Translations under genes and position numbers: made by a program
The notes under the pieces: generated by a model
Told to the model about the DNA's origin: nothing
What the model saw: only the letters and a program-made list of their open reading frames with translations
Database searches by the model: none
NCBI RefSeq assembly: GCF_000179915.2
Contig: NC_014963.1
Span: forward strand, 4,340,001-4,404,000
From: Terriglobus saanensis SP1PR4
GTDB taxonomy: Bacteria; Acidobacteriota; Terriglobia; Terriglobales; Acidobacteriaceae
Reading direction: 5' to 3'
DNA length: 64,000 nt
Shown: positions 1-64,000 of the stretch, one piece after another
How the letters are laid out: every line of letters begins with the position of its first letter
Numbering within the stretch: the stretch's first letter is position 1

Positions 1-2203
1 CCGTCTTTGCCGCCGCAATCGCATCATCCCACTGATGCATCGCTTCGTAATTGGCCGCGATGTTATTCCATGCGAGGGCTGAGTTTGGATCAAGCTTCAG
101 AGCCTGCCGCGCGGTGTCGATACTCTCCGCAAACTTGCCCGCCTGGTTCAGCGCCATGGATCGGTTGATGAGATCCGCAACGACAGACGGCGGACCAGTT
201 GTCGCAGCTCGCTTCTGTTGGAAGATCGCCAGGTTGTTCTTCGCGATGTCGAGCTCCGGATTGATCTGGAGCGCCTTGATTTCGTTTGCGACGGCGTCGT
301 CCCATCGGCCCATCGCACCGTAAGCTGCGCCGATGTTGTTGTATGCCTCTGCCATCTTGGGATCGAACACCAGGGCCCTCTGCGCGGACTCCAATGATTG
401 AGCGTACTGGCCCTGGCGATACTGGGCCAGCGAAAGGTTCAGGGCGTCGGTTGCATTCGTGGGATGTGCCTGCTGAAGGAACGCACGCGCCGTCGCATCT
501 TCCGGAATAATGGCCAGCGTCTCAATCGCGGCCTGACGCAGAGAAGCTTCATCGCCGGTGCGGCTGAGAACCGTAAGCAGGAGATCGCGCTGTATGGAGC
601 GCTGCGGATTCAGCGCGACAGCCCGTTGCTCTTCCGCAAGAGCTTCAGGAATTCGCTCTTCCCCGAGGAGCCAGCGCCCATAAAAGGCGTGCACCTGATC
701 GTCGTTCGGGGTCAACAGCATGGCACGGCGAAAATGCTCCTCCGCCTCAGAGCGATGTCCCATGACGCCATGCACCACACCAAGATTGATCTCCAGCGTG
801 GCATAGTTCGGTGTGTATTGCAGGGCCTTCGTAAAGTACTCCAACGCAGTGGGGTAGTCCCCCTTATTCATCTGCGTGAGGCCGTAGATCATCAACCCAC
901 GGCCGTTGTGCGACGACTTGATCACGTCGTCCAGCCAAAGCGATTCTTCCGTCTTCCAAACACGGTTGCGTACGTGTGCGCCCCAAGCGTAGCCACACAG
1001 CAGCACAATAGCCACGCCGATCAGAATCGGCGTCAGTGTGCGCAGCTTTTCAGTTGTCATGACGTGCTGCAACACCAGCCACATTCCCCACACCACCGCC
1101 AGCATCAGTCCAGGAAAGGAAAAGAACATGCGATGATCGTTTTCCATCTCAGACAGGGCGTAGGCCGAAGTGGGTATCTGCGTGACCAGGAACCAGATCA
1201 GGCCAAAAGCGATGGGGTAGGCGCTTCGACGCCGCGCTGCCCACACGATCACCGCAATCAGAGTCAGTGCGAAGAGTATTCCAAGCACGGCCCGCCCATC
1301 CAGCGAATCGAACGGCGATAAGTCAGAGTCCACATTGAGATGGATCGGAAGAAATAGTTGTCCGAAGTAGCGCAGCCAGACGAAGGGCTGTCCCCTGCGA
1401 TAGGCCCAAGGATCGAGGATCGAAGGCGCAAAGCTCTTGGGCGTCATGGCGCTTTGCAGGCAAAGACCCGCGAGTGTGACCATCAGCGCAGGCAGTATTG
1501 CCACCAGGCTCTTCCGCCAACGTCCGCGATCCTCACCGAACTCGAAGAAAACGGCGTAGGCAAACAGAAGGAAGGGAAAGACCGCTGCTGGCGGCTTGCT
1601 CAGAAGTGCAAGCGCAAACGGCACCAGGTAAAGCCCAAACCTCCGCCCCTGCGGCCATCGCGCCCACAACACCAACGCTGCCACGCAACCCAGCGTGCAG
1701 TAAAGATCGCTGCGCTGAATGACGTAGTTCACCGTCTCGGCCATGGCCGGATGTACTCCGAACCACGTTGCACCCAGCAGAGCGAGCGTCGCATTCCGGT
1801 TACTCGGCCATGACCCCGCAGGATCCGCACGCTGATAGACGTCTTGGAAGAGTGCCCAAAGAAGAGCGACAAGAATTAGAAAAAAAATAAAAGTACTGAG
1901 ATGAAACCAGAACGGGCTATAGCCATGTCCGAGCGCGTAATCCAATGCAAGCGACACAGACACCACAGGCCGGTAAGTCTGATTTGGGGGCAACACGCTG
2001 AACAAGTGCGTATCGGTAAAAAACCGGCCCAGGTTGGTCAAATGCCGCACTGCGGGGTTATCCGTAACGGTGTGAAAGTCGTCGAAGTGAAACGTGTTCG
2101 CAAACGAATTGGAGTACACCACGCAGATGGTCAGGAGCGGCAATCCTGCCCCAATCAGCAAGTTGCGACGTGCTGGTGACCTCCATTGTCTGCCATCAAT
2201 CAT
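1..2203 (-). CDS. GT-C-like membrane protein with C-terminal TPR repeats (3' end outside window)
   Basis: The reverse strand is open from an ATG at 2203 to the left edge of the window (about 734 codons seen); an in-frame stop at 2222-2224 fixes the upstream limit. The N-terminus reads MIDGRQW, then a hydrophobic helix, then FHFDDF and NPAV, the acidic loop pattern of GT-C/TMTC-type glycosyltransferases (family knowledge). About ten hydrophobic helices fill roughly residues 10-390. After residue about 420 come tandem TPR repeats with typical text such as PNYATLEINLG, PKMAEAYNNIG and PNSALAWNNIA. Likely an inner-membrane protein with periplasmic TPRs; transferase activity is an inference. It lies 60 bp downstream of the radical SAM gene on the same strand, so co-transcription is possible. 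Confidence 0.8.
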   Translation of the reverse strand, partial: MIDGRQWRSPARRNLLIGAGLPLLTICVVYSNSFANTFHFDDFHTVTDNPAVRHLTNLGRFFTDTHLFSVLPPNQTYRPVVSVSLALDYALGHGYSPFWFHLSTFIFFLILVALLWALFQDVYQRADPAGSWPSNRNATLALLGATWFGVHPAMAETVNYVIQRSDLYCTLGCVAALVLWARWPQGRRFGLYLVPFALALLSKPPAAVFPFLLFAYAVFFEFGEDRGRWRKSLVAILPALMVTLAGLCLQSAMTPKSFAPSILDPWAYRRGQPFVWLRYFGQLFLPIHLNVDSDLSPFDSLDGRAVLGILFALTLIAVIVWAARRRSAYPIAFGLIWFLVTQIPTSAYALSEMENDHRMFFSFPGLMLAVVWGMWLVLQHVMTTEKLRTLTPILIGVAIVLLCGYAWGAHVRNRVWKTEESLWLDDVIKSSHNGRGLMIYGLTQMNKGDYPTALEYFTKALQYTPNYATLEINLGVVHGVMGHRSEAEEHFRRAMLLTPNDDQVHAFYGRWLLGEERIPEALAEEQRAVALNPQRSIQRDLLLTVLSRTGDEASLRQAAIETLAIIPEDATARAFLQQAHPTNATDALNLSLAQYRQGQYAQSLESAQRALVFDPKMAEAYNNIGAAYGAMGRWDDAVANEIKALQINPELDIAKNNLAIFQQKRAATTGPPSVVADLINRSMALNQAGKFAESIDTARQALKLDPNSALAWNNIAANYEAMHQWDDAIAAAKT

Positions 2204-2263
2204 CGCAACTAACTTACGCCTTCATGACGTACATGACTTGCTCATAAATCATTTCGCGGCAAA

Positions 2264-3739
2264 TCATGTGGATGGCACAACCGAGGTCTCCGCTGCTCGA
2301 TAGCTCTCTATGAGCGCGCGGACAGCGTCCATGGCTTCACGGCGGCGGCGCGTGTCTTCCTGGTACTGCGCCAGCGACGCGGCGATGTTTTCTCCGCAGT
2401 GTGGACAATCGACTTCATGCGGCCACACATATTCGTTACACGCGCGGCAAAGTTTGAGCGTCGGAGGCACACGGCCTTCGCGCGGCGACCATCTTTCGTC
2501 GTTACTTAAACCCAGTTGGACGAGTTGCTTTTGCGATACCGAACTGGCGGCTACAGTGCCATCCTCGATCCGTTCCGTGATCAGCTCAAACTCACCGACT
2601 GCGAAGGAGTCCGGAGCGGCATCGCGGATCTTGACCACGCGCTCGCGGAGCCCCTGCTTTTCCAGCTCCAGGGCACGGTAGTGGCAGTATGGATTGTTTC
2701 CCGGTTTGCCAAGAAGCGAGTGTGAGGTCCATGTGCAGCCGCCGCGACAGACCTCGGCGTAGTAGCAGGTGCGACAAAACCCCCAAAGGTCTTCGATGGA
2801 ACGGAGGCGGCCGAAGTGGATCTCCTTACTGTGGTTCCAGATGTGTTCGAGCGTGAGGTCACGAACGTTACCGCCCGAGAAGCCAACGGTCGCCAGCGAA
2901 GGACAGCCCTTCACCGTACCGTCGGCTTCGAGAGCCAGACCGGTATGACCCGCATTGCAGCCGCTCCAGTGGACACGCTCGTCGCCGAAGCCTCGCCAGA
3001 TGTGCTCATAGGGGCCGAAGTAACCAATGTTATTGCCAGTGACCATCAGCATCCCGCGCTCTGCCGCTTCCTGATAGAGGCGTGCAAGCATGGGCATCAG
3101 TTCGAGCACACGGTGAGGTTGCAAGAGCAACTCCGGGTGATCGACAGCATTGCCCATGGCGACCGTAATCTGGATCTGCCATTGCTTGGCACCAGCTCCG
3201 AGAATAATCTCCATAAGCTCAGGAAGTTGTGGAATGATCTCGGCGCCGATTTGCGTATTCACGCTGATGCTAAGTCCAGCATCGTGGGCGCGCTGGAGTG
3301 TATCGAGGGCCTGGCGGAAGGAACCGGGGACACCTCGGAGTCTGTCATGCAGAGGCTCAAGGCCATCGAGTGAGACACCCAATCCGTTCATCCCTGCGTC
3401 GATAGCTTCCTGCAGGCGCTGCTGCGTGAAGTTGCGGCCACCCGTCTGGGTAGCGCAGTAGATACCGTGGTCAGCGCAACGGCGGATGATCTGCGTCCAG
3501 TCCTTGCGCAGATAGGCTTCGCCGCCAATCAGCGTGACCTCGCGCGTGCCTAGACGCGCGAGCGCGTCAACGACATCGAGGCACTCTTGCGTTGTAAGTT
3601 CGTCAGGGCGGCGATGGCCAGCGCGGGAGCCGCAGTGCATGCACTTGAGATCGCAGGCCAGCGTGATCTCCCAGACGACATGAACGGGAATGTAGCGCTG
3701 GAAATCCTGATTGGTGAGATAGCGTGGGGGCGTTTCCAT
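2264..3739 (-). CDS. Radical SAM/SPASM maturase associated with Y-x10-GDL peptides
   Basis: About 491 residues. Near the N-terminus is the radical SAM cluster motif CDLKCMHC (CxxxCxxC), followed by a GGEAYLR stretch typical of the fold. The SPASM region is visible as SGCNAGHTG, KGCPSL and CRTCYYAEVCRGGC, giving cysteines for auxiliary Fe-S clusters. A CxxC...CxxC zinc-ribbon-like segment (LCRACNEY, DCPHCGEN) follows near the C-terminus. The start at 3739 has a GGAG about 9 nt upstream; an ATG at 3763 is an alternative. Just upstream are two small Y-x10-GDL genes, the context I remember for the family called GDL motif peptide-associated radical SAM/SPASM maturase. Presumably it installs a radical-derived modification on those proteins. 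The chemistry is unknown to me. Confidence 0.88.
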   Translation of the reverse strand: METPPRYLTNQDFQRYIPVHVVWEITLACDLKCMHCGSRAGHRRPDELTTQECLDVVDALARLGTREVTLIGGEAYLRKDWTQIIRRCADHGIYCATQTGGRNFTQQRLQEAIDAGMNGLGVSLDGLEPLHDRLRGVPGSFRQALDTLQRAHDAGLSISVNTQIGAEIIPQLPELMEIILGAGAKQWQIQITVAMGNAVDHPELLLQPHRVLELMPMLARLYQEAAERGMLMVTGNNIGYFGPYEHIWRGFGDERVHWSGCNAGHTGLALEADGTVKGCPSLATVGFSGGNVRDLTLEHIWNHSKEIHFGRLRSIEDLWGFCRTCYYAEVCRGGCTWTSHSLLGKPGNNPYCHYRALELEKQGLRERVVKIRDAAPDSFAVGEFELITERIEDGTVAASSVSQKQLVQLGLSNDERWSPREGRVPPTLKLCRACNEYVWPHEVDCPHCGENIAASLAQYQEDTRRRREAMDAVRALIESYRAAETSVVPST

Positions 3740-3820
3740 CTTGCGGGGCTCCGATAGAAGCATCCCGCCACACCATCCTTGAAAGAGGACGATGCGGTGG
3801 GATACCCAGGATAAAGGGAG

Positions 3821-4186
3821 TTACTTACCTTCCAGTTTGGCAATCTCGGCGTTGAGTTTTTTGACCTCAGCAGAGATGTCGCTGCCTTTGTAGCTCTTTG
3901 CTTCAGCAGCGATAGCCTTCATCTTTTGCAAATCGCCACTCTTGATCGCGTCGTCGATAGGACGGCCGTAGAGCGGGCGAATGATTGGGCCTTTTGTATC
4001 GGATTCTAGCTTGGCTATCTCTACCTTGAGCGCTTCTACGGCCGCGCCCACGTTGCCGTACGTCTTCAAATGCTCCTCGGCATCGGTGACAGTCTTCTTC
4101 ATAGCAGCTAGATCGCCGCTGGCCGCTGCATTGTGAATACTGACGGCATACAGAGGGATGGGGTGGTGGGAACCTGTCTCGGACAT
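3821..4186 (-). CDS. Two-repeat Y-x10-GDL small protein, putative maturase substrate
   Basis: 121 residues, made of two tandem copies of a roughly 55-residue unit. Unit one has Tyr, ten residues and GDL at YAVSIHNAAASGDL (about residues 13-26). Unit two has YGRPIDDAIKSGDL (about 74-87). Each unit then runs into a helical part ending in EIAKLE. No signal peptide or membrane segment is seen. An AAAGGAGA ribosome binding site lies a few bases before the ATG. The next gene is the radical SAM/SPASM enzyme, 81 bp downstream, so this is the likely substrate. The family may be the one catalogued as DUF1843 (from memory, unchecked). Unusual in being a duplicated substrate rather than a single short peptide. 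Confidence 0.85.
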   Translation of the reverse strand: MSETGSHHPIPLYAVSIHNAAASGDLAAMKKTVTDAEEHLKTYGNVGAAVEALKVEIAKLESDTKGPIIRPLYGRPIDDAIKSGDLQKMKAIAAEAKSYKGSDISAEVKKLNAEIAKLEGK

Positions 4187-4204
4187 TTCTAAATCTCCTT
4201 TGGC

Positions 4205-4381
4205 TTATTTGTGAGCTTCGAGTTTTGCTATTTCGATTTTGAGCACTTCGAGCGCGGAAGATACGTCACCGTAGTCGGCAACATGTTTTTCCGCGGTGAG
4301 CAAGGTCGATTTCATCTTTTGGAGATCGCCGCTTGCTACTGCTTGCTGGATTGCGACGCCGTAAGGCCTGACATCTGTCAT
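4205..4381 (-). CDS. Single-repeat Y-x10-GDL peptide, putative maturase substrate
   Basis: 58 residues beginning MTDVRPYGVA. It contains one Y-x10-GDL unit (YGVAIQQAVASGDL, residues 7-20) followed by a helical stretch ending EIAKLEAHK, closely matching both units of the downstream 121-residue protein. The ATG at 4381 is chosen because an AAGAAAGG ribosome binding site lies about 8 nt upstream; longer in-frame extensions lack one and add unrelated residues. It ends 18 bp before the next gene, so the two small genes and the radical SAM gene read as one operon. It has no leader-peptide or Gly-Gly cleavage site that I can see, so the whole unit may be the substrate. Confidence 0.8.
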   Translation of the reverse strand: MTDVRPYGVAIQQAVASGDLQKMKSTLLTAEKHVADYGDVSSALEVLKIEIAKLEAHK

Positions 4382-4646
4382 CGATATACCTTTCTTCCTG
4401 GCAGCGGAGAACGGCCCGCACGTAAGGGTCTGAAGAACTAACCGGAAGCGCGCCTGGTCCGCACTCTTCACTGAGTGTGGCTTGGGAATCTGTCATCGGG
4501 AGATAGCGGGAGAGTTGTTTCGGCGGGAGAAGAATCCCGCAGAGGGAGATGCTGCGTTCGATCCTCACCAACGTTATGGCGAGAGATCTATACCCTTTTT
4601 GGGCGACTAAGTTGGAAGCCATAAAAATCTCCGCGTGGCAGTAGCA

Positions 4647-4677
4647 ATAGTAAGAGCGCACGAAGATCTAATGTCAA
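4647..4677 (-). promoter_or_regulatory. Candidate sigma-70 promoter for the GDL peptide operon
   Basis: On the minus strand TTGACA (4672-4677) is followed after 19 nt by TACTAT (4647-4652). The spacing is slightly long. It would give a leader of about 260 nt before the first peptide gene. Supported only by consensus match in an AT-rich stretch. Confidence 0.3.
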
Positions 4678-4681
4678 GAGG

Positions 4682-5323
4682 CTTATCAAATATTAATTCC
4701 GAATTAAGGTCGGCGCCTTTGCCGAAATTACACACAAGCTATCTACTTACAGAACAGACAGAAGAAGTAAGCCGCTACGTCAGAGTTATGCTGAACTCAA
4801 GGCGCAGGCACGCGCAGATAATTGGCCGCAGCCATCCTCGCATCGCACTCTTTCGTGTTGCGATGTGCCATAGAACGCGGACTAACTGGCGTACAAATCC
4901 CAGACGGCAGTCAGCTAAAGCCTTATAAGGTACTGCTTAGGCGAAGGCCTCATTTGCCAGCGATCATAGTTTTTCTCCGTAACGAGATCTTGGCGGTGCG
5001 TCCAGATGGAGAAAATCCGACAAAGACTACGAAAGATATTTTGAGAGGAAGAGCACCTTCGCTCGTCGGCGCCGGACAGAGTGGGGCGAACCATCTCATC
5101 TATCACATGCTCGCGAGTTTGTGTCCAACAGATGAAATGTATTTTTCCTTCAAGTCAAGCAGAATTCGCTCTATAAAATTGCGTTTGGACGAACCGCATT
5201 TGTATTGCTACTCGCCAGAGACCATCGCCCCGGTACCTGAGCACAAGCGTTGAGGACTACCGTGACATCAACCGGGTTGCTTCTACGAATGACTAAGGAC
5301 GGAGAGAGCGTCCCGAGATTATA
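4682..5323. other. Intergenic stretch without a recognisable gene
   Basis: Between the candidate GDL promoter and tRNA-Ser I see only short open frames on both strands. None resembles a known protein or has a convincing ribosome binding site. The left part is AT-rich (around 4680-4750). Confidence 0.5.
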
Positions 5324-5413
5324 TGGCGGAGGGAGAGGGATTCGAACCCCCGTTACCCGCAAAGGTAAAGCGGTTTTCAAGACCGCCTGTTTCAACCACT
5401 CACACATCCCTCC
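5324..5413 (-). tRNA. tRNA-Ser (anticodon TGA)
   Basis: The reverse strand begins GGAGGGA and ends TCCCTCC-G-CCA, a perfect 7-bp acceptor stem with encoded CCA. The anticodon loop CTTGAAA lies between complementary GCGGT/ACCGC arms and presents TGA, reading UCA serine codons. A long variable arm (around TTTACCTTTGCGGGTAAC) and the GGTTCGAATCC T-arm complete a class II tRNA of 90 nt. Confidence 0.95.
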
Positions 5414-5667
5414 GCAGGGTGCGTCGTATTCAGCGTAACAAATCGTTGAGTCGGTTGGGCTTCGCCCCCTTGAAATCGTTGACTGAAGGCCCATTTGGCC
5501 GATCGAAATTGCGCTCATGCGAGACTTCATAGAGAGAATCGGGAGATGCGAGCCAATTCCTGCGGCAAAGAACGCATCTATTCAAAAAGATCCTGAAAAC
5601 GAGGCTGCGACCTTCGCAGTCTCCCCGGAAGAGCATCAACGCCACCGCAGCGTGAGCAGGAGAGTGA

Positions 5668-7503
5668 ATGGAATCGACGGAAAAACAGGTGGAGCATGGC
5701 TTCGCAAAGGTCTTCCACGAAAGAGTACAGGCGATGCGCAGCATTCCGCCTGTACTGGGAATAGTTTGGGCGGCTGCTCCGGCCATCGTTGCATGGGGTG
5801 TTGTTCTCCGGGTCGTGATTGCGCTGCTACCTCTCGCTCTTCTGTTCGTCTCCCGCCTCATCATTAATGGTGTAGTGGCGGTAGTGGAGCGGCATGAGCT
5901 GTTAGGCTTGCGTTTCTGGTGGCTGGTTGGTCTGGAGTTTGGCCTGGCGATTCTTATCGCCGTGCTCTCCCGCGTGCTCTCCTACCTGGATGCCGTGCTG
6001 GCCGACCGGTATACGCACCACATCAGCGTTCGCGTGATCGAGCACGCTTCGCAGCTGGATCTGACCCTGTATGAGGATCCCGTCTTCTACGACCGTCTGG
6101 AGCGAGCGCGTGTGCAGGCCACCGACCGCTTGGTAATGATCCAGGCCATTGGCAATCTCATCCAGCAGATGGTCACGACCATCGCTCTCTCTCTTGCGAT
6201 TCTTTGGCTCGCGCCGTGGCTGCTTCTGCTTCTGCTGGCCGGCGTTATTCCGGGTTTCCTGGGAGAGACGCACTTTGCTTTCCTCGGTTATGCAAAAAAT
6301 TTCCGCCAGACACCGCTCAACCGGCAACTGGATTACCTCCGTCTGCTCGGTGGAAGCAAAGAAGCGGCGAAGGAACTCAAACTCTTCGGTCTGCATAAGT
6401 TTTTAACCGATCGCTTTACAAAGATTTCGGAGACCATCCGGAAAGAAAATCTTGCCCTCTCCGTGCGGCGGCTTCGTGTCGGTGCTGCACTTTCGATCAT
6501 CAGCACCCTCGGTTATTACACCGCGTATGCGTGGACGATCTGGAAGACACTCCAGGGTGGCTTCGATATCGGCACACTCGCCTTCCTGACCGGTGCGATT
6601 CTCCAGGCCAGCGGCGCTCTGCAGCAGGTCTTCTCTACGCTCTCTGGCATTGCGGATCAGGCGCTCTTTCTTACCGATCTGCTGGCCTTCTTCGATATGC
6701 AGCCGACGGTCAAATCGAAACCCAATCCGCTTCCTGTGCCAGTGCCTATCCTCAAAGGCTTTGAGTTCCGCAATGTCTCGTTCTCCTACCCTGGAAGCTC
6801 GCGCAAGGTGCTGGCGGACTTCAACCTGTTTCTCGCACGCGGTCAGCGCATTGCGCTGATCGGCGAAAATGGTCAGGGCAAGACCACGATTGTGAAGCTG
6901 CTCACGCGGCTTTACGATCCGACTGAAGGGCAGATTCTGCTGGATGGAATCGATCTGCGCGAGTACAGCATGGAGCAGTTGCATCACGAAACCGGTGTGA
7001 TCTTTCAGGACTTCATGCGCTACGAGATGACCGTGCGCGAGAACATCGGCATCGGCCGTATCGAACAACTGGACCAGGACCAAGACATTGAGCGCGCCGC
7101 GGAGAAGAGCCTTGCGGATGATGTTGTCAAGCGATTGGGCGGAGGATATGAGCAGATGCTGGGTCGCCGCTTTGCTTCGGGCGTCGATCTCTCTGGAGGC
7201 GAGTGGCAGAAGCTTGCTTTGGCAAGAGCGTATCTTCGCGATGCTCAACTTCTGATTCTCGACGAGCCTACTGCCGCACTCGATGCGCGCAGCGAGGCAG
7301 AGGTCTTCGAGCGTTTTGCCGAACTAACGCAGGGAAAGATGGCGGTGCTGATCTCGCATCGCTTCTCGACCGTCCGAATGGTGGACCGGATCGTGGTCCT
7401 CGAGGGCGGCCGTCTTGTAGAAGAAGGCACCCACGATGAACTGCTCCGTCTGGGCGGACGCTATGCCACGATGTTTGAACTACAGGCGGCGAGCTACCGA
7501 TGA
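5668..7503 (+). CDS. ABC transporter, fused permease and ATP-binding protein
   Basis: 611 residues; an AGGAGAG ribosome binding site lies directly before the ATG. The N-terminal half has about six hydrophobic helices (roughly residues 30-330) of an ABC exporter membrane domain. The C-terminal ATPase shows Walker A GENGQGKTT, Q-loop VIFQDF, signature LSGGEWQ, Walker B LLILDEPTAALD and the switch histidine in ISHRFST. The stop overlaps the start of the next gene by ATGA, so the two are translationally coupled. That partner resembles a cyclic beta-1,2-glucan synthase, whose classical exporter (NdvA/ChvA) is this kind of ABC protein; glucan export is therefore an attractive inference, not proven by sequence. 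Confidence 0.9.
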   Translation: MESTEKQVEHGFAKVFHERVQAMRSIPPVLGIVWAAAPAIVAWGVVLRVVIALLPLALLFVSRLIINGVVAVVERHELLGLRFWWLVGLEFGLAILIAVLSRVLSYLDAVLADRYTHHISVRVIEHASQLDLTLYEDPVFYDRLERARVQATDRLVMIQAIGNLIQQMVTTIALSLAILWLAPWLLLLLLAGVIPGFLGETHFAFLGYAKNFRQTPLNRQLDYLRLLGGSKEAAKELKLFGLHKFLTDRFTKISETIRKENLALSVRRLRVGAALSIISTLGYYTAYAWTIWKTLQGGFDIGTLAFLTGAILQASGALQQVFSTLSGIADQALFLTDLLAFFDMQPTVKSKPNPLPVPVPILKGFEFRNVSFSYPGSSRKVLADFNLFLARGQRIALIGENGQGKTTIVKLLTRLYDPTEGQILLDGIDLREYSMEQLHHETGVIFQDFMRYEMTVRENIGIGRIEQLDQDQDIERAAEKSLADDVVKRLGGGYEQMLGRRFASGVDLSGGEWQKLALARAYLRDAQLLILDEPTAALDARSEAEVFERFAELTQGKMAVLISHRFSTVRMVDRIVVLEGGRLVEEGTHDELLRLGGRYATMFELQAASYR

Positions 7504-10500
7504 ATTCAACGATCGATGAAAACTTCAATCGAACCCAAGGAGCCGAGCAGCGCGAGATGCTGCAGGCCGAGGCAGACCACTTTATTGCGACCTACGGCAC
7601 ATCGTTTCAGCCGCTGGGAGCACAGGGCACGGACCACTACTGGAAGTACTTTTCTGATAGTTACCACGCTCTTCTTGAAGTACCCGCCAACAAAGATGCG
7701 GACGACGCGTCTTTCGCCACCAAAGAGATCGACCACCGCCAGAAGCTGATTCTTGAAAATGGCCGATTGTTGCGTGGCGAGTATCGAGAGATTAAAGCCG
7801 TCAGGCGCTTCTGGAAAGAGCTTCCTGCAGCAACCGACAAGTCCGGCATCCTCAAGCCCCGTATTGTACTTCTTGCGACCGCCTTTCTCGAGGCCACAAA
7901 CGACGACTGGACCAAGGAAAGCTGGTCGTTCTTTGTTAAAGAAATAGAGGGCCGCGAAGCTCTGCTGGGAGATGAGATCTGGGCACTCGTGTCTGTGCTC
8001 AAAGTGGCCCTGCTGGAACGATTCATGTTCCACGCCGGAAGCGAGACCGACACCCACTTGCAGCACACAGAAGGCTCCCAACTCCACCGGATGGGACGTT
8101 GCCTCAAGAGCATGGAGCGGCTCGGTCAGCTCGACTGGCCTCGCTACCTCGGAACACTCATCGGCTACGAGTCGGTGCTCCGCGAAGATCCTTCAGGCAC
8201 GTATCCCTCGATGGAGCAGGACAGCAGGGAACACTACCAGAAGGCCGTCGCCGAAATCGCACACAGGGCTGATTTCTCCGAGATGCAGGTCGCGAAGGCC
8301 GCGCTGGAACTTGCGCGCAACGCGCCGGAAGACATCTCTCCCGCAGGTTTCAAGCTGAGGCACATTGGCTACTACCTCGTCGGTGCGGGACGTCCGCAGC
8401 TTCTTCGGCGGGTAGGCTACCACCCGCGCCTATCTCAGCGTCTTGAAGTCTTTCTCAGGAAGCACGCCGACTACTTCTATATCGGCGGCATCATTCTGGT
8501 GACAGAATTCCTGCTCGCCGCCATCATTCTGCCGCATATCAGTCGCCACGCCTCCATGACGGGACTCGTGTTTGGCATGTTGCTGATGGTGTTGCCCGCG
8601 AGCCAGACCGCAACCGACCTTCTCAACAACCTGGTAACGCTGGCCTTCCCTGCGAAGGCTCTGCCCAAGTGGGATTTCAGCAAAGGCGTTCCCTCGGAGT
8701 GTGCCACGCTCGTCGCTGTTCCTACCTTATTGACCTCAGTCACCCAGGTAGAACGGCTTGTGGAAGAGATCGAAGTTCGCTATCTCGCGAATCGCGATCC
8801 CAATATTCACTTTGCCCTGTTGACCGATCTTCCGGATTCGTTGACGCAGCCTGCGGAAAAAGACGGTAGCCCGCTCGTGGACTACGCTGTTTCGCTAATC
8901 GAAAAGCTCAATGAACGATACGCAAAAGAACAGCACGGTACCTTTCTTCTGCTTCACCGGCATCGTATCTTCGACTTCCGGCAGGGCGTATGGATGGGTT
9001 GGGAGCGCAAGCGCGGCAAGCTGCTCGACCTCAACAAGCTGATCCGCGGAGAGCACGATGCTTTCCCCGTAAAGTCGATGACACTGAACGACCTCCACGG
9101 CATCCGCTATGTCATCACGCTCGACAGCGACACGCAGCTGCCCCGTGGAGCGGCGCATCGCCTCATCGGCACGATGGCGCATCCTCTCAACCGCGCCGTG
9201 GTCGATCCGAAAGACAAAATCGTGCGGCAGGGATACGGCATTCTGCAGCCACGCGTGGACGTCAGCGTGCACTCGGCGAACCATTCCCGACTGGCGTCGC
9301 TGCAGTCGGGTGAGAGCGGCATGGACCCGTACTCGCGCGCTGTCTCTGATGTCTATCAGGACCTCTACGGTGAAGCGATCTTCACCGGCAAGGGCATCTA
9401 CGATGTCGCGGTACTTCACGAAATCCTCGACAAGCGTTTTCCACGCGGTGCGTTGCTGAGCCACGACCTCATTGAAGGCGCGTACGCACGTGTCGGTCTG
9501 GTCAGCGATGTCGAAGTGATTGACGACTATCCCTCGCACTACAGCGCCTGGACGCGTCGGCGTCATCGCTGGGTGCGTGGCGACTGGCAGATTGTGCAGT
9601 GGCTCTTCGATCGTGTTCCCAACGAAGAAAACCGCATGGTCAACAACCCCATCTCAAATACCTCGCGATGGAAGATCCTGGACAACCTGCGACGCAGTCT
9701 CGTGGAAACCTCCACCTTTGTTCTGTTGCTGGTGGGCCTGTTCGCCCTGCCCACGGAAAGAGTGTTCTGGACAGCATGCGTTCTTGTGCTTCTCTTCCTG
9801 TCTGCCTACTCACAACTCTTTTTAGCGCTGAGCATCGCCGTTTGGAAGGGAAACTGGAAGGCGGTAGGCAAGGCATTCTCCGCCAGCGTTTCGTCGCAGG
9901 CCGTTGTCCTGATCTCGCTCGCCTTCCTGCCCTCGCAGGTTCTCACCACAATCGATGCCATCATTCGGTCGATGTTCCGACGCTTCGTCTCGGGAGAGAA
10001 ACTTCTCGAATGGGAGACAGCAGAACAGGCAGAGTCAGGCACGTCTACGGCCGCTTCCGATACGTATCTAAAACTAACGCCTGTACTCGCAATCATTCTG
10101 GCCGTGCTTCTGGTGTTGCAGAGCCACCACGGTCTCTGGATCTGCCTGCCCATCCTCGCTCTCTGGGTCTTTACAGGCCCGCTCATGCGCTGGCTGGATG
10201 GAAGACCTTCGACCAAATTTGTCCTAAGTTCGCCACAGGAGAAGTTCCTGCGACATGTCGCTCTCCGCACCTGGAGATACTTTGCCGAGTTCAGCACAGC
10301 AGAGAACAACTGGCTGATCCCCGACAACGTACAGGAAGGCGATCTGCGGCAGGCAGATCGCATCTCGCCAACGAACGTTGGTCTTCTCTTGAATGCGCGA
10401 CAGGCTGCGCTTGCGTTCGGCTATCTCACCCTGCCGGAGTTCACCTCTCTTACCGCGAAGACGCTCGACTCCTTTGCGCGCATGCCCAAACACCTCGGAC

Positions 10501-11960
10501 ATATCTTCAACTTTCACGATACGTCGACGCTCGCCATGATGGACCCTCCCATGGTGACGACCGTCGATAGCGGCAATCTCTGCGCTTCGCTCATCTCGCT
10601 GCGCATGGGAGCACTGGAGCAACTCAAGCAGCCACTGGTCTCCAGTGTTCTGCAGAACGGCCTGCGCGACTGTCAGGGCGTGCTCGAATCGATGAATGCC
10701 TCCACGTCCGCACGTCTCTTCGTTATTCCCGAAGACGCGGATGCGCTGGACGCGATGGAGCATCTGTCTCAACTCAGCCTCTCCGTACATCTCTCACAAG
10801 TAGAAGAACGGGACAGCGACACCGCATGGTGGACACGCCAGGTCGACGAACGTTTACAGGCTGCCCAGAGTTACCTGAGCCGATACATGCCGTGGCTTCT
10901 CGCAAAATATGCGCCTCTGCGCCGATCCACGTTGAAGGCGTTCGATGCGTCCATGCGTTCTGTAACGCTGACGGATATCACTTCGCTCATGGATCAGATC
11001 GAAGCCGATCTCAAACGTCTCGCACCACCGAGAGCCGAAGAGGAGCAGTCCGCTGGACTTGCGGAAGCTCTGCTTGCACAGATCGCAGAAGCACGCATCG
11101 AAGTCGCTTCTATGATTGCAGACCTGGAAAGAATTGCGGAACAGGCGCAGGATCTTCTGCTCGCAACCGACTTCTGCCATCTGCAAAGTCCGGATCGAGA
11201 GTTGCTCTCCATCGGCTTCACACCAAAAGACGGGACGCTTGATTCTTCCTGCTTCGATTTGCTCGCTTCCGAAGCACGCATGGCGGTCTTCGTGGCCATC
11301 GCCAAGGGCGACATTCCACAGCAGACATGGTTCCGCCTGGGAAGAAATCAGGTGCGTGCCTTCGGACGCTCGGTACTGCTTTCGTGGACGGGCACGATGT
11401 TCGAATATCTGATGCCGACGCTATGGATGGAGAGCTATCCGAACACGATGCTCTGGCGGTCGCTGCATAGTATCGTGTGCGTACAGGAAGAGTATGCAAA
11501 ACGGCGCCGCATTCCGTGGGGTATCTCGGAGTCTGGTTACAGCCAGACCGATGCCTGGGGCAACTACCTTTACCACGCGTTCGGTGTGCCTTTGGTCGCG
11601 CTCAAATACGGAGCTGAAGCAGGGCCTGTGATCTCGCCCTACTCCACCTGCCTGGCACTTGAGTTTGAGCCTGAAGCTGCGCTTCGCAATCTCAGCCGCA
11701 TGCAGAAGATGGGCTGGATCGGGAGCTTCGGATTCTATGAAGCCGCGGACTACAGCAGCGCTTCAGCGTCGCGACGTCATCCGGACTGCGTTCTGGTGAA
11801 GTCGTGGATGGTGCATCATCAGGGCATGTCCTTGATGGCGATCTGCAATCTCTTGAATGATCGCTTGTTCCAGAGAGCGTTTCATGCCGCGCCGATGGTT
11901 CGCGCTACAGAACGTCTTCTACATGAACGGCCACAGATTGGGCAGGAAGAGCAAAGCTAG
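7500..11960 (+). CDS. Cyclic beta-glucan synthase-like protein (GT84 plus glucoamylase-like domain, short form)
   Basis: 1486 residues. After a soluble N-terminal region come membrane helices around residues 325-380. The glycosyltransferase part has LDSDTQLPRGA, HDLIEGAY and RRHRWVRGDWQI, as in NdvB/ChvB. More helices follow (about 730-900). The C-terminal third shows the glucoamylase-like signature text GYSQTDAWGN, FGFYEAADYS and VHHQGMSLMAI. The protein ends about 45 residues after that motif. NdvB-type enzymes are about 2800 residues and continue into a GH94 phosphorylase-like region, absent here. Translation starts inside the stop codon of the ABC exporter gene. It may make a linear or different glucan; a truncated enzyme cannot be excluded. 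Confidence 0.85.
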   Translation: MNSTIDENFNRTQGAEQREMLQAEADHFIATYGTSFQPLGAQGTDHYWKYFSDSYHALLEVPANKDADDASFATKEIDHRQKLILENGRLLRGEYREIKAVRRFWKELPAATDKSGILKPRIVLLATAFLEATNDDWTKESWSFFVKEIEGREALLGDEIWALVSVLKVALLERFMFHAGSETDTHLQHTEGSQLHRMGRCLKSMERLGQLDWPRYLGTLIGYESVLREDPSGTYPSMEQDSREHYQKAVAEIAHRADFSEMQVAKAALELARNAPEDISPAGFKLRHIGYYLVGAGRPQLLRRVGYHPRLSQRLEVFLRKHADYFYIGGIILVTEFLLAAIILPHISRHASMTGLVFGMLLMVLPASQTATDLLNNLVTLAFPAKALPKWDFSKGVPSECATLVAVPTLLTSVTQVERLVEEIEVRYLANRDPNIHFALLTDLPDSLTQPAEKDGSPLVDYAVSLIEKLNERYAKEQHGTFLLLHRHRIFDFRQGVWMGWERKRGKLLDLNKLIRGEHDAFPVKSMTLNDLHGIRYVITLDSDTQLPRGAAHRLIGTMAHPLNRAVVDPKDKIVRQGYGILQPRVDVSVHSANHSRLASLQSGESGMDPYSRAVSDVYQDLYGEAIFTGKGIYDVAVLHEILDKRFPRGALLSHDLIEGAYARVGLVSDVEVIDDYPSHYSAWTRRRHRWVRGDWQIVQWLFDRVPNEENRMVNNPISNTSRWKILDNLRRSLVETSTFVLLLVGLFALPTERVFWTACVLVLLFLSAYSQLFLALSIAVWKGNWKAVGKAFSASVSSQAVVLISLAFLPSQVLTTIDAIIRSMFRRFVSGEKLLEWETAEQAESGTSTAASDTYLKLTPVLAIILAVLLVLQSHHGLWICLPILALWVFTGPLMRWLDGRPSTKFVLSSPQEKFLRHVALRTWRYFAEFSTAENNWLIPDNVQEGDLRQADRISPTNVGLLLNARQAALAFGYLTLPEFTSLTAKTLDSFARMPKHLGHIFNFHDTSTLAMMDPPMVTTVDSGNLCASLISLRMGALEQLKQPLVSSVLQNGLRDCQGVLESMNASTSARLFVIPEDADALDAMEHLSQLSLSVHLSQVEERDSDTAWWTRQVDERLQAAQSYLSRYMPWLLAKYAPLRRSTLKAFDASMRSVTLTDITSLMDQIEADLKRLAPPRAEEEQSAGLAEALLAQIAEARIEVASMIADLERIAEQAQDLLLATDFCHLQSPDRELLSIGFTPKDGTLDSSCFDLLASEARMAVFVAIAKGDIPQQTWFRLGRNQVRAFGRSVLLSWTGTMFEYLMPTLWMESYPNTMLWRSLHSIVCVQEEYAKRRRIPWGISESGYSQTDAWGNYLYHAFGVPLVALKYGAEAGPVISPYSTCLALEFEPEAALRNLSRMQKMGWIGSFGFYEAADYSSASASRRHPDCVLVKSWMVHHQGMSLMAICNLLNDRLFQRAFHAAPMVRATERLLHERPQIGQEEQS

Positions 11961-11972
11961 GATCCAGATACC

Positions 11973-12004
11973 GCCTGCAGTATGCACCGACCGCTGCTGC
12001 AGGC
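11973..12004. terminator. Possible hairpin terminator after the glucan synthase gene
   Basis: GCCTGCAG (11973-11980) pairs with CTGCAGGC (11997-12004), 13 bp after the stop. A clear T-run is missing; only TTTTGTTT follows some 14 nt later. It lies between convergent genes. Confidence 0.3.
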
Positions 12005-12031
12005 AGCACGTTCACCGGATTTTGTTTCAAC

Positions 12032-12412
12032 TTAATACTTAAGCGTTACGCAGGGAACACCACCGACCTGGTTCTTCGGAGCGTCCAGGTTCCTGGTGAC
12101 CTGCATGTCCATCTGGATGTTGCGCAGGACGTGCTCCTCGCCACATACGTCGAACCGGAGAAGCGTTGAAGGTCCATCTGGATCACCGACTCCTACAACT
12201 AGCCGGATCCTCTTCGAGACTTTTTCCTCGTTGGCCAGCATGAGGAAGCCATGATTCGAATCCATGACAATCCTGTAGTAGCCCGCCGGAAAATGCTCCC
12301 CTGCGGCTACGAAGTCGAAGGGGAGATTTACCCGTGCTGCGTCTTGGGAGTAAGCGGCAGTCGCACAGACAACCGCAAGGGAGAGTAATGTGTTTCGAAA
12401 GATGTGTCGCAA
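12032..12412 (-). CDS. Small secreted protein of unknown function
   Basis: About 126 residues starting at a TTG (12410-12412) with AGAGGA seven bases upstream; a GTG at 12472 lacks a ribosome binding site and would put residues before the signal peptide. The N-terminus (RHIFRNTLLSLAVV...AYSQ) is a plausible Sec signal. The mature part begins VNLPFDFVAAG and has a beta-rich look with PAGYYRIVMDSNHGFLML. Small secreted proteins opening with a VPFDF-type motif are frequent in Acidobacteriota (recollection). It carries two cysteines (DVCGEE, VPCVTL). No function can be assigned. Confidence 0.65.
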   Translation of the reverse strand: MRHIFRNTLLSLAVVCATAAYSQDAARVNLPFDFVAAGEHFPAGYYRIVMDSNHGFLMLANEEKVSKRIRLVVGVGDPDGPSTLLRFDVCGEEHVLRNIQMDMQVTRNLDAPKNQVGGVPCVTLKY

Positions 12413-12509
12413 GTTCTTGTCCTCTGCAAACAAAGACAAAGTTTTGCGGGTTCTATTCCCTTGAAACAGCACTTACAAAAAACACTCACTTGCTTTCCGA
12501 TAGCAGCAG

Positions 12510-13088
12510 TTATCGTGCACACGTTGCTGCAAGCGAGCGATCCAAAGCAATTGCATGAAGAGCGTCGGCGTTGCGCTTGTGCAGCGCGAGATACTTCCCA
12601 ACAGCTTTCGCTACGTCGTCTTTACAAGCGGGATCTGAACGCATCGCCTTCGTCTCTGCCAACGCTGTCACGAGCGCTATCTGTATCCAATCCAGCTGTG
12701 GACGAATCGTCGCAACTAAATCGATGGGTGCATGTTTAGGGGCGCCTCCAGAACGACGCCACTTCGCAAGCAGTCCATACTGAACAATTTTGTTCGATTC
12801 AATTTGTGCCTTGAAGAAATTGGCCACAGAAACAGAATCCAGATCCTTGGATTCGCCTGACTTGACTGCTCCGGCGATAACACTCGCCTCGCGGGTTGCG
12901 TCCTCGATCGGCATGCCACTATCCCATTTCGCCAGGGCAACCTGGTCGGCAAGAGCGAGCCTCTGGGCGGATGCCTCGACCAGCGGTTGCAACCGGTCGA
13001 TCGGAGTGCTTGATTGTGCATGCACATTGGAGATGCTGACTACCGCAAAAGCGACAATCGCAATAGACATTCTGTTCTGACTCATCAT
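12510..13088 (-). CDS. aroQ: Secreted chorismate mutase, AroQ gamma class
   Basis: 192 residues from the ATG at 13088, placed just before a signal peptide (SIAIVAFAVVSISNVHAQ). The mature part shows the gamma-AroQ pattern: RLQPLVEASAQRL, VALAKWDSGMPIED, RE, FFKAQIESNKIVQYGLLAKW, and later a paired-cysteine C-terminal half (DPACKDD ... AATCAR). Family members are periplasmic or exported enzymes converting chorismate to prephenate. The Arg, Lys and Glu/Gln active-site pattern appears kept by eye. It is a single gene, convergent with nothing obvious in shikimate metabolism; its physiological role outside the cytoplasm is unknown in most bacteria. Confidence 0.85.
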   Translation of the reverse strand: MMSQNRMSIAIVAFAVVSISNVHAQSSTPIDRLQPLVEASAQRLALADQVALAKWDSGMPIEDATREASVIAGAVKSGESKDLDSVSVANFFKAQIESNKIVQYGLLAKWRRSGGAPKHAPIDLVATIRPQLDWIQIALVTALAETKAMRSDPACKDDVAKAVGKYLALHKRNADALHAIALDRSLAATCAR

Positions 13089-13434
13089 TCTCGAATTCCC
13101 TGTTGAAGCATGGTGCCAAAAGTGCCGAAGGCACATCGTGTGAAAATTCAGTTTGTCTTCGGCCACCAATCAGCTTCTCTCGATCCTTCGGTGGCCTGCA
13201 ATCGGGAAGCGCGTCGGCGCGAAGAAGGACGCTGATAGAACGTTCTCAGCGGTTTTTTATTCCCTGGATCCGCAGGCGATTTTTGTTACAAGCCTCATGG
13301 TACGGGAGAAGCCGGAACATGTCCGACCAGAAATTCTCGAAGTTCCCTGCCGAAAACGCGGCGCTCCCTGCAAACGGCTGGCGGCTGTTTTTCTTCTCGG
13401 CGAAGATGGGCACTGGACCTGAGGAGACGGGACG
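13089..13434. other. Divergent intergenic region, no gene recognised
   Basis: 346 bp between the chorismate mutase gene and the sterol-desaturase-like gene. Open frames here do not resemble known proteins. It should hold the two divergent promoters, which I could not place. Confidence 0.5.
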
Positions 13435-14403
13435 ATGGTGAAACTTCCAGCCAGCTCTTTGACTACGCTGAGCACCCATTCCACTCTCGGCACGATCCAG
13501 GCGTTCCTGAACAAACTGGGTCTCGGACAGAATCACTACATACTGTCGCTCTGGGTCTTCTTCGCCGCGTGCGGGGTCGCAGAGTTGTGTATCAGCTTTC
13601 TGATCTGTACTCCTCTGGAACGCTTCTGGCCTCTTACGAGTTGGCAGAAACGTAACTCGATTGCGGCTGACGTCTCCTATGCGTTCTTCGTCCGCATCGT
13701 TCTCTTTCCGCTGATTGCTTACTTCGAATACAACTGGCTCCGCCAAAGTCTGGAAGGATTTCTTCGCATCCATGATCTGGCAACGCCGTCGCTTTCGCGG
13801 TTACTTCCCGCTCGCGTTGCTTGGCCGACGTTGACTTTCGTACTCAACTTCGCCGTTCTTGATCTTGCCGACTACTGGCGCCATCGGATCTCGCATCGGG
13901 TTAGCTGGTGGTATGGCATTCACTCTTTGCACCATGCGGAAGAGCAGTTGACCTTCTGGTCGGATGACCGGTCGCATGTCCTTGAGGACACCATCACGTA
14001 TGTCTGGTTGATTGCTGTCGCCCTGGTCATTGGCGTCCCCGGAATGCAATTCCCATTCCTCATCCTCTGCTTCCGGCTTCTGGGCAGCATTTCACATGCA
14101 AATACGCGTATGGATTATGGCTGGCTAGGTAGTTACATCTTTGTCTCCCCTCAGTTCCATCGCACCCACCATGCCTTGAAGGCGGCCGGACGTCGCAGCA
14201 CAAACTTCGGCACGGCATTATCTCTCTGGGACGTTCTCTTCGGCACTGCCAGGTTCGGAGACCACACGATAGAGACCGGCGATGCGGGCGCCGAACCTGC
14301 ACTCGTCAACGGATCCTGGGGCGAGCAGCAGTTGGCGGGCTTGCGCCGCATGATGCGTCTAGGCCGCCGCAGCAAAGTATCGCCAACAAGGACAGCGTCA
14401 TGA
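13435..14403 (+). CDS. Sterol desaturase/fatty acid hydroxylase superfamily protein
   Basis: 322 residues with a GAGGAG ribosome binding site upstream. Four to five hydrophobic helices surround the di-iron histidine motifs: HRISH at about residue 150, HSLHH at about 165 and FHRTHH at about 240. This is the FA_hydroxylase layout of integral-membrane non-haem di-iron oxygenases that act on lipids (sterols, fatty acids, carotenoids or alkylglycerols). Substrate is not deducible. The stop overlaps the next start (ATGA), so it is coupled to a YqcI/YcgG-type gene, which suggests the two proteins act together. Confidence 0.88.
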   Translation: MVKLPASSLTTLSTHSTLGTIQAFLNKLGLGQNHYILSLWVFFAACGVAELCISFLICTPLERFWPLTSWQKRNSIAADVSYAFFVRIVLFPLIAYFEYNWLRQSLEGFLRIHDLATPSLSRLLPARVAWPTLTFVLNFAVLDLADYWRHRISHRVSWWYGIHSLHHAEEQLTFWSDDRSHVLEDTITYVWLIAVALVIGVPGMQFPFLILCFRLLGSISHANTRMDYGWLGSYIFVSPQFHRTHHALKAAGRRSTNFGTALSLWDVLFGTARFGDHTIETGDAGAEPALVNGSWGEQQLAGLRRMMRLGRRSKVSPTRTAS

Positions 14404-15146
14404 TCCGTGTCGCACCCCAGAATTGGATGGATCGGGTTCTCGATCAAGGAAAGCTCGGCATCACTCCCAAGGAAACCTGGAAGCACATCGCGTATGAGGA
14501 ATATCGGGCTAAGCTTCGCGCTCCTGAGTATCCCTGTTTCTTCGGACAAGGTGGCGAGTTGCGCGGCGAGATGATCTATACCTTCATCCCCAACAAGAAA
14601 CTCCAAGACCTCGTCACCAGCATGCGGCGGTTCGTCGACCTCGTTCAGACCCCCGAGCATGAACGCTCCAGTCTGGTCGCATTCTTTGAACCAGATCCTT
14701 CGATTTCGGATCATGCCGCCTTCGTCACTCGTTTTTGGCAGACGCTGCAATTCCTTCATGAACATGATCCCGACCCGTCAACGGAAAGAACACCTGAAGA
14801 TCCTCTCTGGGAGTTCTCCTTCGAGCATTGCGAGATGTTTGTTGTTGGAGCCTCCCCTACCTACCGAATCCGCCGCAGCAGGAACCTCGGTCCCGGGCTC
14901 GTATTCGTCTTCCAGCCGAGGTTTCTCTTCATCGATCCGATGACATCGCGGCCCATCGCCGCGGAGGTTCGGCGGCGCATTCACGCGCGCATGCTGGCCT
15001 ATGACGGAATGCCGGTGCATCCCAACATAGGATTCTATGGCGAACCAGCCAACAGAGAATGGAAGCAGTACGCACTCCCGGATGACAATGGGCCGGAGAT
15101 AGGAATCTGTCCATTCCATGTAGGCACCAGGCAAGGATCGCTATAA
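14400..15146 (+). CDS. YqcI/YcgG family protein
   Basis: 248 residues, cytoplasmic in appearance. The text matches the YqcI/YcgG family: YPCFFGQGGE near residue 45, then LWEFSFEHCEMFVVG around 140-155 and LVFVFQPRFLF. Some members of this family have been linked to haem-dependent or other oxygenase chemistry; I do not know which applies here. The ATG lies inside the stop codon of the sterol-desaturase-like gene, indicating coupled expression and a shared pathway. The C-terminus (GICPFHVGTRQGSL) is complete. Confidence 0.75.
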   Translation: MIRVAPQNWMDRVLDQGKLGITPKETWKHIAYEEYRAKLRAPEYPCFFGQGGELRGEMIYTFIPNKKLQDLVTSMRRFVDLVQTPEHERSSLVAFFEPDPSISDHAAFVTRFWQTLQFLHEHDPDPSTERTPEDPLWEFSFEHCEMFVVGASPTYRIRRSRNLGPGLVFVFQPRFLFIDPMTSRPIAAEVRRRIHARMLAYDGMPVHPNIGFYGEPANREWKQYALPDDNGPEIGICPFHVGTRQGSL

Positions 15147-15312
15147 CGCTCGGAGGCAGGAATGACCCTCAAAACGTACGGCGCATGCTCAGAGAGCCTA
15201 ATATTTTAAAGGGGTTATTTGGTGGACCTCCGAGATAGCACTTCGTCCATCTCTGATAATGAGATTCGAGTTCTCCGTCGATAGGCGTGTCCTTAAACCT
15301 TGATCCGTCGAC

Positions 15313-17121
15313 TCAGGATCCGCTTCGCGGCTTTCGAAGGACAATCTCGAATCCGCCGACGAACCCTCGCGGCGGCATACGCACGTTTACGATCTCCTCA
15401 TAGCCGGTGTTGGTTAGATTGGTCATTTGCAGATATGGGCGAATCCGTCCCAGTTGGCGCACCAACGAAACGTCCCAGACTGCATAAGGGTTCTTCTCGA
15501 ACCGCTGAAGCACTCCGAAGCGAGTATTCAACACCACCTGCGATGAGATCTGCTGCGTCCAAGTAAGGCGAGCATTGTTGATGGGGTAGTTGAAGACATA
15601 TTCGGACTGGAGACCGTGCAGTGCGCTTTGCGCCCCGACGAGATTGGTCCAACTGACAGTGAGGCGTTCCCTGGAAAGCGGCTGCCATGCGACGGACGCC
15701 TCAACGCCCGTGAAGCATACACCAGGAAGATTGCTTGCATGCCATGGATCTGCCTCGGAAGCGCGGGTGTAGTCGATGGTGTTGTGCTGTCGCGCGTAGA
15801 AGACTGTGATGCTTGCCGTCACCTGAGGCTTCGGAAACCAACTCACTCCCGCATCAAAGTTCCAAGCCGATTCCGGTTTGAGGTTTGGATTGCCGAGCGT
15901 AGAGGGATCGCTGTAATAGAGATCGAGGAAGGTGGGGATGCGAAAGCCATGGCCAATGGAGGCGTGCAGTGATGTCTTGTGGGGAAGCCAGCGCGTCGCG
16001 GAAAACATCGGACTGAACACAGAGCCGCCTCCATCGAAGACTTCTTCGCGTGCTCCAAGCGAAAGTGAGCCACGGCCCGGTTGCAGCCATTCGGCGACCG
16101 CATAGCCTGCACCACGGTTTCTGCCGTGTTGTCCAAGGTTGGTGCTGACAATCTGGTCCGTATCTTCTTCAAGGCCGGTGGCGAGCGTCAGATTTTTTGC
16201 GAGGACTCGCTGATCACGAACCGCTCCCTCAAAGCCGTCATCGATGTGTTGATTTTTATACCCCGTGGGCTCATCGCGCTCCAGCAGGTAAATATCGGAA
16301 TGCCGGCGGTAGGAAGCCGAGACCTGCGTGTTGGGGTTGAACTGTTGCGTGAGGGCTGCAAACCATCCCTTCGTTCTTTCCCATGAATCATAGGGACCGT
16401 AAAACTGATTGGCACCAAAGGCTCGATCATCTCCCGCGATGAGCATGTCGCTGTGACCGAGCACCGAGGCAAATCGAAGTTCGTTGCTGGCGTTTTCGGT
16501 TCGATAGTCACGGCCGGTCATGAAACCTGTCGAGAACTCGCGGTCTCCGGCGAGAACGTCGCTCCAGTTCTTCTTCGCGATCGAAGCAAGCATCGCCTGC
16601 TCGTTCTCGCCGAAGCTTCCGACTCCTGTCTTCAAGCGAAGAGACGTATCGGCAGGTGTGACGGTGCGGACATCGACGACACCTCCAATTGCATCGGAAC
16701 CGTACAGTGTTGATCCGTCGCCGTGCAGCACGTCGAGACGCTCAATGGTAAAGAGCGGGATCGGTAAGTCCAGGTTGAAATGAGCCGTCTCCGCGTTGTC
16801 CATGCGAAGACCGTTAACCAGCACCAGCGTCTGCTCAAAGGATGCGCCTCGTACGGATATGTCCGCCATGATTCCGCCGCCGCCCCGTTGCTGGATGTCC
16901 ACCGAAGAATCGGTGCGGAGATAGTCTTCGATCTGGTGGAATGCAAGCGGAGCACGTTGCGCGTCCAGGCTTACCACGGCGCGTGCAGACTCTTGTTCGG
17001 AGACCGGTATCGGGCTGCCGAGAACGACGATGGTTATATCGACGAAAGGGAACGCTGGCTTTTGCCGTGCTTCAGCGCAGGCCGACACGAGAGACGCGAT
17101 CAACAAGACTGAGCGGCGCAT
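15313..17121 (-). CDS. TonB-dependent receptor (BtuB-like), translationally coupled to bioB
   Basis: 602 residues with a short signal peptide (RRSVLLIASLVSACAEA). A TonB-box-like DITIVVLG follows near residue 28. The plug domain is clear (ADISVRGASFEQTLVLVNG, HGDGSTLYGSDAIGGVVDV), and the beta-barrel ends in a typical aromatic-rich C-terminal strand region (FVGGFEIVLRK). Size and text resemble the vitamin B12 receptor BtuB and other 600-residue receptors rather than the giant Oar-like ones further along. Its ATG shares a base with the stop of bioB (TGATG), so it is made from the biotin synthase message. That context makes biotin or a biotin precursor a plausible ligand, by inference. Confidence 0.87.
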   Translation of the reverse strand: MRRSVLLIASLVSACAEARQKPAFPFVDITIVVLGSPIPVSEQESARAVVSLDAQRAPLAFHQIEDYLRTDSSVDIQQRGGGGIMADISVRGASFEQTLVLVNGLRMDNAETAHFNLDLPIPLFTIERLDVLHGDGSTLYGSDAIGGVVDVRTVTPADTSLRLKTGVGSFGENEQAMLASIAKKNWSDVLAGDREFSTGFMTGRDYRTENASNELRFASVLGHSDMLIAGDDRAFGANQFYGPYDSWERTKGWFAALTQQFNPNTQVSASYRRHSDIYLLERDEPTGYKNQHIDDGFEGAVRDQRVLAKNLTLATGLEEDTDQIVSTNLGQHGRNRGAGYAVAEWLQPGRGSLSLGAREEVFDGGGSVFSPMFSATRWLPHKTSLHASIGHGFRIPTFLDLYYSDPSTLGNPNLKPESAWNFDAGVSWFPKPQVTASITVFYARQHNTIDYTRASEADPWHASNLPGVCFTGVEASVAWQPLSRERLTVSWTNLVGAQSALHGLQSEYVFNYPINNARLTWTQQISSQVVLNTRFGVLQRFEKNPYAVWDVSLVRQLGRIRPYLQMTNLTNTGYEEIVNVRMPPRGFVGGFEIVLRKPRSGS

Positions 17122-18044
17122 CAGGCTCCCACCTCGGCAAGGAGACGCTGATCGTCATGCTCTGTCGCGTTTGGGGTGGTCAGGAGTTTATCGCCGATAA
17201 AGATGGAGTTCGCTCCTGCAAAGAACGCGAGAAGCTGTGCTTCATGATTGAGTGAAAGACGGCCTGCGGACAGGCGCACACGTGACTGCGGCATGAGGAT
17301 GCGCGCTACGGCAATGACTCGTATCAGGTCGGTGCTCTTCACGGGATCGGCAGACCGGAGCGGCGTTCCTTCAATCGGAACTAAAAGGTTGATCGGGACC
17401 GATTCCGGCTGCGGCTGCATCGCTGCAAGCTCCGCGAGAAGCCCGCAACGATCGATTTCACTTTCTCCCAGCCCCAGAATCCCCCCGCAGCAGACAGTGA
17501 TTCCAGCTTTGCGCACTGCTTCAATGGTGCGGAGGCGGTCGTCGAAGGTTCGCGTGGTGATGACCTGTCCGTAGAACTCGCGGCTTGTATCCAGGTTGTG
17601 GTTGTAGGCATCGAGACCTGCTTCTTTCAAGCGATGTGCCTGTTCCTGATCCAGCATTCCCAGGGTTGCACATGCTTCAAGTCCGAAGGACTTGACCTCT
17701 CGAACCATGCCGAGAACTCGTTCGAAGGGCTCGCCATAGGGAGCGCTTCTCCAGGCCGCTCCCATGCAGAAGCGGGTTGCTCCGCGCTCTTTCGCGTGTT
17801 GCGCCGCGGTTCGGACTTCGTCAATTGTGAGCAGAGGCAGGCGCGGCACATTCGTAGCGTGGTGGGCCGACTGTGAACAATAGCCGCAATCCTCCGGGCA
17901 GCCACCTGTCTTGATGGAAAGCAACACGCAGCGTTGAACGTCGGCAGGATCATGGCATTGCCGGTGCACCTGATGTGCCTGATCGATCAATTCGAAAAGT
18001 GGAAGATGATAGAGCTCTAACGCGCGTTCAAGAAGCGGATTCAT
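17121..18044 (-). CDS. bioB: Biotin synthase
   Basis: 307 residues. It inserts sulfur into dethiobiotin, the last step of biotin synthesis. The radical SAM motif [10 protein letters not shown] (CxxxCxxC) is at about residue 46, followed by [17 protein letters not shown] and the late motif [15 protein letters not shown], all typical of BioB. The ATG at 18044 is chosen because of an AGAGG six bases upstream; an ATG at 18092 has none. The stop overlaps the start of a TonB-dependent receptor gene. No other bio genes are in the window. Confidence 0.95.
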
Positions 18045-18096
18045 GAAGACCTCTCCCAGAGATTGGGGTACAGGGAGAGAACTTTCAAGCATGGTT

Positions 18097-18145
18097 TTGT
18101 ATCGTCGTAGATAATTGAATTATTCAATCAATCATGACGATGCAA
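18097..18145. promoter_or_regulatory. Dyad-symmetric candidate operator between bioB and a MarR-like remnant
   Basis: TTGTATCGTC (18097-18106) is matched by GACGATGCAA (18136-18145) on the other strand with one mismatch, spaced by 29 nt. The AT-rich centre contains ATTGAATTATTCAAT, itself nearly palindromic. It sits 53 bp upstream of bioB. It does not match the classical BirA box TTGTAAACC well. Confidence 0.35.
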
Positions 18146-18300
18146 ATCGAAACCTCCCGACACAAAGTCTAATGTTCTGCGTTAGTCTCGCCGCCCGCCG
18201 TTTTGATGCACTGAGGACACGCCTGCTGAAAGCGGACGGACTGAGCTTTCTTGAGGCGTTGATTCTTGCGGCACTTTTCGAATCACCTTCTCCCGTTAAA
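18115..18300 (+). pseudogene. Truncated MarR-like regulator, N-terminal part only
   Basis: An open frame divergent to bioB encodes text such as SLMFCVSLAARRF, TRLLKADGLSFLEALILAALFE, which resembles the first helices of a MarR-family regulator up to the start of the DNA-binding domain. At about 18296-18300 the resemblance stops, exactly where the stop codon of the convergent four-gene operon lies. The rest of the frame is merely antisense to that operon. I read it as a regulator gene cut by the arrival of the neighbouring operon. The family call rests on a short segment. Confidence 0.45.
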
Positions 18301-19018
18301 CTGAGGACGCGTTGGCGTTGCGCGGAGTGAACTTGATCATCCCGGCCCGCGGCCGTCCGCCCGCGCTCAGGTCATGGTCCAGAGCCTCGCCCAGCCTGTT
18401 GCCACAAACGTCTTCGAGACGTTCAGAGACGACGAGGCGGTGCTCCCCGGCGCGCCAAGGTTTGCTCGGGATAAGCTGCGCTGCGGTTCCGTCCAGTGCG
18501 AGCGACACACGCGTCTGAACGACCTCTCCGGAAGGGGTCAGGACTCCGATCTCGTCCTCGCAAAGCGCAGCGTCCATAACCCTGTCGAAGTGCATGACGG
18601 CGGGATCGAGGCTCCCCACTGTTGGAGAGACGAGACGCCAGTAGGTCTCGTTGACCGCTTCCAGAACTGGATCGCTTACGCGGAACGTATGGCGCGCTGT
18701 CTGCCCGAACGCCGTGACGACAAGGCTGTACGCCCGCCCAACGACAAGCGCCGGGTCGTGAGGCGGGTCCGCCCCAAGGCCGCGTTTGATCCTTCCCGGC
18801 TCCATCAACACCGTTAGGCGGCGCCCATCAGGTGACCAGAGCTCCTGCGACAACACGAGGAAGGGGTCGCGCACCACCTGATCGTCCTCGTTCAGCAAGC
18901 AGAGTTGGTCACGATCGAAGTGCGCCTCTCCTGGCCTCGGAAAATGTACGTAGAAACGCAGGGTGTTGGCGGGGAGGACCTTGGCCTCAGGAGAGATCCG
19001 GATTGGTATCTCAGTCAT
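18296..19018 (-). CDS. Ig-like domain protein without signal peptide (paralogue of next upstream gene)
   Basis: 240 residues from an ATG with GGGAGTGA upstream, 4 bp after the stop of the previous gene. It is clearly paralogous to that gene: both have PANTLR(F/L)YV, LWSPDGRRLTVL, PGR(I/V)KRG and SLEDV-or-RLEDV, GNR, GEALDHD. The arrangement (two beta-rich halves, each starting with an extreme-value type strand pattern) resembles SbsA-type Ig-like domains. Unlike the paralogue it begins MTEIPIRISPEAKV with no signal peptide, so it should be cytoplasmic. Last gene of a four-gene operon. Function unknown. Confidence 0.75.
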   Translation of the reverse strand: MTEIPIRISPEAKVLPANTLRFYVHFPRPGEAHFDRDQLCLLNEDDQVVRDPFLVLSQELWSPDGRRLTVLMEPGRIKRGLGADPPHDPALVVGRAYSLVVTAFGQTARHTFRVSDPVLEAVNETYWRLVSPTVGSLDPAVMHFDRVMDAALCEDEIGVLTPSGEVVQTRVSLALDGTAAQLIPSKPWRAGEHRLVVSERLEDVCGNRLGEALDHDLSAGGRPRAGMIKFTPRNANASSV

Positions 19019-19022
19019 AAAG

Positions 19023-19772
19023 TCACTCCCGATGACGCTCGACCGTGAAACGGATGGCCAGACTCTCGTGGGGCGCGTCCGGTGAACCGACGTCGTGGTC
19101 GAGCGCTTCCCCGACCCGGTTTCCACTGACGTCTTCCAGGCTGCTCCCTACAGCGAGTCGATAGGCGCCGATGCGCCAGCCGTGCTTCGGACGCCAGGAC
19201 CAGACTCGTCCGCTGGCGGACGCTGTCACCTGCCCAGGTTGGGATCGTCCCTGAGCGTCTACAACTTCAAGTTGGTCGCGCAGAAGAGCGTCGTCCATCT
19301 CACGGTCGAATGTAACCGTAAGGGCCTCACGCGACCCGGCCTTGGGCAAGGCAAGGCGCCAGGTTTGCGGGGCGATGGCTGTGCGGACCGCAGGTGTGAC
19401 CTGGTAGTGAAAGCGCTTGCCGGATACTTCGACTGTAAAACTGCGGCCGACCTGAAGAGGGGCGGCGCTTTCGCCGTCCCCTTCGACGCCTCGTTTGACG
19501 CGACCTGGGTCAAATAAGACCGTAAGGCGCCGGCCATCGGGACTCCAGAGATCCTGACCGAAGTCCATGAACGCCCCGTCGATCGTCCGACCAGCGTCGT
19601 CGAGCAGCCGTAGATCCCGCGTCGCCACCACTCCCCGCGCCGGATGGTCGAAGGTGACATAGAGGCGGAGGGTGTTTGCCGGGATCGATCTCGCCGATGG
19701 CGAGATCGACACCACTTGCGGAGCGGCGCTGGTGGAGGCCAGCGCCATCCCGGCTATGAGGGCAGCGATCAC
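19023..19772 (-). CDS. Secreted Ig-like domain protein
   Basis: 249 residues. The start MIAALIAGMALASTSAAPQ is a Sec signal peptide with an A-x-A-type cleavage site. The mature part has PANTLRLYVTFDHPA and LWSPDGRRLTVLFDPGR in the first half, then LTVTFDREMDD and a conserved EDVSGNRVGEALDHD in the second, which suggests two SbsA-like Ig folds. The ATG overlaps the stop of the upstream propeller gene (ATGA at 19769-19772). With the next gene it forms an exported/unexported paralogue pair. No catalytic motif is seen. Confidence 0.78.
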   Translation of the reverse strand: MIAALIAGMALASTSAAPQVVSISPSARSIPANTLRLYVTFDHPARGVVATRDLRLLDDAGRTIDGAFMDFGQDLWSPDGRRLTVLFDPGRVKRGVEGDGESAAPLQVGRSFTVEVSGKRFHYQVTPAVRTAIAPQTWRLALPKAGSREALTVTFDREMDDALLRDQLEVVDAQGRSQPGQVTASASGRVWSWRPKHGWRIGAYRLAVGSSLEDVSGNRVGEALDHDVGSPDAPHESLAIRFTVERHRE

Positions 19773-21043
19773 TTTCCGCCGGGGCCGCCGCCCTTGAAGT
19801 CTTGCTCCGCCCAGACCTCGCCCAGGTTGTTAACCGGCAATGGAAAAGTCAGCACTGCCTGAAGATTGAGAGAGCCGGAAGGAGCGTCACGCGTTACGGA
19901 CACCAGGTGATTGTCGTCAAGTTTGTCCGCAAACAGGGATGATCCGATAAACATTAGCGACTTGCCCACTGGGCCCAGCGGGTATTCGGCGCGCCAGTCT
20001 CCAACGCCGCCATGAGGCGAATTTTCAGGCAGATAGGCGACCGCCTTCTGCAATCCGGAAATCGGGATCATGCGCGGGTCGTGACCCACATTCGTCACGA
20101 ACAGGCTCGACTCTCCTTTGAACGACACCGAAACAACGCTGAGCGGCTGTCCGTTGCCTATGTCGGCAACGGTCCGACCGGTCACCTTGGCGCCGTCTTT
20201 CAATTCCGCGATCGGGATCTCGACGACCGGGCTGCAAGTGAGAAAGGCGATGAGCGTGTCCTGACCATCGATGGTGGCGAACCCCATGGCGCGGATGGGC
20301 GCTCGGGTCTCATAGCGCTCGTGGGCGACATGGTAGATTCGAACGGCAGTCGATGAGGACCGACCGTTAAAGGGATAGGACACCCGCCGAAGCGTCGATG
20401 AGAATTCCTGGTTAGATATGCCCGCGAGGAACAGCTCTCCATTGTGAACTTTCATGTCGACAATGGTCATGGACCGCATCGGCGTCATCGCCTTGAGGTG
20501 ATCTCGGGCGGCGGCCGTCGGCAAGGGCAAATCGCCAGTTCGGTCACGGAAGTGTTCATCCGGGGTCGGGGCGTCAGGGACAACCCAACTGGTGGGCTTG
20601 GCGCGCGCCAGATCCACCTTGGACAGAACGCCGGCCGGCGAGACCTTCACCAAGGCTGGGCTTCCAGCGCCGAACGAAACCGACAGATAGACGTCGTGGC
20701 TGGTTGGATGGACCGCCATGCCGTTGATGTGGACGCTGGACTTGGGCGTCTTGAGGAGCGCGGCGATCCGGACATCGATACCTTCGATGTCCAAAGCCGC
20801 CGCCATTGTGGAAGCCGCCCCTTCACTCATTGGGTAGGCGAACACCGCACCGCTAATGTTGTCGCCTACGAAGAGGACGCCGTCCGGGCTGAACGTCAGT
20901 GCCCCGGCGTACTGCAGCTTCGCTGCGGCTCGTGAGGACTCGATGGTCGCAGCCCCGGAGGCTGCCTGAGCCGGCGCGGGCGCCAAAGCCAACGTGGCGA
21001 TGATAAGGCCGCTTGCTGCCGGGAGGAGATTGAGCTTCGTCAT
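19769..21043 (-). CDS. Secreted beta-propeller-like protein (paralogue of next upstream gene)
   Basis: 424 residues from the ATG at 21043, preceded by AAAGGAAAAAT. A signal peptide (LIIATLALAPAPAQA) precedes repeating beta-rich text of the NHL/SMP-30/strictosidine-like type: GALTFSPDGVLFVGDN, NGMAVHP, MTIVDMKVHNGELFLAG, ISNQEFSSTLRRV and YHVAHERYETRAP. The same blocks occur in the upstream 395-residue protein, which lacks a signal. The C-terminus is glycine-rich (DFKGGGPGGK). Stop overlaps the next start. Probably periplasmic; substrate or partner unknown. Confidence 0.78.
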   Translation of the reverse strand: MTKLNLLPAASGLIIATLALAPAPAQAASGAATIESSRAAAKLQYAGALTFSPDGVLFVGDNISGAVFAYPMSEGAASTMAAALDIEGIDVRIAALLKTPKSSVHINGMAVHPTSHDVYLSVSFGAGSPALVKVSPAGVLSKVDLARAKPTSWVVPDAPTPDEHFRDRTGDLPLPTAAARDHLKAMTPMRSMTIVDMKVHNGELFLAGISNQEFSSTLRRVSYPFNGRSSSTAVRIYHVAHERYETRAPIRAMGFATIDGQDTLIAFLTCSPVVEIPIAELKDGAKVTGRTVADIGNGQPLSVVSVSFKGESSLFVTNVGHDPRMIPISGLQKAVAYLPENSPHGGVGDWRAEYPLGPVGKSLMFIGSSLFADKLDDNHLVSVTRDAPSGSLNLQAVLTFPLPVNNLGEVWAEQDFKGGGPGGK

Positions 21044-21124
21044 ATTTTTCCTTTTTTTCGGTTCTGGGTTGGGACGGCGCCAGAGATGCACGTCTCTGTC
21101 GCCCTCAAAGGACAAGCCCGCCGT

Positions 21125-22312
21125 TCACGCCGCGTGCTTTGGCGTGAACTGGACGCCTGGGAAATCGGCCTCCACCCAGATCTTGTCTAGCCGTGCGGGC
21201 AGGGGGCTGACCATCAGGGTCTCAAGCGTCAGGTCGCCGGTATCTGCGTAGCGGGTCAGCGAGACGAAGAAGCGGTCACTGAACAGGTCCGCCCGCAACG
21301 ACGATCCGACGAACAGCACCTGTTTGCCGACTGGGCCGGCCGGCATGAAGGGCGATTGGTCCAGCATAGGGCCCTGGGTCGGCCGGTTCTCGGGTGTGAA
21401 GCCTTCGGCGGAGCGGACGCCAGAGAGCGGAACGATCATGGGGCCGCGACCGAGATTTGTGATGAACAGCTTGTCCTCGTCTCCGTCACGGTAGGCGACC
21501 ATGCTGATGGGCTGACCGTTGCCCATATCGCCGATCGTCTTGCCTCTCACCTTCGCGCCGTGCTGCAGCTCTGAAACCGGAATGGTGACGAGTGGGCTGC
21601 AGGCGTACGCGGCGACGAGCGTGTCTACGCCATCGAGCGTGGCGAACTGCATGGTCCGGATCGGCGCGCGCGTTTCGTAGCGGCCATGAGCGACGTGATA
21701 AATCTCCAGTTGGGTCTCGCTGGCTGCCCCAGTGAATGGATAGGCGATTCGGCGCAGCGTGGACGAGAACTCCTGGTTCGAGACGCCAGCGACAAACACC
21801 TCGCCGTCATGAAACTTCAGATCCACGATTGTCATGGACCGGATCGGCGTACGTGCCTTCTCGTCGAAGACCTCTGCAGGCGGATATGGGAAAGTCCCGG
21901 CCCGCGACTTAAAGGTAGCGCTCTCGTCGGGAACGTCGGAGAGTTGGTGCACTGTCACCTTCGATGATGAAAGGTCAAATGGGTGGATCTCGCCGGTAAG
22001 CGAGACGCGCACAATCGCGGGCTCCAGGCGGTCGCCATTGCGCACGCCGACTGACAAGTAAGGCTCGCGCGTTACGGGATGGACGGCCATGCCGTTCATC
22101 AAAAGGCTTTTCGCCGTTACGCCCAGCGCCGCTGCGATCTTTTCGTCAATCGACTCGAAGAGGAAGGGGTCTAGCGAGGCTGGAGCCTGGCCGCGTTCCG
22201 TCTCGAAGGCAAAGACGGCTCCGAGCTTGCTGTCGCCTACGAAGAGGACCCCGTCGGGGTTGAAGGTAAGAGCCCCCGCCGATTGTGGGATGACTTGGTT
22301 GCTGGTGTTCAT
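21125..22312 (-). CDS. Beta-propeller-like protein without signal peptide
   Basis: 395 residues. The ATG at 22312 is preceded by GGAGACTATC; an ATG 12 bp earlier overlaps that binding site. It starts MNTSNQVIPQSAGALTFNPDGV with no export signal. It shares long blocks with the next gene (VLFVGD, NGMAVHP, RSMTIVD, SNQEFSSTLRR, YHVAH, RYETRAPIR, GNGQP, GPVGK), so the two are paralogues. First gene of the four-gene operon, which runs away from an upstream TetR gene. A TetR-site-like motif lies in its 5' region. Function not recognised. Confidence 0.75.
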   Translation of the reverse strand: MNTSNQVIPQSAGALTFNPDGVLFVGDSKLGAVFAFETERGQAPASLDPFLFESIDEKIAAALGVTAKSLLMNGMAVHPVTREPYLSVGVRNGDRLEPAIVRVSLTGEIHPFDLSSSKVTVHQLSDVPDESATFKSRAGTFPYPPAEVFDEKARTPIRSMTIVDLKFHDGEVFVAGVSNQEFSSTLRRIAYPFTGAASETQLEIYHVAHGRYETRAPIRTMQFATLDGVDTLVAAYACSPLVTIPVSELQHGAKVRGKTIGDMGNGQPISMVAYRDGDEDKLFITNLGRGPMIVPLSGVRSAEGFTPENRPTQGPMLDQSPFMPAGPVGKQVLFVGSSLRADLFSDRFFVSLTRYADTGDLTLETLMVSPLPARLDKIWVEADFPGVQFTPKHAA

Positions 22313-22534
22313 GATAGTCTCCATCGATCCGTCCGCTCACGGCGGGAGTGAGATTGAATTAGAAGAGATCGCTCCTGATTGGGAGTCAGGCCGCGACGGT
22401 GGTCATGCCGGAGGAAAGTAAGCCGGGTATTGAAGAACCGACTTGTGTCAACACTTCGATCCCCGGCCACATGTGTCGCAACGATAATGACTGGAATCTT
22501 GCTATCTAATTTTTCCAATGTTTTCGCCCTTTCT

Positions 22535-22550
22535 AGAACGAACGTTCAAG
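22535..22550. promoter_or_regulatory. TetR operator-like site upstream of the four-gene operon
   Basis: AGAACGAACGTTCAAG matches the 16-bp site in front of the tetR gene (GGAACGGACGGTCAAG) at 13 of 16 positions. It lies between the end of tetR and the propeller/Ig operon, about 220 bp before the first operon gene. Confidence 0.5.
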
Positions 22551-22565
22551 TTTAGAACAAATGAA

Positions 22566-23144
22566 TTAACTCAGTGCGGCCAGCGTGACTGACACCACGT
22601 TATCGATCATTGCTTTAGAGGGTCGCGTCTTCGCCATGAGCCGAAGACCGAAAAAGGCATTGACCAGGAACTGCGCCAGCGCAGAAACAGAAGATGAATT
22701 CTTGAGTTCGCGAGCGTCCCTCGCTTGCACCAAACAGAGCTCGAACACTTCTTCCAGCCCATCGCGCCCAATCCGAACTCTCTCTGCGACGGCCTCGTCC
22801 GAACTCCCCAGCTCCGCAGCGGAGTTCGCGGCAAAGCATCCGCGCGCATCACAGACCGTCTGGGAAGCACAACTTTTAAAAATCGCTCGGATAAGCGGTA
22901 AGCCGCCTTTGGGGTGCTTCTTTGTGAGCTCGCTTAGATGGTGCCCGCCCAACGACTGATACCGCATGAGGCTTTGCAGAAACAGCTCATGCTTCGATCC
23001 AAAGGTGTCATAGAGGCTTTGGCGCTGGACACCGGTTGCTTCAACCAGCTCTTGAATGGAAGTCGCTTCGTAGCCGTGCTCCCAGAACAGGTGCATGGCG
23101 GCATCCAGAGCCTCTTCTTGATCGAACTCCTTTGTGCGTGCCAT
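22566..23144 (-). CDS. TetR/AcrR family transcriptional regulator (intact copy)
   Basis: 192 residues. The N-terminal helix-turn-helix is text-book TetR: EALDAAMHLFWEHGYEATS, IQELVEATGVQRQSLYDTFGSKHELF. The C-terminal ligand domain has CASQTVCDARGCFAAN and ends AMIDNVVSVTLAALS. It belongs to the group that regulates small redox or efflux genes in response to electrophiles (family knowledge); the two cysteines may matter. Its first 67 residues and promoter are duplicated as an inverted copy at 25457-25737, and a decayed copy lies at 28389. A site resembling its own operator precedes the four-gene operon just downstream, so control of that operon is likely. Confidence 0.92.
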   Translation of the reverse strand: MARTKEFDQEEALDAAMHLFWEHGYEATSIQELVEATGVQRQSLYDTFGSKHELFLQSLMRYQSLGGHHLSELTKKHPKGGLPLIRAIFKSCASQTVCDARGCFAANSAAELGSSDEAVAERVRIGRDGLEEVFELCLVQARDARELKNSSSVSALAQFLVNAFFGLRLMAKTRPSKAMIDNVVSVTLAALS

Positions 23145-23207
23145 TGCACCATTATACCTTTTTTCTGGAACGGACGGTCAAGTAAGAGGTAAATGAACCA
23201 CATTCTT
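22927..23207 (-). repeat. 281-bp inverted repeat, copy A
   Basis: Covers the tetR promoter and first 70-odd codons. The same 281 bases occur in opposite orientation at 25457-25737; the two translate identically in two frames, so identity is at or near 100 percent. Ends are judged from where the flanks diverge. Confidence 0.85.
23167..23182. promoter_or_regulatory. TetR operator-like site in the tetR promoter
   Basis: GGAACGGACGGTCAAG, 22 bp before the tetR start, overlapping the likely promoter; placed for autoregulation. Related copies at 22535, 25482 and 28659. Confidence 0.5.
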
Positions 23208-23338
23208 GCCGGTATTAATACGGGTCGATGAGCGTATTAGCGATTTTTCGTCGATCCAGGCTCGTTCCTGCCGAATAGCATGTTGACGGAGACCAATTCC
23301 AAATCTCACTCGCAGAATGGAAAAAATCGTCGACGGCC

Positions 23339-24253
23339 CTAAGCCTGTGCCGTCCGGAAAGTTGAGGCATCCCGCCGCGGTGATCTTCCGAAGGTGCGGG
23401 AGTACTCGCGGCTAAACTGTGACGGACTTGCGTATCCCACATCAAAGGCGGCTGTTTCAACATTCGCGTCACCGAACATCATCATCCGTCGTGCTTCCAG
23501 AAGTCGAAGCTGCTTCTGATACTGAAGCGGAGCCATCGATGTAGCGGCTTTGAACTGCCGAAAGAAAGTCGTCGGACTCATGTGCGCGGCTCGGGCCAGA
23601 TCTTCGATGCGGAGTGATTCGCGAAAGCGGTCGCGGAGCAGATGAATGGTCTGCATGAGGTTGCGATCGTGCTCCCCCCCGCCCAGCAAGAGCGTCTGCG
23701 CCCCGCACGGACTGTTCAGCAGCCAGTAGCATAGCTCGCGCATGATGGCCGGATACAGAGCCTTGATGGCCTTGGGTCTGTTCAGGAGCTGGACCGCGCG
23801 CAGAGCACAATCTACGAGTTCGTCATTCATCTCCAGAACGAACGCAACGCACGCCTTATCCTTTATTCGTGCCGGCTGCTCCAACTGAATGTCGTCCGCT
23901 ACCGTTTGCAACATTTCCAGATCAAGCTCGAGCACAAGCCCCAGATAAGGCTGGGTGCTGCTCGCGGCAAATGCTGTGCCACGGGCCGGCATATCGACTG
24001 TTACCACCAGGGCCTGTCCGGCGCTGAAGTCGTAGCGCTTCTTACCGAAGGTCGCGAACTTGCTTCCCTGAACCGTTATGCAGAGGGCTGGCTTAATCAA
24101 GCACTGCATAGGTTGCTTCATTGGGTCGGAACGACGAATAAAAAGACCCTCGATCGGAGTGGTCGTCTGGTTTCTCGCAGCGGCTGTTTCGGTATACCGA
24201 TGCAGGCAGGTTGCGAGCTCTGACAGCTTCGCGGACTGGGTATGTAGCTTCAT
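23339..24253 (-). CDS. AraC family transcriptional regulator
   Basis: 304 residues from the ATG at 24253 (GGTGGTAG upstream); in-frame starts further upstream (to 24310) are possible. The N-terminal half is the AraC_N type (TTPIEGLFIRRSDP, PALCITVQGSKFATFG, PYLGLVLELD). The C-terminal HTH_18 has IEDLARAAHMSPTTFFRQFKA and VAFDVGY-like text (ETAAFDVGYASPSQFSREY, FGRSPR). Members with this N-domain usually control a neighbouring oxidoreductase gene. Here an SDR gene is divergently placed, with a 16-bp near-palindrome between the two. The 281-bp repeats enclose both genes. A decayed copy of the 5' end is at 27598. Confidence 0.92.
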   Translation of the reverse strand: MKLHTQSAKLSELATCLHRYTETAAARNQTTTPIEGLFIRRSDPMKQPMQCLIKPALCITVQGSKFATFGKKRYDFSAGQALVVTVDMPARGTAFAASSTQPYLGLVLELDLEMLQTVADDIQLEQPARIKDKACVAFVLEMNDELVDCALRAVQLLNRPKAIKALYPAIMRELCYWLLNSPCGAQTLLLGGGEHDRNLMQTIHLLRDRFRESLRIEDLARAAHMSPTTFFRQFKAATSMAPLQYQKQLRLLEARRMMMFGDANVETAAFDVGYASPSQFSREYSRTFGRSPRRDASTFRTAQA

Positions 24254-24321
24254 CTCTACCACCGTATTGTATCTGGAAGGATTAGGCATGTTTCTGGAAG
24301 TGCCAGGCATTCACGTAGCCC

Positions 24322-24337
24322 GGTGCAGAGACGTACC
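24322..24337. promoter_or_regulatory. AraC-family operator candidate
   Basis: GGTGCAGAGACGTACC between araC-like and SDR genes; on the other strand GGTACGTCTCTGCACC. The same element, perfectly palindromic at its ends (GGTAC...GTACC), is kept at 27622-27637 next to an AraC remnant. Confidence 0.4.
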
Positions 24338-24448
24338 TTTCTCCATAGAGATGAACTACTCGAAGTAGCGCACCTTCAAGAGGTCGGTTTGGGATTTTTA
24401 CAGACACCGGCTCGACCTCAACATGAGCGGACATAAAGGAATAGAACA

Positions 24449-25195
24449 ATGAAGCTGACAGGCAATACGGTTTTCATCACAGGCGGGGGATCAGGCATCG
24501 GACGCGGTATTGCGGAGGCTCTCCACAATCTCGGCAACAAGGTCATCATCTCTGGCCGGCGGAAAAACCTTCTAGAGGAAGTGACTAAGGCCAACCCAGG
24601 CATGCGGTCGCTGGAACTCGATCTTGAGAACCCCTCCAGCATCGCGTTCGTTTCACAGACACTCATCGAACGGTATCCAGACCTGAACGTTGTCTTCAAC
24701 AACGCTGGCATCATGGAGTTTGATGATGCAGCGGCCATCCTCGACGAAAACTTGCTGACTTCCACAATCACAACGAATCTACTTGGTCCAATTCGGATGA
24801 CGTCGGCGTTGATCGAACACCTCAAGAAGCAGAACGAAGCAGCGGTTCTCTACACAACCTCATGGTTGGCCTTCACTCCGTTCGCTCTTACTGCGGTGTA
24901 TTGCGCGACAAAGGCTGCGATGCACTCCTATGCGTTATCCCAGCGCTACATGCTGCGCGGAACCTCGGTGCGAGTCATCGAAATTGTTCCGCCCTGGACC
25001 CAGACCGACATGTTGAACAGCACGAAAGAACCTCGTGCGATGCCGCTGCAAGAGTTCCTCAACGAAACCATGCGGCTTCTGGGCACCGACACCGACGAAG
25101 TTGTGGTCGAAGGGGCAAAGAGAGTGCGCAATAATGCAGGCCCGAACGAACACCCCTATGTCATCGAGTTCAACAACTGGCTGTCTGGAGTGTAG
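24449..25195 (+). CDS. Short-chain dehydrogenase/reductase
   Basis: 248 residues, AAAGGAAT upstream of the ATG. NAD(P)-binding motif TGGGSGIGRGIA at residues 11-22, then NNAG at about 88, a Ser in YTTSWLA at about 138 and the catalytic YCATK at about 151. Length is normal for a classical SDR, and the text is close to DltE-like oxidoreductases. Divergent from the AraC-type regulator, which probably controls it. It may detoxify a carbonyl compound; substrate unknown. The 3' end abuts short remnant sequence of unclear origin. Confidence 0.92.
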   Translation: MKLTGNTVFITGGGSGIGRGIAEALHNLGNKVIISGRRKNLLEEVTKANPGMRSLELDLENPSSIAFVSQTLIERYPDLNVVFNNAGIMEFDDAAAILDENLLTSTITTNLLGPIRMTSALIEHLKKQNEAAVLYTTSWLAFTPFALTAVYCATKAAMHSYALSQRYMLRGTSVRVIEIVPPWTQTDMLNSTKEPRAMPLQEFLNETMRLLGTDTDEVVVEGAKRVRNNAGPNEHPYVIEFNNWLSGV

Positions 25196-25356
25196 GAGTT
25201 CGGCGTTCTCTCGCCATACTTCGTGAAGCGGTTTTGTCCCACTGGAATCAGGCACAATGCCAGAAATCCCAACACGCACGCGACGAGCAGATAAAGCATC
25301 CGCAACTCCATCCCCTCAACCAAAGAGGAGAACCCAAGAACCGCATAACTCCTTCC

Positions 25357-25395
25357 GGGCACTTTAGCCCGATACAAAACCCTGTCTCAAGGACA
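25357..25395. repeat. Short repeat with a GGGC/GCCC hairpin (copy 1)
   Basis: On the minus strand it reads GTCCTTGAGACAGGGTTTTG followed by TATCGGGC-taaagt-GCCCG. The same block, with about three changes, lies on the plus strand at 31618-31658. Confidence 0.5.
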
Positions 25396-25456
25396 GTGCG
25401 ATTCGGATGCAAGAGACACGCGAAGCGAGTTATCTTCGGGGTGGGTGTGCAGCGTG

Positions 25457-25737
25457 AAGAATGTGGTTCATTTACCTCTTACTTGACCGTCCGTTCCAGA
25501 AAAAAGGTATAATGGTGCAATGGCACGCACAAAGGAGTTCGATCAAGAAGAGGCTCTGGATGCCGCCATGCACCTGTTCTGGGAGCACGGCTACGAAGCG
25601 ACTTCCATTCAAGAGCTGGTTGAAGCAACCGGTGTCCAGCGCCAAAGCCTCTATGACACCTTTGGATCGAAGCATGAGCTGTTTCTGCAAAGCCTCATGC
25701 GGTATCAGTCGTTGGGCGGGCACCATCTAAGCGAGCT
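25457..25737 (+). repeat. 281-bp inverted repeat, copy B
   Basis: Opposite-strand copy of 22927-23207, carrying the tetR promoter, operator and start of the coding region. To its left, homology continues with the region before the tetR remnant at 28.6 kb (ATTCGGATGC, AGAGACAC), which copy A lacks. Confidence 0.85.
25482..25497. promoter_or_regulatory. TetR operator-like site, copy in inverted repeat B
   Basis: CTTGACCGTCCGTTCC, exact reverse complement of the site at 23167-23182, in front of the truncated tetR copy. Confidence 0.45.
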
Positions 25738-25759
25738 TGTCGATTACCGCCACGCATGA
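25520..25759 (+). pseudogene. Truncated TetR gene, N-terminal DNA-binding part only
   Basis: 79 residues: the first 73 match the intact regulator at 22566-23144, including the whole helix-turn-helix. The frame then runs into unrelated DNA and stops after VDYRHA. The ligand and dimerisation domain is missing. If translated it would be a bare DNA-binding domain with the same specificity, so a dominant interfering product is conceivable but speculative; without the dimer interface stable binding is unlikely. Confidence 0.8.
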
Positions 25760-25913
25760 TCGGATCGTTCCCCAACTTTACTCACAGCAACTCGCCGATC
25801 TGACACGCGGCGCTCAACGGGCCGAGATTGATTCTGGCCCTCTCTCATTCCTGGAACAGCCGGCTCAATTGGCTACTACCATCGCGACTTTCTTGGATTC
25901 TTCTCGAATCTGA
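25739..25913 (+). pseudogene. 3' remnant of an alpha/beta-hydrolase gene
   Basis: In the frame ending at the TGA 25911-25913 the text is ITATHDRIVPQLYSQQLADL ... SFLEQPAQLATTIATFLDS. This resembles the last 50-odd residues of an alpha/beta hydrolase, with the Asp of the triad in HDRIVP and the usual catalytic-His loop altered (GPLSFLEQP). No start or upstream part is present; it is joined directly to the broken tetR copy. Confidence 0.5.
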
Positions 25914-25970
25914 TCGCAATAACCCAACGATGATCTTGCATGAAATTCGTTGACGAGGAGTCTTGATTTG

Positions 25971-27386
25971 ATGAACCGACGCGCTTTCCTTGCAGCATTG
26001 TCAGCCGCAGCCTTAGCTCCGAGAGCCAATGCTGCCTTTGCCTCTGTCGCTCCCCGGCGAAAAAAAGTGGTTATCGTTGGCGGAGGGATGGCTGGCCTTT
26101 CCTGCGCATACGAGTTGCGGAAATACAACTTCGATATTGTCGTCCTCGAAGGCCAGGGGCGCGCGGGAGGCAGAGTTCAAACTCTGCGCGAAGGACTGTA
26201 TCCAGGCCTTTCGGCCGAAACAGGAGCGACGAGGATTCCGGATACTCACGAATTCACGCTCTCCTACGTGCGTGAATTCGGGCTGACGCTGGAACCTTTT
26301 CATAACGGCGATTTCGCAGACGTCGTTCATCTTCACGGAAAAAACTATGTTGGCGATCACAACCCCGAACCGGATTGGCCGCTGCAACTGACTGCTGAGG
26401 AGCGCCGCCTGGGCCGCAAAGGTTTGGCCGAACGTTACATGGCCGGCCCATTGCAATCACTAGTAAAAGGCGATGAAAATTCGCTCAACGTGCCGAAGGC
26501 CATTCTGGAGCAGGATAACGCCACGCTTGGTGATTACCTGAAGAAACAAGGTCTTTCTCCGGACGCCATCGAGCTTCTGACTCTGGGTGGGGATACCACC
26601 GTGAGTGCTGGATTGCTTTTTCTGGTTGAACTCAATGAGCAAATATCTCGCCAGTATTTCCATATCGCCGGCGGCAACGATCAGCTTCCGGCGGCGCTGG
26701 CAAACCAGGTTGGCGGAGCTATCCGGTATGGATGCAAAGTGGTAAGCCTCGGGCAGGATGACGGTGGCGCCTGGGCGGTGATTGAAAATGCAGAAGGCCA
26801 CGAGACCGTTCGCGGGGATCATATTGTATGCACGCTTCCGTTCTCGGTAGCTAAAAATCTCTTCTCTGACGCGCATCTTCCGCTCGATAAGCAACGCGCC
26901 ATTCGGGAACTGAACTACCTTCCGGTCAATAAGACCTTCCTTCAAATGCGGAACCAGTTCTGGAAAAAGAACGGCCAAAGCGGATTCGCTAATACCGATC
27001 TGCTCTCTGAGCGCTTCTGGGCGATGGGGTCGGGATCCCCCGACCAGCGAGGTCTTCTGTGGTCCTATGTCATCGGATCGAAGGCCGCGAAGCTGGACCA
27101 AATGGATATGCAGAGCCGCATAAAACAAACACTCGCGGATGCGGAAAGCGTGTTCCCTGGAGCCGACGAACACTTTGAAGGGGCTCGAACAAAGAGCTGG
27201 GGTCAGGACCCGTGGCACCTTGGCGGTCTTTCGGCATTCGCTCCCGGTCAACTCAGCTCTATTCCGGTGAACGCACGCAGGGAAGGCAGAATCTTTTTTG
27301 CAGGAGAGCACACGTCCCGCTGGAACGGCTGGATACAGGGCGCCATTGAATCGGCGCATCGGGTGGTGAAGGAAATACGCGCGTGA
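25971..27386 (+). CDS. Flavin-containing amine oxidase family protein with Tat-type signal
   Basis: 471 residues from the ATG at 25971 (GAGGAG upstream). The N-terminus MNRRAFLAALSAAALAPRANA looks like a twin-arginine signal, so the folded flavoprotein is probably exported. The FAD dinucleotide motif VVIVGGGMAGLSCAYEL is at about residue 33, followed by GRAGGRVQT, and the C-terminal FAD motif is EGRIFFAGEHTSRWNGWIQGAIESAHR. This is the monoamine oxidase/phytoene desaturase-like fold; substrate cannot be named. A strong terminator follows. It is a monocistronic gene in the rearranged region. Confidence 0.9.
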   Translation: MNRRAFLAALSAAALAPRANAAFASVAPRRKKVVIVGGGMAGLSCAYELRKYNFDIVVLEGQGRAGGRVQTLREGLYPGLSAETGATRIPDTHEFTLSYVREFGLTLEPFHNGDFADVVHLHGKNYVGDHNPEPDWPLQLTAEERRLGRKGLAERYMAGPLQSLVKGDENSLNVPKAILEQDNATLGDYLKKQGLSPDAIELLTLGGDTTVSAGLLFLVELNEQISRQYFHIAGGNDQLPAALANQVGGAIRYGCKVVSLGQDDGGAWAVIENAEGHETVRGDHIVCTLPFSVAKNLFSDAHLPLDKQRAIRELNYLPVNKTFLQMRNQFWKKNGQSGFANTDLLSERFWAMGSGSPDQRGLLWSYVIGSKAAKLDQMDMQSRIKQTLADAESVFPGADEHFEGARTKSWGQDPWHLGGLSAFAPGQLSSIPVNARREGRIFFAGEHTSRWNGWIQGAIESAHRVVKEIRA

Positions 27387-27444
27387 GTAAGAAGAGCTTG
27401 CGAAAGGCTAGGTTTCGCATCCGGAGATTTTATTAGATGCATCA

Positions 27445-27485
27445 AGGGCCACATCCCTTCCGATGTGGCCCTTTCTTTCTCTTTA
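27445..27485 (+). terminator. Rho-independent terminator
   Basis: AGGGCCACATC (27445-27455) pairs perfectly with GATGTGGCCCT (27462-27472) over a 6-nt loop, followed by a T-rich run TTCTTTCTCTTTATTTG. It is 58 bp after the amine oxidase stop. Confidence 0.9.
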
Positions 27486-27597
27486 TTTGATCGATTCGAC
27501 AACGCCACAGGCTTTGGATCGGTACCCGAACAGTTCTATTTCCCGATGCAGAAGGTCAACAACATCAGAAACTTCATAACAGTCCCTTTCATCTATG

Positions 27598-27745
27598 AGA
27601 GTTCATCTCTCTGTTGAGAAAGGTACGTCTCTGTACCGGGCCGGGTGAATGCCGGACATACGGAAGCAGATGCTGGAGCAAACTTGATGACCACTCCGAT
27701 CGAAAGTCTATCCATTCGCCGTTCAAACCCGATCGAAGACTGGAC
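27598..27745 (+). pseudogene. 5' remnant of an AraC-family regulator gene
   Basis: The stretch resembles the promoter and start of the AraC-type gene at 23339-24253: GTTCATCTCT, GAGAAAGGTACGTCTCTG, GGTGAATGCC, then in frame TTPIESLSIRRSNPIED, matching TTPIEGLFIRRSDPMKQ of the intact gene. The DNA between these blocks is shortened, and homology ends near 27745. No DNA-binding domain follows. The operator-like palindrome is intact. Confidence 0.6.
27622..27637. promoter_or_regulatory. AraC-family operator candidate at the remnant
   Basis: GGTACGTCTCTGTACC, with GTACC ends symmetric to GGTAC. One base differs from the element at 24322-24337. Confidence 0.4.
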
Positions 27746-27910
27746 CACCATTGCTACAGATAAACTTGACATGCCCGTCGATACACTCAAATCTCGGAAC
27801 CAGTCGAAAACAAAGAAAACACGATTTTCGAGATCTGCGCGCAGCGTGACACTACATCTTCGAGGCCCTAAAGCCGACCCTGGATCCTGTCGAACAAAGC
27901 CTCAGCGCGC

Positions 27911-28303
27911 CTACTCAAGAACCATGCGCCCATCGGAAAAACTGATATGTAAGTTCAACGACCCTTCATTAATTAACCAAGGACGAATCGTGAAGCTTCG
28001 AGCCCCGCATTGATGCATCGGATCCAGTGCCGCTAGGCGATTTGCATCAGCAAGCGAGGTAGCCCGTATTACAAACATTCCGTCTCCCTCCCAATGCTTC
28101 TCGTCATCGGCCCAATGTGGGCCAGCGGCGACCAGAATCCCATCTCGCTCGATTTGACACTGGTGCTTAAGATGCCGAGGGAGATTTTCCATAACTGGTT
28201 CGATGCCATTGGTGGGTTTTGAAAAAATAACATAAAACTGCTTCTGAAGCATACCTTTGCTTGCTTCAAGCACTTGCTCACGTGTTATGAGTGGACTGTT
28301 CAT
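27911..28303 (-). CDS. YciI-like (YCII-related) protein
   Basis: 130 residues, ATG at 28303 with GGAG upstream. After about 20 residues comes the YCII pattern: KQFYVIFSKP, then LPRHLKHQCQIERDGILVAAGPH and GDGMFVIRATSLADANRLAALDPMH, ending in a TIRPW strand. YciI-like proteins are small cytoplasmic ferredoxin-fold enzymes or accessory domains with a His-Asp pair, often of unknown substrate. The gene stands alone between an AraC remnant and a TetR remnant. Confidence 0.8.
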   Translation of the reverse strand: MNSPLITREQVLEASKGMLQKQFYVIFSKPTNGIEPVMENLPRHLKHQCQIERDGILVAAGPHWADDEKHWEGDGMFVIRATSLADANRLAALDPMHQCGARSFTIRPWLINEGSLNLHISFSDGRMVLE

Positions 28304-28388
28304 AATTTAGCTCCGATCTGAGTCGTGACTAGAAACGACTCGGTTGCAAAGTTCAGGTTCGAAGCACCGGGTTCAAACTGCCAACCGC

Positions 28389-28637
28389 TCAGAACTCAAG
28401 CGAGATGGAGTTCGACGATGCCTGCCTCGCCATGGACGTTTTGCGTGAGGTTGCTTTGGTGAGCCGCGTCTTCGCGATGAGTTGAAGACCGAAAAAAGCA
28501 TTGACCAGGAACGGCGCCAATGCAGAAACAGAAGATGAATCCAACACTTGTTCAAGCCCCTCGCGCCCAATCCGAACTCTCTCTGCGACGGCCTCGTTCG
28601 AGGGCCTTTCCAGATCGAACTCTTCTGTTCGTGCCAT
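28389..28637 (-). pseudogene. TetR gene copy with two internal deletions
   Basis: The frame starts MARTEEFDLERPSNEAVAERVRIGREGLEQV and continues DSSSVSALAPFLVNAFFGLQLIAKTR. Compared with the intact regulator, roughly residues 9-115 (the whole helix-turn-helix) and a second block of about 15 residues are missing, while the flanking parts match well. It cannot bind DNA. The promoter and operator-like site upstream remain and face the divergent glycosyltransferase gene. Confidence 0.8.
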
Positions 28638-28658
28638 TGCACCGTTATACTATTTTAT

Positions 28659-28674
28659 GGAACGAACGGTCAAA
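28659..28674. promoter_or_regulatory. TetR operator-like site before the glycosyltransferase genes
   Basis: GGAACGAACGGTCAAA, 14 of 16 identical to the site at 23167. It lies between the broken tetR copy and the divergent UGT-type gene at 28782, so the intact TetR might still control that gene. Confidence 0.45.
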
Positions 28675-28781
28675 TAAGAGGTAAATGAACCACATTCTTC
28701 ACGCCGCCACACACCAACCCCGAAGATAACCCGCTTCGTGTGTCTCTTGGCATCCGAATCGCACTGTAGAGGAAATTTTTT

Positions 28782-30086
28782 ATGGCAGAAATTCTCGTTG
28801 CTGTAACTCCCGTCCCAGGCCACGTCAATCCGATGTTAGCGGTTGCGCGACATCTCTCCGAGAACGGACACTCCGTTACCTTTCTTTCCGGTTCGGTCTT
28901 TCGTGAGCAGGTTGTGGCTGCAGGCATTCGATTTGTCTCCCTCTCGGGCATAGCCAACTTCAATTACAAGCGCATGGATGAGGAGTTTCCAGAGAGGGCT
29001 GCTGCGAATGAGAAACCAGGTCCTAATGCGCTGAATATTGACTGTATCTGCACCGGGATCAACCCGATTCCCGACCAACACGAGGCGATCCAAAAGATTC
29101 TTTTCGAGGGTCGAGTGGACCTCATTGTCACCGAAGTCTGGTTCTGGGGGTGCTTCCCGATGTTGCTTGGGCCCAGAGAGGCACGGCCTCCTGTCATCTC
29201 CCTTGGGGTCATACCGCTTATCGTGAGTAGTCGCGACGTATCTCCGTTTTCGGGACCGGGCACGGGGCCAGAGGGACTCTTACGCAACCAGCAGGAGACA
29301 CAGGATTTCTACAAGATGATGCAGCCCGCGACGGCGCGTTTCAACGAAGTCCTGCGCTCCTGCGGAGCACCAGACCTGCCTGAGTTCTTTTTCGATTGCG
29401 CTGCCCATCTTCCCGATCGTTTTTTGGCCTTGACCGCGGAAGCGCTGGAATATCCACGGAACGATCTGAAGAAGAGTATCCAGTTCATCGGCAATCTGGT
29501 GCCGAAGGCTTCCGCGAATGCCCCCTTGCCCGCATGGTGGGGATCTCTGGATCGAACGAAACCCGTGGTGCTTGTGACGCAGGGCACGGTCGCAAATGGG
29601 GATGTCAGCCAGTTGATCGAACCTGCGATCGAAGCCCTGGCGAATGAAGAGATGACGGTGATCGTCGCCGCAGGGCGTCCAGACCTGGAGGTCATCCGCC
29701 TGCCCAGGGGCGGGAAGCCGAAGAACACGGAGATTGAACACTTTCTCCCCTTCGGAAAGGTTCTGCCAAAGGTGGATGTCTTCGTCACCAACGGTGGTTT
29801 CGGTTCCATCAACATGGCGCTCAGTGAGGGTGTGCCGATGGTGGTGGCCGGAGATACGGAAGAGAAGGTTTTTACGTCAGCCCGCGTTGCCTGGACGGAG
29901 ACTGGAATCAATCTGAAAACAGGACGTCCCACCAGTGATCAGATCCGCAGCGCGGTCCTCAGTGTTCTTGCGGAGGGAAAGTACAAGAGGAACGCCCAAA
30001 GACTGCAGAAGGAGTTCGCACGCTACGATGCCTTGCGCTCGATCTCGGACGCGGTAAACGATGTCCTCTCTCAGAAGGCCGGTTGA
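28782..30086 (+). CDS. UGT/MGT-like glycosyltransferase (GT1 type)
   Basis: 434 residues, GAGGAAA upstream. The N-terminal Rossmann half starts AEILVAVTPVPGHVNPMLAVARHLSENGHSVTFLS, typical of GT1 enzymes acting on small lipophilic acceptors. The C-terminal donor domain has VVLVTQGTV, HFLPFGKVLPKVDVFVTNGGFGSINMALSEGVPMVV, the nucleotide-sugar-binding signature, with Asn-Gly-Gly where many have His-Ala-Gly. Expected to be cytoplasmic and to transfer a sugar from an NDP-sugar. It is followed by a second, divergent GT1 gene 128 bp downstream. Acceptor unknown. Confidence 0.88.
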   Translation: MAEILVAVTPVPGHVNPMLAVARHLSENGHSVTFLSGSVFREQVVAAGIRFVSLSGIANFNYKRMDEEFPERAAANEKPGPNALNIDCICTGINPIPDQHEAIQKILFEGRVDLIVTEVWFWGCFPMLLGPREARPPVISLGVIPLIVSSRDVSPFSGPGTGPEGLLRNQQETQDFYKMMQPATARFNEVLRSCGAPDLPEFFFDCAAHLPDRFLALTAEALEYPRNDLKKSIQFIGNLVPKASANAPLPAWWGSLDRTKPVVLVTQGTVANGDVSQLIEPAIEALANEEMTVIVAAGRPDLEVIRLPRGGKPKNTEIEHFLPFGKVLPKVDVFVTNGGFGSINMALSEGVPMVVAGDTEEKVFTSARVAWTETGINLKTGRPTSDQIRSAVLSVLAEGKYKRNAQRLQKEFARYDALRSISDAVNDVLSQKAG

Positions 30087-30098
30087 CCTTCTGAGAGA
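30067..30098. terminator. 12-bp perfect hairpin containing the stop codon of the first glycosyltransferase
   Basis: TCTCTCAGAAGG (30067-30078) pairs with CCTTCTGAGAGA (30087-30098); the TGA stop is in the 8-nt loop. No T-run follows, so it may be an attenuator or mRNA stabiliser rather than a full terminator. Confidence 0.35.
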
Positions 30099-30214
30099 GT
30101 GCTGGCTCAAGCTAAAGCAGACGGTCAGGATCCCTGATCCAAGTATCCATCTCACGAGGAGACTCTTCATCGAAACCTAATAACGCATAACCAGCATTCA
30201 TCGGGAGAAACAAA

Positions 30215-31528
30215 TTGAAGGTCGCTTTTGTATCAGTTCCTGTTCCAGGACATCTTAATCCAACGTCCACTCTCGCCAGGAGGTTCCAGGCACGCGGACA
30301 CGACGTCGTATTCGTCAGCATGTCTCCCACTGAACCATTTGCACGTGCGGCTGGAATGCCTTTTCTGCCCTATGCGGATAATTTGATTGATTCCAAAAAG
30401 ATGAGGGCGAAGTTAAGCAGGTCGGTGGGAATCGAGGCTCTTTCCATCGTTTGGAGCGCGTTGGCCGACATGCTCCCCGGTTCCATCGACGATCTTTTTC
30501 GGGTGATCAAAGAAGCTCGCATCGATGCCTTGGTGATCGATGAAGGGCAGTTTGGATTAGGAGTTGTTCCTCTTCATCTAGGCATTCCTTATGTCAACAT
30601 TTCAAATTCCTTTCATTTGGACTTCACTGGATATACCCCCTTGTGTATCTTCGATTGGCCACATGCATCAAGTCCTGGAGCGCTCGCCCGTAACCGCTCA
30701 GGGCTTGAACAGACGCGATACATCTTCGATCCCTGCAGAAACGCTGCACGAGCCTATGCGGAGCGAATCGGCCTGAAGCAGCGGATTGATTGGAATGATC
30801 CCTTTGCTCTAATTTCGAAATTGGCCTGGATCACACAATCACCCCAAGAGTTCGACTTTGAGAATCCTCAGTGGCCTTCGCAGTTCCACTACACGGGACC
30901 ATTCCACGATGGAACTGGACGTATACCCACAGATTTCCCATGGGACCGCCTCACAGGAGAACCGCTGATCTACGCATCATTGGGAACAGTTCAGAACGGA
31001 CTCGAATCGATCTTCAACACGATTGGAGAGGCTGCAGCACAATATCCGGAGACCCAGTTGGTGCTCTCTATCGGTCCATCTCTGGATCCAAAGAGTATCC
31101 ATTCCCTTCCCTCGAATGCTCTTGTCGTGCGTTACGCACCGCAGCAGGAGCTTCTCAGCCGGGCGACGTTATGTATCACACACGCCGGTCTGAATACTAC
31201 GCTCGAATGCCTGACGCATGGCGTTCCCATGGTCGCTATCCCGGTTACGAATGACCAGCCTGGGAATGCAGCTAAGATTGCGCACACAAAGACCGGAGAC
31301 TTTGTACCGGTTCAGAAGCTCTCCGTCTCTCGGTTATCGCGGCTGATCGGTCAGGTCATGGCGGATCCGACATATCGGCAGAATGCCATGCGCTTCAAAA
31401 AGATCATCGCCGACACCAATGGCCTGGAGAAGGCTGTCGATCTGTTGGAAAAGGCCTTCAAACTTTCATCAGGAAATAATCAGAAAATCACTCAGTCTTC
31501 AGACAGGGAGGCGTCGGTTCTTTTTTAA
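30215..31528 (+). CDS. UGT/MGT-like glycosyltransferase (second, TTG start)
   Basis: 437 residues beginning at TTG with GGGAGA six bases upstream; it reads (M)KVAFVSVPVPGHLNPTSTLARRF. The donor domain has LIYASLGTVQNG, VVRYAPQQELLSRATLCITHAGLNTTLECLTHGVPMVAIPVTNDQPGNA, the full GT1 signature with the HAG motif and the Asp-Gln sugar-binding pair, as in zeaxanthin glucosyltransferase and macrolide glycosyltransferases. Only distantly similar to the gene upstream, so the pair is probably ancient or of separate origin. Likely glycosylates a lipophilic metabolite in the cytoplasm. Confidence 0.9.
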   Translation: MKVAFVSVPVPGHLNPTSTLARRFQARGHDVVFVSMSPTEPFARAAGMPFLPYADNLIDSKKMRAKLSRSVGIEALSIVWSALADMLPGSIDDLFRVIKEARIDALVIDEGQFGLGVVPLHLGIPYVNISNSFHLDFTGYTPLCIFDWPHASSPGALARNRSGLEQTRYIFDPCRNAARAYAERIGLKQRIDWNDPFALISKLAWITQSPQEFDFENPQWPSQFHYTGPFHDGTGRIPTDFPWDRLTGEPLIYASLGTVQNGLESIFNTIGEAAAQYPETQLVLSIGPSLDPKSIHSLPSNALVVRYAPQQELLSRATLCITHAGLNTTLECLTHGVPMVAIPVTNDQPGNAAKIAHTKTGDFVPVQKLSVSRLSRLIGQVMADPTYRQNAMRFKKIIADTNGLEKAVDLLEKAFKLSSGNNQKITQSSDREASVLF

Positions 31529-31617
31529 CGAAATAAAAGAGGATGAAGTTTCTGTTGCAGGAGCGAGTGGAGCGTCAATGTTCCAAGAGAAACACGATGC
31601 GTCAATAGCCCTGGGCG

Positions 31618-31658
31618 GTCCTTGAGACAGGGTTTTCTATCGGGCCAAAGTGCCCGAT
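31618..31658. repeat. Short repeat with a hairpin (copy 2)
   Basis: GTCCTTGAGACAGGGTTTTC followed by TATCGGGC-caaagt-GCCCGATA, a perfect 8-bp stem. It matches 25357-25395 on the other strand with about three changes. Confidence 0.5.
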
Positions 31659-31868
31659 AGGATTCACGCTGTTGTGGCCGTCAATAGTGAGGGTGCTCAT
31701 GAACTATACTGAGCGCCTGGGCGCCGATGGGGATAGGAGGCGGACCGGCGGGAGTAGCTGTCCGATGCGATCTCTGACCTTGAGGATGCGCTGGCAAAGC
31801 AGGAGGCGGCTTTGCGCGAAGGTCTGCGCGCGGCCACCTTCAAGGCGAATCCAGCCGCACTCTTCCGC

Positions 31869-31902
31869 ATCGGGATCGAACCGATGACCTCTTCCATGCC
31901 AT
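31869..31902. repeat. 34-bp tRNA-Ala core repeat, candidate attachment site
   Basis: Same 34 bases, same orientation, as the anticodon-to-T-arm part of tRNA-Ala at 57.9 kb (starts ATCGGGATCGAACCGATGAC, ends TTCCATGCCAT). The acceptor stem and the 5' half of the tRNA are absent, so it is not a functional tRNA. Around it (31529-32040) I recognise no gene. It suggests the far end of an element that integrated into the tRNA gene. Confidence 0.6.
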
Positions 31903-32040
31903 TTTGGCAGCGGCACGCAACTAACTGAAAATGCACGCCATCAACCGCGCTGTAACGCAGCAGAATGCATAGATTTTCCCCGTTATTGGGCCCTCGCCCC
32001 ACTTATTCCGTGGGCTGATCTGTGGTTACAAACCATTCTC

Positions 32041-34416
32041 TCACCGTGAAGTCGACTTAGAGGCGCGGTCTCGCAGATCACGTAGATGCTCCCAACGTTC
32101 ATACTGCGGCTTTTTTGCGGGGTCGGAATCTTCATGGCCCTGAAGCCAAAAACGAAACCAATCGACATCCCCTTGTTGTGACTCCATTACGTCCACCGGC
32201 ATGGTCACGACATGCGTGGCGTAGGGCATGAAAATCAAATCAACGGGTTTGCCCAGGGATCGAAGCCCCGCATAAGACTCCCAGTCGGAGAGCATGATCG
32301 ACGGATCGTGCGTTTCTACTCGAAGCGGCGCAGCCACCTTCCGCAAATTGAAGATCGCATTCTCCTTCAGATAAGCCGCTTGACCATCGTCAAATGGATT
32401 TCCACCATAGTGCTGAGCCCACTGTGCCATGGCGCCGTTGTAAAGTGACCCATCGACGTTGTCGAAATAGCCCATAGGCCCATAGGTATAGCCGTTTGCA
32501 ATTGTTGCCGCTGCAAATAACTTTGGATCTTGCGTTAGGGCATACATAACATTGTCACAGGTTCTGCTAAATCCAATGATCCCGACACGGCGCGGATCGA
32601 TGAGGCCTTCGGATGCCAATTTAGCAATTACAGCCTCATATCCCGCCAATGCTGCGGAAGTTCCCTCTCTAAACGCGTCCTTTGGGGGTAGCCCTGGTTC
32701 GCCGGCCTGCAAGATCATTAGACCGTCTGCCGCCATGGCCTGAGCCGCAACGGCCGTTGGGTAGGTCCCGTCCACAATAAACAGGTTTTGAGAGTACGCC
32801 CGAGGCTCGATTACCAAAGGATATCTCTGCTTCGGGTCAAAGTGGGGTGGCTTAATCAGGACTCCCTTAACATCTCGACCGTACCGGTCTTTCCAGTTGT
32901 AGATTGCCGCTTCGCCAAAGGCTATCTCGCCAAATTGGGGGTTCGGATTCCATAGGAGCCTGGTGTCTGTAGAGCCAGAGATAGAAGCGTACACGGCTGG
33001 GGCGCTTACCAGGCTCTCTTTTAGAGTTACGGAGAGCGGAAAGACAGGAGCTTCGTTCGCGCCCGGGCTTCGGCTGGAGTCTTCCGTCAAGGCCCATCTG
33101 CCATCTATGAAATGGAAGCTTTCAGCAGGTGGCCCCAGTTCTGTGTAAGTGACACTCACCTCATCCGTCGATCTTCCCCAATGGACGTCCTGCACTTGCC
33201 ATTTTTTTGAGTCAGAAAAGCTGGAATGTGTATATCCTGCGACCCGAGTCCACGTGTGATCGTGTAGATCGAAGCGAACAACTGTCGGCTGCTGCTTACG
33301 CCCTGTTCTCTCTTGATCCGGAATCCCTATTATCGGCAGGAACACATTGCACAATAGAACGTGTTCTCCATCCTTCGACCAAAGTATCTTTGTCGGTCCA
33401 ACCCAATTGGCGTCTCTCCCGAGCGGCGCATCAAGAAGCCTAGAAGTTCTCCCGGTTTTGAGATCCACGAGCAAGAAGCTCTCTGGAATATCGGTGCCAT
33501 AGGCTTGTTTCAATCTTTCGGGAGGCCAAACCATAATTCTTCCAGTGGTAGACCCTGGTTCATAGTTTGTCCATGCTTCGGGAACCGCTGAAACGGCCAT
33601 TGCGACGATTGCATAGCGCCCATCGGGATCCACTGACAAAATCGTATCGCCATAGTGCGTATTCAAACGGACAGTCTCTTGCGATAAAGGATCCATGACG
33701 GGATGGACGTTTCCGTGCGCATACAACCACAGTTCATTCTGGTTGGGATAAGACGGACGCTTGTCCGGAAACATGAGGCTGTGTAAGCTCTGTCCGGTCC
33801 CAACCACCACACGCGGGAACGGTATAGCTTGCCACGGCACCGACACGGCATACGCAACAATCTGCCCTTTTTCCTGATATGTGATTACATTTTGATTATC
33901 CGTAGAGAGTTGTTGCAATCTCTTATTTTTCAGATCCAAGCGGTAGAGACGCCATGTCGCGTCGCCATTGCGACCTAAAAATAGCAGACTCCGACCATCA
34001 GCGGACCACCGCGGCGAAAGAATCGCGGCTTGAAGATCCTGCTGTTCACTATCATTGGCTCCCGAACGAGTGACCAACACCGTTGGCGCAGGAGCCGGAG
34101 AACGTGCATCGCCGGCGAGAAAAGCTTGCTCCGCCTTCACATCGAAGAGCCAGATCGTAGATTGCAAGAGATTCTTGTCTACCAGCCCCCGCGTTGTAAC
34201 GACGAAGAATGACTTCCCATCCGGAGAAAACTTAGTGACATTTCGAGAAAGGTCCGGATAAGGATCCGTGAAGCGCTGCATCTCGATTGAATCTGTAACG
34301 GCGAACTTCCTGCCTTGGGCCGGGAGCGTTGCATGAACGCTTGCCAAGATACAAGCGACAAACGCCCCCACATACCCAGTCTTACAGTGCTTTGTATACA
34401 TGCTCATCCTATTCAT
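32041..34416 (-). CDS. Exported S9 family (prolyl oligopeptidase-like) peptidase, module 1
   Basis: 791 residues with a signal-like N-terminus (GYVGAFVACILASVHATLPAQ). A WD/propeller-like N-terminal part with repeated FSPDGKSFFVV, SWS-like strands precedes an alpha/beta-hydrolase domain from about residue 530. The nucleophile region reads RRVGIIGFSRTCDNVMYAL: Ser is in GFSRT rather than the usual GxSxG. A likely His is in YATHVV. The C-terminus DWFRFWLQGHEDSDPAKKPQYERWEHLR resembles lasso-peptide isopeptidases as I remember them. Follows a TonB receptor by 42 bp. A paralogue is at 40026. Confidence 0.85.
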   Translation of the reverse strand: MNRMSMYTKHCKTGYVGAFVACILASVHATLPAQGRKFAVTDSIEMQRFTDPYPDLSRNVTKFSPDGKSFFVVTTRGLVDKNLLQSTIWLFDVKAEQAFLAGDARSPAPAPTVLVTRSGANDSEQQDLQAAILSPRWSADGRSLLFLGRNGDATWRLYRLDLKNKRLQQLSTDNQNVITYQEKGQIVAYAVSVPWQAIPFPRVVVGTGQSLHSLMFPDKRPSYPNQNELWLYAHGNVHPVMDPLSQETVRLNTHYGDTILSVDPDGRYAIVAMAVSAVPEAWTNYEPGSTTGRIMVWPPERLKQAYGTDIPESFLLVDLKTGRTSRLLDAPLGRDANWVGPTKILWSKDGEHVLLCNVFLPIIGIPDQERTGRKQQPTVVRFDLHDHTWTRVAGYTHSSFSDSKKWQVQDVHWGRSTDEVSVTYTELGPPAESFHFIDGRWALTEDSSRSPGANEAPVFPLSVTLKESLVSAPAVYASISGSTDTRLLWNPNPQFGEIAFGEAAIYNWKDRYGRDVKGVLIKPPHFDPKQRYPLVIEPRAYSQNLFIVDGTYPTAVAAQAMAADGLMILQAGEPGLPPKDAFREGTSAALAGYEAVIAKLASEGLIDPRRVGIIGFSRTCDNVMYALTQDPKLFAAATIANGYTYGPMGYFDNVDGSLYNGAMAQWAQHYGGNPFDDGQAAYLKENAIFNLRKVAAPLRVETHDPSIMLSDWESYAGLRSLGKPVDLIFMPYATHVVTMPVDVMESQQGDVDWFRFWLQGHEDSDPAKKPQYERWEHLRDLRDRASKSTSR

Positions 34417-34458
34417 GATCGGCAGTGCCGTTGGTTTCGAGACGAAATCCGGGAAGAA

Positions 34459-37400
34459 TCAAAAGAGGAGCTTGAGCGCAAACTGCATGGAACGGGAGCC
34501 TCCCTGCTGATACTGCGAGGCGACAGTGCCGAGACTTGAATTCAACATCTTGGTTGCCTGCCCGAACGTTGCATCGGTATACGTCGGGTCAATGTATCCG
34601 AAGTTTGGATGGTTGAAGAGATTGAATGTCTCCGCTCGAAACTGCAGAACGACCGCATCATGCAAATGGATGTCTCGTCGCGCGGCCAGATTGAACTGCG
34701 ATGCTCCGAACCCGCGCACAAAATTGCGCGACGCATTTCCGGAAGCTCCTGTGGCGGGCAGGCTGAAAGCAGCCTTATTGATTGACTTACCGCCGGGGTA
34801 TTGCGATCCGTACAGATAGATAGCTTGGCCCCGGACGATATTCAAGCCCCCGGAATATTGAGTACCGGACGTGGGATCGGTGAGAAGGCTGCCGCCGAGG
34901 GTGACGGGAAAAGCGGTACGCACATTAAGGCGTCCATCCAGCCCCCAACCGTTCAAAAATGCACCAATGAGTTTGTGCTTGGAGAGGGTAGGTAATTCCC
35001 AACTGACTCCGCCCTGAAAGTTGCTTCGCACGTCGTAGTCGGCATTCCCTCTTTGCAGCGGAAGAGCGGTCGAATTCGAACCATAGTCCAATGCGTGCGC
35101 CCACGTATAGGAGCCAAGTGCCTGGACACCCCTTACGACAGAACGCTGGAACTGCAGTTGAAGCGCCTGATAGTTTGAAGTGACGCCGGTATTGAAGTAG
35201 AAAACTTGTCCAAAGTTGGGATTCAATGCCGTCAGAGATTTCTGCTGAAGAACCGTGAGGCGCCTTCCATCCGCAGCCACATACGAGACAGTGATGGATT
35301 GCTTCGAACCGAGCGCTTGTTGGAGACTGACATTCCATTGCAAGGTGTATGGGAGTTGCAGATGCGTGGGGAACGCCGTGACCGTAGCGCTCGTGTAGGG
35401 AGCGTTGGCCGTTACAGGAAGATTGAGTTGACTTGGGGTAAAGGGAAGGAGTGCGCCGGAATATAGTTGCTGTGCCCGAAAACCGACGCCATCGTATCCC
35501 TGAGTGGCAATCTCATTCGCGGAATCAAAGAAGACACCGCCGCCAAATCGAACGACCGTTTGCATTCCCGGTTGATTGTGCGCGGTCCACGCCGCTCCAA
35601 GCCGTGGAGCGAAGTTATACCAGGAGGTTTTCCAGAGTGGCGTACCTTGTGGGGCGAGGGAGAGGGAGGAAGGAATATTGATGTTGCCAAGAAGGGTATA
35701 GGCGGCGTCTCCGTGCTCTTCCGTCGGAGGTGGATTCAATTCCCAGCGTAGCCCCAGCGAAAGGTTGAGCCTTGGATGCACACGCCATTCGTCTTGCGCG
35801 AAGAGAGCGGTCTGATTGAAGAGAGGCGTCGCGGGCAGGAAGCGGAAAACGTAGGGCGCGGCTGGCGCGCCACTCAGAATTTGTTGAGACGATGTGAAAA
35901 CAGCATAGGTTTCCACGTTTGGAGGAGCGAGCACCGACTTAATGTGACGGAAGTCGACGCCAAATTTCAACGAATGCTGGCGGCTTAAGATACTGACCGT
36001 ATCGACAGCGTTCCATTGTCGTTGCAGGGTGTTCGTTTTATAAGGGTAAAGAATCGGCGAGCCAATGGCGGCGATAGACAGGATGACGACGGGGTTCACT
36101 TGCTGGTAGGAGCCTGCGCCCATTGCAGAAGCTAAGTCGATGGGAGTTGCTCCTCCAAAGTTATCGAGAACGCCGAGTTGCTTTGAGTCCGATCGTGCAT
36201 AGCCGAGCCTGAACTCATTCGTAAACCGATTGGAGAACTGACTGCTTGCGCCAAGTGTGTAGGTAGTGGCATTCCCTGTTGTAGTTGCTCGTGCGAAGTA
36301 AGGTCTGGAATCAGTCGAGCTCGGGGTGTCGCTAAATCGGAAGAAGAGTGCCAGTTTCGATCCAAACGTATGATCGAGGCGGATGCTTGTAGAGTCGATT
36401 TTGCTGGGAAGAGAAAATGGGGCGATGAATTGTGCCAGACTAGGGCTAGCGAGCGTTCCATAGTCCAGTCCGTTCGGCAACGGAAAGGCATTCAAAATGG
36501 GCTGCATGGTCGCTGTAGCCTGCTGCCTCATATATAAGTCGGGCACATATTGAATCGTCGCAGCCGTCGGCTGCGTGAGACGCAATCCCTCGTACGAAAC
36601 GAAAAAGAAGCTGCGGTCCTGGCCGTTGTAAACACGCGGAATCCAGACTGGTCCGCCCAGCGTGCCGCCAAAATCATTCTGTCGAAGAGCCGGCGTCGGC
36701 TTACCATAGTGGCCATTGAACCAGTCATTGGCGTCGAAAAAGTTATTACGGAGGTAGTCGAAAGCCACTCCGTGAAAGCTATTCGTGCCGGACCGAGTGA
36801 CCAGGGAAAACTGTCCGCCAGGGGATCTCCCATACGCAGCCGAGTAGGTCGAACTTTGGACCCGAAATTCCTGAAGCGCATCAACTGAAATCAGGGTCTG
36901 CGTTGTCCCCAGGGCAGTCGAACCGCCCAAAGTCCCGCCGACAGCAGCGCTGCTGACACCACCGCCATTACCCGAACTGATGTTGGCTGCAACCCCATCG
37001 ACGGTGTAGTAATTGGATTGCGTGCGCTGGCCATCCACGCTGAAATCACCCCCCGTTCCCACTACCGACGTGCTCTGTGGGCTCTGGGTTACAACTCCTG
37101 GAGTCATCGAAATGAGGTCCTGAAAACTCCTCCCGTTCAAGGGAATATTTTCGGCGAACTTTCGATCAACAACGGTGCCGACCGTTGCGTCGGTCGTGTT
37201 CATTTGGAGAGCGGATGCATTGACTGTAACCGATTCCGCTGCAGAGCCGATCGCCATATGAAAGTTAAGCTGGACCACATCCTGCACGTGTAGGATCAGA
37301 CCAGCCTCAATAATTCCCTTGAAGCCCTGCCTATCGACTTCAACCCTGTATGAGCCGGGGTTCAAACCAGAGAGAACATACTGGCCAGTATGATTCGTTG

Positions 37401-37575
37401 TGGTTCTTGCCTTGACTCCAGTCTGAGTATTGATCGCCATAATGGAGACACCGGCGATAACAGCTTTGGAGGGATCGTCTACGAGGCCGGTAATGGATGC
37501 ACTTGTCGACTGCCCAAACGCGGAGGCAGAACACGCGAGTAGGGAGAGAATGAGCAGAGACCTGCAGATCTTCAT
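34459..37575 (-). CDS. Oar-like TonB-dependent receptor, module 1
   Basis: 1038 residues. Signal peptide (KICRSLLILSLLACSASAFGQ), then a carboxypeptidase-regulatory-like beta domain (SITGLVDDPSKAVIAGVSI ... TGQYVLSGLNPGSYRVEV, residues 25-105). A plug with NIPLNGRSFQDLISMTPGV follows, and then a very large beta-barrel ending MQFALKLLF with the C-terminal Phe of outer-membrane barrels. This is the giant receptor type common in Acidobacteriota. It lies between an anti-sigma gene and an S9 peptidase gene on one strand; the substrate may be a peptide cleaved by that enzyme. Closely paralogous to the receptor at 42361. Confidence 0.92.
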   Translation of the reverse strand: MKICRSLLILSLLACSASAFGQSTSASITGLVDDPSKAVIAGVSIMAINTQTGVKARTTTNHTGQYVLSGLNPGSYRVEVDRQGFKGIIEAGLILHVQDVVQLNFHMAIGSAAESVTVNASALQMNTTDATVGTVVDRKFAENIPLNGRSFQDLISMTPGVVTQSPQSTSVVGTGGDFSVDGQRTQSNYYTVDGVAANISSGNGGGVSSAAVGGTLGGSTALGTTQTLISVDALQEFRVQSSTYSAAYGRSPGGQFSLVTRSGTNSFHGVAFDYLRNNFFDANDWFNGHYGKPTPALRQNDFGGTLGGPVWIPRVYNGQDRSFFFVSYEGLRLTQPTAATIQYVPDLYMRQQATATMQPILNAFPLPNGLDYGTLASPSLAQFIAPFSLPSKIDSTSIRLDHTFGSKLALFFRFSDTPSSTDSRPYFARATTTGNATTYTLGASSQFSNRFTNEFRLGYARSDSKQLGVLDNFGGATPIDLASAMGAGSYQQVNPVVILSIAAIGSPILYPYKTNTLQRQWNAVDTVSILSRQHSLKFGVDFRHIKSVLAPPNVETYAVFTSSQQILSGAPAAPYVFRFLPATPLFNQTALFAQDEWRVHPRLNLSLGLRWELNPPPTEEHGDAAYTLLGNINIPSSLSLAPQGTPLWKTSWYNFAPRLGAAWTAHNQPGMQTVVRFGGGVFFDSANEIATQGYDGVGFRAQQLYSGALLPFTPSQLNLPVTANAPYTSATVTAFPTHLQLPYTLQWNVSLQQALGSKQSITVSYVAADGRRLTVLQQKSLTALNPNFGQVFYFNTGVTSNYQALQLQFQRSVVRGVQALGSYTWAHALDYGSNSTALPLQRGNADYDVRSNFQGGVSWELPTLSKHKLIGAFLNGWGLDGRLNVRTAFPVTLGGSLLTDPTSGTQYSGGLNIVRGQAIYLYGSQYPGGKSINKAAFSLPATGASGNASRNFVRGFGASQFNLAARRDIHLHDAVVLQFRAETFNLFNHPNFGYIDPTYTDATFGQATKMLNSSLGTVASQYQQGGSRSMQFALKLLF

Positions 37576-37664
37576 GAAAACTCCTGGCAGAATGTAGCAG
37601 CTTAACCAGCTTTCGCCTGGAGAATGCGGTCTGTACCAGCTTCCACGAAAGATTTCTAATCTCT

Positions 37665-38954
37665 CTACGGATGGTTAGGGGCAAGCGTATGAAGGTACGC
37701 TTCGAGGAAAGGCTTTCCAGTGGGCTTGGCGCTTCCCCCCTTCGGTTCAACGGTCACAAAGACCGCATTGATTTGAGCGAGCACATCTGGGTTGTCGGAC
37801 TTTAGCACCCATCGGCGATTGCTCTGGCTATCCAGATAGAAGATGCCGAGACTGATGGGCTTGCTCGAATTGCTGTCGGGTTTGCCCCAGGCCTGAAAAG
37901 CGTTCGCTTCGTGATAGCCAGGCTGGCTTGACAGGTCAAAGGCATAAAACATGAGCGATTTGCCCTTCGTATAAAAGACGCGTCCGAAAGGCTTACTCCT
38001 TTGACCGTCTTGCTGCACATCGAAGACGTCGGCGATATAAAGTTGGCGCGCACCCATTAGCTCGCGCACGTCTCGGTCCTGCGCGAGGAACTGTTCGCTG
38101 TTCGAGGCCGCTTTGTTCGTGACGGCAAGTGTTCCATTTAACCGACTGACATCGTTCTCAAGGCTGGCAACGCGAAGCAACGCGCCCTGGCGGTCCTGCC
38201 TTGCCTGGTCCAAATCTTGCCTAACCCGCTCCAATGATTTCGAGACATCTCCCAATTGCTGCTGTAGCTCATCACGCTGCTGTGTCGTGGCGAGCAGAGA
38301 TGTTGACGCAGACTCATTCTTTTTGGAAAGATCATCTACCTGCGCAAGAAGCGACGTCTTAAGACGCGATAGATCTGTTATTTGTTTCTCCGCTTGAGCA
38401 GATCGTGACGTGATTTCATTGAGTGTTTTCTCTGCAGTTGACAGTTTCTCTCGCAGAACAACTTCTTCGGCATTCTGAATAGCTATTGGCGGCAGCGCGG
38501 CAGCGATCGGAATGGACCGGGGTGGAGTTATCGCGCTCTTGCGTCCAACCTCAAACGCACCTCCCACACAAATCAGCAATACGGCAGCAACAGCCGTCAG
38601 GAAGGCTGCGAAAGAGCTCCCGGTCCAATGTCTGGAAGAGATTCCCGAGGCACCATCAGGCAGGCTTGCGGGTTGCATTGCATGAATGGCCTTTATAAGT
38701 CGCTGCTCTCCCGCTTTCTCCCGCGCCGAGCCGAGGTTCTCGCCGCTCGATTCGGATTCAGGCGCCAGCTTTGCCATCCCGATATGCGCCAGACTGGTGT
38801 ATTCCTCCAGTAACTCCGCGCATTGGCTACATCCCGCCAGGTGTGCATTCAGGTCCGCAAGCTCCTCTGTGCTCAGTTCCCCCGTGGTTGAAATAGCGCA
38901 TAATTCCGCATACTTCTCGCTGCAATCGTACCGGTATGGCGTGCTGCTACTCAT
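37665..38954 (-). CDS. Membrane anti-sigma factor with zinc-finger, coiled coil and RskA-like domain, module 1
   Basis: 429 residues. A cytoplasmic zinc-finger-type anti-sigma segment has NAHLAGCSQCAELL (HxxxCxxC) at about residues 33-45. One transmembrane helix (SFAAFLTAVAAVLLICVGGAF) is at about residue 113. A long heptad-rich coiled coil (about 160-270) leads to a C-terminal RskA-like domain (KPFGRVFYTKGKSLMFYAFDL, ISLGIFYLDSQSNRRWVLK). It should hold the co-encoded ECF sigma factor at the membrane and release it on a periplasmic signal. Start overlaps the sigma stop by 4 bp. Confidence 0.85.
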   Translation of the reverse strand: MSSSTPYRYDCSEKYAELCAISTTGELSTEELADLNAHLAGCSQCAELLEEYTSLAHIGMAKLAPESESSGENLGSAREKAGEQRLIKAIHAMQPASLPDGASGISSRHWTGSSFAAFLTAVAAVLLICVGGAFEVGRKSAITPPRSIPIAAALPPIAIQNAEEVVLREKLSTAEKTLNEITSRSAQAEKQITDLSRLKTSLLAQVDDLSKKNESASTSLLATTQQRDELQQQLGDVSKSLERVRQDLDQARQDRQGALLRVASLENDVSRLNGTLAVTNKAASNSEQFLAQDRDVRELMGARQLYIADVFDVQQDGQRSKPFGRVFYTKGKSLMFYAFDLSSQPGYHEANAFQAWGKPDSNSSKPISLGIFYLDSQSNRRWVLKSDNPDVLAQINAVFVTVEPKGGSAKPTGKPFLEAYLHTLAPNHP

Positions 38955-39619
38955 CGGCCACTCTTCTCATTCAGGAGCATGGCACGGCCTAACTGTCGTA
39001 GCCGCTCCAGTCCGCGGTAGTAATGATGGCGAGTGTTCTTCACATCGCCCCCTGATCGTTCAGCGATCTCAGCCAGTGTCAACCCTTCGAAGAAAAACAG
39101 CTCCATCGTCTCTCGCTGCTTCTCGCTCAGTTCGCTAAAAGCTGTTCGCAGTTGTTGGGCTGTCAGGCGCTCGATCACGTCTTTTTCTAAGTTACGCACT
39201 CCAGCTAGAGCATTCGCGTACTCGTGAACGTCTATACCACTGTAGAAATGCCTACGGTATAAATAGGCACGGCGATCAAAGGCGCGGCGGTACATCATCT
39301 GCACAAGCCAGGTTCTCGCTGAACCTTTTGACGGGTCGAAGGTGTTCTCCCTGCTGTGAAGGCGAAGAAAAACTTCCTGAACCAGATCCTCCGCTTCGCC
39401 TTCATCCCGAAGGATGCGGCAACCAATTGAAAAGGCTAGCCGGTTGTAACGGCGGAACAGGATCAGGAGTGCTTCTTCGTTCCGATTCCGGAGGCGCTCA
39501 AGAAGTTCTTCGTCCGTCAAGACGAACAACGGAGAGGCGTCGATCCTCTCAAGCGCAGCGGGCTTTCGCCCTATTAAAAGAGGAAGAGCGAGTACCCGTT
39601 CTGTTGCATCCATCGCCAC
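38951..39619 (-). CDS. ECF RNA polymerase sigma factor, module 1
   Basis: 222 residues. Region 2 is LLILFRRYNRLAFSIGCRILRDEGEAEDLVQEVFLRLH (about residues 53-90). Region 4 is FSELSEKQRETMELFFFEGLTLAEIAERSGGDVKNTRHHYYRGLERLR, a helix-turn-helix binding -35 elements. About 30 extra residues precede region 2. The stop overlaps the anti-sigma start (ATGA). By analogy with FecI/FecR and RskA-type pairs it should drive the receptor and peptidase genes downstream and perhaps its own operon. A paralogue heads module 2. Confidence 0.92.
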   Translation of the reverse strand: MAMDATERVLALPLLIGRKPAALERIDASPLFVLTDEELLERLRNRNEEALLILFRRYNRLAFSIGCRILRDEGEAEDLVQEVFLRLHSRENTFDPSKGSARTWLVQMMYRRAFDRRAYLYRRHFYSGIDVHEYANALAGVRNLEKDVIERLTAQQLRTAFSELSEKQRETMELFFFEGLTLAEIAERSGGDVKNTRHHYYRGLERLRQLGRAMLLNEKSGR

Positions 39620-40025
39620 ACTTCACCGGACCCACGTTTCGCAGAACTCCGCTTGTTCACACGTGCCTCAAGGATTGTCCGGAAAGGCCCAAAAGTAAAG
39701 GGTTCGCTCCACTTTTGGTTGAAAATATATATCTTCTGAGGAAGGGTACAAATCTGCATTCCCGAACGAAACAGGCCTTTCAGTGTAAATCCGCTTTCGT
39801 AATTACTCCGTGGAGGACCATAGGCCGATTGCCTTGACAGAAAAACCCGATCCGCCGAAAACGGATTCAATTCCCAACCACAATCAGGCGCTGCGAGGGT
39901 CGCGTCACAGCCACATTTCGGGGCGCGCATTTCGCGCAAATGTTCTCACCTTTTTGTCGTGATCTGGGCCTTCGAGGTTAGGGTGCTCGGCTCTTGAGAG
40001 GAAACAGTGGAGATCCGGAAAGCAT
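39620..40025. other. Intergenic region between the two modules
   Basis: 406 bp between sigma gene 1 and the end of peptidase gene 2, with no gene I recognise. It must carry the module 1 promoter. I see no lasso-precursor-like or other small open frame that I could defend. Confidence 0.5.
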
Positions 40026-42344
40026 CTATTTTGCTTCCCCAACGATAGTCTTAGAGTCAGCATCTCGAAGTGCACGCAGATGTTCCCAGCGCTTGTACTG
40101 ATCCGCGTCTTCGGCATTCGGACGTTCGTAATCCTTTAGCCAGAAGGTATACCAGTCCAGGTTCCTTTCGAGTGACCCTAGACGCGCAAGCGGGTCATCC
40201 GGTTGGTGAAATTCGAGCGGATAGTAGTACAACTCTACTGGTTTATGCAGGTGGCTGAGCCCAGTAAAGAGTTCGAATCTAGCCGCGAGGTTTACCGGGG
40301 GATTTCCTTTGTCTTCGTAGTGCTTTCCATAGCCCATCGCTTCCATCAGAAGAGGTGTGTGAATTTTCGGTATGTTGAACGAGATGGAGTACTCAAGCCA
40401 GTTCTTCAATGTATCGCCGTAGGGCGCGCCGCCAAACATGGCGTCCGCGCTCTTCAAGGAGCCCTCTGAGTGAATCAGCCAGTACTCACCCAGACTGTAC
40501 TCTAGGTTGTCTGCCAGCGTTGCAGCAGCATATTTCGTGCGGCCATGCGTGAGTGCGAATTGGGTAAGCCAGCCTGAGTGGCTGAAACCAATGATGCCGA
40601 CTCTCTTTGGGTCGATCAAACCCTGGCTGGCGAATTTTTCTACTGCCCTATCCCACAGATCAGCGTTGAAAGCTGGTTCTGCCAGTTGTCCCGGATAGCC
40701 CGTCGGAAAGTACGCTGACTCTTCCGCTTTTTTTGAGCCCGTCGTGTAGGTTCGAATCAAGTACATGATCCCGGCATTCGCCAGTGGTTGGGGCGCAAAG
40801 GAGGGCTCGTGATTCGTGCCGCTGTCACAGAAAAAGTTGGCGGCTGACGCATAGGAGTGGATTACAAGGGGATATGCCGTATGGGGGTCATACTGGGGTG
40901 GTATGAATAATAAGCCCGAAACGTGATATCCCGTAGATGTATCCCACTGCACTTCACGAATCGGCGCCAGGGTCAGGTGATCGAACTGTGGGTTGAGACT
41001 GATCTTCTGCTCCAAGACTTGATCCGCGAGGCGAAATACGAATAGTCCAGGCGGGGTCGATGGGTTTTCATAGTCTCCAACCACGACTTCGGCATTGCCG
41101 GCGATCGGTCCGTTGCGAAAGCTCAGCGCAGCTGGAAAGCCCGCACGTCCCACCTCCTTCCATTCGTCATTCACGTACCGCATACGAGACAGCATGTCGT
41201 CTGCAGTGCGGATCAGAAGATCGCCGTCAGGAGACCACGAAAGGGGTATTTCGATTGACCCGTGAACGACGGATCGCACGAGAGCAATCTTGCCGTTTGA
41301 CGGCGTCACTTGGTATTGATGCACATTGTCGGGATACTTCCGGTTGTGCTTTACGTCTTCCTTTTCCCATTCAGATCCTACGGGGGCTTGAGCCATGATG
41401 ACGAACGATTTGCTATCTGAAGACCAAAAGGGGAGGCTGTACTCCCACGGGCTCTCAAGAGGCAGCGTCGAGACGCTTGTATTGAGATCCATGACCGCGG
41501 TGAGTTGAATAACCCCAACGCTCGAATCGATGATCTGAGCCATCGGGCTCGCCTTCCATGCTGAAGACATTCCGCCTAGATCACTCATGAACGTAAAAGC
41601 CAGCGACTTACCATCCGGCGATAGATTCAAGCGAAGATCGATTAGATACGGTAACGACTCGATCGAGTTATTCATCCAGGGCATCTGGACTGCCAACCGT
41701 TTTGGGATCGTCCATCCAGAACCGGTCTTGCGCGTAACAAAGAGCTCTCTTTTCCGGTAGCGGGACACGTTTTGTTTTTCAAACGGGATACGGTATCCAC
41801 GCGCCTCTTCGTAGTTAGTAGGCTTCGAGGCCGTCTGCACAGCTTCCCGATCTAGGGCAAATACCAGGGTGCGACCATCGTCCGAAATGCTGAATTCGGC
41901 TATATCTGTAACGGCTTTCGCTAAGACTGTAGTTTTGCCTGTCGCGAGAGTGACTTCCACGACGGAGATACGATCTTCCTGTTTTGCGAGGATCGCGATT
42001 GCATCCCCATTGTCGATCCAACGGAGTCCGGACATTCCCGCGCCCACCATGAGATGCCGCACTTCTACCTGGCTACCCGCAACTGGGACGATGTCGAGCA
42101 TCACGTCGTTCTGGTCGGTCTGCAGGTTGGGTGAATGAACCAAGTAAGCAACTTTTTTGCCTGTCGGATCGAGTTGAATCGACGGATGAAAATCCTTCTC
42201 CAGAAAATGCCGGACCGTCACGCAATCAGAGGGCACAATTGCTCTTCGCTCCTGGCCATGCGTGGCCTTCGGTGAAGCGACCAAGTTGCCAACGAGGACA
42301 GCCATACTCCAAAAGACGAAGGAGAGCCTACTTACTAGTCTCAT
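40026..42344 (-). CDS. Exported S9 family peptidase, module 2
   Basis: 772 residues from the ATG at 42344, just upstream of a signal peptide (RLVSRLSFVFWSMAVLVGNLVASPKATHG); AGGAAA lies before it. The N-terminal part is propeller-like (ISDDGRTLVFALD, LNLSPDGKSLAFTF). The hydrolase domain has PLVIHSYASAANFF and the nucleophile elbow RRVGIIGFSHSGWLTQFALT (GxSxSG). A likely His is in PLEFHQPDDP, and the end is DWYTFWLKDYE ... YKRWEHLRALRD. The layout equals the module 1 enzyme, but identity is modest and active-site surroundings differ, so the two may cleave different peptides. It begins 16 bp after the receptor stop. Confidence 0.87.
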   Translation of the reverse strand: MRLVSRLSFVFWSMAVLVGNLVASPKATHGQERRAIVPSDCVTVRHFLEKDFHPSIQLDPTGKKVAYLVHSPNLQTDQNDVMLDIVPVAGSQVEVRHLMVGAGMSGLRWIDNGDAIAILAKQEDRISVVEVTLATGKTTVLAKAVTDIAEFSISDDGRTLVFALDREAVQTASKPTNYEEARGYRIPFEKQNVSRYRKRELFVTRKTGSGWTIPKRLAVQMPWMNNSIESLPYLIDLRLNLSPDGKSLAFTFMSDLGGMSSAWKASPMAQIIDSSVGVIQLTAVMDLNTSVSTLPLESPWEYSLPFWSSDSKSFVIMAQAPVGSEWEKEDVKHNRKYPDNVHQYQVTPSNGKIALVRSVVHGSIEIPLSWSPDGDLLIRTADDMLSRMRYVNDEWKEVGRAGFPAALSFRNGPIAGNAEVVVGDYENPSTPPGLFVFRLADQVLEQKISLNPQFDHLTLAPIREVQWDTSTGYHVSGLLFIPPQYDPHTAYPLVIHSYASAANFFCDSGTNHEPSFAPQPLANAGIMYLIRTYTTGSKKAEESAYFPTGYPGQLAEPAFNADLWDRAVEKFASQGLIDPKRVGIIGFSHSGWLTQFALTHGRTKYAAATLADNLEYSLGEYWLIHSEGSLKSADAMFGGAPYGDTLKNWLEYSISFNIPKIHTPLLMEAMGYGKHYEDKGNPPVNLAARFELFTGLSHLHKPVELYYYPLEFHQPDDPLARLGSLERNLDWYTFWLKDYERPNAEDADQYKRWEHLRALRDADSKTIVGEAK

Positions 42345-42360
42345 ATCTTTTTCGGGTTTC

Positions 42361-45300
42361 CTAGAACTGGATTTTGAGGGCGAATTGCAGAGAGCGAGGG
42401 CCACCCTGCTGATACTGCGAGCTCAAGGTAGACAGGCTTTGATTCAGAGTTTTCGTAGCCTGTCCGAACGTCAGGTCTGTCAACGTCGAGTCGACCAATC
42501 CGAAAATGGGATGGTTCAGAAGATTGAACGCTTCGGCACGAAACTGAAGTGTGGAGCCTTTCACAAGCGGGAAAGTCCTGTGCAGAGCCAAGTTGACCTG
42601 TGTATCTCCGAAGCCGCGCACAAAATTGCGCCCAGCGTTCCCAAGGTTATTTGCAGCTGGTTTTTGAAAGGCAGCGGGGTTGACTCTTGTACCGCCAGGA
42701 TACTGCGAGCCATAAAGATACAGAGGTTGGCCTTGCACCACGTTTAGATTGCCGTAGTAGTACTGGCCTGTAGCTGGGTTGGTTGTGAGGCTGCCTCGCA
42801 GAGTAATTGGGAAACTGCTTCGGGCCGTGAGTCGGCTGTCGACTCCCCACCCAGAAGCAAGGGCTCTTAGGCCCGCGTTACTATAGTTCGTGGGTAATTC
42901 CCAAGTAACGCCCCCCTGGAAGTTGTTGCGGAGATCGTAGTCAGAGTTGCCACGAACCAACGGCAGAGCAGCGTTAGCTGAACCGAAATCGAGTGAGTGG
43001 GACCATGTATAGGATGCAAGGACTTCGATTCCATGCGACACAGAGCGCTGAAACTGGGCTTGCAATGCCTGGTAGCTTGATGTCGGCCCACTCGTGATGA
43101 ACTCGATGTATCCGAAATTAGGGTTCAGCTTAGCAATGGAACTCTGTTGCTCCTGAAGGAGCCGTCGGCCGTTCGATCCCACGTAGGACAAGGTAAAGCT
43201 TTGCGCTGCGCCAAGTGCTTGCTGGACACTCAAATTCCATTGGAGAGTGTAGGGCTGCTGCATGTGTTCTGGAAACGCGATCACGGTGCTCGTGTAGGGT
43301 GGTGTGGTGGAGGGTTCAAATGCTAGTTGCTGTGCTGTAGCCGGGAACGCGAAGCTCGTGTAGCTTTTGTTTGCATTGAATCCCAAGTACTCGAAGCCCA
43401 GCGCAGCGAGTTGGCTGCCGGTATCGAAGAAGACGCCGCCACCAGTTCGCAGTACAGTTTCCCATCCGTGCTGATTATGTGCCGTCCATGCAACTCCAAG
43501 ACGGGGAGCTAAATTAAGCCAGCTGGTCCTCCAGAGTGGTGTTCCGCGGGGTGCCACCGTTAGCGAACCGGGATCGGCGCGATTGCCTTCCAAGGTGAAG
43601 GCGTCGTTGCCGTTCGCTCCCGTGGGTGGTGGGTTAACTTCCCAGCGAAGACCACCTGAAATTGTTAGTTGCGGCTTGACACTCCATTCATCTTGCACAA
43701 ACGCCGCAGTTTCATTGAAGATTGGGGTCGACGGAAGTAGTTTCTCGAGGATCGCCAAGTCGGCGAGGTTGTTGATGATAGATGCTTGACCGTAGAAGAT
43801 CCCCGAAACATATGGTGCCGCCGGATATAGTGGCGACTTGATATGGCGGTAGTCGTAACCAAACTTTAGCTGATGCTTCCCTAGACTGAGGCCAAACGTG
43901 TCAACCACATTCCACTGTCGCCCTTGATTCGCGCTAGAAGAGACGGACAAGTCGGCTTCCCCCGTACCTGCGAAGTAAAGATCGGCATCCGATGTTGACG
44001 GCCCAGACGGTACGTTTCCAAGCAGCGAACCGAAGTTGATCGGTGTCGCTCCACCGAATGAGTCGAGCGACGCAGTACTAGTAGCGTCATTGCGCGAGTA
44101 GCCGATGCGAAATTCGTTCGTTGCCTTATCCGTGAACTGGCTGGTTGCACCTATGGTGTAAGTCTGAGTCTTGAACGTGGTTACCGTGAGCGAAGAAAGG
44201 GTGCGCGAATTCGTCGAACTCGGTGTATCGCTGAAACGGAAAAACAAGTGGAGGCGCGATGTCAGGGTATCGTCCAGACGAACACTAGTGGAGTCGATTT
44301 TGCTCGGTAGAGAATACCCCTGAATGAATTGCGCTAGGCCGCTGCTATAGGTAATCCCTCCCGCCGAGGGCAGGGGGAAGGCATTCAGTATCGGCTGCAG
44401 CGCAGCAGGGGCAGCTTGGCGCAACGCAATGCTGGGCACATATTGGATTGTGGCTGCTTGCGGTTGAGTAAGTCGAAGTCCTTCGTACGAGACAAAGAAA
44501 TAGCTCGGATACGCCTTGGCAAAACTCCCCGGCAAGAGCATTGGGCCGCCCAGCGTTCCACCAAAGTCATTCTGGCGGAGTGCACTAGGCGCAATGCCAT
44601 AGTGATCGTTGAACCAGTTATTGGCGTCGAAATAATTGTTTCGGAGGTAATCAAACGCGCTACCGTGGAAGGCTTTCGTGCCCGAACGAGTCTGAAGAGA
44701 GAATTGGCCGCCAGGGCTTCTTCCATACTCCGCCGAATAGGAGGAACTCGAGACCCGAAACTCCTGAAGTGCGTCCACTGACACAAGGCTTTGCGTCGTC
44801 CCGAGTGCTGTGGTTGCGCCGATTGCTCCGCTCGTACCCGCCTGCGGCCCTCCGTTCGCTGCGCCGGAGGAAATATTCGCACTCACGCCATCGACCATGT
44901 AGTAGTTGCTCTCGGTGCGCTGGCCATTCACGCTGAAGTCCCCGCTTTGACCGGCAGCCTGAGAGGTTTGAGGGCTCTGCGTGACGACACCAGGTGTCAT
45001 CGAGATAAGATCTTGAAAACTGCGGCCGTTGAGCGGAATGTTTTCTACGAACTTCCTGTCGACCACGGTGCTGACCGACCCGTCCCTAGTGTTCATGTTC
45101 ACACCAGTTCCATCAACAGTGACTGACTCCGAGGTTGACCCGACCGCCATCTGGAAGTTGATCTGTAATGTGTCCTGCACATGGAGGAACATGTCGTCAC
45201 GCAGGATTGTTTTGAACCCAGGTTTATCAACTTCCATTCGATAGTGACCCACGGACAAACCACCAATGTTATAGCTGCCGTCCTTGCCCGTTATGGCTTC

Positions 45301-45462
45301 AAATCGTCGGTCTGTGTCGGTATCAACTGCGACCACTTTGACGCCAGGGATAAAGGCCTTGCTTGAATCTTGGATAAAACCGGTCAGCGCTGCGTTACCA
45401 CTCTGTGCGATAAGGGCGCTTGAAAAAAGAGACACGAGAAACAGGGCTGCGATGCGGCGCAT
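42361..45462 (-). CDS. Oar-like TonB-dependent receptor, module 2
   Basis: 1033 residues. Signal peptide (RIAALFLVSLFSSALIAQS), carboxypeptidase-regulatory-like domain (AALTGFIQDSSKAFIPGVKV ... GSYNIGGLSVGHYRMEV), plug with the same NIPLNGRSFQDLISMTPGV as the module 1 receptor, and a barrel ending LQFALKIQF. Conserved blocks run the whole length, so it is a true paralogue. Located between anti-sigma 2 and peptidase 2. Presumed to import a large or peptide-like ligand through the outer membrane using TonB energy. Confidence 0.92.
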   Translation of the reverse strand: MRRIAALFLVSLFSSALIAQSGNAALTGFIQDSSKAFIPGVKVVAVDTDTDRRFEAITGKDGSYNIGGLSVGHYRMEVDKPGFKTILRDDMFLHVQDTLQINFQMAVGSTSESVTVDGTGVNMNTRDGSVSTVVDRKFVENIPLNGRSFQDLISMTPGVVTQSPQTSQAAGQSGDFSVNGQRTESNYYMVDGVSANISSGAANGGPQAGTSGAIGATTALGTTQSLVSVDALQEFRVSSSSYSAEYGRSPGGQFSLQTRSGTKAFHGSAFDYLRNNYFDANNWFNDHYGIAPSALRQNDFGGTLGGPMLLPGSFAKAYPSYFFVSYEGLRLTQPQAATIQYVPSIALRQAAPAALQPILNAFPLPSAGGITYSSGLAQFIQGYSLPSKIDSTSVRLDDTLTSRLHLFFRFSDTPSSTNSRTLSSLTVTTFKTQTYTIGATSQFTDKATNEFRIGYSRNDATSTASLDSFGGATPINFGSLLGNVPSGPSTSDADLYFAGTGEADLSVSSSANQGRQWNVVDTFGLSLGKHQLKFGYDYRHIKSPLYPAAPYVSGIFYGQASIINNLADLAILEKLLPSTPIFNETAAFVQDEWSVKPQLTISGGLRWEVNPPPTGANGNDAFTLEGNRADPGSLTVAPRGTPLWRTSWLNLAPRLGVAWTAHNQHGWETVLRTGGGVFFDTGSQLAALGFEYLGFNANKSYTSFAFPATAQQLAFEPSTTPPYTSTVIAFPEHMQQPYTLQWNLSVQQALGAAQSFTLSYVGSNGRRLLQEQQSSIAKLNPNFGYIEFITSGPTSSYQALQAQFQRSVSHGIEVLASYTWSHSLDFGSANAALPLVRGNSDYDLRNNFQGGVTWELPTNYSNAGLRALASGWGVDSRLTARSSFPITLRGSLTTNPATGQYYYGNLNVVQGQPLYLYGSQYPGGTRVNPAAFQKPAANNLGNAGRNFVRGFGDTQVNLALHRTFPLVKGSTLQFRAEAFNLLNHPIFGLVDSTLTDLTFGQATKTLNQSLSTLSSQYQQGGPRSLQFALKIQF

Positions 45463-45483
45463 GGACGTATTCTCCTGGAAGAG

Positions 45484-45515
45484 TTAGAGAGCAAGTGAGC
45501 GGCTATGCTCTCTAA
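45484..45515. promoter_or_regulatory. 10-bp inverted repeat before receptor gene 2
   Basis: TTAGAGAGCA (45484-45493) and TGCTCTCTAA (45506-45515), 22 bp before the receptor start on the minus strand. It could be an operator or an RNA hairpin in the leader. Not present before receptor 1. Confidence 0.3.
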
Positions 45516-45560
45516 TACGGCCGCACTCATCGATCTGTACCAAAGCTCTTCAGAGAACTT

Positions 45561-46844
45561 CTAAGGATGATTCGCGTCCCGCCTCAGAGAGGCATACAGG
45601 AATGGCTTTCCGCTCGGCTTGTCCGCCTTTGGCTTCGGCTCCGCCGTTACAAAGATAGAATCGAGTTGAGCCAATTGCTGGGCGTTATCGACGCGCAAAG
45701 TCCAGCGCTTATTGGTTTCACTATCCATATAAAGTATGCCGAGATTGATCGGTTTCCGATCGTTGGCGCCAGTTCGTCCCCAAACCTGAAATGTGCTTGC
45801 GAGTTTGATGCCCTGCTCACGATCTAGATCATAGGCATAGAAGATCAGCGACTTCGTTTTCGTGTAAAACACACGCCCGAATGGTTTGCGGGAATGACCG
45901 GCTTGGTCCACATCCATGATGTCCGCGATATATAAATTCCGCGCGCCAATGAGGTCGCGGACATCCTTGTCGGAAGCTAGGTATTGCTCGTCTGTCTTGG
46001 CGTGCCTTTCTCTCTCGTCCAAGGCGGCATTGAGGCTTGTCACCTTCTCGTCAAGCGACGCCAGATGGAGCAAATCCTGTTTATGCTGATTGCGAAGGGC
46101 GTCCAACTCGTACTGAACGGTTTGATAAGAGGCTTGCGCATCCCTTAGCTTCGCGGCCGTTGCATCTCGCTCCTGTGTCAACGCGGCTACCTGAGCGTCC
46201 GATTGACTCTTGGATGTGGCGTCGGCAGCCGTCAGCGCATCCAGGCGGTCTTGCGCATCTTTGGCATCGGCGCGCAATTTGTCGGCTTCAGCCTTGCTTC
46301 CGGCAACTTGCTGCTCCATCTCGGATAGCCGCGCGTCCTCGACAGCGATGGCCGCATTGAGTCCTTGCTTCTCCGTGGCAGGTTGTTCAGTTCCCCTGGT
46401 GGAATCGGGTGGGGTGGATATCACAGTAATAGCACCGGCAAACGTACGCCTGTGCTCGCCTGCACGATAGGACGCGAAGGCTACTCCTAATAGAAGCGAA
46501 GCGGCGATGAGACCCTTCCACAGAGAACGATTGAATATTGTCGATGGGAAGGGTATGAGTTGCGGCTTCTGAGACTCAACGGTCTGCATCAAGCGCTCAA
46601 GGCCGGATAAATGATCGAACGGCGATTTCGATGCGATGGGGACGGGGACATAAGCTCCCGCGAGCGAGGGCATGCCTTCTGTAGCCAATGTCTCATATTG
46701 AACGAAGATCTCGCGGCAATCTGCGCAGCTTGCAAGGTGTGCAGATAGCTCTTCCGATTCCTGCGATGTCAATGCACCGGCGGTCGCGAGAGCGCACAAC
46801 TCTTCATATCGCTCATGCTCGAAGTGAGGTAGGTTCCCGATCAT
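45561..46844 (-). CDS. Membrane anti-sigma factor with coiled coil and RskA-like domain, module 2
   Basis: 427 residues. Zinc-finger segment SAHLASCADCREIF (HxxxCxxC) at about residue 32; transmembrane helix LWKGLIAASLLLGVAFASY at about residue 108; heptad-rich coiled coil over about 150-280; and a C-terminal domain with KPFGRVFYTKTKSLIFYAYDL, matching module 1. The ATG overlaps the stop of sigma gene 2 by 4 bp. Same predicted role: membrane tether and signal-dependent release of the partner sigma factor. The coiled coil sequence diverges most between the two modules. Confidence 0.85.
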   Translation of the reverse strand: MIGNLPHFEHERYEELCALATAGALTSQESEELSAHLASCADCREIFVQYETLATEGMPSLAGAYVPVPIASKSPFDHLSGLERLMQTVESQKPQLIPFPSTIFNRSLWKGLIAASLLLGVAFASYRAGEHRRTFAGAITVISTPPDSTRGTEQPATEKQGLNAAIAVEDARLSEMEQQVAGSKAEADKLRADAKDAQDRLDALTAADATSKSQSDAQVAALTQERDATAAKLRDAQASYQTVQYELDALRNQHKQDLLHLASLDEKVTSLNAALDERERHAKTDEQYLASDKDVRDLIGARNLYIADIMDVDQAGHSRKPFGRVFYTKTKSLIFYAYDLDREQGIKLASTFQVWGRTGANDRKPINLGILYMDSETNKRWTLRVDNAQQLAQLDSIFVTAEPKPKADKPSGKPFLYASLRRDANHP

Positions 46845-47518
46845 CTCTCTTGGTTTTCCTTTAGGCTCTGCACGAAGGAATTCTTACGGAGCTTCTGCAA
46901 GCCGCGGTAGTAGAAGTGCCTGACGTTCTCGGAAGACTCATTCATGCGCTCGGCAATCTCCATAAGCTCAAGTCCTTCGAAGAAGTACAGCTCCAATGTG
47001 ATCCGCTGCTTATCCGACAGTTCTTCAAAAGCTTGCTGAAGATGGACACGATTCAGTCTCGACACAATCTCGCGTTCCAAATTATCGTTCCCTGCTAATG
47101 TATCCGCGAGAAGTGTCACATCTGTACCAACATAAAAGTGCCGCCGGTGAAGAAAGCCTCTTCGGTCGATCGCCCGATGGTGCGCTATCTGCGCGATCCA
47201 GGCCTTAGCCATTCCTCGTGACGCATCGAACTGCCCGACTTTCTGGTGTACATAGAAAAAGACTTCTTGAACGATCTCCTCGGCTTCTCCGGCATCGCGA
47301 AGAACGCGAACGCCGATACTAAACACCAGGCGGGAATAGCGCCGAAACAGTTCCGCAAGCGCTTCCTTATGTCCGCCGAGTACTTGCGCCATCAAACTCT
47401 CGTCCGAGATGGGCCCGATATCAGGGCCTATCGGGATGACAACCGCAGGCGATCGTTTCTCTTCTGACCAGAGGGGCGACTGCGACAACGCGCGGCTTGG
47501 GGGAATGCTTAGCGGCAC
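46841..47518 (-). CDS. ECF RNA polymerase sigma factor, module 2
   Basis: 225 residues. Region 2 LAELFRRYSRLVFSIGVRVLRDAGEAEEIVQEVFFYVH and region 4 FEELSDKQRITLELYFFEGLELMEIAERMNESSENVRHFYYRGLQKLR are both complete and closely parallel to the module 1 sigma. The stop overlaps the anti-sigma start. Upstream lies a 12-bp perfect inverted repeat. It should transcribe module 2; whether the two sigma factors cross-talk cannot be told. Confidence 0.92.
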   Translation of the reverse strand: MPLSIPPSRALSQSPLWSEEKRSPAVVIPIGPDIGPISDESLMAQVLGGHKEALAELFRRYSRLVFSIGVRVLRDAGEAEEIVQEVFFYVHQKVGQFDASRGMAKAWIAQIAHHRAIDRRGFLHRRHFYVGTDVTLLADTLAGNDNLEREIVSRLNRVHLQQAFEELSDKQRITLELYFFEGLELMEIAERMNESSENVRHFYYRGLQKLRKNSFVQSLKENQER

Positions 47519-47628
47519 AGACGGTTCTCACAAAGTCAGACATGGACGACAAGGAAACGAGGCCTTCTATTCGATCAACGGTGGAGACGCTCTGCGCCCG
47601 TTAGTTAAAAAGTACCCCAGATTGCGCG

Positions 47629-47660
47629 CTCGGAAGTGAAGAATAAATTTCACTTCCGAG
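47629..47660. promoter_or_regulatory. 12-bp perfect inverted repeat upstream of sigma gene 2
   Basis: CTCGGAAGTGAA (47629-47640) and TTCACTTCCGAG (47649-47660), 8-nt AT-rich spacer, about 110 bp before the sigma start. Candidate operator or terminator of transcription from the right. Confidence 0.45.
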
Positions 47661-47903
47661 TTGGTACAGTTCGGCAGTTTCGTTCGTATTACTTTGTTGG
47701 AAGCTGTCTAATGGACACTTACACGACGTTCAGTCCTGAGGAATGACCTGAAGCCGGTACTCCCACATAAGCTGATTGTTGGGAGCCACTTTGCCAGTAA
47801 AAATCGATGCACGATTGCAGGAAACTGCCATCGTGCTCGCCGAACAGCTGCACTTCGGGCGACTCATCCGGTGGGGCGGCGCAACCACGACACTGACTAG
47901 TCG

Positions 47904-48210
47904 ATGGAGACTTGCATGCATCGGTTTCAGCAAGAAAGTCTATTCAAGGTCGTGCGGAAACGCCGGCCCAACGTATGGGTGTTCCGTCGGTATGACTATA
48001 TCTCCGGAAGCCGTGTATACAAGAAGCAAATCATCGGAAGCGTGTTGCAGCTGCCCAGTCGTCGCGAAGCCGAGAAAGCCGTGTTGGCCCTTCGCAGCTC
48101 GATCAATGTGAACAAGGGCGCGCCGCGCACAATCGGCGATCTCGCCGCACATTACCGATTGCATGAACTCACTAAAGAGAAGAAATCTTTCTCAACGATT
48201 GATAACCACC
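47904..48210 (+). pseudogene. N-terminal fragment of a phage-type (tyrosine) integrase
   Basis: About 100 residues resemble the N-terminal arm of acidobacterial site-specific integrases: MHRFQQESLFKVVRKRRPNVWVFRRYD, KKQIIGSVLQLPSRREAEKAVLALRSSIN, TIGDLAAHYRLHELTKEKKSFSTIDNH. The frame then degenerates near 48210 and no catalytic part follows here. The missing part of the same integrase type is found broken at 57.1-57.8 kb on the far side of the DeoR/receptor locus. Confidence 0.65.
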
Positions 48211-48351
48211 GCCTCTGTCGGCCTCAGTTGTCGACGGCGATCCGGCTTTGATTCCGGCAGCGCCGTTGTTCGACACGCTAGGCCGTTCGGAGTCCTAAGC
48301 TGCACCTCTGAAACGGGTGGGGAATCGCATCTTCACCGTAGTAGCTCCAAT

Positions 48352-48801
48352 CTACCGGAGACGCTCCATATAACACTCTGGGCACGTTGCGAAACGGAAG
48401 TCGAGGTTGAGATAAAAAGCCTGGACATCGTGGGTGATCAGCGCGAAGCGCTTGATGTCTTTCAACTCCGGGTGTTCCAAAACACATCGGATCAACCAGG
48501 ACCCCAAACCCTGACCCCTCCGATCTTCTGTAATGAAAACATCGCACAGGTAGGCGTATGTGACGCCATCGGTGATCACCCTCGCCAAACCGATCTGTTT
48601 ATCCGCCTCAAGCAAAGAGAAGCACATGGAGTTTCGGAGCGCGCGGCCCAATGACTCGTGAGTCAAATTGTTCCACCACCGGGCTTGTGCGAGAAACTCA
48701 AATACTGCGTTCACATCGAGTAAATCGGGGTCTGTAGAGATGATGAAAGCACCTCTCTTCCGGCGAAAATAATTAACATTAGCCACGGAAATCCTTCGCA
48801 T
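48352..48801 (-). CDS. GNAT family N-acetyltransferase
   Basis: About 149 residues from the ATG at 48801; the start is uncertain because no clear ribosome binding site is seen (a TTG at 48843 is another option). The acetyl-CoA-binding signature is AYLCDVFITEDRRGQGLGSWLIRCVLEHPEL (V/I-x3-RGxGxG/A type). C-terminal strand HDVQAFYLNLDFRF is the usual last part of the fold, ending in CPECYMERLR with two cysteines. The acceptor is unknown. It stands alone between integrase debris and the transporter gene. Confidence 0.85.
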   Translation of the reverse strand: MRRISVANVNYFRRKRGAFIISTDPDLLDVNAVFEFLAQARWWNNLTHESLGRALRNSMCFSLLEADKQIGLARVITDGVTYAYLCDVFITEDRRGQGLGSWLIRCVLEHPELKDIKRFALITHDVQAFYLNLDFRFATCPECYMERLR

Positions 48802-48922
48802 GAGAGCCGAGTATAACGCCCAAACATTACGTGAGATAGTCAACTTCGGGCGTCTTAGAGGTATGTGTTAAATATTAACATTGGCGACCCTTGGCAAGGG
48901 CGATTGCGGCCGCGCCAGGACC

Positions 48923-49867
48923 TTAGCCAACCGGTTCGGGCACATTCGGGGGGCCATCGAAGCGGAACAAGATGAGCGTGGCGAAGAGAATGATTGCCGA
49001 CCCAAGAACGGCTTGGGGAGCCAGTCGTTCCTTCAGAACGCTGTAGGCCAGGGCCACTCCGAAGAGGGGGGTGAGATAGAGCGACGCCGATGCGATCACA
49101 ACGTCGACCATCCTGAGCGCTCTCAGAAAGAAGACCATCGCCAGGCCATAGAGGAAGATGGCGAGATAAAGGAGTGCGGCCCACTGCATTGGCGCGAGCC
49201 GGGTTAGGTTGCTCAGGCAATGAGGATCAAAGACAAACAAAGCGGGCAGACTGAAGACCGTCGTGGAGAGATAACTGAAGAAGAGAATCTCCGGCCCTGA
49301 AAAGTATGCCAACAGGCGCTTCGAATAGACGTTGTAGAAGGCAGACCCAAAACAGCCGAGTGCGATCAGGATATTGCCCGCGAATTCGTGAATGTGGTGT
49401 GCCGAGCGGGCATGAAGGTGCGGAGGCGAGACAAGAAAAATTCCTGCCAGACCAAGCATAAGCACGACAACGCGAAGGATCGACATATGTTCGCGCAGCA
49501 GCCAAACTGCCAACAGGGCTCCAAAGATCGGAATCAACAGACTGAGAATCGCTCCGTTTGAAGCAGAAGACCAGGTGATGCCCAGCGTCATGCCGATCTG
49601 CGCGATCAACTGGCCGCCGATGCCAGCCAGAAAGAACTCGGTGCGGAATCTCCATGCTGCCCGGAATCTTAGCGCGGCATTTTTCTGAGCGCACAGGAGC
49701 GCCAAGGCCAAGAGGGTGATGAGGTAAAGAGGAAGGAGGGCGATCGCCACAGGACTGAGGGCCCCGGCCATGAGCTTCACCGCTACCCCTTGTCCGGCCC
49801 ACAGTAGATTCGCAGCCATGAGGGGCAGCACCGTTGAAATCCGTCCGCTTTTTCGGGGCACGCTCAC
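48923..49867 (-). CDS. EamA/DMT family permease
   Basis: 314 residues with ten hydrophobic helices in two EamA repeats (LPLMAANLLWAGQGVAVKLMAG..., then GNILIALGCFGSAFYNVYSKR...). Conserved glycine and proline positions of drug/metabolite transporters are kept (ITWSSASNGAILSLLIPIFGALLAVWLLRE; SLYLTPLFGVALAYSVLKE). Its ATG overlaps the stop of the GHMP kinase gene (49864-49867), so it probably moves the kinase substrate or product across the inner membrane. Confidence 0.9.
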   Translation of the reverse strand: MSVPRKSGRISTVLPLMAANLLWAGQGVAVKLMAGALSPVAIALLPLYLITLLALALLCAQKNAALRFRAAWRFRTEFFLAGIGGQLIAQIGMTLGITWSSASNGAILSLLIPIFGALLAVWLLREHMSILRVVVLMLGLAGIFLVSPPHLHARSAHHIHEFAGNILIALGCFGSAFYNVYSKRLLAYFSGPEILFFSYLSTTVFSLPALFVFDPHCLSNLTRLAPMQWAALLYLAIFLYGLAMVFFLRALRMVDVVIASASLYLTPLFGVALAYSVLKERLAPQAVLGSAIILFATLILFRFDGPPNVPEPVG

Positions 49868-51303
49868 TGTTGCGTTCTCTTCGCAGGAGCAAGCTGCACG
49901 GTGCGAACACCGAAGGAGTCGGCTCCCGCAGAGCTGCCCTCAAAGAGATGAGGATCTGCGCCATGCTGCGCTGCGTACTCCCGCGCAATTGTTTCAACGA
50001 CGTGCCGGTCTTCGACCCTTCCAAGGACGGCGACCACGCCCCCCGCTCCGCCGCCGGTCATCTTGGCGCCTGGAAGTCCGGCATCGAGTGCTCGGGCGAC
50101 CAACTCATCGCAAGCATCAGACCCGAGGCCGCACTCGGTATAGGCGAAGTGGGACTGAAGAAGAAGTTCGCCCGCAAGACGTAAGGAGTTGCACGGTTCG
50201 CTCCACGGCGTCGCGAGCAGGGCAAAGAGCATCTGGACACGCAGGTTTTCTTCCGTGGCGTATCGAACCGCCGCCCGAACCGGATACTGTTCTGCCGGAT
50301 CGATCCTGGTAAACGGATCCACATGTTCTCCAGCGCAGTCGAGGAACTCGCGTCCACTGAGAGATTCCGGCAACCAACGCTCGAACCGGTCACGAAACTG
50401 CGACGGTGCAAGCTGGGACAGATATCCGTTCCATCGTGAATCGGTCCACCTTGGTATCTTCGATCCGGGGTCCGGAGTTACCTCAATCCCCATGCGGCGA
50501 CAGATCAACTTATATCCCATAAAGGCTGCCGCCCGTGCTTTTTCATATCCGACGCTGGCGGTTGAACGGGATTCCATCGAGTCAATTCCCCAGATACGAA
50601 TACCTGGCGGCAAAGCTATGAGAGGAAATATCTGACAGGGTTGACAGAGCAAGGGAAGAAGACGGTTCTCCTCTCCGCACACTATCGCCGCTTGATCCAT
50701 GATTCCGCATGCAGCGCCGGCTACGATGTTTTCGACCCACTGTCCCGCCGTGGCCAGGGTAACCCCGTGGAGGCTGACGCCCCACGCAGCCGACACCGCC
50801 TTCAGAGTCGCTATTTCAAGGGCGGCCGATGAGCTGACGCCTTTGTTCGGAGGAAGGTCCGATGCGATAAAGAGGTCTATTCCTCCGCCTTTACCGCATC
50901 CATAGGAGCTCATGAGGAAATAGATCGCGCCCAGAACGTAACATCCCCAACGCGATCCGGCCTGTTGTTCGCAAAGCATTCGCAGCGATTCAGGGTCGCG
51001 CAGGTCTACCATTCGGAATTCAAGACGCGGCACCCATCCGAACTGTAAGGCGCCGGGGTTCAGGATGCGGAGCGTCTGATCGGATCTCGTCTGAACCGCG
51101 ACCCACACTGCCTCACGCAAAAGACTCTGTAGGACCATACCGCCGGTATAGTCGACGTTGCCACCCATCACATCCAGCCGACCTGGAGCTCGCGCGACCC
51201 AGATCGACTTTCCAGGCACAAAGAACTCCTGCGCCGCTACTGTAGCGATGACCTCGCATTCAAAGGATGCGTCTTCAGACGAGTTTTCTGCCATGGCTGG
51301 CAT
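49864..51303 (-). CDS. GHMP sugar kinase, arabinokinase/galactokinase-like
   Basis: 479 residues. The substrate motif is WVARAPGRLDVMGGNVDYTGG (about residues 35-55), which is closer to L-arabinokinase/galacturonokinase (MGGxxDYxG) than to classical GalK (GExTDY). The ATP-binding loop DLPPNKGVSSSAALE lies at about 150, and the third motif GAKMTGGGAGGVVAVLG at about 430. GHMP kinases of this group phosphorylate the anomeric carbon of a sugar. Coupled to an EamA permease and preceded by a DeoR regulator 49 bp upstream on the same strand, so it is part of a sugar catabolic or salvage operon. Confidence 0.88.
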   Translation of the reverse strand: MPAMAENSSEDASFECEVIATVAAQEFFVPGKSIWVARAPGRLDVMGGNVDYTGGMVLQSLLREAVWVAVQTRSDQTLRILNPGALQFGWVPRLEFRMVDLRDPESLRMLCEQQAGSRWGCYVLGAIYFLMSSYGCGKGGGIDLFIASDLPPNKGVSSSAALEIATLKAVSAAWGVSLHGVTLATAGQWVENIVAGAACGIMDQAAIVCGEENRLLPLLCQPCQIFPLIALPPGIRIWGIDSMESRSTASVGYEKARAAAFMGYKLICRRMGIEVTPDPGSKIPRWTDSRWNGYLSQLAPSQFRDRFERWLPESLSGREFLDCAGEHVDPFTRIDPAEQYPVRAAVRYATEENLRVQMLFALLATPWSEPCNSLRLAGELLLQSHFAYTECGLGSDACDELVARALDAGLPGAKMTGGGAGGVVAVLGRVEDRHVVETIAREYAAQHGADPHLFEGSSAGADSFGVRTVQLAPAKRTQQ

Positions 51304-51352
51304 GCTGACATTAGCTTATCGAAGACTCCTTCGCAGAGGAGGAACGTGAGGC

Positions 51353-52114
51353 TCATTCGGCGACCTCAACCTCTGTGATCTGACGCAATCTCGCAAGATC
51401 GTCGTCTGAAATGCCTTTGTCAGTCACAATCAGGTCGCATTCGTGGATTCCGCAGAGGCGATAGGTGGCCTCGGTCCCGATTTTGCTGCTATCGACCACC
51501 AGAACTTTGCGCTTTCCCGCCTGAAGCAGTTCGTGCTGGGTGTCGGGGTCGTGAACCATGACGCCGCGTGTGAAAGAGATCGCAGCCGCTCCAAAGATGA
51601 CTGTGCCCGCGAAGATCGAGGACAGGCTCTTTGCCACGGCATGTCCAATAAGGTCGTGACTACTGGCCCGATAGACCCCGCCGGTCAGTTCCACGCGAAT
51701 ACCTTCCGCCGAGGTCAGTTCCTCCAGAACCGCGAGGGAGAAGGTAAAAACAACAACATCACGCCGCGCGCGCAGTTCCCTGGCGACATATAAGGTAGTA
51801 GTTCCCGAATCCAGAACAACCGACTCACCGTCGGCTACAAGCGCGGATGCCGCAGCGCCAATGCTCCGTTTCGCGGCGGACATCTTCTGGAGACGCTCAA
51901 AAAAACTCCGTTCCGCTCCCCGCCAATGTTCGATCCTCGCCCCTCCAGGAATGCGGATGACCTGGCCGGATTCAACAAGTTTCTGCAAATCTCTGCGAAC
52001 TGTCATCTGCGAAACGTGACACGCCTGAGCGATCTCGCTGATGCTGGCGGAGGTGTTTATTTTTAACATTTGAACAATCGAGTCGAGTCTCGATAATTCG
52101 GCAATCTCGTTCAT
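51353..52114 (-). CDS. DeoR family transcriptional regulator
   Basis: 253 residues from the ATG at 52114 (GGAAGTGGG upstream); the frame stays open further upstream to 52252 but that part lacks family resemblance. N-terminal helix-turn-helix LDSIVQMLKINTSASISEIAQACHVSQMTVRRDLQKLVESGQVIRIPGGA is characteristic. The C-terminal sensor domain has VLDSGTTTLYVAREL, VVFTFSLAVLEEL, ELTGGVYR and VDSSKIG, the sugar-phosphate-binding fold. First gene of the kinase/permease operon and divergent from the TonB receptor gene, so it may control both directions; a phosphorylated sugar is the likely inducer. Confidence 0.92.
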   Translation of the reverse strand: MNEIAELSRLDSIVQMLKINTSASISEIAQACHVSQMTVRRDLQKLVESGQVIRIPGGARIEHWRGAERSFFERLQKMSAAKRSIGAAASALVADGESVVLDSGTTTLYVARELRARRDVVVFTFSLAVLEELTSAEGIRVELTGGVYRASSHDLIGHAVAKSLSSIFAGTVIFGAAAISFTRGVMVHDPDTQHELLQAGKRKVLVVDSSKIGTEATYRLCGIHECDLIVTDKGISDDDLARLRQITEVEVAE

Positions 52115-52403
52115 CGCTACCCACTTCCAAGGACGGACTAGAAACAGTACCGCCATCTTACGGTATTTCCAAGCTATGGAGGCGGGAAGCGCACGGAAGG
52201 GGCTCTTGTCCATTTCTTCATCGAATTGTAATTTCATGTGAAAATTTATCATTTTAGCGCCAAAATTCGTCCCTTATTAACACAAGATTGCTACTTTCAA
52301 TTCATCTCTGCTGCTCAGGCTTGGGCGCTCACATGATCTAGAGGCTTCGATCGCTCATGGTTCGCACATAACGCACGAAAGACTTTCATGTTTTGAGGTA
52401 TCT

Positions 52404-55400
52404 ATGAATCTTCTCTCCTTTGCATCTCTTGCCATTGGCCATCAACGACAACGTTGTACTGCCCCAGAACCTCATGGCAACGGCGACCGAGCGCTCTATC
52501 GAGTGATCGGTCTGGCCTTGCTCCTTATCTTTTTGCTTTCGGGTCGTCCGCTTCACACCCAGACCTTCTACGGTTCCATCAGCGGAGTCATCAAGGACCC
52601 CAGCGGTGCTGTGGTGCCCGGCGCTGCTGTCGTCGTGCGGGAAACGACCTCGACAACCGAATACAAAACCGTTACGAACAAGAGCGGAAGCTATCGTGTT
52701 TCATTTTTGAAGCCGGGAGCCTACGTCCTCCATGTTGGAAAGGATGGCTTTGCTCAGTTTGCCAGCGGCGAACTGAATCTCGTGCTCAACCAGGAACTCG
52801 TCGTCGATGGCGCATTGCGCGTCGGTGCGAACTCTGAGGTTGTGACGGTTACAGACGCAGGAAGTGCGCTCAACGATACCAACGCCCAGATCAGCGGAGA
52901 GTTCACCAACAGCGAACTGGTTGACCTGCCAGAGAGCACCGGCAGCAAGGGTGCCAACGAGTTTCTCATTACCAAGGCCTTTGCCGGTGCTTCCAGCACA
53001 AGTCAGGACTATTCCAACGTCAATAATCTCTCCCTCGGCGGGGGCAGGCCGGTCACGAACCCCATCATCATCGACGGTCTTCCAAGCAATATGGGAACCG
53101 ATGGGACCTATGGTCTTATTCCCACCCCAGATTCGACTGAAGAACTTCAGGTGCTGACAGCGCCTTTCTCAGCGCAGTACGGGCAGAGTGGCGGCGGCGC
53201 AATTCTCACGACAACGAAGTCCGGCACGGATCGCTATCACGGTAGCGCCTTTGAGACCTATAACTCTCAGGACCTTATGGCACTGGGCTATTTCACGGCG
53301 CCGGGTACAGTCAAACCAGTCCAGTCTTTCAATTATTTTGGCGGATCCCTCGGAGGTCCCGTTCGGATCCCAAAGGTCTTCGACGGACGTAGCCGGCATT
53401 TGTACTTCTTTACCGACTGGGAAGACACGATCAACAACGCGGTCAGCACAGTGAATACCAACGTGCCTACCATGGCGGAGCGCAACGGAGATTTCTCCGG
53501 ACTGTCACCTCAAAATTCGGCGACTCCTGTTACTGGGGATCCAAACACCACGGTTGTATCCTCCACGGGCAAGATTAGCCGGACGCCGTTTCCGGGAAAT
53601 ATCATCCCTCAATCTCGGCTCGATCCGGTCGGCCTCAAAATCCTTTCGTTCTATCCGCAACCGAACTGTTCGTTTTCGACATTCAACTACTGTCTTACAC
53701 CTACGGCGCACAGTGGCTATCTCTACAATGCCGACCGCATCGACTACAACGCCTCTGACTATGACCACCTCTGGGCGAAGTTTTCGCGCGATGGGCCAAG
53801 AAATCAGCCCACTGTCCTCATCCCGAACGCTGCCAACAACTCTGCCTTTAACGGTTGGACCGACGATCACTACGAGATTTCCTGGAGCCATATCTTTTCG
53901 CCGCGCATCTCGAACGAGGCGCGCGTAGGGTACGTCTCAGAGGTGAACTTCAGCTCGCCATTGCCGACGGATGCAAGCTCAATCGGTCTGCAAGGCGTTC
54001 CCCTTAATCAGTTTCCTACCATCCAGACTTCACTGTTTCCGAACCTCGGCGCCGGGTCCTTCGCAAGGACAAGAGACGGCCACTATATCTTCAATGACGC
54101 AATGATTCTGCAAATGGGACATCACAGCCTTTCCATAGGCGGCGAATTTATGCGCTATGCCTATAGCTACTACACGCCCGGCGTTTTATCGGGGGCGTAC
54201 AGCTTCACTGGGGTTTACACCGGTGCAACTGGGCAAGCTGGATTCGGTTTACCGGATCTTGAGCTTGGCCTAACGGCAGGTGCCCAGATCATGACGACGG
54301 ATACCGTGTTCCATGAAAACCTGAACTACTTCGCCGGTTACCTTCAGGATGACTACAGGGTTTCGACGAAGCTGACCATCAATCTCGGCCTGCGGTATGA
54401 GTTCGATGGACCTTACTCCGAAGTCCACAACAACATGTACAGCTTCAACCCAAATATCATCGACCCGGCGACCCAAAAGCCGGGCGGCATTCAGTTCGCG
54501 GGATTCAACGGAGCTCCTCACAGCCTGATTGCGAACGTGTACACCGGCATTCTTCCACGTGTCGGTTTCAACTACCGTGCCTTTCCTAAAACAGTTGTCC
54601 GTGGCGGATACGGTATCTATGAGTTGCCGAGTATCGGTTACGGCACAACGGGGTTAACTTCGGCATCGACGGTGGCGGCCACTATCGTGAGCGCCAACCC
54701 TACCGTTACCCCAGCCTTTCAACTCTCCCACGGGGTCCCTCCCTACGGTCCCAACGTGGCTCCGAACGGTGAGCCGCTGATTCCATCCAGTCTTACGAAC
54801 CCGAGCTTCAGCCCAGTGCAGCGTCAACTCACCGCCGTACTCCCTTATCTTCAGGAATGGCAGTTCGGCATCCAGCAGGACTTCGGCCATAACTGGATTC
54901 TGGATCTCGACTACGAAGGCAACCACGGCGTGCATCTGCCGACCGTACTGCCGACCAACCAGGTCAATCCGGCTGTAGGTCTGGGCAAAATCAACACGCA
55001 GAGCGCGCGCCCCTATCCGCAGTTCCTGACGGTGAGTTACCTGACCAATGGGGCAGCATCGGCTTACGCGGCCTTGCTCGCTACGTTGAGTCACCGCTGG
55101 AGCAACGGTATCTCGGTGCGTGCGGCCTATACCTGGGCGCATACGCTCGACGACGCAGATGGACCTGCGCGTGCTGACGCCGCTCCGATCCAGAACGTCT
55201 ACAACCTGCACGCGCAGTGGGGAACCGCGATGACAAACATTCCTCAGCGCTTCTCTCTGTCGGCAGTGTACGCTCTACCGTTCGGTTCAGGAGGTCACTA
55301 TCTCCGCCAAACTCCCGTCCTCTCTCAGGTGATCGGACATTGGAAGGTGAGCACCTTAGCGCAGTTCCAGAAGGGATACCCATACTTCATCACGCAGACA

Positions 55401-55787
55401 AACCAGTTGGGACTCTTCTCCGGCGGCCAGTACGTGACCCAGGTTGGAAATCCGAACCTGCCTCGCGGATCCCGCACCGTGCAGCAGTGGTTCAATCCGG
55501 CAGCCTTCGCCATCACACCACCGGGTGTTCTGGGGAACGCGCCAAGGGCTGCACTCTATGGTCCTGGACAAAATGTTTGGGATCTTAGCTTGATGCGCGA
55601 TGTTCCCATCCATGAGCGGATGAAGTTTACCTTCCGCGTCGACGCCCACAACGCCTTCAACCATCCTCAGTTCTCCGGTCTCAATACCACGCTTACGACC
55701 GCGAATTTGGCTAATCATACCTTCGGCATGGTGACCGGCGCTCAAGACCCTCGTCTGTTGCTTCTCGTCGGTCGCTTTAGTTTCTAA
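52404..55787 (+). CDS. Oar-like TonB-dependent receptor of the DeoR/GDPD locus
   Basis: 1127 residues; GAGG lies before the ATG. A hydrophobic segment (VIGLALLLIFLLSGRPLHTQT) about 35 residues in acts as signal or the start may be later. A carboxypeptidase-regulatory-like domain (YGSISGVIKDPSGAVVPGAAV ... SGSYRVSFLKPGAYVLHV) follows, then plug text (NNLSLGGGRPVTNPIIIDG, PFSAQYGQSGGGAILTTTKSG) and a large barrel ending LLLLVGRFSF. Clearly different from the module 1 and 2 receptors. Followed 47 bp later by a secreted glycerophosphodiesterase, so it may import its substrate or product. Confidence 0.9.
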   Translation: MNLLSFASLAIGHQRQRCTAPEPHGNGDRALYRVIGLALLLIFLLSGRPLHTQTFYGSISGVIKDPSGAVVPGAAVVVRETTSTTEYKTVTNKSGSYRVSFLKPGAYVLHVGKDGFAQFASGELNLVLNQELVVDGALRVGANSEVVTVTDAGSALNDTNAQISGEFTNSELVDLPESTGSKGANEFLITKAFAGASSTSQDYSNVNNLSLGGGRPVTNPIIIDGLPSNMGTDGTYGLIPTPDSTEELQVLTAPFSAQYGQSGGGAILTTTKSGTDRYHGSAFETYNSQDLMALGYFTAPGTVKPVQSFNYFGGSLGGPVRIPKVFDGRSRHLYFFTDWEDTINNAVSTVNTNVPTMAERNGDFSGLSPQNSATPVTGDPNTTVVSSTGKISRTPFPGNIIPQSRLDPVGLKILSFYPQPNCSFSTFNYCLTPTAHSGYLYNADRIDYNASDYDHLWAKFSRDGPRNQPTVLIPNAANNSAFNGWTDDHYEISWSHIFSPRISNEARVGYVSEVNFSSPLPTDASSIGLQGVPLNQFPTIQTSLFPNLGAGSFARTRDGHYIFNDAMILQMGHHSLSIGGEFMRYAYSYYTPGVLSGAYSFTGVYTGATGQAGFGLPDLELGLTAGAQIMTTDTVFHENLNYFAGYLQDDYRVSTKLTINLGLRYEFDGPYSEVHNNMYSFNPNIIDPATQKPGGIQFAGFNGAPHSLIANVYTGILPRVGFNYRAFPKTVVRGGYGIYELPSIGYGTTGLTSASTVAATIVSANPTVTPAFQLSHGVPPYGPNVAPNGEPLIPSSLTNPSFSPVQRQLTAVLPYLQEWQFGIQQDFGHNWILDLDYEGNHGVHLPTVLPTNQVNPAVGLGKINTQSARPYPQFLTVSYLTNGAASAYAALLATLSHRWSNGISVRAAYTWAHTLDDADGPARADAAPIQNVYNLHAQWGTAMTNIPQRFSLSAVYALPFGSGGHYLRQTPVLSQVIGHWKVSTLAQFQKGYPYFITQTNQLGLFSGGQYVTQVGNPNLPRGSRTVQQWFNPAAFAITPPGVLGNAPRAALYGPGQNVWDLSLMRDVPIHERMKFTFRVDAHNAFNHPQFSGLNTTLTTANLANHTFGMVTGAQDPRLLLLVGRFSF

Positions 55788-55834
55788 CCTCGACTACTTT
55801 CTCAACCACACGACCATTTCAAAGGACGAATATC

Positions 55835-56674
55835 TTGTTCAAACTCTCCGTAAGACTGCTCCTTGGTACTGCCCTCGTGGGCAACGCCGCTTTCGCCCAA
55901 ACGACTTCAACTTCGTACGTCCCCGCAACCGCTTTGGCAGCAGGGCCAGGAAAAATCGTTGCTATCTCGCATCGCGGGGAGCATCTTCACCACCCCGAAA
56001 ACACGATGCCTGCCTTCCAGGCCGCCATCGACGCAGGCGCTGACTACTTTGAACTGGATGTCCGCACCACTTCCGACGGAAAGTTTGTGATCATGCATGA
56101 CAGCACACTGGATCGAACTACGAACGGCACGGGGGAAGTGCATAAACACACGTTCGATGAGATTCGCGCATTAGACGCAGGTGCCAAATTTTCCCCAGCC
56201 TTCGCCAACACCAAGGTGCCGACGCTCGATGAAGCGCTGGCCCTGGCTTATGGCAAAATCAATGTCTACGTCGATACAAAATCCGCGGATCCGCAGCAGC
56301 TCGTGGACACGATCGTCCAACATGACATGCAGGACCATGTCGTCATCTACGGCAACCCTTTCTTCCTTTATGACGTACATAAGATTCGTCCCACGCTACG
56401 CGTGATGCCGGAGGCAATCAGCCCCGACATCTGCAAGTATCTCGACCGGGCGATGCAGTTGCAGGTGATCGCCTTCGACGCAAACGACTTTAAGGATGCG
56501 ACCATCGATGTTGCCAAACAGGCGCATGCTCAAATCTTTGTAGATCGTCTTGGCAATGCCGATACCCCGGAGGCCTGGCAAAAGGCAATCGACCAGGGAG
56601 CGAATGGCATTCAGACAAACCTGCCTGCTGAGCTGGCGGCTTATCTCCGCGAGCATAAACTTGCCACACACTGA
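55835..56674 (+). CDS. Secreted glycerophosphodiester phosphodiesterase (TTG start)
   Basis: 279 residues from a TTG with AAAGGA upstream. Signal peptide FKLSVRLLLGTALVGNAAFAQ. The GDPD domain shows ISHRGEHLHHPENTMPAFQAAIDAGADYFELDVRTTSDGKFVIMHDSTLDRTTNGTG: the catalytic HRG, the metal-binding Glu-Asn and Glu-x-Asp, and the second catalytic histidine in MHD are all present. It hydrolyses deacylated phospholipids to glycerol 3-phosphate and an alcohol in the periplasm. Gene order (receptor, GDPD; divergent DeoR, kinase, permease) suggests a scheme for using a glycosylated or polyol phosphodiester. Confidence 0.93.
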   Translation: MFKLSVRLLLGTALVGNAAFAQTTSTSYVPATALAAGPGKIVAISHRGEHLHHPENTMPAFQAAIDAGADYFELDVRTTSDGKFVIMHDSTLDRTTNGTGEVHKHTFDEIRALDAGAKFSPAFANTKVPTLDEALALAYGKINVYVDTKSADPQQLVDTIVQHDMQDHVVIYGNPFFLYDVHKIRPTLRVMPEAISPDICKYLDRAMQLQVIAFDANDFKDATIDVAKQAHAQIFVDRLGNADTPEAWQKAIDQGANGIQTNLPAELAAYLREHKLATH

Positions 56675-56766
56675 GAAGCAGTTCTTCTCAGTATGGGGCA
56701 GGGAATACATTGAGAGCAGTACGGGCAAATGTCGTATCGCAGATACTGTTGATCGTCGTGGGAAAC

Positions 56767-56796
56767 GACTCACCTGAGCAACCGCTCGGGTGAGTC
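56767..56796 (+). terminator. Strong GC-rich hairpin after the GDPD gene
   Basis: GACTCACCTGAGC (56767-56779) pairs with GCTCGGGTGAGTC (56784-56796), one T-G wobble, loop AACC. About 90 bp after the stop. No T-run, so termination is likely but not certain. Confidence 0.5.
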
Positions 56797-56931
56797 ACTA
56801 CTTGCACTAGGCGTTGAGGCTCTGGAGCGCTTCATTCGGAAAGAGCCTCTGCGGCTCATCCACGAGTGCGTCTTTGGTGTCCTCGCGCTAGAAAGCGAGC
56901 CTATTGATCCGCGGCTGTGAACTGATTACTT

Positions 56932-56972
56932 GCTTGGCAATTGTGCAACAGCCTGCTGCACAATTGCCAAGC
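56932..56972. repeat. 16-bp perfect inverted repeat
   Basis: GCTTGGCAATTGTGCA (56932-56947) and TGCACAATTGCCAAGC (56957-56972) with a 9-nt spacer, in non-coding DNA beside integrase debris. Could be a recombinase or regulator site, or the end of a lost mobile element. Confidence 0.6.
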
Positions 56973-57112
56973 GCTCTCATAAAGGTCGGACGCGACAGAG
57001 ACGGTTCGTACGCCCTTATATCAACGATGTAGATAAGTCTCTCGAAATGGATAAGGGTGCCGATGCTGAAGCGTCCTGAACCGACCGCCTAAACGGAACC
57101 GTTGCTGTCCAT

Positions 57113-57470
57113 CGCTCCGGGAATTCGAGATCTGTGGCCAGCTGATGCAAGAGTCGTTTGTGAAAGTCATCCGCATTGATGAACGTTCCTGCTCATTCCG
57201 GAAAATGAAAGTTTGGGGGATGGATCTGGACACACCTGTCTCCAAAGCAAGAGTCCGTCTACCAGGTTCTCCGGGATATAGATGACTCCCAAACTCCTTC
57301 GAGTCTTCCCCAAGAGCGAATGCTGCCCTTATAGACAGTTCAGTGACCTTCAAAGAAAACTCTCGATCATTGAAACTTTGCCACTTCAAGGCAAACAGCT
57401 CGCTCGGACGAAGAGCGTTTGTCATGCCAAGCTCCAATAAAACACGATCACGAAGACATAGCAGATTGCC
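57113..57470 (-). pseudogene. Middle part of a tyrosine recombinase, inverted and frameshifted
   Basis: The minus strand reads GNLLCLRDRVLLELGMTNALRPSELFALKWQSFNDREFSLKV, including the first catalytic arginine region (ALRPSELFALKW). The same frame then turns to nonsense, while the next frame over resumes with TFINADDFHKRLLHQLATDLEFPE, so there is at least one frameshift. This is the central part of the integrase type whose N-terminus is at 47.9 kb and whose C-terminus is on the opposite strand directly to the right. Confidence 0.65.
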
Positions 57471-57782
57471 GAAGCTGACTTTTCAAGTGATCCGACGGAC
57501 GATCGGGAGTCTTGCTCAAAGAAAGGTACGGTCAAAGATGTCCAAGGTGTGATGCGACATTCGCGAGCAGCAACTACTGCTGACATCTACATGCAAGAGA
57601 TCCCGGAAAGCGTCCGAGCAACAGTAACATCGATCAACGACGAGTTGCGTGGGCACTTTCTTGTTCGTCCTAAATTCTCGATTAATCCCCAAAATTACCA
57701 GTTGACACCCGAAATAAGCCCCAAAAGGATGACCTCTTACCGAGTATGGAAGAGGTCATCGCTATCAACTTCTTTGAAATGA
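57466..57782 (+). pseudogene. C-terminal part of a tyrosine recombinase, frameshifted
   Basis: Plus strand: LPKLTFQVIRRTIGSLAQRK, then after a one-base shift GTVKDVQGVMRHSRAATTADIYMQEIPESVRATVTSINDELR. This holds the second Arg (QVIRRT), the His-x-x-Arg box (RHSR) and the nucleophile Tyr (IYMQ). It joins logically to the end of the inverted piece at 57113-57470 (LEFPE then LPKLTFQ). It points toward tRNA-Ala, as expected for an integrase next to its attachment site, but is not functional. Confidence 0.7.
57728..57760. repeat. Inverted repeat built from the tRNA-Ala core
   Basis: GATGACCTCTT (57728-57738) and AAGAGGTCATC (57750-57760). The right arm with flanks (TATGGAAGAGGTCATCG) copies 16 bases of the nearby tRNA-Ala anticodon-arm region in inverse orientation. 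Likely debris of recombination at the attachment site. Confidence 0.5.
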
Positions 57783-57883
57783 GCGCTTGCAGAAAGCTTT
57801 TGGTAGCAACTTGGTTGCAATTCCAGCTTTACATTGGAAAGCGCGCGATGTCTTCCCTGTAAGTATTTGATTTTTTTGATTTT

Positions 57884-57959
57884 TGGTGGACCTGATCGGG
57901 ATCGAACCGATGACCTCTTCCATGCCATGGAAGCGCGCTCCCAGCTGCGCCACAGGCCC
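57884..57959 (-). tRNA. tRNA-Ala (anticodon GGC)
   Basis: On the minus strand it starts GGGCCTG and ends CAGGTCC-A-CCA (7-bp acceptor stem with one G-T pair, CCA encoded). The anticodon arm CTTCC-ATGGCAT-GGAAG presents GGC. The T-arm GGTTCGATCCC and D-arm GGCGCAGCTGGGAGCGC are normal; 76 nt. Its 3' side faces the integrase debris, and its core is repeated at 31869-31902. Confidence 0.95.
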
Positions 57960-58039
57960 ACTGCTCTCTATTCTCTCTGTTGAAGCCCTACGCGTCAACC
58001 ATCGGCGAAGGAGAGGGAGAGCCGCTAAACTGATCTTTC

Positions 58040-58537
58040 ATGCGCGTCCTCCCACTCTTCGACCCAAAAGCCACTCCACAGAGCTGGAATGAGCGCATGT
58101 CTCCCGGCGAATTTGCCGTCATTTTCTCCAATCTTCAACCCCTCGATCTCCCCAAATCGCCGGTCGCGGTCATCTTCTCTACGCTCTCCGAGGCCGAAGC
58201 CTATGTCACCGCGCAGGTAGAGGCGCTCCCTGCTCTTCGCTGCAGCATCTACGACGACAACGGTCTCGGGCGCGAGCCGATTCGCGTCATCGCCGGAGCC
58301 CAGGGGCACGACAGGAATGTGATCTCCTCGGGTTTCCGCCGCTGGGTCGGAGGCGCGCTCCTCCTCATCGGTCTTATCCTTGGCTTCATCGAGTGGCGCG
58401 CGGACTCCAAGCTAATGTGGGCAGGCACCCTCGGCTCGCGCATCGGCCCCATCGGCTTCATTCTGCTCATCACAGAGCTCGGCATCGTCCTGACCGACCG
58501 CCAGAAGCGCCGCAAAGAGCAGCAACCCCGGCCATGA
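58040..58537 (+). CDS. Small membrane protein of unknown function
   Basis: 165 residues. The N-terminal 95 residues are soluble (GEFAVIFSNLQPLDLPKSPVAVIFSTLSEAEAYVTAQVEALPALRCSIYDDNGLG). Two hydrophobic helices follow (VGGALLLIGLILGFIEW, about 100-120; GPIGFILLITELGIVL, about 133-150), with a basic C-terminus. No family recognised. The stop overlaps the antiporter start (ATGA at 58534-58537), so it may be an accessory or regulatory subunit of that transporter. Confidence 0.75.
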   Translation: MRVLPLFDPKATPQSWNERMSPGEFAVIFSNLQPLDLPKSPVAVIFSTLSEAEAYVTAQVEALPALRCSIYDDNGLGREPIRVIAGAQGHDRNVISSGFRRWVGGALLLIGLILGFIEWRADSKLMWAGTLGSRIGPIGFILLITELGIVLTDRQKRRKEQQPRP

Positions 58538-59763
58538 TGCTCGCGCACTTCCTTCTACAACTCGGCACATTGCTGTTCGTCACGTATACCTGCGGCTGGC
58601 TCTTCCAACGCATCGGCCAGCCACGTGTCGTCGGCGAAATCGCAGGCGGACTTCTTCTCGGCCCACTCGCCTTCGGTTACTTGTTTCCCGGTCTCTCCGC
58701 GTGGCTCTTCGCTCCCGCGACGATGCACCCGCTGGAGATCGCCAGCAACATTGGCCTCGTGCTTTTCCTCTTCGTGATCGGCGCGGAGTTGGATCTCTCG
58801 AAGATTCAGGAAAAACGCGCCGCAATGCTCGCCATCACGCTCGGCAGCGTCGGCCTGCCTTTCCTTTTGGGAATTGGAATCGCAGTCATTCTCTTTCCGC
58901 GTTTCGGCATGCCCAACGCCTCGCGCGTCGGGTTCACGCTCTTCGTCGGCATCGCGATGAGCATCACCGCTCTCCCCGTCCTCGCGCGCATCCTTAAGGA
59001 TCGCGCAGAAGCAGGCCGTCCCCTCGACGCCGCCACAGCGGCCCATGCGCTTCTCGCCGCAGCGGCGAACGATCTCCTCGCCTGGTCCGCGCTCGCCCTT
59101 ATACTCACGCTTGTTCGGGCGCACAGCAGCGTCATCGACGCGGTCCTCCATCTGCTCGTACTCTTTGCCTTCGTGGCCGTCATGCTCTTTGCCGTGAGGC
59201 CACTCCTCTCGCTCCTGGCAAAGCGCTACGCCGATGCTCCCGGTTGGATGTGGCTCCTCGGGCAGGTCGCCCTCGCCTTTCTGAGCGCTTCGATCACCGA
59301 TGCCCTCGGCATCCACGCCTTCTTCGGAGCCTTCCTCGCAGGCCTATGCGTCCCTCGCACGCCGATCCGGGACGTTGCACAGCCGCATATGCTGCAGAAG
59401 TCGTTTCAACCGATCATCTCCGTAACCCTCCCGATCTTCTTTGCCATGACCGGCCTGCGCATGCAGCGAAGCATGTTTCAGACCGGTGGCCCTGCCTGGC
59501 TGGCCGTGATTCTCATTCTCGCCGTCACTGGCAAGATCATAGGTGCCGCCCTCTCCGCCCGTCTCAGCGGCATCTCCTGGCCCTCCGCGACGCAGATTGG
59601 CATTCTGATGAACACACGCGGCCTGGTCGAGCTCATCGTCCTGAACCTCGGCTATCGCGAAGGCATCCTCAGCGGCTCCCTCTTCACCCTCTTTGTGCTG
59701 ATGGCGCTCATCACCACGGCCATGACCGTTCCGCTGCTGAACCTGTCGGAACGCCGCAGCTGA
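58534..59763 (+). CDS. CPA2-family cation:proton antiporter
   Basis: 409 residues from the ATG overlapping the previous stop. Twelve or so hydrophobic helices; helix text RIGQPRVVGEIAGGLLLGPLAFGYLFPG, GLVLFLFVIGAELDLSKI, FVGIAMSITALPVLARILKDR, and AAAANDLLAWSALALILTLV (the Asp of the ND/DD ion-binding pair) are typical of KefB/NapA-type antiporters. It lacks the cytosolic TrkA-N domain of Kef proteins. Exchanges Na+ or K+ for H+ in the inner membrane; ion not deducible. Confidence 0.9.
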   Translation: MMLAHFLLQLGTLLFVTYTCGWLFQRIGQPRVVGEIAGGLLLGPLAFGYLFPGLSAWLFAPATMHPLEIASNIGLVLFLFVIGAELDLSKIQEKRAAMLAITLGSVGLPFLLGIGIAVILFPRFGMPNASRVGFTLFVGIAMSITALPVLARILKDRAEAGRPLDAATAAHALLAAAANDLLAWSALALILTLVRAHSSVIDAVLHLLVLFAFVAVMLFAVRPLLSLLAKRYADAPGWMWLLGQVALAFLSASITDALGIHAFFGAFLAGLCVPRTPIRDVAQPHMLQKSFQPIISVTLPIFFAMTGLRMQRSMFQTGGPAWLAVILILAVTGKIIGAALSARLSGISWPSATQIGILMNTRGLVELIVLNLGYREGILSGSLFTLFVLMALITTAMTVPLLNLSERRS

Positions 59764-59933
59764 ATCCACGCCAGCCTTGTTAGAATCAAATAACTGATGC
59801 GTAACGCCCTCCAGCACGCCTGTTGTCGCTGTCTCTGTTGTAAGAGCCGTTAGCTGATCCGCGCAGTGTGCCTAAAGCAAAAGTCTCCGAAACCGGCGAC
59901 CGCATCTCCCAAACAAAACCCAGAAAGCCACCC

Positions 59934-60893
59934 ATGACTGCTGTCGTGCATCCAGAAGCATCCGCCGAGGAAAACACTCAAGCCCTGCTCACACCGCAGA
60001 AGCTCGACCACCTCCGCGTGCTCGAGTCCGAGTCCATCTATATCCTGCGCGAAGCCGTGGCCGAGTTCGCCAAACCGGCGATGCTCTACTCCATCGGAAA
60101 AGACAGCTCCGTCATGCTGCGCCTGGCGCAAAAGGCCTTCTTCCCCGGCAAGATCCCCTTCCCTCTGCTTCATGTAGATACGAGCTATAAGTTCCCTGAA
60201 ATGATTGCCTTCCGCGACGCCTACACCAAGGAGATCGGTGCGGATCTTATCGTCCACCGCAACGAAGAGGCGATTGCCAGCGGAGCGAGCCCCTGGAAGC
60301 TCGGTACGCAGAACTGCTGCGGCGCCCTGAAGACCCGCAGCCTGCTCGACGCCCTCGAAGCCGGTGGCTTTGACGCAGCCTTTGGCGGTGCACGCCGCGA
60401 CGAGGAGAAATCCCGCGCCAAGGAGCGCGTCTACTCCTTCCGCGACGAACTCGGCCAGTGGGACCCCAAGAATCAGCGCCCCGAACTCTGGAGCCTCTAT
60501 AACTCCCGCCTCCGCAAAGGCGAGAGCATTCGCGTTTTCCCGCTCTCGAACTGGACCGAACTCGACATCTGGCTTTACCTCTACTCCGAACAGATCCCCA
60601 TTGTTCCCATGTACTTCGCCAAGGAGCGCATGGCTGTTCTCCGCGGCGAACAGGTAACGCTCGTCGACGAGACTACCCGCCTGCTTCCCGGCGAGACGCC
60701 CAAGCCGATCCTCAGCCGCATGCGCTCGCTTGGCTGCGCGCCTTGCACTGGAGCCATCCTCTCCGGCGCCACCACCATTCCCGAGATCATCCAGGAGCTC
60801 GTCACCTTCCGTCGCTCCGAACGCGAAAACCGCGCCATCGACCACGACGAAGAAGGCAGCATGGAACTCAAGAAACGCGAGGGCTACTTCTAA
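59934..60893 (+). CDS. cysD: Sulfate adenylyltransferase subunit 2
   Basis: 319 residues from the ATG at 59934; an in-frame GTG at 59868 would add 22 residues with no clear binding site. ATP-pyrophosphatase motif [16 protein letters not shown], then [35 protein letters not shown] and GCAPCTGAI are canonical CysD. With CysN it makes APS from sulfate and ATP. First gene of the cysD-cysN-cysH operon; cysN begins at the base after its stop. Confidence 0.96.
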
Positions 60894-62528
60894 ATGGCAA
60901 CCCTCACCGCGACACCCGATTTCCAGACCTTCCTCGACGACCATCTCGACCGCGACCTGCTGCGCTTCACCACGGCAGGCTCCGTCGACGACGGCAAGAG
61001 CACGCTCATCGGTCGTCTCCTGCACGACACGAAGTCCGTCTATGAAGACCAGCTCATCGCCGTACAGAACTCGAAGGTGAACCGCGCTGGTGACAATAAA
61101 GCGGGCGGCAAGCGCATCGATCTTTCGCTTCTCACTGACGGCCTGCGCGCCGAGCGCGAGCAGGGCATCACTATCGACGTCGCATATCGCTACTTCGCTA
61201 CTTCGAAGCGCAAGTTCATCATTGCGGACACCCCCGGCCACGAGCAGTACACGCGCAACATGGCCACAGGAGCCAGCACCGCCGACGTCGCCATCGTTCT
61301 CATCGACGGCAGCAAGGGTCTTCTTCCGCAGAGCCGCCGCCACACGTTCATCGCTTCGCTCCTGGCCATTCCGCACGTCGTCGCCGCCGTCAACAAGATG
61401 GACCTCGTCGGTTACAGCGAAGCGCGCTTCCGCGAGATCGAAGCCGACTTCCTCGCACTCACGCAGAAGCTCGGGATCAAGAACGTCACCATGATCCCGG
61501 TCTCCGCGCTCGAAGGCGACAACGTCGTGAACCACCTCGACAACACGCCCTGGTACAAAGGGCCGACGCTGCTCGACTACCTTGAGACTGTCCCGGTCCA
61601 TGTCGAAGACAACAGCCTGCCCCTGCGCTTCCCTGTGCAACTGGTACAGCGCCCGGACCGCACCTTCCGTGGCTTCTCGGGCACCATCGCCTCCGGCACA
61701 GTGCATGCAGGACAGCATGTCGTCGCTCTGCCCTCGGGCAAGCGCACCACGGTCAAGCGCATCGTCACCTACGACGGAGATCTTCGCGCCGCCATCGCTG
61801 GCCAATCCGTCACGTTAGAACTGGCTGACGAAATCGATCTCTCCCGTGGCGAGATGCTCATCGCGCCCGATGCGCAGAATTTCTCCATCCCTCACACCGG
61901 CACACGCTTCTCTGCCAAGGTCGTATGGATGCACGAGCGCCCGCTGTCGCCGGGGCAGGTCTACCTCGTCAAACACACCACCCGCACGGTCCGCGCAACA
62001 GCCTCGAAGATCGCCTTCCGCGTCGACGTCAACACGCTGGAGCACTCCAACGCCGCCGACATCTCGCTGAACGAAATCGCCGAAGTCGAGTTCACCACCA
62101 CGCTTCCGCTCTTCTTCGACGCCTATCGCACCAACCGTATCACCGGCGCGTTCATCCTGATCGACCCCATTACCAACGCCACCGTAGGCGCGGGCATGAT
62201 CGATCGCGCACTCGAAGAGAACACAGAAGACACCGCCACCACGCATCTCTTTGCGTATCTTCCCGGAGAACCGTCGCTCGCCTTCCACGTCACGCATGAA
62301 CTGGCGAACGCGGGCCACAACGCCATCCTGCTGGACGACGCACACATCACACATCTCCCGTCGGCCATCCGCGCCGCGAATCTCGCGGGAGCCATCGCCG
62401 TCAGCAGCAAGGCGCTCTCTGCGGAAGATCTCGCCAGCCTGCGTACATGGGCCACCATTCCCACGCTCGACACGGCCAAGTCCGCATCGCACCTCGCCGC
62501 AAGACTCTTCGAAGAGGAGAAGGCATGA
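60894..62528 (+). CDS. cysN: Sulfate adenylyltransferase subunit 1 with degenerate APS-kinase-like tail
   Basis: 544 residues. The GTPase domain has GSVDDGKSTLIGRLLHD (P-loop, about residues 27-43), DTPGHEQYTRNMATG (switch II) and NKMD. Domains II and III follow and the CysN proper ends near residue 440 (TNATVGAGMI). About 100 further residues remain: LFAYLPGEPSLAFHVTHELANAGHNAILLDD aligns by eye with the start of APS kinase (LTGLSGAGKST...LLDGD), but the P-loop lysine and serine are gone. So this looks like a CysNC fusion whose kinase half has decayed. It drives APS synthesis with CysD. Confidence 0.94.
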   Translation: MATLTATPDFQTFLDDHLDRDLLRFTTAGSVDDGKSTLIGRLLHDTKSVYEDQLIAVQNSKVNRAGDNKAGGKRIDLSLLTDGLRAEREQGITIDVAYRYFATSKRKFIIADTPGHEQYTRNMATGASTADVAIVLIDGSKGLLPQSRRHTFIASLLAIPHVVAAVNKMDLVGYSEARFREIEADFLALTQKLGIKNVTMIPVSALEGDNVVNHLDNTPWYKGPTLLDYLETVPVHVEDNSLPLRFPVQLVQRPDRTFRGFSGTIASGTVHAGQHVVALPSGKRTTVKRIVTYDGDLRAAIAGQSVTLELADEIDLSRGEMLIAPDAQNFSIPHTGTRFSAKVVWMHERPLSPGQVYLVKHTTRTVRATASKIAFRVDVNTLEHSNAADISLNEIAEVEFTTTLPLFFDAYRTNRITGAFILIDPITNATVGAGMIDRALEENTEDTATTHLFAYLPGEPSLAFHVTHELANAGHNAILLDDAHITHLPSAIRAANLAGAIAVSSKALSAEDLASLRTWATIPTLDTAKSASHLAARLFEEEKA

Positions 62529-63292
62529 ACATGGAAACGTCTGAACTGACCGAACTCCATCTCACCGAACCCGCAGCCTACCAGGAGCTTGACCTCCACG
62601 CCGTCATCGACGGTGTGGACCTTGAAGCCCTGCAGCCGGAAGCCCTTCTGCAACACATCCTTTCGACGGCTCCGAACGCGCGTCCCTGCTTCACCTGCTC
62701 CTTCCAGACGGAGGACATGGTCGTCCTCGACTTCCTGCGCAAGGCGATCCCGGACATTCCCGTCATCTTCCTCGAAACCGGCTACCACTTCGCGGAGACC
62801 TACGCCTATCGCGACCAGATGGCCGCCGCCTGGAACCTGAATATCATCAACGCCACTGCCGCCGAAACGCGCGTGGAGCACGAGGCGAAGCGCGGCCTGC
62901 TATACATCGTGCAGCCCACCGACTGCTGCAACCTGCGCAAGGTCGCTCCGCTGATGGCTTCGCTTGAGCCTTATAACCTCTGGTTTACTGGCCTTCGCCG
63001 AGAGCAGTCGCCCACGCGCGCGAATCTGAAGAAGATCGAAGACCACCGCACCCCGAACGGTCATCATCTTCTGAAGACTTCGCTCCTCGCCGACTGGAAC
63101 TGGCAGCAGGTCACGGACTACGCCCACGCCAACGCGGTTCCGGAGCTGCCGCTCTACGCCAAGGGCTATACCTCCATCGGCTGCGAGCCCTGCACCGCTA
63201 TCTCCACCGATCCAACCAACGCCCGCGCGGGCCGCTGGGGCGGAAAAAAGCTGGAGTGCGGCATCCACACCTTCTCCGAAAAATCCGAGTAG
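62525..63292 (+). CDS. cysH: Assimilatory APS (PAPS) reductase
   Basis: 255 residues; ATG overlaps the cysN stop (ATGA). PP-loop text CFTCSFQTEDMVVLDFLR, then IPVIFLETGYHFAETYAYRD. The paired cysteines DCCNLRK and GCEPC (CC ... CxxC) indicate a 4Fe-4S cluster, the hallmark of enzymes that reduce APS directly (family knowledge), with the catalytic cysteine in LECGIH near the C-terminus. It forms sulfite and AMP using thioredoxin. This fits the loss of a working APS kinase in the CysN tail. No sulfite reductase gene is in the window. Confidence 0.94.
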   Translation: MNMETSELTELHLTEPAAYQELDLHAVIDGVDLEALQPEALLQHILSTAPNARPCFTCSFQTEDMVVLDFLRKAIPDIPVIFLETGYHFAETYAYRDQMAAAWNLNIINATAAETRVEHEAKRGLLYIVQPTDCCNLRKVAPLMASLEPYNLWFTGLRREQSPTRANLKKIEDHRTPNGHHLLKTSLLADWNWQQVTDYAHANAVPELPLYAKGYTSIGCEPCTAISTDPTNARAGRWGGKKLECGIHTFSEKSE

Positions 63293-63302
63293 CTTACCTG
63301 TA

Positions 63303-63337
63303 CCCCATTCTTTCGCGCTCTTTGCGAAAGAATGGGG
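63303..63337. terminator. 14-bp perfect hairpin after cysH
   Basis: CCCCATTCTTTCGC (63303-63316) pairs with GCGAAAGAATGGGG (63324-63337), 7-nt loop. No T-run; it may also be a dispersed REP-like element. The rest of 63293-63629 holds no gene I recognise. Confidence 0.5.
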
Positions 63338-63629
63338 TCGCGCGGAGCGCACAAACCAGAGCTCAAGGGAGCGCAGATCTTTTCTGTTGTTTTAATTGTA
63401 GCGATTTGGAACAGGTAAATCGGCAGATTGGGATGGACTGTATTGCTCATCTTTTCAACCGTTTGCAAAGAAGATTTGTTTGGAGGGGCTTGACAGGTTT
63501 GGGAGGTTGGCTCTGGCGGTAGCTTGGCAAAGAAATCAGATCCCTACGCTGCGCTACGGGATGACAAAAAGGCACCCCTGGCTTCAGACCCTCTCGAACT
63601 GATCCGCCCGCTTCAACTATCCTTTCTCC

Positions 63630-64000
63630 ATGCGTCACCCTTCCGAGGAACCCCTCAGCGCCGCTCTCCGCCACGCCCAACAATACCTCTCCACTTCCCA
63701 TCCAGTCGCCGCAACGGCCACACTCAGCGAACTCCGCGCAAAGATCCACCTCCCTCTCAATGAAGAGAGCCTCGACCCCACACAGGTCATCGACGATCTC
63801 GTGCGCTCCGTGGAAGGCGGTCTCCACGACTCCGCCGGTCCACGTTTCTTCGGCTGGGTCATCGGTGGGTCACTGCCTGCCGCGCTCGCCGCAGACTGGC
63901 TCACCTCCGTCTGGGACCAGAACGCTGCGCTTTACGCCTGCGCGCCCGCCGCCGCGATTGTAGAAGAGGCCAGTGGAGCGTGGCTTAAACAACTTCTTCG
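63630..64000 (+). CDS. PLP-dependent decarboxylase (group II), 5' part only
   Basis: Open from the ATG at 63630 to the window edge (123 codons). The text EEPLSAALRHAQQYLSTSHP, then GPRFFGWVIGGSLPAALAADWLTSVWDQNAALYACAPAAAIVEEASGAWLKQLL, matches the N-terminal region of pyridoxal-dependent decarboxylases, where the FFGWVIGGSLPAAL block shapes the substrate pocket. The PLP lysine lies beyond the window. Substrate (an aromatic or acidic amino acid) cannot be told. Confidence 0.85.
   Translation, partial: MRHPSEEPLSAALRHAQQYLSTSHPVAATATLSELRAKIHLPLNEESLDPTQVIDDLVRSVEGGLHDSAGPRFFGWVIGGSLPAALAADWLTSVWDQNAALYACAPAAAIVEEASGAWLKQLL

Follow-up and report, generated by a model that had tools for sequence, protein, structure and literature searches.

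A radical SAM/SPASM maturase encoded beside DUF1843 proteins is probably a splicease-like enzyme acting on a conserved tyrosine

The window analysed here, a stretch of 64,000 nucleotides from Terriglobus saanensis SP1PR4, carries a three-gene cassette whose enzyme, P0001, is probably (at roughly 70%, in our estimate) a splicease-like radical SAM/SPASM maturase that works without PlpY and excises tyramine at a conserved Tyr of a folded three-helix protein. The substrate would be a leaderless DUF1843 three-helix protein, and the target its invariant Tyr at the start of helix 1. P0001 is predicted to cut most of this Tyr, as tyramine, out of the backbone and to leave behind a reactive ketone (a ketoamide), whilst the GDL motif would be a structural turn rather than the target. 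We infer this reaction, its sites and its product from family assignments, co-occurrence, the enzyme core and the site motif, which are set out below. The features concerned are as follows.

4205..4381, minus strand: P0003, 58 aa, one DUF1843 unit (PYG type), predicted substrate or partner; PF08898, 95.5 bits
4361..4363, minus strand: Tyr7 codon of P0003 (RPYGVAI; unit 1), weakest predicted site
3821..4186, minus strand: P0002, 121 aa, two DUF1843 units (LYA and LYG types), predicted substrate; PF08898, 168.7 bits
4148..4150, minus strand: Tyr13 codon of P0002 (PIPLYAVSI; unit 2), predicted site
3968..3970, minus strand: Tyr73 codon of P0002 (PIIRPLYGRPI; unit 3), strongest predicted site
3758..3807, minus strand: 21-bp hairpin between the substrate genes and the enzyme gene, from folding energy against shuffles
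2264..3763, minus strand: P0001, 499-aa radical SAM/SPASM maturase; TIGR03913, 860.6 bits, cut-off 591.75
3632..3655, minus strand: CX3CX2C motif of the radical SAM cluster, P0001 residues 37-44, from the sequence
2684..2959, minus strand: SPASM cysteines C269 to C360 of P0001; PF13186, 29.7 bits, and sequence
2396..2449, minus strand: C-terminal CxxC...CxxC ribbon, P0001 residues 439-456, from the sequence; in TIGR03913 rows only

The genes are transcribed in the order P0003, P0002, P0001, all within 2264-4381. A sequence-only reading of this DNA had described two small proteins of 58 and 121 residues sharing three Tyr-x10-GDL units, directly upstream of a radical SAM/SPASM enzyme with a C-terminal CxxC...CxxC, and had taken them for a GDL-motif peptide/maturase cassette. 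Direct reading finds the three units at Y7 of P0003 and at Y13 and Y73 of P0002, and the ribbon where listed above; the family assignment holds as well, with P0001 above the curated cut-off of NCBIfam TIGR03913, 'GDL motif peptide-associated maturase', and DUF1843 (PF08898, cut-off 23.3 bits) in both small proteins, the P0002 match falling into two stretches. As in that family, DUF1843 units with Tyr-x10-GDL adjoin the enzyme gene, here three of them, and the enzyme combines the radical SAM motif with SPASM cysteines (C269, C287, CX2CX5CX3C at 330-343, and C360). A scan of the host genome (5.1 Mb, single contig) returned three DUF1843 units and one TIGR03913 gene above cut-off, all in the cassette. 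The arrangement is not a chance one, because the genome's only units and enzyme sit together and all 80 enzyme loci kept from other genomes also carry DUF1843. The nearest named relative at this locus is the Acidobacteriota strain Granulicella sp. dw_53, at 80% identity. P0001 may start at 3739 rather than 3763, since the ATG at 3763 lies inside a strong hairpin and a Granulicella homologue (L009) matches it only from the second Met onwards. The cassette is patchy in its genus, as six other sampled genomes of the genus have neither DUF1843 nor TIGR03913 by these thresholds. A tRNA-Ser(tga) lies about 1 kb upstream of the cassette (window 5324-5413, minus strand), and this and the patchy presence could mark an acquired segment.

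The small genes do not occur mostly without a radical SAM gene, a pattern that would have told against the cassette: across three samples, there were 0 genomes with DUF1843 above cut-off that lacked TIGR03913 above cut-off. The genomes positive for one family were also those positive for the other: 2 of 396 in the phylum sample, 19 of 249 from the genus of a Pseudomonas locus (L010; three units each, genomes within one genus not being independent), and 7 of 239 from the family of a Burkholderia locus (L055; six with three units, one with one). The centre genome of each sample was chosen as a locus carrier, and the counts without centres are 1, 18 and 6. Below the thresholds, two genomes of the phylum sample (G202 and G368) have TIGR03913 matches, and the genomes G356, G409 and G465 have DUF1843 matches without an enzyme (E values of 8e-4 to 9e-4; reading frames 742-819 aa long), which are probably chance. 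A scan of named genomes found 133 relatives, of which 80 enzyme loci were kept; at least one DUF1843 unit occurs in the flanks of every one of them, and also in L093 of G286. Counted over 81 loci and the window, there are three units in 64, one in 9, five in 5, four in 2 and two in 2.

Two further arrangements were seen at these loci. In Undibacterium and a relative (L081, L082, L083, L085 and L086; ~7.3-7.9 kb and 9.5-9.9 kb), multi-unit DUF1843-type proteins flank the enzyme gene on both sides, with five units in total. A gene of ~220 aa with weak, sub-cut-off methyltransferase matches lies near the enzyme gene in six loci from several phyla (L069 9485-10177, L068 9514-10173, and similar in L071, L078, L087 and L088).

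The splicease reading begins with the second family that P0001 matches, TIGR04103 ('nif11-class peptide radical SAM maturase 3'), at 449.7 bits against 154.6 for the third; the TIGR04103 cut-off of 725 bits is not reached. We take TIGR04103 to be the PlpX splicease family, the comparisons having been made with family members other than PlpX itself. Against one such member, a Calothrix enzyme above cut-off (L098 of G399; 808 bits), P0001 shows 49% identity over 379 aa, and 84 columns are invariant across 26 TIGR03913 and 5 TIGR04103 or TIGR04103-like rows. Four Acidobacteriota enzymes (L094-L097, from G202 and G368) match TIGR04103 better than TIGR03913, at 540-642 bits and thus below the 725-bit cut-off. 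A single branch (100/100) of a 49-enzyme tree splits all 19 TIGR04103 or TIGR04103-like rows from all 26 TIGR03913 rows; four radical SAM outgroups from the same genome were too distant to root it, their end branches saturating at length 10, and only the unrooted split is used. The C-terminal CxxC ribbon, a possible substrate binder in the sequence-only reading, is present in 26/26 TIGR03913 rows and 0/5 TIGR04103 or TIGR04103-like rows. The possibility that it is a fused PlpY was discarded, a comparison with a PlpY-like alignment giving a probability of 0.3% over one column. Compared with solved structures, mainly over residues 15-426, the P0001 model resembles SkfB (Z 28.1), SuiB (26.8), anSME (25.6), CteB (25.0) and PqqE (24.9), matches which say only that the predicted fold is normal.

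In PMC11002830, PlpX is described as a SPASM radical SAM enzyme (IPR026482), clustered with Nif11- or nitrile-hydratase-type leaders and a partner PlpY, that excises tyramine from X-Tyr-Gly. PMC10533398 gives MYG and LYG as the natural PlpXY sites, tags such as GGPIRPLYGLPI as tested with PlpXY, and a printed loss for C8H9NO of 135.0757 Da, for which we compute 135.0684 Da. Among 194 sampled cyanobacterial genomes, 12 have a TIGR04103 enzyme above cut-off, and all 12 regions encode small proteins in which a leader-like part precedes YG sites, for the most part MYG or LYG. Two of three precursors scanned were above the leader_Nif11 cut-off and the third (L098) just below it. A small PlpY-like protein is encoded downstream of the enzyme in 11/11 regions clustered and, by profile, also at L098. 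These loci, with their Nif11-leader precursors, MYG/LYG sites and PlpY-like gene, agree with the PlpX descriptions. No PlpY relative and no convincing XYG peptide were found in four regions with sub-cut-off enzymes (L143-L145 in cyanobacteria, L146 in Acidobacteriota). The peptides beside three of the Acidobacteriota TIGR04103-like enzymes carry LYG (L096), PYG (L095) and DYG (L097), and match no NCBIfam model. The sequence-only reading knew of no solved product of such a maturase; this stands for the GDL-motif family, which is curated by name and without a product in the literature searched, and does not stand for the nearest sister family, identified here with PlpX, which has one.

Several observations concern the sister loci themselves. 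In G368, three splicease-like enzymes (L095-L097) lie within ~48 kb, each beside a different short peptide ending DYG, PYG or LYG (L147 1570-1788, L148 6252-6416, L149 6236-6418), and in the alignment these enzymes lack cysteines matching C269, C287 and C343 of P0001. Five cyanobacterial loci encode, among the precursors, a conserved cysteine-containing protein of ~145 aa (L132 3537-3971, L134 7040-7483, L136 2870-3319, L138 4107-4547, L139 7229-7669). Small proteins of a second GG-leader type, which lack YG and end for example in PPIILGLIFPP, are found at L132 3231-3491, L134 7499-7714, L135 7653-7895 and L136 2602-2847.

The site itself provides the next line of evidence. Cyanobacterial sites read PIIRPLYGVIVWP, IRIQPLYGVIVWP, PDIRPLYGVVIWP and similar, whilst unit 3 of the window reads PIIRPLYGRPIDD; one TIGR04103 precursor has PIIRPLYGVIV where unit 3 has PIIRPLYGRPI. 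A site matrix was built from 34 hand-picked training sites in 20 open frames of 12 loci, with no DUF1843 sequence among them and with the Tyr itself unscored; excluded were the Acidobacteriota peptides and one Nif11-like frame, L136 3480-3806, that has a CYG triplet. The background comprised 5,564 distinct Tyr contexts from the other genes of the loci and the window, after profile-based removal of 77 DUF1843 and 68 enzyme rows from 1,189 genes. No background Tyr scored as high as unit 3 (Y73; 0/5,564) and a single one as high as unit 2 (Y13; 1/5,564), whilst unit 1 (Y7, PYG) was matched or beaten by 655/5,564. Leave-one-out on the training sites gave 31/34, and 11/377 other Tyr of DUF1843 proteins lay above the 99% level. 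Across DUF1843 contexts, those above the 99.9% level were LYG 21/31, LYA 9/59, PYG 1/45, MYA 1/6, MYG 0/1 and MYM 0/2. LYG units thus resemble known splice sites, LYA units do so partly and PYG units hardly. As PYG occurs in most multi-unit loci, either the TIGR03913 branch takes X = Pro or the PYG unit has another role.

Conservation within the unit points to the same residue. From 238 units, of which 218 were well covered, 193 distinct units were obtained. Tyr is present in 193/193, followed by G (97), A (94) or M (2) and preceded by L (121), P (64) or M (8), whereas within GDL the G is kept in 184, the D in 144 and the L in 162. An alignment of 66 rows (65 of 67 unit references, and P0003) has Tyr7 as its sole invariant column, with G18, K24 and E50 nearly invariant. 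In an AlphaFold2 model of P0003 (mean pLDDT 77), helices span residues 7-17, 20-37 and 40-56, so that Tyr7 stands at the start of helix 1, Tyr-x10-GDL spans that helix, and G18-D19-L20 makes the turn into helix 2. Forming this turn gives GDL a structural reason for its conservation, and GDL is probably structural rather than modified. The sequence-only reading had named the Tyr or the GDL segment as the modification site; the Tyr, as the only invariant column, remains the best candidate, whilst GDL, which varies and forms a helix turn in the model, is judged the less likely. At the moderate confidence of the model, the Tyr lies at the less ordered N-terminal edge, where the enzyme could reach it. 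Between helices 2 and 3 the units also contain TYG and DYG triplets that are not conserved. The best match of the P0003 model in the PDB, with a Z of 3.8, is uninformative.

We weighed three other accounts of the cassette. P0001 might act on the same Tyr by another SPASM chemistry, such as a Tyr-based C-C or C-O crosslink, or an oxidation without excision. SPASM maturases carry out several chemistries, the closest solved folds (the five named above) are of that kind, the invariance of the Tyr would fit, and the Gly of XYG is missing in half of the units. The enzymes with solved folds are, however, far more distant in sequence than TIGR04103 (best PDB sequence match 79.5 bits, against 449.7), and the unit offers no second invariant residue as a crosslink partner, so we regard this account as unlikely, if the most serious of the three. 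It is less likely still that P0001 modifies another part of the unit, for example the GDL turn, with the Tyr serving for recognition only. The family is named after GDL and has its nearly invariant G18, K24 and E50, but the variation and turn position of GDL speak against its modification, as does the sister family, whose precursors have XYG in common and in which no GDL was seen.

Least probable, to a degree that we would be surprised to see it hold, is that DUF1843 proteins have a structural role by self-assembly, with the enzyme beside them incidental. According to PMC10994174, which reports the solved DUF1842 half of a DUF1842-DUF1843 protein, the family was picked for structure work on just that idea, from its repeated paralogues in operons, but a monomer with no higher order was seen. 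The account also sits poorly with the co-occurrence of both families in the same genomes in three samples, and with the DUF1843 units at 80/80 kept loci.

Excision of tyramine is favoured because TIGR04103 is the second family of P0001 by a wide gap in score, because of the identity and the invariant columns shared with it, because TIGR04103 loci look as described for PlpX, because units 2 and 3 score so high in the site matrix, and because the Tyr is invariant, with G or A after it in 191/193 units; the LYG, PYG and DYG peptides of Acidobacteriota also speak for it. Against it, P0001 lies far below the TIGR04103 cut-off, half of the units are YA, PYG fits poorly, the four regions with sub-cut-off TIGR04103-like enzymes gave no convincing XYG peptide, and the units hold the non-conserved TYG and DYG triplets. 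Nor was a PlpY relative found at the TIGR03913 loci, though PlpXY is described as a complex. To our knowledge, no spliced XYA site has been described. If P0001 is a splicease, 'some modification of Tyr or GDL' becomes a single mass change, -135.068 Da, on specified residues. By calculation, the unit 3 tryptic peptide GPIIRPLYGRPIDDAIK would go from 1893.084 Da to 1758.015 Da upon the predicted excision, that of unit 2 from 3075.491 to 2940.422 Da and that of unit 1 from 2346.200 to 2211.132 Da. As to what the ketoamide might be for, our guesses are inhibition of a protease or, through its carbonyl, condensation with an amine.

Somewhat less firmly, we lean towards extending the same chemistry to the whole TIGR03913/DUF1843 family: these would be PlpY-free spliceases whose substrates are three-helix proteins, folded and without a leader, in many genomes present as three units. 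Ketoamides would be placed where helices begin, in Pseudomonas, Burkholderiaceae, Chromobacterium, Acidobacteriota, Alphaproteobacteria and Cyanobacteria, and the system would be dedicated to protein editing rather than to making a natural product. If so, backbone editing to electrophilic ketoamides would be commonplace in small proteins whose relatives are linked to quorum sensing or stationary phase, and a splicease free of both leader and PlpY would be a practical protein-labelling tool. In the literature searched, no title links DUF1843 with splicing; going by their titles, two studies (Scott et al. 2022; Richter et al. 2024) may already describe such splicing.

The expression context of the cassette centres on the hairpin. 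The segment 3740-3830 folds at -37.9 kcal/mol (z -3.75), with 0/200 shuffles as good. The gap before the enzyme gene was foldable in 74 of 80 loci, with z below -2 in 37/74 and below -3 in 24/74, and strong hairpins turn up repeatedly in the gap from the last substrate gene to the enzyme gene, with different sequences (L009, L010, L068 and others). On a plain reading, the hairpin would act in attenuation or in RNA processing, yielding substrate in excess of enzyme. Promoter and terminator scans gave nothing above chance. In Chromobacterium subtsugae, a DUF1842/DUF1843 cluster beside a 'GDL motif peptide-associated' maturase increases with quorum sensing (PMC12114271); in Burkholderia thailandensis, DUF1842/DUF1843 genes go up as stationary phase approaches (PMC12322963).

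Set beside other TIGR03913 loci, the cassette is a typical member of its curated family, and the new part is its likely chemistry: the enzyme above cut-off, the DUF1843 units directly upstream and their number of three are common to both, and nothing essential differs, save that the units of the window are not fused to DUF1842, unlike those of Pseudomonas. A DUF1842 scan of the host genome gave no match, but neither did its control, so absence is not established. BPSS0212, a DUF1842-DUF1843 protein (PDB 8t0b; PMC10994174), has MYGVAIQ in its C-terminal DUF1843, aligned with P0003; unlike in the window, this DUF1843 is fused to a beta-barrel, and with the protein made in E. coli its DUF1843 part did not appear in the density. 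With PlpX-type systems the cassette shares the identity over the catalytic and SPASM core, the invariant columns and the PLYG-type site, with X-Tyr-Gly in adjacent substrates (unit 1 has PYG and unit 3 has LYG, whilst unit 2 has LYA). It differs from them in the extra C-terminal CxxC ribbon of P0001 and TIGR03913, in that YA makes up half of the DUF1843 sites and roughly one site in three has Pro as X, and in a substrate predicted to be a folded domain without a Nif11 leader; no Nif11- or nitrile-hydratase-type leader was matched by NCBIfam or Pfam in P0002 or P0003. It differs also in the partner, as a profile from 11 PlpY-like proteins found no relative in the window or in 80 TIGR03913 loci (best E 2.2), whilst the control at L098 was found at 3e-17. 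Taken together, these comparisons suggest that P0001 works like a splicease, yet as a non-member of TIGR04103, with excision of tyramine as its predicted reaction.
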